Of a stretch of 11,445 bases of DNA, positions 1-11,445 are shown one piece after another. Source of the DNA: Haloarcula sp. (GTDB lineage: Archaea > Halobacteriota > Halobacteria > Halobacteriales > Haloarculaceae); NCBI GenBank assembly GCA_028275075.1, contig JAQCNK010000311.1:1-11445 (forward strand). Reading direction: 5' to 3'. A program made the translations under genes and the position numbers. The notes under the pieces were generated by a model, which saw nothing but the letters and a program-made list of their open reading frames with translations, did no database searches and had not been told where the DNA came from. Within the stretch, counting starts at the first letter, position 1. Each line of letters opens with the position of its first letter.

Positions 1-1440
1 CCCTCGGACTGGAACGCCGAACTGGAGAAGGGCGGTTCGACCTGTATCGGTCCCGCCGCCTCCATGGAAGACAAGAAGGCCCAGTACGAGCGGGCCATCG
101 ACACGCTGCAGGATGACAAACAGACGACCTTCGCCTTTGTCGGCAAGCCCGAGGACTCTTCGCTCGACGAAATCGAACGGAGTGCCTCGGACCTTGGTGA
201 GTTGGGTATCGAGTCCCAACTGCTCGTCGTCAACGGCTACCTCCCTGAATCAGTCTGTGAGGACCCCTTCTTCGAGGGGAAACGCGAGGACGAACAGGCG
301 GTTATCGAGCGAGCGAAGACCCAGTTCGACGCCGATGCCACGGCGACCTATCCGCTCCAGCCCGGCGAAATTGCCGGCCTAAACCTGCTATCTGACGTCG
401 GCGGTGTCATCTACGACGGCGAGGAAGCGACCGTCGAAGTCGGTTCCGCTACCGACGTCGATACGGACCAGTCAGTCGACGTCGAAGCTCTGGCCGACCC
501 CGAATCGGTCGCCGAGCAACTGACGCCTAGCGATGACACCCGGTATCTGTTCTTCACCGGGAAAGGCGGCGTCGGCAAGAGTACCGTGGCTGCGACATCT
601 GCGACGAAACTCGCCGAATCCGGCTACGAGACACTCATCGTCACGACCGATCCGGCCGCCCACCTCGAAGACATCTTCGGCGAACCCGTCGGCCACGAAC
701 CCACGTCGGTGAGCCAGGCGAACCTCGACGCGGCACGCATCGACCAAGAGCAGGCTCTCGAAGAGTACCGCGAGCAGGTTCTGAATCACGTCCAGGAGAT
801 GTACGAGGACAAGGAGGACACCGAAATCGACGTCGAGGCCGCTATCACCAACGTCGAGGAAGAGCTGGAATCACCGTGTGCTGAGGAGATGGCCGCACTG
901 GAGAAGTTCGTCAGCTACTTCCAGGAAGATGGCTACGATATCGTCGTCTTCGACACCGCCCCGACGGGCCACACGCTCCGGCTGTTAGAGTTACCGTCCG
1001 ACTGGAAGGGGTTCATGGACCTCGGCTCGCTGACGAAGGGAGCTGCGCCGGCGAAGGGCGACCAGTACGACGAGGTCATCGAGACGATGCAGGACCCCGG
1101 GCGAAGCTCCTTTGCGTTCGTGATGTATCCGGAGTTCACCCCAATGATGGAGGCCTATCGCGCGGCCGAGGACCTCAAAGACCAAGTCGGTATCGAGACG
1201 GCCTTCGTCGTCGCGAACTACCTGCTTCCCGAGGAATACGGCGACAACGCCTTCTTCGCGAACCGGCGGGCCCAGCAGGAGAAGTATCTTGGCGAAATCA
1301 AGGGGAAGTTCGAGACGCCAATGATGCTCGCACCGCTGCGTCGGGACGAGCCGGTCGGACTGGACGAACTGCGCGCCTTCGGTGACGAGATTACCGGCCT
1401 TTCGGAACTTGCGAAGAAACAGGAGGTGACGATGTCATGA
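1..1440 (+). CDS. arsA: ArsA arsenite/antimonite-transporting ATPase, tandem two-domain type (5' end outside window)
   Basis: This soluble ATPase powers arsenite/antimonite extrusion, normally through an ArsB or Acr3 membrane pump. The frame is open from base 1, so the ATG at 64 is internal and 479 residues of a longer protein are visible. First comes the end of the N-terminal half, including a Cys at 43-45 in the context TCIGPAA, which matches Cys172 of the E. coli protein. After a linker, a complete second half begins with P-loop GKGGVGKST (559-585). A metalloid-type Cys in SPCAEEMAALEKF (877-879) aligns with E. coli Cys422, and the switch motif DTAPTGHT lies at 952-975. Two fused halves separate it from single-domain Get3/TRC40. 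The end overlaps the next gene by ATGA, with a strong Shine-Dalgarno AGGAGGTGA at 1421-1429, so the three genes are coupled. No ArsR, ArsD or pump gene is visible here. Confidence 0.9.
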   Translation, partial: PSDWNAELEKGGSTCIGPAASMEDKKAQYERAIDTLQDDKQTTFAFVGKPEDSSLDEIERSASDLGELGIESQLLVVNGYLPESVCEDPFFEGKREDEQAVIERAKTQFDADATATYPLQPGEIAGLNLLSDVGGVIYDGEEATVEVGSATDVDTDQSVDVEALADPESVAEQLTPSDDTRYLFFTGKGGVGKSTVAATSATKLAESGYETLIVTTDPAAHLEDIFGEPVGHEPTSVSQANLDAARIDQEQALEEYREQVLNHVQEMYEDKEDTEIDVEAAITNVEEELESPCAEEMAALEKFVSYFQEDGYDIVVFDTAPTGHTLRLLELPSDWKGFMDLGSLTKGAAPAKGDQYDEVIETMQDPGRSSFAFVMYPEFTPMMEAYRAAEDLKDQVGIETAFVVANYLLPEEYGDNAFFANRRAQQEKYLGEIKGKFETPMMLAPLRRDEPVGLDELRAFGDEITGLSELAKKQEVTMS

Positions 1441-1805
1441 ACGACCTCCAGTTCCAAGAGCAAGCCGTCGAAGACGAGCTTCGAACGTTCATACAGACAC
1501 TCACAGACTCTGAGACCTATCGCGAATTCGCCGAAGCAAGTGAAGCACTCAATGACGACCCGGAAGCCTCGGCGTTACTCCGTGAGTTCGACCAGAAACA
1601 GGAACAGATGCAACAAGACGAGTTCGACCAGTCGGTGATGAGCGAACTGCAGGACCTCAAATCGAAGATGGCTGAGAATGACACGATCCAGCGTCACCGC
1701 AAAGCGCAAGAAGTCCTCATCGAACTCCTCCAAGAGACGAACGACGTGATAAGTGAGCAAATCGGTCGGGAATTCGCGCAGTCAACTGGGGGTGGCTGCT
1801 GTTGA
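1437..1805 (+). CDS. YlbF/YmcA-like small helical protein ending in GGGCC, coupled to arsA
   Basis: A 122-aa acidic, almost wholly helical protein. Its pattern (an N-terminal helix, then SETYREFAEASEALNDDPEA, then a long Gln/Glu-rich coiled-coil-like segment) resembles the YlbF/YmcA (Com_YlbF) family, and it is about as long as that family. What is unusual is the C-terminus, Ser-Thr-Gly-Gly-Gly-Cys-Cys-stop, whose two Cys are the only ones in the protein. The start is the ATG overlapping the arsA stop (ATGA), 7 nt after the AGGAGGTGA ribosome-binding site. The other ATG at 1432 is in the arsA frame. Vicinal Cys pairs bind As(III)/Sb(III), as in the ArsD chaperone, so a metalloid-binding or ArsA-partner role is a reasonable inference, not shown. 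Family assignment is by eye. Confidence 0.8.
   Translation: MNDLQFQEQAVEDELRTFIQTLTDSETYREFAEASEALNDDPEASALLREFDQKQEQMQQDEFDQSVMSELQDLKSKMAENDTIQRHRKAQEVLIELLQETNDVISEQIGREFAQSTGGGCC
1788..1795 (+). promoter_or_regulatory. Shine-Dalgarno-like GGGGGTGG that decides a TTG start
   Basis: The G-rich run lies 6 nt before the TTG at 1802. It is made of the codons for the Gly residues in the GGGCC tail of the upstream gene, so one stretch encodes the tail and provides a ribosome-binding site. It supports TTG at 1802, which has no in-frame ATG after it. Confidence 0.5.
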
Positions 1806-1984
1806 GTACCACTGACCAAGACGTGCTAGAGGCGGCCGAAGCACTGGGGGAGGAACTGACGCAGACACAGTTCGAAGCGGGCGACTCCGAGTTCGAGACG
1901 ATACTAGAGGAGTGTACCGAGGCTATCAGCGAGGAGACCGGAATTCAGTACGACGACGCCTGTGACACTGATGGTTGCTGTTAA
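1802..1984 (+). CDS. Small acidic Cys-rich protein ending in DGCC, third gene of the arsA unit
   Basis: A 60-aa, very acidic protein with Cys at residues 38, 54, 59 and 60; the last two directly precede the stop. The TTG start overlaps the stop of the previous gene (TTGA) and is preceded by a GGGGGTGG motif. No ATG occurs in frame, and the only alternative is a GTG a few codons in. The N-terminal segment (DVLEAAEALGEELTQTQ) resembles the first helix of YlbF-like proteins, so it may be a shortened relative of its neighbour. The tail CDTDGCC could bind a soft metal or metalloid, and the coupling to arsA suggests arsenite handling. Haloarchaea are known to have short proteins with a terminal CC; I recall a family named for this but cannot confirm membership. 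Confidence 0.7.
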   Translation: MSTTDQDVLEAAEALGEELTQTQFEAGDSEFETILEECTEAISEETGIQYDDACDTDGCC

Positions 1985-2355
1985 GAACTGACAGCGATAT
2001 CGTAGTCCGCTCTTCCGTAGGAGAGTGTTGATACAGTTCTCCCGAAGGGAGCGAAGATAGAAACTGACCGATAGACCGCTCAGATAGCTGGTTCTAATCT
2101 AGCTCGGTCTGTAGCAGAATAGCAAGACAGTACTACATCAACAATGTGCTACGCATGACCGATCGTAGACAGCGAAAGCTGAAACACCAGTTGCGTCGTT
2201 TCGGCATCTACCTCGGTCAAAGTGAGAAGGGTTTGGATTTGTCGTACGACAAGCACGAAACTATTTGCGTACGGTCATAATCTATTCTGTCCTGTGGAGG
2301 CCCCTGAAGACCGAGTCTTGGACCTGCCACAGACCACCCTATGGAAAGCTAACCG
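1985..2355. other. Gene-poor spacer between the arsenic unit and the zinc-finger gene
   Basis: I find no convincing gene in these 371 bases. Base composition is less GC-rich than the flanking operons and codon-position bias is lost in all frames. A small perfect hairpin, CTCCC-GAA-GGGAG at 2039-2051, lies about 55 nt after the last stop and could help end transcription, but it has no T-run. A 41-codon basic frame (2155-2280) is not supported. The palindrome at 2239-2252 is listed separately. Confidence 0.5.
2239..2252. promoter_or_regulatory. Perfect palindrome TTGTC-GTAC-GACAA (copy 1 of the shared operator-like motif)
   Basis: All 14 bases are self-complementary. The same TTGTC-N4-GACAA pattern recurs at 3910, 8524 and 11387. 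A TATA-like ACTATTTG follows 7 nt downstream, which would place a transcription start near 2290 and leave a leader of roughly 65 nt before the zinc-finger start at 2356. That is farther than at the other sites, so the target gene is uncertain. Confidence 0.6.
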
Positions 2356-2511
2356 ATGCCTCAATGTGCCACCTGTGGTCATCACGTATCCGAACAGTTT
2401 CAGCGCGTGTTCAGTGATACAACGGGAGACGTCTACGCGTGTCCGAACTGCTCGGCGAACGCAGGTATTGGGGAAGCGACCCAGAAACGACGAGTGGGTC
2501 AATCAGATTGA
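2356..2511 (+). CDS. Zinc-finger micro-protein (51 aa, haloarchaeal DUF7563-like)
   Basis: This short gene has two Cys pairs, C4-x2-C7 and C29-x2-C32, in the contexts QCATCGHHVSEQF and YACPNCSANAG. Together they form one treble-clef or zinc-ribbon-like zinc site. The layout (first knuckle, a 'RVF-D--G-VYACPNC' middle, a basic tail) matches the small CPxCG-type zinc-finger proteins that are abundant in haloarchaea, DUF7563-like as I recall. The ATG is at 2356; I see no clear Shine-Dalgarno. The stop lies inside an inverted repeat (GTCAAT-CAG-ATTGAC, 2498-2512), and another hairpin follows at 2519-2536. The family is thought to bind zinc and perhaps nucleic acid or protein partners; the function of this member is unknown. 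It is easily missed because a longer spurious frame overlaps it. Confidence 0.75.
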   Translation: MPQCATCGHHVSEQFQRVFSDTTGDVYACPNCSANAGIGEATQKRRVGQSD

Positions 2512-2690
2512 CATCCTCCTCCGCGTAAACGCGGAGAAATCCCCAGCGGTGGGAATTTCAGGTTCGCAGTCCAATCACCGGACTACCAGACCTTTCGGGC
2601 ACGGGTAGTCCCACGGTATCGGACTGGTGGACTGCTGGCGTTAACGAGAACTCCGTTCTCGTTCGCACATCAGAAATCAAATATTTCTGA
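2512..2690 (-). ncRNA. Run of hairpins resembling the right end / TnpB-associated RNA of an IS1341-type element, without tnpB
   Basis: Four structures follow in order along the minus strand. They are: TCAGAAAT/ATTTCTGA (2670-2690, 8-bp stem); AACGAGAAC/GTTCTCGTT (2643-2663, 9-bp stem, 3-nt loop); a nested stem of GCAGTCCA/TGGACTGC (2566-2573 with 2628-2635) enclosing ACCG/CGGT and GACTACC/GGTAGTC (2581-2587 with 2604-2610); and CTCCGCG-TAAA-CGCGGAG (2519-2536). On the minus strand the last is followed by GAGGATGTCA, which I recall as typical of the 3' ends of haloarchaeal IS1341-type elements. Archaeal tnpB genes are known to give sense-overlapping RNAs from this end. No TnpB zinc finger or RuvC motif can be read upstream, so this would be an orphan or decayed copy. 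It could also be an unrelated structured RNA. Confidence 0.4.
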
Positions 2691-3100
2691 GGACGGTCCC
2701 AAGCCGCCGTTACCCCTATCCTCGACCGTGTACGGCGTTCCAGTGTTGTTTTTGCCACGGGGACGCCAGCAAGCGTCAGCAGACTCGGGGGTATCGTCTG
2801 ACTCGCTATGAGCAGTCGGCACGTTGGCACACCCGTCGAGGATGTGACATTCACCGCCCACTCTTGCGGATACTGTCTCATTAGATGGGTGGACAGGCCA
2901 CCTCCGAAGGACGGTTCGGAATCCGCTCCGTTCCGACCGGTTCCTATCTATTACTAGCGTTGACTGTCACTTAAATGTCAGCCTTCCAAAAATTGGAGTG
3001 CTGTCGAACGTGGGTTTCTCCCAAGTGACGGCGCGTATCCACGGTGTGAACGCCGTGGTATTGCGCCTGTTCAGCGTATAAGCACAGCACCCTAGACCGG
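2691..3100. other. Non-coding or decayed stretch between the hairpin region and the regulator gene
   Basis: I see no supported gene. A 49-codon plus frame (2808-2957, with a CGYC motif) and minus frames ending at 2558 and 2670 show neither haloarchaeal acidic composition nor a recognisable family. They may be remnants of a mobile element. A small symmetric hairpin, TCCAA-AAA-TTGGA, lies at 2985-2997, and a larger one is listed at 3030-3067. Confidence 0.4.
3030..3067 (-). terminator. Long bulged hairpin downstream of the Bat-type regulator
   Basis: An outer stem GGCGC/GCGCC (3030-3034 with 3063-3067) and an inner stem CCACGG/CCGTGG (3039-3044 with 3053-3058) are joined through a short TA/TA pairing and bulges. 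The structure lies 33 nt beyond the stop of the minus-strand regulator gene, the right place for a 3'-end structure. There is no T-run immediately after it, so a terminator role is an inference. Confidence 0.3.
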
Positions 3101-3817
3101 TCACTTCGTCGAGACATACGATTCGACGAGGGCCGCCTCCGCTCTACGCAGCCTGTACGAAACTGTTGACCGTGGACAATCGAGCTCCGCTGCGAGCTCG
3201 TCAAGGGTCGTTTCGCGTGGGGTTTCGTAATAGCCCTCTTCGGCGGCTAGTTCGAGCACTCGGCTCTGCTCAGGCCGAATAGACACTGAGTCGAACAGCG
3301 TGAGCAACGGGCCAGTCGCGTCGCTCACGTGGTCGAAGTGGAAAGACAATCCGTCTTGGAGCAGGCCGCCTAACGTGTCATACAGCATGCCGACTTTTTT
3401 GTCGTCCTCCATGAGGATGCGCCAGCGTTCAGTGTCACCTTCACGGATAATCTCGAAGAGTAGTGCTCCGGTTATATACCGGTTAGTGATCGTTGGGACT
3501 GAGTCGCAGTGGACGAGATTTTCAAAATAGCTGTAGACGAGGCTTCGTTGTGAGCCATTTTCGAGTACGTCACTGTAGTGGCGGCCACCACAGGCCCGGT
3601 CACTGATACTCAACTGATTGTACGTCGACCCTGTCAACAGTGCTGTCGCTTTGTCGACGATTGAACTGGGGCCAGTTATGCGGTCCAACCGCCAGAGTTG
3701 CGCGTTACCCATCGAACAGAGAAACGTCGTCGAACGGGCCTCCGGTGTCTGGATGAACAGGTCCATCAGCTCGTCAGCGTCGGCTTCGTACCTGATTTCG
3801 AAGACGAACTCCCGCAT
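3101..3817 (-). CDS. Bat-type HTH transcriptional regulator (HTH_10)
   Basis: A 238-aa haloarchaeal DNA-binding regulator. Residues from about 180 to the end form the bacterio-opsin-activator HTH domain: a 'RPEQSRVLELAAEEGYYETPR' lead-in, then TLDELAAELDCPRSTVSYRL and RRAEAALVESYV, the hallmark of HTH_10. The N-terminal 175 residues form an alpha/beta sensor-like part as in Bat paralogues, with several Cys but no CxxC cluster that I can see, so its signal is unknown. It starts with ATG (3815-3817) and ends with TGA (3101-3103). It is transcribed away from the small membrane-protein gene at 3961, and the 143-bp gap between them holds a TTGTC-N4-GACAA palindrome. It is therefore the best local candidate to control that motif, and possibly its own gene. 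Relatives include DmsR and NarO-like regulators of anaerobic respiration, but nothing here identifies it as either. Confidence 0.88.
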   Translation of the reverse strand: MREFVFEIRYEADADELMDLFIQTPEARSTTFLCSMGNAQLWRLDRITGPSSIVDKATALLTGSTYNQLSISDRACGGRHYSDVLENGSQRSLVYSYFENLVHCDSVPTITNRYITGALLFEIIREGDTERWRILMEDDKKVGMLYDTLGGLLQDGLSFHFDHVSDATGPLLTLFDSVSIRPEQSRVLELAAEEGYYETPRETTLDELAAELDCPRSTVSYRLRRAEAALVESYVSTK

Positions 3818-3909
3818 CTACTCTAATCTCCCCCTCAACGATACAGTCAATTTCGGTTTGAATCGGAACACTATCGATGTTGAAGGGATGACGCGCCGGC
3901 TCTAGTTAC

Positions 3910-3923
3910 TTGTCGTAAGACAA
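3910..3923. promoter_or_regulatory. Palindrome TTGTC-GTAA-GACAA in the divergent promoter region (copy 2)
   Basis: The site is an inverted repeat with perfect 5-bp arms. It lies between the divergent regulator (start 3817) and the small membrane protein (start 3961). Two bases after it a TATA-like CTAAATTT (3925-3932) begins, about 29 nt before the ATG, as expected for a leaderless haloarchaeal transcript. An operator just upstream of BRE/TATA fits an activator; it might also regulate the divergent gene 92 bp away. Confidence 0.7.
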
Positions 3924-3960
3924 CCTAAATTTCAGGACGCCATGGTAATAAAGGTTGAGC

Positions 3961-4083
3961 ATGAGTAATACCACTTCTGATGGCTCTCTGCCGTGGTTCG
4001 TCAAAGTCGTCATAGCTGTCGCACTGATGGTCGTTCTATTCATCATCGGTATCGATCTGCTCACGTTCGCTGCAGCGTGGTAG
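3961..4083 (+). CDS. 40-aa single-helix membrane protein, possible oxidase subunit IIa-like
   Basis: A very short gene with a polar N-terminus (MSNTTSDGSLPW), one hydrophobic helix from about residue 12 to 38, and an end at AAAW. Size and layout resemble subunit IIa of Thermus ba3 oxidase (34 aa, one helix), and a ba3 oxidase operon lies 4.5 kb downstream. Sequence identity over so short a hydrophobic segment is not decisive, so the role is an inference. The ATG lies 37 nt after the shared palindrome and about 29 nt after a TATA-like box, which supports expression as a leaderless message. The 141 bases that follow to the next gene contain no other gene; they hold a degenerate half-match to the palindrome at 4139-4152. 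Confidence 0.65.
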   Translation: MSNTTSDGSLPWFVKVVIAVALMVVLFIIGIDLLTFAAAW

Positions 4084-4224
4084 CCAAACGAGGCTGCCCG
4101 CGTGGGTCACAGTCTGACAGTCAGTTCCTGCACGGTGATTGTCGGCTACCAAGGCTAGAGTTATGTAGACAGGTCAGATGTCGATAGGTAGACCAGTTCC
4201 ACCGCCTGCTACGGTGTGTTGCAT

Positions 4225-5103
4225 ATGAATTCAGGACTGAGCGGTACCCCAGAATCTGTAAGAAATGCTGTCGTTACTCCTGCATGGCTTGAAAAACACC
4301 TCCACGAGGTTGGATCTGAGTCCCCTGACCTACGCGTAGTGGAGGTAGACCTCAACACCGCGTTCTACGACCAGAGGCACATTCCAGGTGCGGTCTGTAT
4401 CGACTGGCAGCAACAGTTACAACACGCGACTCGACGGGATATCCCATCGGCAAGCGTGTTAGCTGATCTGCTCGGTGAGCGTGGCATCACAGAGGATTCG
4501 ACGCTAATCTTGTACGGTGATAACTCGAACTGGTTTGCGGCCCATCTGTACTGGATGCTTTCGTACTACGGTCACGAAGAGATGTACCTACTTGACGGAG
4601 GACGAGAACACTGGCTTGAGTCTGCGCGGCCGACAACGACTGCTGTGCCGTCCTATCCGAGACAGTCGTATCGGACACGTGGCCCGTACGAACACGTCAG
4701 AGCATATCGCAGCGCCGTCAAACGGGCACTATCGAAGCCAACGAAATTTGTCGATGTCCGGTTACCAGAAGAATATGATGGCACTCTTCTCGCCCCGCCA
4801 GGCATGACAGAGTCAGCCCAACGGGGTGGTCATATCCCCGGCGCAAAGAATATCGTTTGGTCGGAGAATCTCCAGTCCAACGGGCGGTTCAAATCGCCCG
4901 AGGCACTCGCAGAGCTCTACCGAAATCGGGGGATAGATAGAGACAGCGATGTCATCGTCTACTGTCGCATTGCCGAGCGGTCGTCATTGACGTGGTTCGT
5001 CCTGTCCGAGCTGCTGGGTTATCCATCGGTGCGTAACTACGACGGTGCGTGGACAGAGTGGGGGAATCTCATCGGTGTCCCGATTGCAACAGGCACAGAC
5101 TAG
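4225..5103 (+). CDS. Thiosulfate sulfurtransferase (two-domain rhodanese)
   Basis: This 292-aa enzyme transfers sulfane sulfur from thiosulfate to cyanide or another thiophilic acceptor. There are two rhodanese domains. The N-terminal, non-catalytic one contains RHIPGAVCIDW and ends near LLDGGREHWL, with GDNSN at the position of the active-site loop. The C-terminal one begins around FVDVRLPEEYDG, contains GGHIPGAKNIVW and carries the catalytic loop CRIAERSS with Cys247 (4963-4965). Most relatives read CRIGERSS, so the Gly-to-Ala change in the loop is slightly unusual. I chose ATG at 4225; the frame extends only to GTG 4216, which adds three residues. It has its own 141-bp upstream gap and no overlap with neighbours, so it may be transcribed alone. 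A link to the copper and oxidase genes is suggested only by position. Confidence 0.88.
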   Translation: MNSGLSGTPESVRNAVVTPAWLEKHLHEVGSESPDLRVVEVDLNTAFYDQRHIPGAVCIDWQQQLQHATRRDIPSASVLADLLGERGITEDSTLILYGDNSNWFAAHLYWMLSYYGHEEMYLLDGGREHWLESARPTTTAVPSYPRQSYRTRGPYEHVRAYRSAVKRALSKPTKFVDVRLPEEYDGTLLAPPGMTESAQRGGHIPGAKNIVWSENLQSNGRFKSPEALAELYRNRGIDRDSDVIVYCRIAERSSLTWFVLSELLGYPSVRNYDGAWTEWGNLIGVPIATGTD

Positions 5104-5126
5104 TAGAGCGTATTTCCACGGAGGTG

Positions 5127-5140
5127 TTGTCACAGGCCAA
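5127..5140. promoter_or_regulatory. Imperfect palindrome TTGTC-ACAG-GCCAA (copy 3, one mismatch)
   Basis: This site differs from TTGTC-N4-GACAA at a single base. Its end is 37 nt before the ATG at 5178, exactly the spacing seen at the perfect site before 3961. That equal spacing is the main reason for believing it. The TATA-like sequence behind it (ACTAAGT) is weak. Confidence 0.5.
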
Positions 5141-5152
5141 CCGGACGACTAA

Positions 5153-5169
5153 GTCACGGAGGACGTGAC
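5153..5169 (+). promoter_or_regulatory. Shine-Dalgarno GGAGG in the loop of a small hairpin
   Basis: GTCAC and GTGAC (5153-5157, 5165-5169) can pair, placing GGAGG (5158-5162) in the loop. It lies 10 nt before an ATG at 5173, which opens only a short basic frame, and 15 nt before the preferred ATG at 5178. It may mark a message that is not leaderless. Confidence 0.35.
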
Positions 5170-5177
5170 ACTATGGT

Positions 5178-5375
5178 ATGGGTTCGATGCCTGTCTCGCG
5201 ATTACCCCTCGTCGGGCTACTTGCAGTTCCGTTCGTGGTCACGTTCGTCGTCGTCCTCGAACCAGTCGCCTTCTTAGCGATTATCAATACGGTCCTCATC
5301 GTTATCGCCGTCCGTCTGATGTTCGGGTCAGACGACCTCGATACGCTCGAGCGTGGGTGGTCCCGGATACGATGA
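5178..5375 (+). CDS. 65-aa two-helix membrane protein, first gene of the copper operon
   Basis: A short hydrophobic protein with two predicted membrane helices (about residues 8-27 and 28-48) and a charged cytoplasmic-type tail, FGSDDLDTLERGWSRIR. Its stop overlaps the start of the next gene (ATGA at 5372-5375), so the two are translationally coupled. Position beside SafE-like and CcoI-like genes, small size and an 'DDLD' tail are loosely reminiscent of CcoS, the small assembly protein of bacterial cbb3 oxidases, but CcoS usually has one helix and I cannot claim homology. The start could also be the ATG at 5187. It is the first gene after the imperfect palindrome at 5127. Confidence 0.65.
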   Translation: MGSMPVSRLPLVGLLAVPFVVTFVVVLEPVAFLAIINTVLIVIAVRLMFGSDDLDTLERGWSRIR

Positions 5376-6151
5376 TGGCCGGCGGCCACGCGACAGGGGC
5401 TGTGACCGGCGATTTCGGCCTTGCTATCTTCGCTCTCGTCGGCCTTCTCGGCGGCGCGCACTGTCTGGGGATGTGTGGACCACTTGTCACACTCTACGCC
5501 GACCAGCTGGGAGACGACGGACCAATCAGGTGGGCTGAAATCCGCCAACATCTACTCTTCAACTTCGGACGAACGGTGAGCTATGCGTTGATAGGGGGGC
5601 TCATGGGACTGCTTGGGACCGTCGTCTACGACACGGCGGCAGTCGTCGCACTGGCCGATACCCTCCGGGCAGTCGCCGGAATCGCTGTTGGTGGATTTAT
5701 CATCGTCACTGGGGGACTGTATCTACGTACTGGGACGACGGCCGGTGCGGTGGCCAGCTTTGGGTCGGGGTCGCTGTTCTGGCGTCTCAGCACACGGTTA
5801 CATCAGCACGTCGATCAGTGGGTCGGCGGGCCACGTATCGTCGCGCTGGGTGCGGTTCACGGCATCCTCCCATGTCCGTTGCTTTATCCGGCATTTCTGT
5901 ACGCCTTCGCCATCGGTTCACCGGCCTACGGTTCGCTCGCACTGGCCGTACTCGGCCTCGGGACAGTGCCAGCGGTGTTCGGGTATGGCGTCGCGTTCAA
6001 CTCGTTTTCACCGCGATTCCAGTCTAGGCTCCACCGCACACTCGGTGCCGTGTTCCTGATTTTGGGGTATCTACCGTTGTCGCACGGGCTGCTAATTTTC
6101 GGTATCGAACTGCCGCACCCGACGATTCCGATATACCAACCCCTGGGGTGA
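5372..6151 (+). CDS. SafE/UreH-like membrane protein (sulfite exporter TauE/SafE-type, DsbD_2 fold), probable copper-related
   Basis: About 259 aa with roughly six membrane helices. The first helix carries GGAHCLGMCG (Cys31 and Cys35), and the second repeat contains HGILPCPLLYPAFLYA (Cys168) followed by LGLGTVPAVFGYG. These are the signatures of the TauE/SafE-annotated UreH/DsbD_2-type family that commonly sits next to CcoI and CcoS in bacterial cbb3 gene clusters. The frame is open upstream to 5165, but that extension is Arg-rich and hydrophilic, antisense in character, and overlaps the upstream gene. The ATG-ATG at 5372/5375, overlapping the previous stop, is the sensible start. Sulfite export is a generic annotation; the paired Cys motifs and the following Cu-ATPase make copper or thiol handling during oxidase maturation more likely here. 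Confidence 0.85.
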   Translation: MMAGGHATGAVTGDFGLAIFALVGLLGGAHCLGMCGPLVTLYADQLGDDGPIRWAEIRQHLLFNFGRTVSYALIGGLMGLLGTVVYDTAAVVALADTLRAVAGIAVGGFIIVTGGLYLRTGTTAGAVASFGSGSLFWRLSTRLHQHVDQWVGGPRIVALGAVHGILPCPLLYPAFLYAFAIGSPAYGSLALAVLGLGTVPAVFGYGVAFNSFSPRFQSRLHRTLGAVFLILGYLPLSHGLLIFGIELPHPTIPIYQPLG

Positions 6152-6155
6152 TTCG

Positions 6156-8480
6156 GTGGGGGACTGTACGCTCTGTGGACTGTCGACGCCGGAACCACCA
6201 CACGCTTCCCCGGACATTGACGGCAAGTACTGCTGTCGGGGCTGTCTCACCGTCGCTCGGACACTCGACGAACAGCCTGAGGAAGCTACTGTCGACGAAC
6301 ATCTCGACACAGGCCCAGCGACGTCGGACGTGGAGGGGGCCGAGGCGTATCTCGATGTCTCGGGGATGCACTGTGCGACCTGCGAGCAGTTCCTGGAGAC
6401 GACAGCGACCGACGTCGCCGGCGTCCGCGCCGCCGAAGCGAGCTACACTTCGGGAATGATGCAGGTGGTATACGACCCAGATCAAACGGGGTCGACGGCC
6501 GTGGCCGAGGGCGTCTCGACATATGGCTACAACGCCCGGAAGCGCACAGACACGACCGAGGACGACGACCAGCAGGCCGTAGGGCGCCTGCTGGTGGGTG
6601 GGTTTTTCGGGATGATGACGATGATGTGGTATCTTCTCTTTCTCTATCCGGTGTATCTCGGTGTCGGGCCGGCCGGCGGGCTCGTCGACCTCTCGGGGCC
6701 GGCCGGGGGGTATCTGTTCGCGAACGTCTGGGTGATGGCGACCGTCGTGCTGGGATACACCGGCTATCCGCTCCTCCGCGGAGCGGTGGTCAGCCTCCGG
6801 GTCGGCCACCCGAACATGGATTTGCTGGTTGCCGTCGCGGCGACGACCGCCTACGTCTACAGCACCATCGCAATGGTGCTCGGGCAGGTGGACGTCTATT
6901 TCGACATCGCAATCGTGGTCGTGCTCGCCGTGACAATCGGTGATTATTATCAGGAGCGCGTGCGTCGACGCGCAACCAGCCGCATAGCGGCTATTACCGA
7001 CGAGCGTAGCGAAACGGCGCGACGTCGAACAGCGGTAGGGACGGAGACGATCGACCACTCCGAAATTGGTGGCCGTGATGAACTGGTGGTTCGAGCGGGC
7101 GAACAGGTCCCAGTCGACGGGAGCGTCGTCGACGGAACGGGTGCAGTCGACGAGGCGTTAGTCACCGGGGAGTCACTCCCGATCACGAAAGGTCCCGGTG
7201 ACGAGGTTATCGGCGGGGGAACTCTCGTCGATGGCGGGCTGGTAGTTCGGGCGGATGAGGAGCCGACGAGCACGGCGGATAGACTGGTCGAGACCCTCTG
7301 GAACGTGCAGAGTGGTGTCGCTGGTCCCCAACGGCTTGTCGACCGCATCGCAGCGGTGTTCGTTCCGCTTGTGTTCGTGCTCGCAGGTCTGACCACCGTC
7401 GGCCATCTGGCGGTTGGGTCTGGTACCACTCCGGCGCTGTTGACCGGGTTGACGGTGCTGGTGGTCTCCTGTCCGTGTGCGCTGGGACTGGCGACGCCGA
7501 TGGCGGTGGCTGCGGGCATCCGTGATGCGCTTGCCGACGGTATCGTCATCACCGACAAGGGTGTCCTCGAGACGGCCACGGAGATAGAGACGGTCGCGTT
7601 CGACAAGACCGGGACGCTAACTACCGGTGAAATGACCGTTCGGGATGTCTTCGGGGACGACGCGACGCTCACGTACGCCACAGCGGTCGAGCAGTTCGCG
7701 ACCCACCCGGTCGCCGAGGCCATCGTCGCAGCCGGCGATCCACCGGACCATCCGGTCACTGACTTCGAAAACTATCCGGGCCAGGGCGTCGGTGCGACCG
7801 TCGGGGACCGGGAGGTCCTCGTCGGCGGCCACGACCTGCTGGCCGACCGCGGCTGGACCATCCCGACTGCGTTCGAGGAACAGTACCGGTCGGCACCGGA
7901 CGACACGGTACCCAGCTACGTGGGTTGGAACGGCCGCGTCCAGGGCGTCGTCGTCGCCGGCGACGAGTTCCGGACGGAGTGGGAGTCGGTTCTGGATAAA
8001 CTCGCTGAGACGTACCGTGTCGTTGTCATCACTGGTGACGACCCGGGCGCTGCCCGCCGGCTTGACGACCACCCCGCCGTCGACGAGGTGTTCGCCGGCG
8101 TCCCACCGGAGGCCAAGGCGGCCGTCGTTGAGCGGCTGACAGCGACTGAAACGGTCGCGATGGTTGGTGACGGGAGCAACGATGCGCCCGCACTCGCCGC
8201 CGCCGACGTTGGCATCGCGATGGAGCGTGGCACCCGCCTCGCTGTCGACGCTGCGGATGTGGTCGTCACCACCGACACCCTCACGCCGATCCCGTCGATC
8301 TTCGAGATGACTCATGGGACCCGACGTCGGGTCCGGGAAAACTTGGGCTGGGCCTTTCTCTACAACGGGATTGCCGTCCCACTCGCGGTGGCTGGACTGC
8401 TCAATCCCCTGTTCGCGGCCATCGCAATGGCGACGAGCAGTTTGCTCGTGGTGGTAAACTCGACGCGGTCGGTCAACTGA
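6156..8480 (+). CDS. Heavy-metal P1B-type ATPase, CcoI/CopA-like Cu(+) transporter
   Basis: This 774-aa membrane pump moves Cu(+) out of the cytoplasm using ATP. At the N-terminus is a Cys cluster, C4xxC7 and C26C27xxC30, typical of the extra metal-binding domain of CcoI/FixI-type pumps. A ferredoxin-like HMA domain follows with GMHCATC (Cys73, Cys76). Then come the membrane and catalytic parts: TGES at 337, the ion-path CPC at 439-441, phosphorylated Asp483 in DKTGT, HP at 517 and GDGSND at 671. In the last helices FLYNG and MATSSLLVVVNS fit the Cu(+)-specific P1B-1 signature. The start is GTG at 6156, 4 nt after the upstream stop, with GGGGTGAT just before it. Domain make-up and operon partners suggest copper delivery for the nearby oxidase rather than simple detoxification; that is an inference. 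Confidence 0.92.
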   Translation: MGDCTLCGLSTPEPPHASPDIDGKYCCRGCLTVARTLDEQPEEATVDEHLDTGPATSDVEGAEAYLDVSGMHCATCEQFLETTATDVAGVRAAEASYTSGMMQVVYDPDQTGSTAVAEGVSTYGYNARKRTDTTEDDDQQAVGRLLVGGFFGMMTMMWYLLFLYPVYLGVGPAGGLVDLSGPAGGYLFANVWVMATVVLGYTGYPLLRGAVVSLRVGHPNMDLLVAVAATTAYVYSTIAMVLGQVDVYFDIAIVVVLAVTIGDYYQERVRRRATSRIAAITDERSETARRRTAVGTETIDHSEIGGRDELVVRAGEQVPVDGSVVDGTGAVDEALVTGESLPITKGPGDEVIGGGTLVDGGLVVRADEEPTSTADRLVETLWNVQSGVAGPQRLVDRIAAVFVPLVFVLAGLTTVGHLAVGSGTTPALLTGLTVLVVSCPCALGLATPMAVAAGIRDALADGIVITDKGVLETATEIETVAFDKTGTLTTGEMTVRDVFGDDATLTYATAVEQFATHPVAEAIVAAGDPPDHPVTDFENYPGQGVGATVGDREVLVGGHDLLADRGWTIPTAFEEQYRSAPDDTVPSYVGWNGRVQGVVVAGDEFRTEWESVLDKLAETYRVVVITGDDPGAARRLDDHPAVDEVFAGVPPEAKAAVVERLTATETVAMVGDGSNDAPALAAADVGIAMERGTRLAVDAADVVVTTDTLTPIPSIFEMTHGTRRRVRENLGWAFLYNGIAVPLAVAGLLNPLFAAIAMATSSLLVVVNSTRSVN

Positions 8481-8523
8481 CCGCTTCGTTTTACCCGCCG
8501 CAGTGTCCGTCAGGAATCCCAGG

Positions 8524-8537
8524 TTGTCCTGTGACAA
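8524..8537. promoter_or_regulatory. Palindrome TTGTC-CTGT-GACAA upstream of the oxidase operon (copy 4)
   Basis: The inverted repeat has perfect arms. It ends 41 nt before the ATG at 8579. A TATA-like CTACAAAT (8543-8550) begins 5 nt after it, about 29 nt before the start codon. The layout matches that before 3961, so the oxidase operon appears to have its own controlled promoter even though the Cu-ATPase gene ends only 98 nt upstream. Confidence 0.7.
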
Positions 8538-8578
8538 GGTAGGCTACAAATCCATCGAGTCAATCCAATCGAAACAGT

Positions 8579-9079
8579 ATGGGTATGAAGACGGTGCAAA
8601 CAGGCACCATGGGGTCGATTGCAGAATCGGACGGACTCAGCGGCCGTCGATATTTTCACAAGATCTTGTCACGCGTGGTGATATTGGTGGCCGGACTCGG
8701 CTCTATCGGCGTTGCCAGCGCACAGGGGACGAGTGGTGGGGCAGGCGGGGGTGGCGGTTCCGGGCTCTACGTCACAGCAGCAGCGCTGACACTCACCGGA
8801 CTCGCTATCGGCGCAGTCTACCTGTTCAGCTGGCGCGACAGGCCGGAGCGGACGTTCACCCCGGCGACGCCGACGGAAGACAGGGTTCCGAACCGACACA
8901 CTGGACAGATGTACGAATCCAACGTCGCGTCGAGCGAAACCAAGTCGGTCGACCACGACGCGTACGACCCGATCGGAACCGGACTCCTTCTCGCGATGTA
9001 CTTCGCCGTAATCGCCCTCATGTGGCTGTTCATGTACTTCGTCGAGTTCCTCGGTAACGGACCAACGGTGGTGGGGTAA
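8579..9079 (+). CDS. Small ba3 oxidase subunit (CbaD/subunit IIa-like C-terminus)
   Basis: A 166-aa membrane protein, first in the oxidase operon. It has a hydrophobic N-terminal segment ending in ASAQ (about residues 31-49), which could be a signal peptide or an anchor, then a Gly/Ser-rich stretch and a second helix (about 62-83). A hydrophilic middle part follows, then a C-terminal helix, DPIGTGLLLAMYFAVIAL and onwards, ending FLGNGPTVVG. That last part resembles the single-helix subunit IIa (COX2A) of B-type oxidases and the haloarchaeal CbaD proteins. The start at 8579 fits a leaderless message; ATGs at codons 3 and 11 are alternatives. The stop lies 2 nt before the subunit II start. Family assignment rests on the C-terminal pattern and gene order. 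Confidence 0.7.
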   Translation: MGMKTVQTGTMGSIAESDGLSGRRYFHKILSRVVILVAGLGSIGVASAQGTSGGAGGGGGSGLYVTAAALTLTGLAIGAVYLFSWRDRPERTFTPATPTEDRVPNRHTGQMYESNVASSETKSVDHDAYDPIGTGLLLAMYFAVIALMWLFMYFVEFLGNGPTVVG

Positions 9080-9081
9080 CC

Positions 9082-9597
9082 GTGCACGTCCACAAATACG
9101 AGCGAATTTGGCTTGTCGCCGCACTTGCGCTCATCGTACTGTTCATCGGGACGGTGACCTACGGCGCCGTCGGTGCCGGTTACGGTATGGTCGACGCGAC
9201 AGGTGGGGAAGTCGACCCGACGAACCCGACGGCTTCGGACAACTTCCGGGAATCGGGAGTCTACAACGGTAGTGAACAGAACCACTACGACGTGTATATC
9301 GAGGCCGTTCAGTTCGCGTTCGTCCCGGGGACGAGCGAGCCTGTCCGTCTCCCCGCCAACAGCACCGTCACTTTCCATGTGACCAGCGGCGACGTGATTC
9401 ACGGGTTCGAGGTCGTCGGGACGAACATCAACACGATGGCCGTTCCCGGACAGGTCGCGACGGTCACTGTCGAGTTCGACGAACCCGGCGAGTACGGTCT
9501 CGTCTGTAACGAGTACTGCGGGAGCGGGCATCACACGATGGAGGGGTCGCTGGATGTCGTGCCGCCCGCGGAGTTCAACGAGAGCGAGGTGAACTGA
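9082..9597 (+). CDS. cbaB: ba3-type cytochrome oxidase subunit II (CuA)
   Basis: A 171-aa subunit that receives electrons from a small blue copper protein or cytochrome c and passes them to subunit I. One N-terminal helix (about residues 9-32) anchors an extracellular cupredoxin domain. The binuclear CuA ligands are complete: His107 in VIHGFEV, then Cys142, Glu144 (backbone), Cys146, His150 and Met153 in CNEYCGSGHHTM. The spacing matches the Thermus ba3 protein, where the middle residue is Gln, and so does the overall length. The start is GTG at 9082, 2 nt after the upstream stop. The stop is followed after 1 nt by subunit I, so the three genes form one operon. The surface is acidic, as expected outside a halophile. 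Confidence 0.93.
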   Translation: MHVHKYERIWLVAALALIVLFIGTVTYGAVGAGYGMVDATGGEVDPTNPTASDNFRESGVYNGSEQNHYDVYIEAVQFAFVPGTSEPVRLPANSTVTFHVTSGDVIHGFEVVGTNINTMAVPGQVATVTVEFDEPGEYGLVCNEYCGSGHHTMEGSLDVVPPAEFNESEVN

Positions 9598-9598
9598 G

Positions 9599-11347
9599 AT
9601 GGCACATCCACACAAATCAGAGCAGCCACAGGCGTACGAAGCCGACGAGACACAGCTGAAGGATCGCCTCGCTTTCATAGACCGGTACCCGACCGCCGCA
9701 CGAATCACTCGGCTCTCACTCAGTGTCTCGTTTACCGCACTGGCTATCGGTGCTATCCTGGGTATCATCCAGGCGCTGCATCGGACGAACGTCTTCCGGG
9801 GACTCATCAGCTCGGCCGACTACTACTCCGTACTGACGGGGCATGGCGTCCTGCTCGCGCTGTTTTTCACTATCTTCTTCCTGACGGGTATCTTCACCTG
9901 GGGAACCAGCCGAAGCCTCGGCAGGGAACTCCCCTCTCCGCGGTTCTCGCTGGCGTGGTTCCTCCTGATGCTCTCTGGGGCAGTGATGACCTCGACGGCT
10001 ATCTTCGGCGGGCTGGTCGGCCAGATACCGTTCTCGGCCGACGTCCTGTACACGTTCTATGCCCCGCTGCAAGCCCACCCGCTGTTCTACGCGGGACTGG
10101 CAGCCTGGCTCGTTGGGACGTGGCTCGCTGGAGCCGACTGGTTCCGGACGTACTACCACTGGCGACAGGACAACCCGGACGAGCGAATCCCGCTGCAGAT
10201 GTTCATGATCATGACGACGATGCTGATGTGGTACATCGCCACGCTCGGCGTCGCCGTCGAGGTGCTCGTCTTCCTCCTGCCGCTCTCGCTCGGCCTCATT
10301 GAGAGTGTCGACCCCTTGCTCACCAGAACGCTGTTCTGGTTCTTCGGTCACCCGGTCGTCTACTTCTGGCTGATGCCGGCCTATTTCGCGTGGTACACCG
10401 TCCTGCCAAAACTCTCAGGCGGACGGCTCTTCAGCGACCCGCTGGCCCGCGTCGTCTTTATTCTCTTTCTCCTGTTGTCGACGCCGGTCGGCTTCCACCA
10501 CCAGTACGCCGACCCCGGCGTCCCGGAGGGCTTCAAGTTCATCGCGATGACCAACACGATGTTCCTGTTGCTCCCGAGCTTCCTTACCGCCTTCACCGTC
10601 GTCGCGAGCATGGAGTACGGGGCTCGCCAGCGAGGCGGCACGGGATATCTGGGCTGGCTCAAGTCGCTTCCGTGGGGGAACCCGGCCTTTGCCGGCTGTG
10701 CGCTGGCCGGAATGATGTTCGCCGCCGGGGGCTTCTCGGGCATCATCAACGCAGGGATGAACATCAACTCGCTTATCCACAACACGTTGTGGGTTCCAGG
10801 GCACTTCCACCTCACCGTCGGGACGGCAAGCGCCCTGACGATGATGGCGATCAGTTACTGGCTCTACCCACAGATTACCGGCAAGCGACTGCAGTTCTAT
10901 GGCGTTGCCCAGATACAGCCGTATATCTGGTTCATTGGCATGGGGCTGATGTCCAACGCGATGCACCGAGCGGGGCTAGCCGGGGTCCCCCGACGCACCG
11001 CCGAACCGCAGTACCAGCAGTTCGACTTCGCACCGGTCCTGGGTTCGATGTCCGAGATGCGCCTCCAGATTGCTATCGGCGGGTCGCTGCTGACGCTGGG
11101 CGCGCTCATGTTCGTGTTCGTGATGGTCGGAACGTGGCTAGCCGAGCGTGGACGGGGTCGGTTGCGTGTCGACAGCCACCTTCCCAAACCCATCTCCGGG
11201 GCTTCGGACAGCCCAAGGGTGCTCGACAACGTCAAACTCTGGTTCCTCATCGCAGTCGTGCTCGTCGCCATCGCCTATGGCTTTCCCATCTACTCAATGG
11301 TGGCCGATGGTGTATTCAGCCCTGCTGCGCCGCCGTTCCCCGTGTGA
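9599..11347 (+). CDS. cbaA: ba3-type (B-family) cytochrome oxidase subunit I
   Basis: This 582-aa catalytic subunit has about 13 membrane helices and reduces O2 to water while pumping protons. All metal ligands are visible: His82 (LTGHGV) and His404 for the low-spin heme; His251 (FGHPVVYFW), His300 and His301 (GFHHQYADP) for CuB; and His402 (PGHFH) for the high-spin heme. Tyr255 is the Tyr that cross-links to the CuB His. From His251 onward the offset to Thermus ba3 numbering is a constant 18, so no segment is missing. There is no Glu in the HPxVY-type motif as in A-family enzymes (here HPVVY), which agrees with the B family. It ends 39 nt before another copy of the shared palindrome. No subunit III gene is present. 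Confidence 0.95.
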   Translation: MAHPHKSEQPQAYEADETQLKDRLAFIDRYPTAARITRLSLSVSFTALAIGAILGIIQALHRTNVFRGLISSADYYSVLTGHGVLLALFFTIFFLTGIFTWGTSRSLGRELPSPRFSLAWFLLMLSGAVMTSTAIFGGLVGQIPFSADVLYTFYAPLQAHPLFYAGLAAWLVGTWLAGADWFRTYYHWRQDNPDERIPLQMFMIMTTMLMWYIATLGVAVEVLVFLLPLSLGLIESVDPLLTRTLFWFFGHPVVYFWLMPAYFAWYTVLPKLSGGRLFSDPLARVVFILFLLLSTPVGFHHQYADPGVPEGFKFIAMTNTMFLLLPSFLTAFTVVASMEYGARQRGGTGYLGWLKSLPWGNPAFAGCALAGMMFAAGGFSGIINAGMNINSLIHNTLWVPGHFHLTVGTASALTMMAISYWLYPQITGKRLQFYGVAQIQPYIWFIGMGLMSNAMHRAGLAGVPRRTAEPQYQQFDFAPVLGSMSEMRLQIAIGGSLLTLGALMFVFVMVGTWLAERGRGRLRVDSHLPKPISGASDSPRVLDNVKLWFLIAVVLVAIAYGFPIYSMVADGVFSPAAPPFPV

Positions 11348-11386
11348 ACACCTGATTACCACGCAGGCGTTCGGTCTCCCACTCGG

Positions 11387-11400
11387 TTGTCACACGACAA
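11387..11400. promoter_or_regulatory. Palindrome TTGTC-ACAC-GACAA after the oxidase operon (copy 5)
   Basis: Here the symmetry extends to GG...CC on both sides (11385-11402). A TATA-like TCAATTTT (11409-11416) follows 8 nt later and an ATG occurs at 11439, 38 nt after the site. The layout is that of the other promoters and predicts a regulated gene starting at the window edge. Confidence 0.65.
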
Positions 11401-11438
11401 CCAGACGTTCAATTTTCTGTCCTCCTACATCCGAACGA

Positions 11439-11445
11439 ATGCGTA
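11439..11445 (+). CDS. Possible start of the next gene (only two codons visible)
   Basis: ATG-CGT is followed by the window end. The call rests only on promoter geometry: the ATG is 38 nt after the palindrome at 11387-11400 and about 30 nt after the start of a TATA-like box, the spacing seen before 3961 and 8579. In other haloarchaea a halocyanin (blue copper electron donor) or another small oxidase subunit is often found near this position; that identity is a guess. Confidence 0.3.

Follow-up and report, generated by a model that had tools for sequence, protein, structure and literature searches.

The window, by which we mean the whole analysed stretch of 11,445 nt, holds part of a gene cluster in which a candidate regulator, HTH10, and genes for small membrane proteins, a rhodanese, a copper ATPase and an oxidase lie among copies of the palindrome TTGTC-N4-GACAA (Table 1). 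The membrane protein smp5178 had no match in Pfam or NCBIfam, the top NCBIfam match of the rhodanese (PRK11493) stayed under its cut-off, and an Rfam scan of the window gave no match. The first gene of the oxidase operon is presumably CbaE.

Table 1. Palindromic sites and genes of the window
Feature	Position	Strand	Remarks
Site TTGTC-GTAC-GACAA	2239..2252	.	Exact; target uncertain, nearest gene DUF7563 at 2356, 103 nt on
DUF7563 small zinc-ribbon protein, 51 aa	2356..2511	+	PF24444 1.4e-17; possible target of the 2239 site
HTH10, candidate regulator	3101..3817	-	HVO_2928_N + HTH_10 (sigma region 4-like)
Exact site	3910..3923	.	Between divergent HTH10 and smp3961; 37 nt before smp3961, 92 nt before HTH10
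smp3961, small membrane protein, 40 aa	3961..4083	+	Site 36-37 nt upstream in 11/11 loci
Rhodanese, two domains, sulfurtransferase type	4216..5103	+	PF00581 4.9e-34, two stretches
One-mismatch site TTGTC-ACAG-GCCAA	5127..5140	.	37 nt before smp5178; relaxed site at 37 nt in 11/11 loci
smp5178, 65-aa membrane protein, opens copper operon	5178..5375	+	Locus comparison
DsbD_2-type transmembrane protein	5372..6151	+	PF13386 3.9e-46; start picked by eye
Copper-type P1B ATPase with HMA domain	6156..8480	+	TIGR01511 411.8 bits (cut-off 397); PF00403
Exact site	8524..8537	.	41 nt from first start codon of oxidase operon; 12/12 orthologous operons with site
First gene of oxidase operon	8579..9079	+	No family match
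Oxidase subunit II	9082..9597	+	PF00116 3.4e-11
Oxidase subunit I	9599..11347	+	PF00115 1.7e-86; ba3 type as assigned by the first-pass annotation
Exact site	11387..11400	.	Precedes gene running off contig; by synteny, CoA-disulfide-reductase-like/rhodanese fusion

Palindrome copies in the window and in the genome

The four exact copies and the single-mismatch copy reported in the first-pass annotation were all recovered at their positions, and we observed a second one-mismatch copy, absent from that annotation, at 3166-3179 within the HTH10 coding sequence. The distances to the next start codon held for the copies at 3910, 5127 and 8524 (37, 37 and 41 nt), but the 38 nt proposed for the copy at 11387 is unconfirmed, because the gene leaves the contig and, although an ATG lies 38 nt downstream at 11439, in two relatives (L042 and L040) the following gene was called to start ~130-136 nt from the corresponding site. 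Judged by eye, the TATA-like boxes described between site and gene are weak. For the copy at 2239 there is no convincing gene at the usual spacing; the matching site is kept exactly in G013 (L040:18978-18991), inside a stretch of 76% identity. Genome G013 also carries one extra site, at L040:19548.

In the draft genome from which the window comes (2.06 Mb, 71.6% complete), 8 exact copies were counted, compared with 0 for a reversed-pattern control. Seven of them belong to one gene cluster, divided between two contigs, and the eighth lies within a Thy1 (thyX) gene, a distribution unlike the refuting case of a motif equally common in coding sequence. The empty control speaks against a chance origin, as does the crowding of sites into the cluster. 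Four copies in 11 kb could conceivably be duplicates of one another, but the pairwise identity among sites was 95% in the arms, 32-43% in the spacers and 46-47% in the flanks, and the genes behind the promoters are unrelated. Copied repeats, which the annotation had rejected on the spacers, are ruled out by this divergence of spacers and flanks, and the probability left to chance and copying together is negligible. The annotation's observation that the spacers differ was correct, but they are nonrandom, the central two bases being pyrimidine-purine in ~87% of half-sites (120 distinct sites).

Conservation of the site and its co-occurrence with HTH10

The site was not missing from orthologous promoters: we found it at 11/11 loci for each of two promoters and, in relaxed form, before 12/12 cluster-type ba3 operons, compared with 0/18 next-best operons. 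The spacing from site to start was 36-38 nt in three promoter families (11/11, 11/11 and 3/3 loci), with gene starts taken from a purpose-made ORF caller; this misplaced the start of the first oxidase gene in 5/11 loci, which were left out of the distances, as was the CoADR-like gene in L009, a partial-match artefact. The motif had been said to link a small membrane protein, the Cu-ATPase operon, the oxidase operon and the gene beyond the window, the last identified here from synteny. In Haloarcula, the rhodanese had no site of its own in 5/9 loci with a located start.

HTH10 orthologs of at least 52% identity occur in 13 genomes, where 45/49 exact sites lay in the cluster or beside HTH10 (42/46 when the duplicated copy of G388 is counted once). 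Orthologs of oxidase subunit I with at least 80% identity were present in 12 genomes, every one of which has an HTH10 of at least 52%. A relaxed site was found within 350 nt of cydA in 11/12 genomes with HTH10 and in 1/18 without it (Fisher p 2.5e-6; the co-occurrence tests count genomes as independent and ignore kinship). There were two exceptions, G141, where HTH10 homologs are present and the cydA examined has no site, and G280, which was scored as HTH10-negative and yet has TTGGC-N4-GCCAA before cydA. No site was present upstream of a second, more distant oxidase gene in HTH10-positive genomes (0/5 upstream regions), nor before the best ba3-type operon of six genomes whose HTH10 homologs have 40-46% identity. 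That the promoters of the same genes are mostly without the site where the regulator is absent fits a regulator-operator pair.

Within the genus, the mean exact count was 3.9 in the 7 genomes with an HTH10 of at least 52% and 1.15 in the 20 without (Mann-Whitney p 0.0017), where the 20 include G015, with a broken HTH10 and remaining sites, and the 7 include G009, whose HTH10 contains a stop; this difference opposes a mere genus-level background. At least one exact match occurred in 198/392 genomes, often below the reversed control. Because genomes without HTH10 are among these, a genome count by itself carries little weight beyond the 13. Over the full set of 392, the exact pattern did not outnumber its reversed control, for which reason no whole-genome count was used on its own.

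The genome comparisons establish computationally a regulon that is conserved and co-occurs with HTH10 in genomes, at single promoters and partly with recognition-helix clades. The kept orthologous promoters support the view of the first-pass annotation that a bound dyad marks a copper/oxidase regulon, which appears to be wider than that and to have its likely regulator in the window: beyond copper, the putative targets include cytochrome bd and, here or elsewhere, rhodanese, CoA-disulfide-reductase-like, SQR-like, YeiH and SBP56 genes.

HTH10 and its relatives

HTH10 contains an HTH_10 domain (PF04967, 50.9 bits, gathering score 23.1) and an HVO_2928_N domain (PF24281, 177.3 bits, gathering score 27). 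At E 0.001 in Pfam it matched neither PAS nor GAF, the domains that the architecture of Bat demands, and had no cNMP-binding or Crp-type match; membership of the CRP/FNR family, which requires these last domains, is ruled out. The palindrome itself shares the 5-N4-5 layout and the outer TTG with FNR/CRP-type operators (TTGAT-N4-ATCAA). A Foldseek search of the PDB with HTH10 gave a single match within E 0.001, with an unconvincing TM-score, and 5m86 in second place. Of the cysteines, C76 and C104 are both strongly conserved (≥90% of 25 HTH10 sequences for either one) and are lost in some clades of a wider homolog set, and the clade of the window's HTH10 has three, C34, C76 and C104. The strand layout of the predicted structure, a monomer model (77-87/91-102), suggests that C76 may lie near C104.

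An upstream scan of 1024 arms with 13 spacers, covering no more than 300 nt ahead of each of 80 HTH10 homologs (with <30 nt searchable in two loci, L126 and L167), ranked TTGTC-N4-GACAA first among 5-base inverted repeats, in only 15 loci. A relaxed site was present upstream in 33/80 loci, and in the 300 nt before 47/80 homologs there was not even a relaxed one, some of these having a site elsewhere in the locus. A paralog clade with the helix QYRLTR/QYRITR has a different palindrome, GTTGG-N6-CCAAC, in 9/9, four QYRLR/QYRLQ members carry TTGGC-type sites, and many SYRLR members have no site within 250 nt; the family may offer a partial recognition-helix/operator code. Among the homologs with C76 and C104, 24/31 have a rhodanese, cydA, YeiH or SQR-like gene within 8 kb, rhodanese being the commonest neighbour (19/31 loci), and 0/31 have a copper or Zn/Cd-type ATPase within that distance. 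A paralog clade with C34, C76, C80 and C104 adjoins P1B ATPases, with TTGGC-N4-GCCAA nearby in 6/9. Furthermore, rhodanese, CoADR-like, SQR-like, TusA and YeiH genes adjoin sites, and related regulator-operator pairs in other haloarchaea appear to mark sulfur genes as well.

Cysteine-based control of sulfide genes is known from the bacterial sulfide and copper sensors SqrR/BigR/YgaV and CsoR/CstR, and in CsoR/CstR one fold serves copper or persulfide. HTH10 shares a conserved cysteine pair (C76, C104) with the functional class SqrR/CstR; any likeness would be one of function, HTH10 matching none of these families in Pfam. YgaV is reported to control respiratory genes as well (PMC9774250), and SurR of Thermococcales is presented as an archaeal sulfur-responsive regulator of energy metabolism (PMC12162507); it would resemble HTH10 in function, and organisms and metabolism differ. 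In its HTH, HTH10 can be likened to DmsR, NarO and Bat, which combine a Bat-type HTH with control of respiratory or energy genes. Bat has PAS and GAF domains ahead of the HTH (PMC11218638), unlike HTH10 with its N-terminal HVO_2928_N; the architecture of HTH10 is compatible with the DmsR/NarO group (Bat-type HTH without PAS/GAF, anaerobic respiration genes), of which DmsR is described as a positive regulator (PMC1447603). The denitrification motif CGAAYATDKTYG of Haloferax mediterranei is, like TTGTC-N4-GACAA, a palindrome (there a semi-palindrome) common to promoters of a respiratory regulon; mutating it lowers nos and nor promoter activity, and its binding regulator is termed undisclosed (PMC10062603, PMC11218638). 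It differs in sequence and targets and, in four promoters, stands 66, 69, 79 and 319 nt away from the start codon, unlike the 36-41 nt of the window.

Proposed regulation and alternative readings

Very probably the palindrome is bound by a regulator that is encoded in the same cluster, and HTH10 is its likely reader. Judging from the co-occurrence, HTH10 very likely binds the operator directly, and we consider it probable that TTG(T/G)C-N4-G(A/C)CAA serves as the HTH10 operator and governs a second respiratory set. An HTH10 dimer would use its sigma-region-4-like helix-turn-helix to contact the operator, which would stand immediately ahead of the BRE/TATA position, and would co-regulate the ba3-type oxidase, the copper ATPase/DsbD_2 module, cytochrome bd, the CoA-disulfide-reductase-like protein and several small membrane proteins, with the rhodanese probably also under its control.

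That another regulator reads the palindrome, with HTH10 just one more of the cluster genes that it controls, is improbable. The relaxed sites upstream of HTH10 homologs are target-like; outside Haloarcula, two further families of winged-helix proteins turn up repeatedly close to sites, and next to cydAB lies a PAS histidine kinase. The winged-helix genes, however, occur in a minority of loci (IclR/ArsR-like in 7/31 and TrmB-like in 4/31 of the C76+C104 class), and the kinase has no DNA-binding domain in its 469 residues on the contig. Genomes lacking HTH10 seldom have a site before cydA and have none before the oxidase operon, and the palindrome differs in the clade with a different recognition helix. 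As to the direction of control, we lean towards an activator. Repression, with HTH10 occluding the BRE/TATA region as long as the signal is absent, is a less favoured but serious possibility, in that at several genes the site ends 36-38 nt ahead of the start codon and may extend into the stretch contacted by TFB; against it, the weak TATA-like boxes past the sites resemble those of activator-dependent promoters, and DmsR, with a similar HTH, regulates positively.

The best reading of HTH10 is a cysteine-based HTH_10 regulator. Its signal, which would pass through C76 and C104 (plus C34 in this clade), is most likely reactive sulfur or a sulfide-linked redox state, a proposal we make tentatively; otherwise it would be copper or low oxygen. 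HTH10 as a Cu(I) sensor matching copper supply to oxidase assembly is rather unlikely: the copper ATPase operon of the window, the three cysteines and the four-cysteine clade beside P1B ATPases point that way, but the C76+C104 homologs have the sulfur-type or cydA neighbours and no such ATPases, and cytochrome bd, a putative target, has no copper requirement. Low oxygen or general redox state, in a haloarchaeal counterpart of FNR/ArcA control of terminal oxidases, also seems unlikely. The prevalence of rhodanese as a neighbour stands against it, and YeiH, SQR-like, TusA and SBP56 genes are not known as typical targets of oxygen control; in its favour, the site is common to two terminal oxidases, and DmsR and NarO, which are of the HTH_10 type, have been connected with anaerobic genes (PMC1447603, PMC11218638).

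Here a regulator, its operator and its targets are jointly put forward from sequence data, with single promoters that have or lack the site as controls, and the proposal is open to testing in cultivable Haloarcula or Halorubrum. Searches of the open-access literature by motif, regulator family and topic gave no description of this regulon, and a paper elsewhere may exist. Such a regulon would place the choice of terminal oxidase, the delivery of copper and the handling of sulfur under a single switch. More speculatively, the HTH10 family may have diversified by cysteine set and operator, with two cysteines for reactive sulfur (cydAB, rhodanese, YeiH, SQR-like), three for copper/oxidase assembly as in the window, four beside Zn/Cd-type ATPases and one or none for SBP56 (methanethiol-oxidase-like), the operator arms passing from TTGTC to TTGGC to GTTGG. 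If true, the archaeal family would mirror the split between CsoR and CstR in bacteria, and the lineage of the window would couple sulfide-resistant respiration to copper delivery.

Distribution of the palindrome

By pattern search of the window, the four exact copies of TTGTC-N4-GACAA and the copy with a single mismatch, which the first-pass annotation had placed there, were all found at the expected positions. The draft genome, with 2.06 Mb and a completeness of 71.6%, has eight copies of the exact pattern, against none of the reversed control; four of the eight lie in the window, three on contig C298 (L009) and one on C92, within the Thy1 (thyX) gene. C298 carries cydA, cydB, a ZIP transporter, a small membrane protein and a PAS histidine kinase, and starts with the tail end of a CoA-disulfide-reductase-like (CoADR-like)/rhodanese fusion gene, so named from NCBIfam scores under the curated cut-offs. 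Since such a fusion gene comes after the oxidase operon in the relatives G013 (L040) and G002 (L042), synteny indicates that C298 probably adjoins the window in the genome, and a single cluster would then take in seven of the eight exact sites.

The candidate regulator, HTH10, was searched in 392 genomes of the order and gave matches at E 1e-50 or better in 57 genomes, 13 with at least 52% identity and the others with at most 46%. These 13 genomes have 49 matches to the exact pattern and 23 to the reversed control, and 45 of the 49 exact sites are inside the cluster or adjoin HTH10 (42 of 46 if the doubled cluster of G388 is counted once). The recurrent parts of the cluster comprise HTH10, a 40-aa membrane protein, a rhodanese, a 65-aa protein with DsbD_2 and a copper ATPase, and the oxidase operon, to which the clusters of G013 and G002 add a CoADR-like gene, a 74-aa protein and cydAB.

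The two identical clusters of G388 (L091, L092) have the same gene map and lie near opposite ends of one contig, perhaps through assembly overlap. G009 (L095) and G015 (L049) hold relict loci, with a broken HTH10, sites still present beside it and no adjoining oxidase operon. The HTH10 locus is plasmid-borne in several named records (L110, a Haloarcula rara plasmid; L134; L142), so that regulator and targets may transfer between species.

Features of the window and loci of the second palindrome
Feature	Location	Observation
Two small proteins downstream of the ArsA-type ATPase	1437-1984	Sequences finish with double cysteines, GGGCC and DGCC
Interval from the DUF7563 ORF to HTH10	2512-3100	About 600 bases without a convincing gene; possibly mobile-element remains
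HTH10 gene	3101-3817(-)	HVO_2928_N and HTH_10 domains
Additional one-mismatch match to the exact site	3166-3179	Inside coding sequence
Conserved CGAAA-type element of HTH10 promoters	3844-3857, and ten relatives	About 27-39 nt before the start; likely HTH10's own BRE/TATA
GTTGG-N6-CCAAC	L154, L155, L158, L160, L161, L165, L166, L168, L174	Roughly 50 nt upstream of the HTH10 paralog

Spacing of the site and proposed mode of action

The distance from site end to start codon is 36-37 nt for the 40-aa protein and 37 nt for the 65-aa protein (11 of 11 loci each), 37-38 nt for the 74-aa protein (3/3) and 38-41 nt for the first oxidase gene in the six of 11 loci with a properly placed start. For cydA it is 71-72 nt (3/3), and from the coordinates of two loci the site lies 36-37 nt before the start of the divergent small protein found at cydA; reading by eye of five loci from other families puts it 39-41 nt upstream of a 43-aa protein preceding YeiH. 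At many sites the first gene downstream encodes a small membrane protein of 40-74 aa (L040, L042, L009, L142). In anchored alignments of two promoters (11 loci for one, the seven of 11 with 37-nt spacing for the other), pairwise identity was 95% in the arms, 32% and 43% in the spacers, and 46% and 47% in the flanks. The two central spacer bases are pyrimidine-purine in about 87% of the half-sites from 120 distinct promoter-like sites, whose arm base frequencies are set by the search pattern itself and carry no evidential value.

An HTH10 dimer bound to the palindrome would lie some 38-51 nt upstream of the start codon. Haloarchaeal transcripts are commonly nearly leaderless, and if this holds here HTH10 would sit just upstream of BRE/TATA. 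We favour activation over repression, because the TATA-like boxes look weak and DmsR, with the same HTH type, is reported to be a positive regulator (PMC1447603).

Putative target genes and signal

The 102 loci selected for having HTH10 or the cluster, which partly overlap, contain 173 relaxed sites, TTG(T/G)C-N4-G(A/C)CAA: 138 are promoter-like, 30 lie deep within coding sequence and five are neither. Adjoining genes include HTH10 itself, cydA, the copper and oxidase operons, rhodanese, YeiH, SBP56, an SQR-like flavoprotein, TusA, another subunit I, DsbA-like proteins and an IclR/ArsR-like regulator. The best NCBIfam matches of single examples, all under the curated cut-offs, were a YeiH-type putative sulfate exporter for YeiH, type III sulfide quinone reductase for the SQR-like protein and methanethiol oxidase for SBP56. 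The Haloarcula rhodanese lies downstream of the 40-aa protein; it lacks a separate site in the five loci with distance examined, and may be co-transcribed.

Of 73 non-redundant homologs taken from the named loci, 31 have the SYRLR recognition helix, C76 and C104 and lack C34; within 8 kb of them lie rhodanese (19), cydA (13), YeiH (9) and SQR-like genes (7), and the corresponding counts for 19 homologs with another helix are 1, 1, 0 and 0. C76 and C104 are each kept in at least 90% of 25 HTH10 sequences, in which H163 is invariant, being often replaced in the wider homolog set; the HTH10 clade of the window additionally has C34. A Natrialbaceae clade with C34, C76, C80 and C104 adjoins ATPases, the one example tested exceeding the cut-off for the cadmium-type model TIGR01512, and TTGGC-N4-GCCAA occurs near six of its nine members. 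C104 is lost in all four SBP56-linked homologs.

This cysteine pattern across clades suggests that HTH10 is a cysteine-based sensor. Copper is a possible signal, as is low oxygen; the pairing of a sulfurtransferase and a bd oxidase would suit cyanide defence as well. The favoured signal is reactive sulfur, since the most frequent neighbours are rhodanese and other sulfur genes and since cytochrome bd is resistant to sulfide.

Related regulators and sites

Pairs of HTH_10 regulator and palindromic site are already known in kind; the present regulon and its regulator-site pairing appear new. Open-access literature on the motif, the regulator family, and haloarchaeal oxidase and sulfide control yielded no description of this regulon, and in the one paper found to name HVO_2928 it figures only as an antisense-transcript location. 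The denitrification semi-palindrome of H. mediterranei, mutation of which lowered the activity of some promoters, is like the present palindrome in kind but unlike it in sequence (PMC10062603). HTH10 paralogs with a QYRLTR or QYRITR helix have a different palindrome, GTTGG-N6-CCAAC, in nine of nine cases, and at L168 two additional copies lie farther along.
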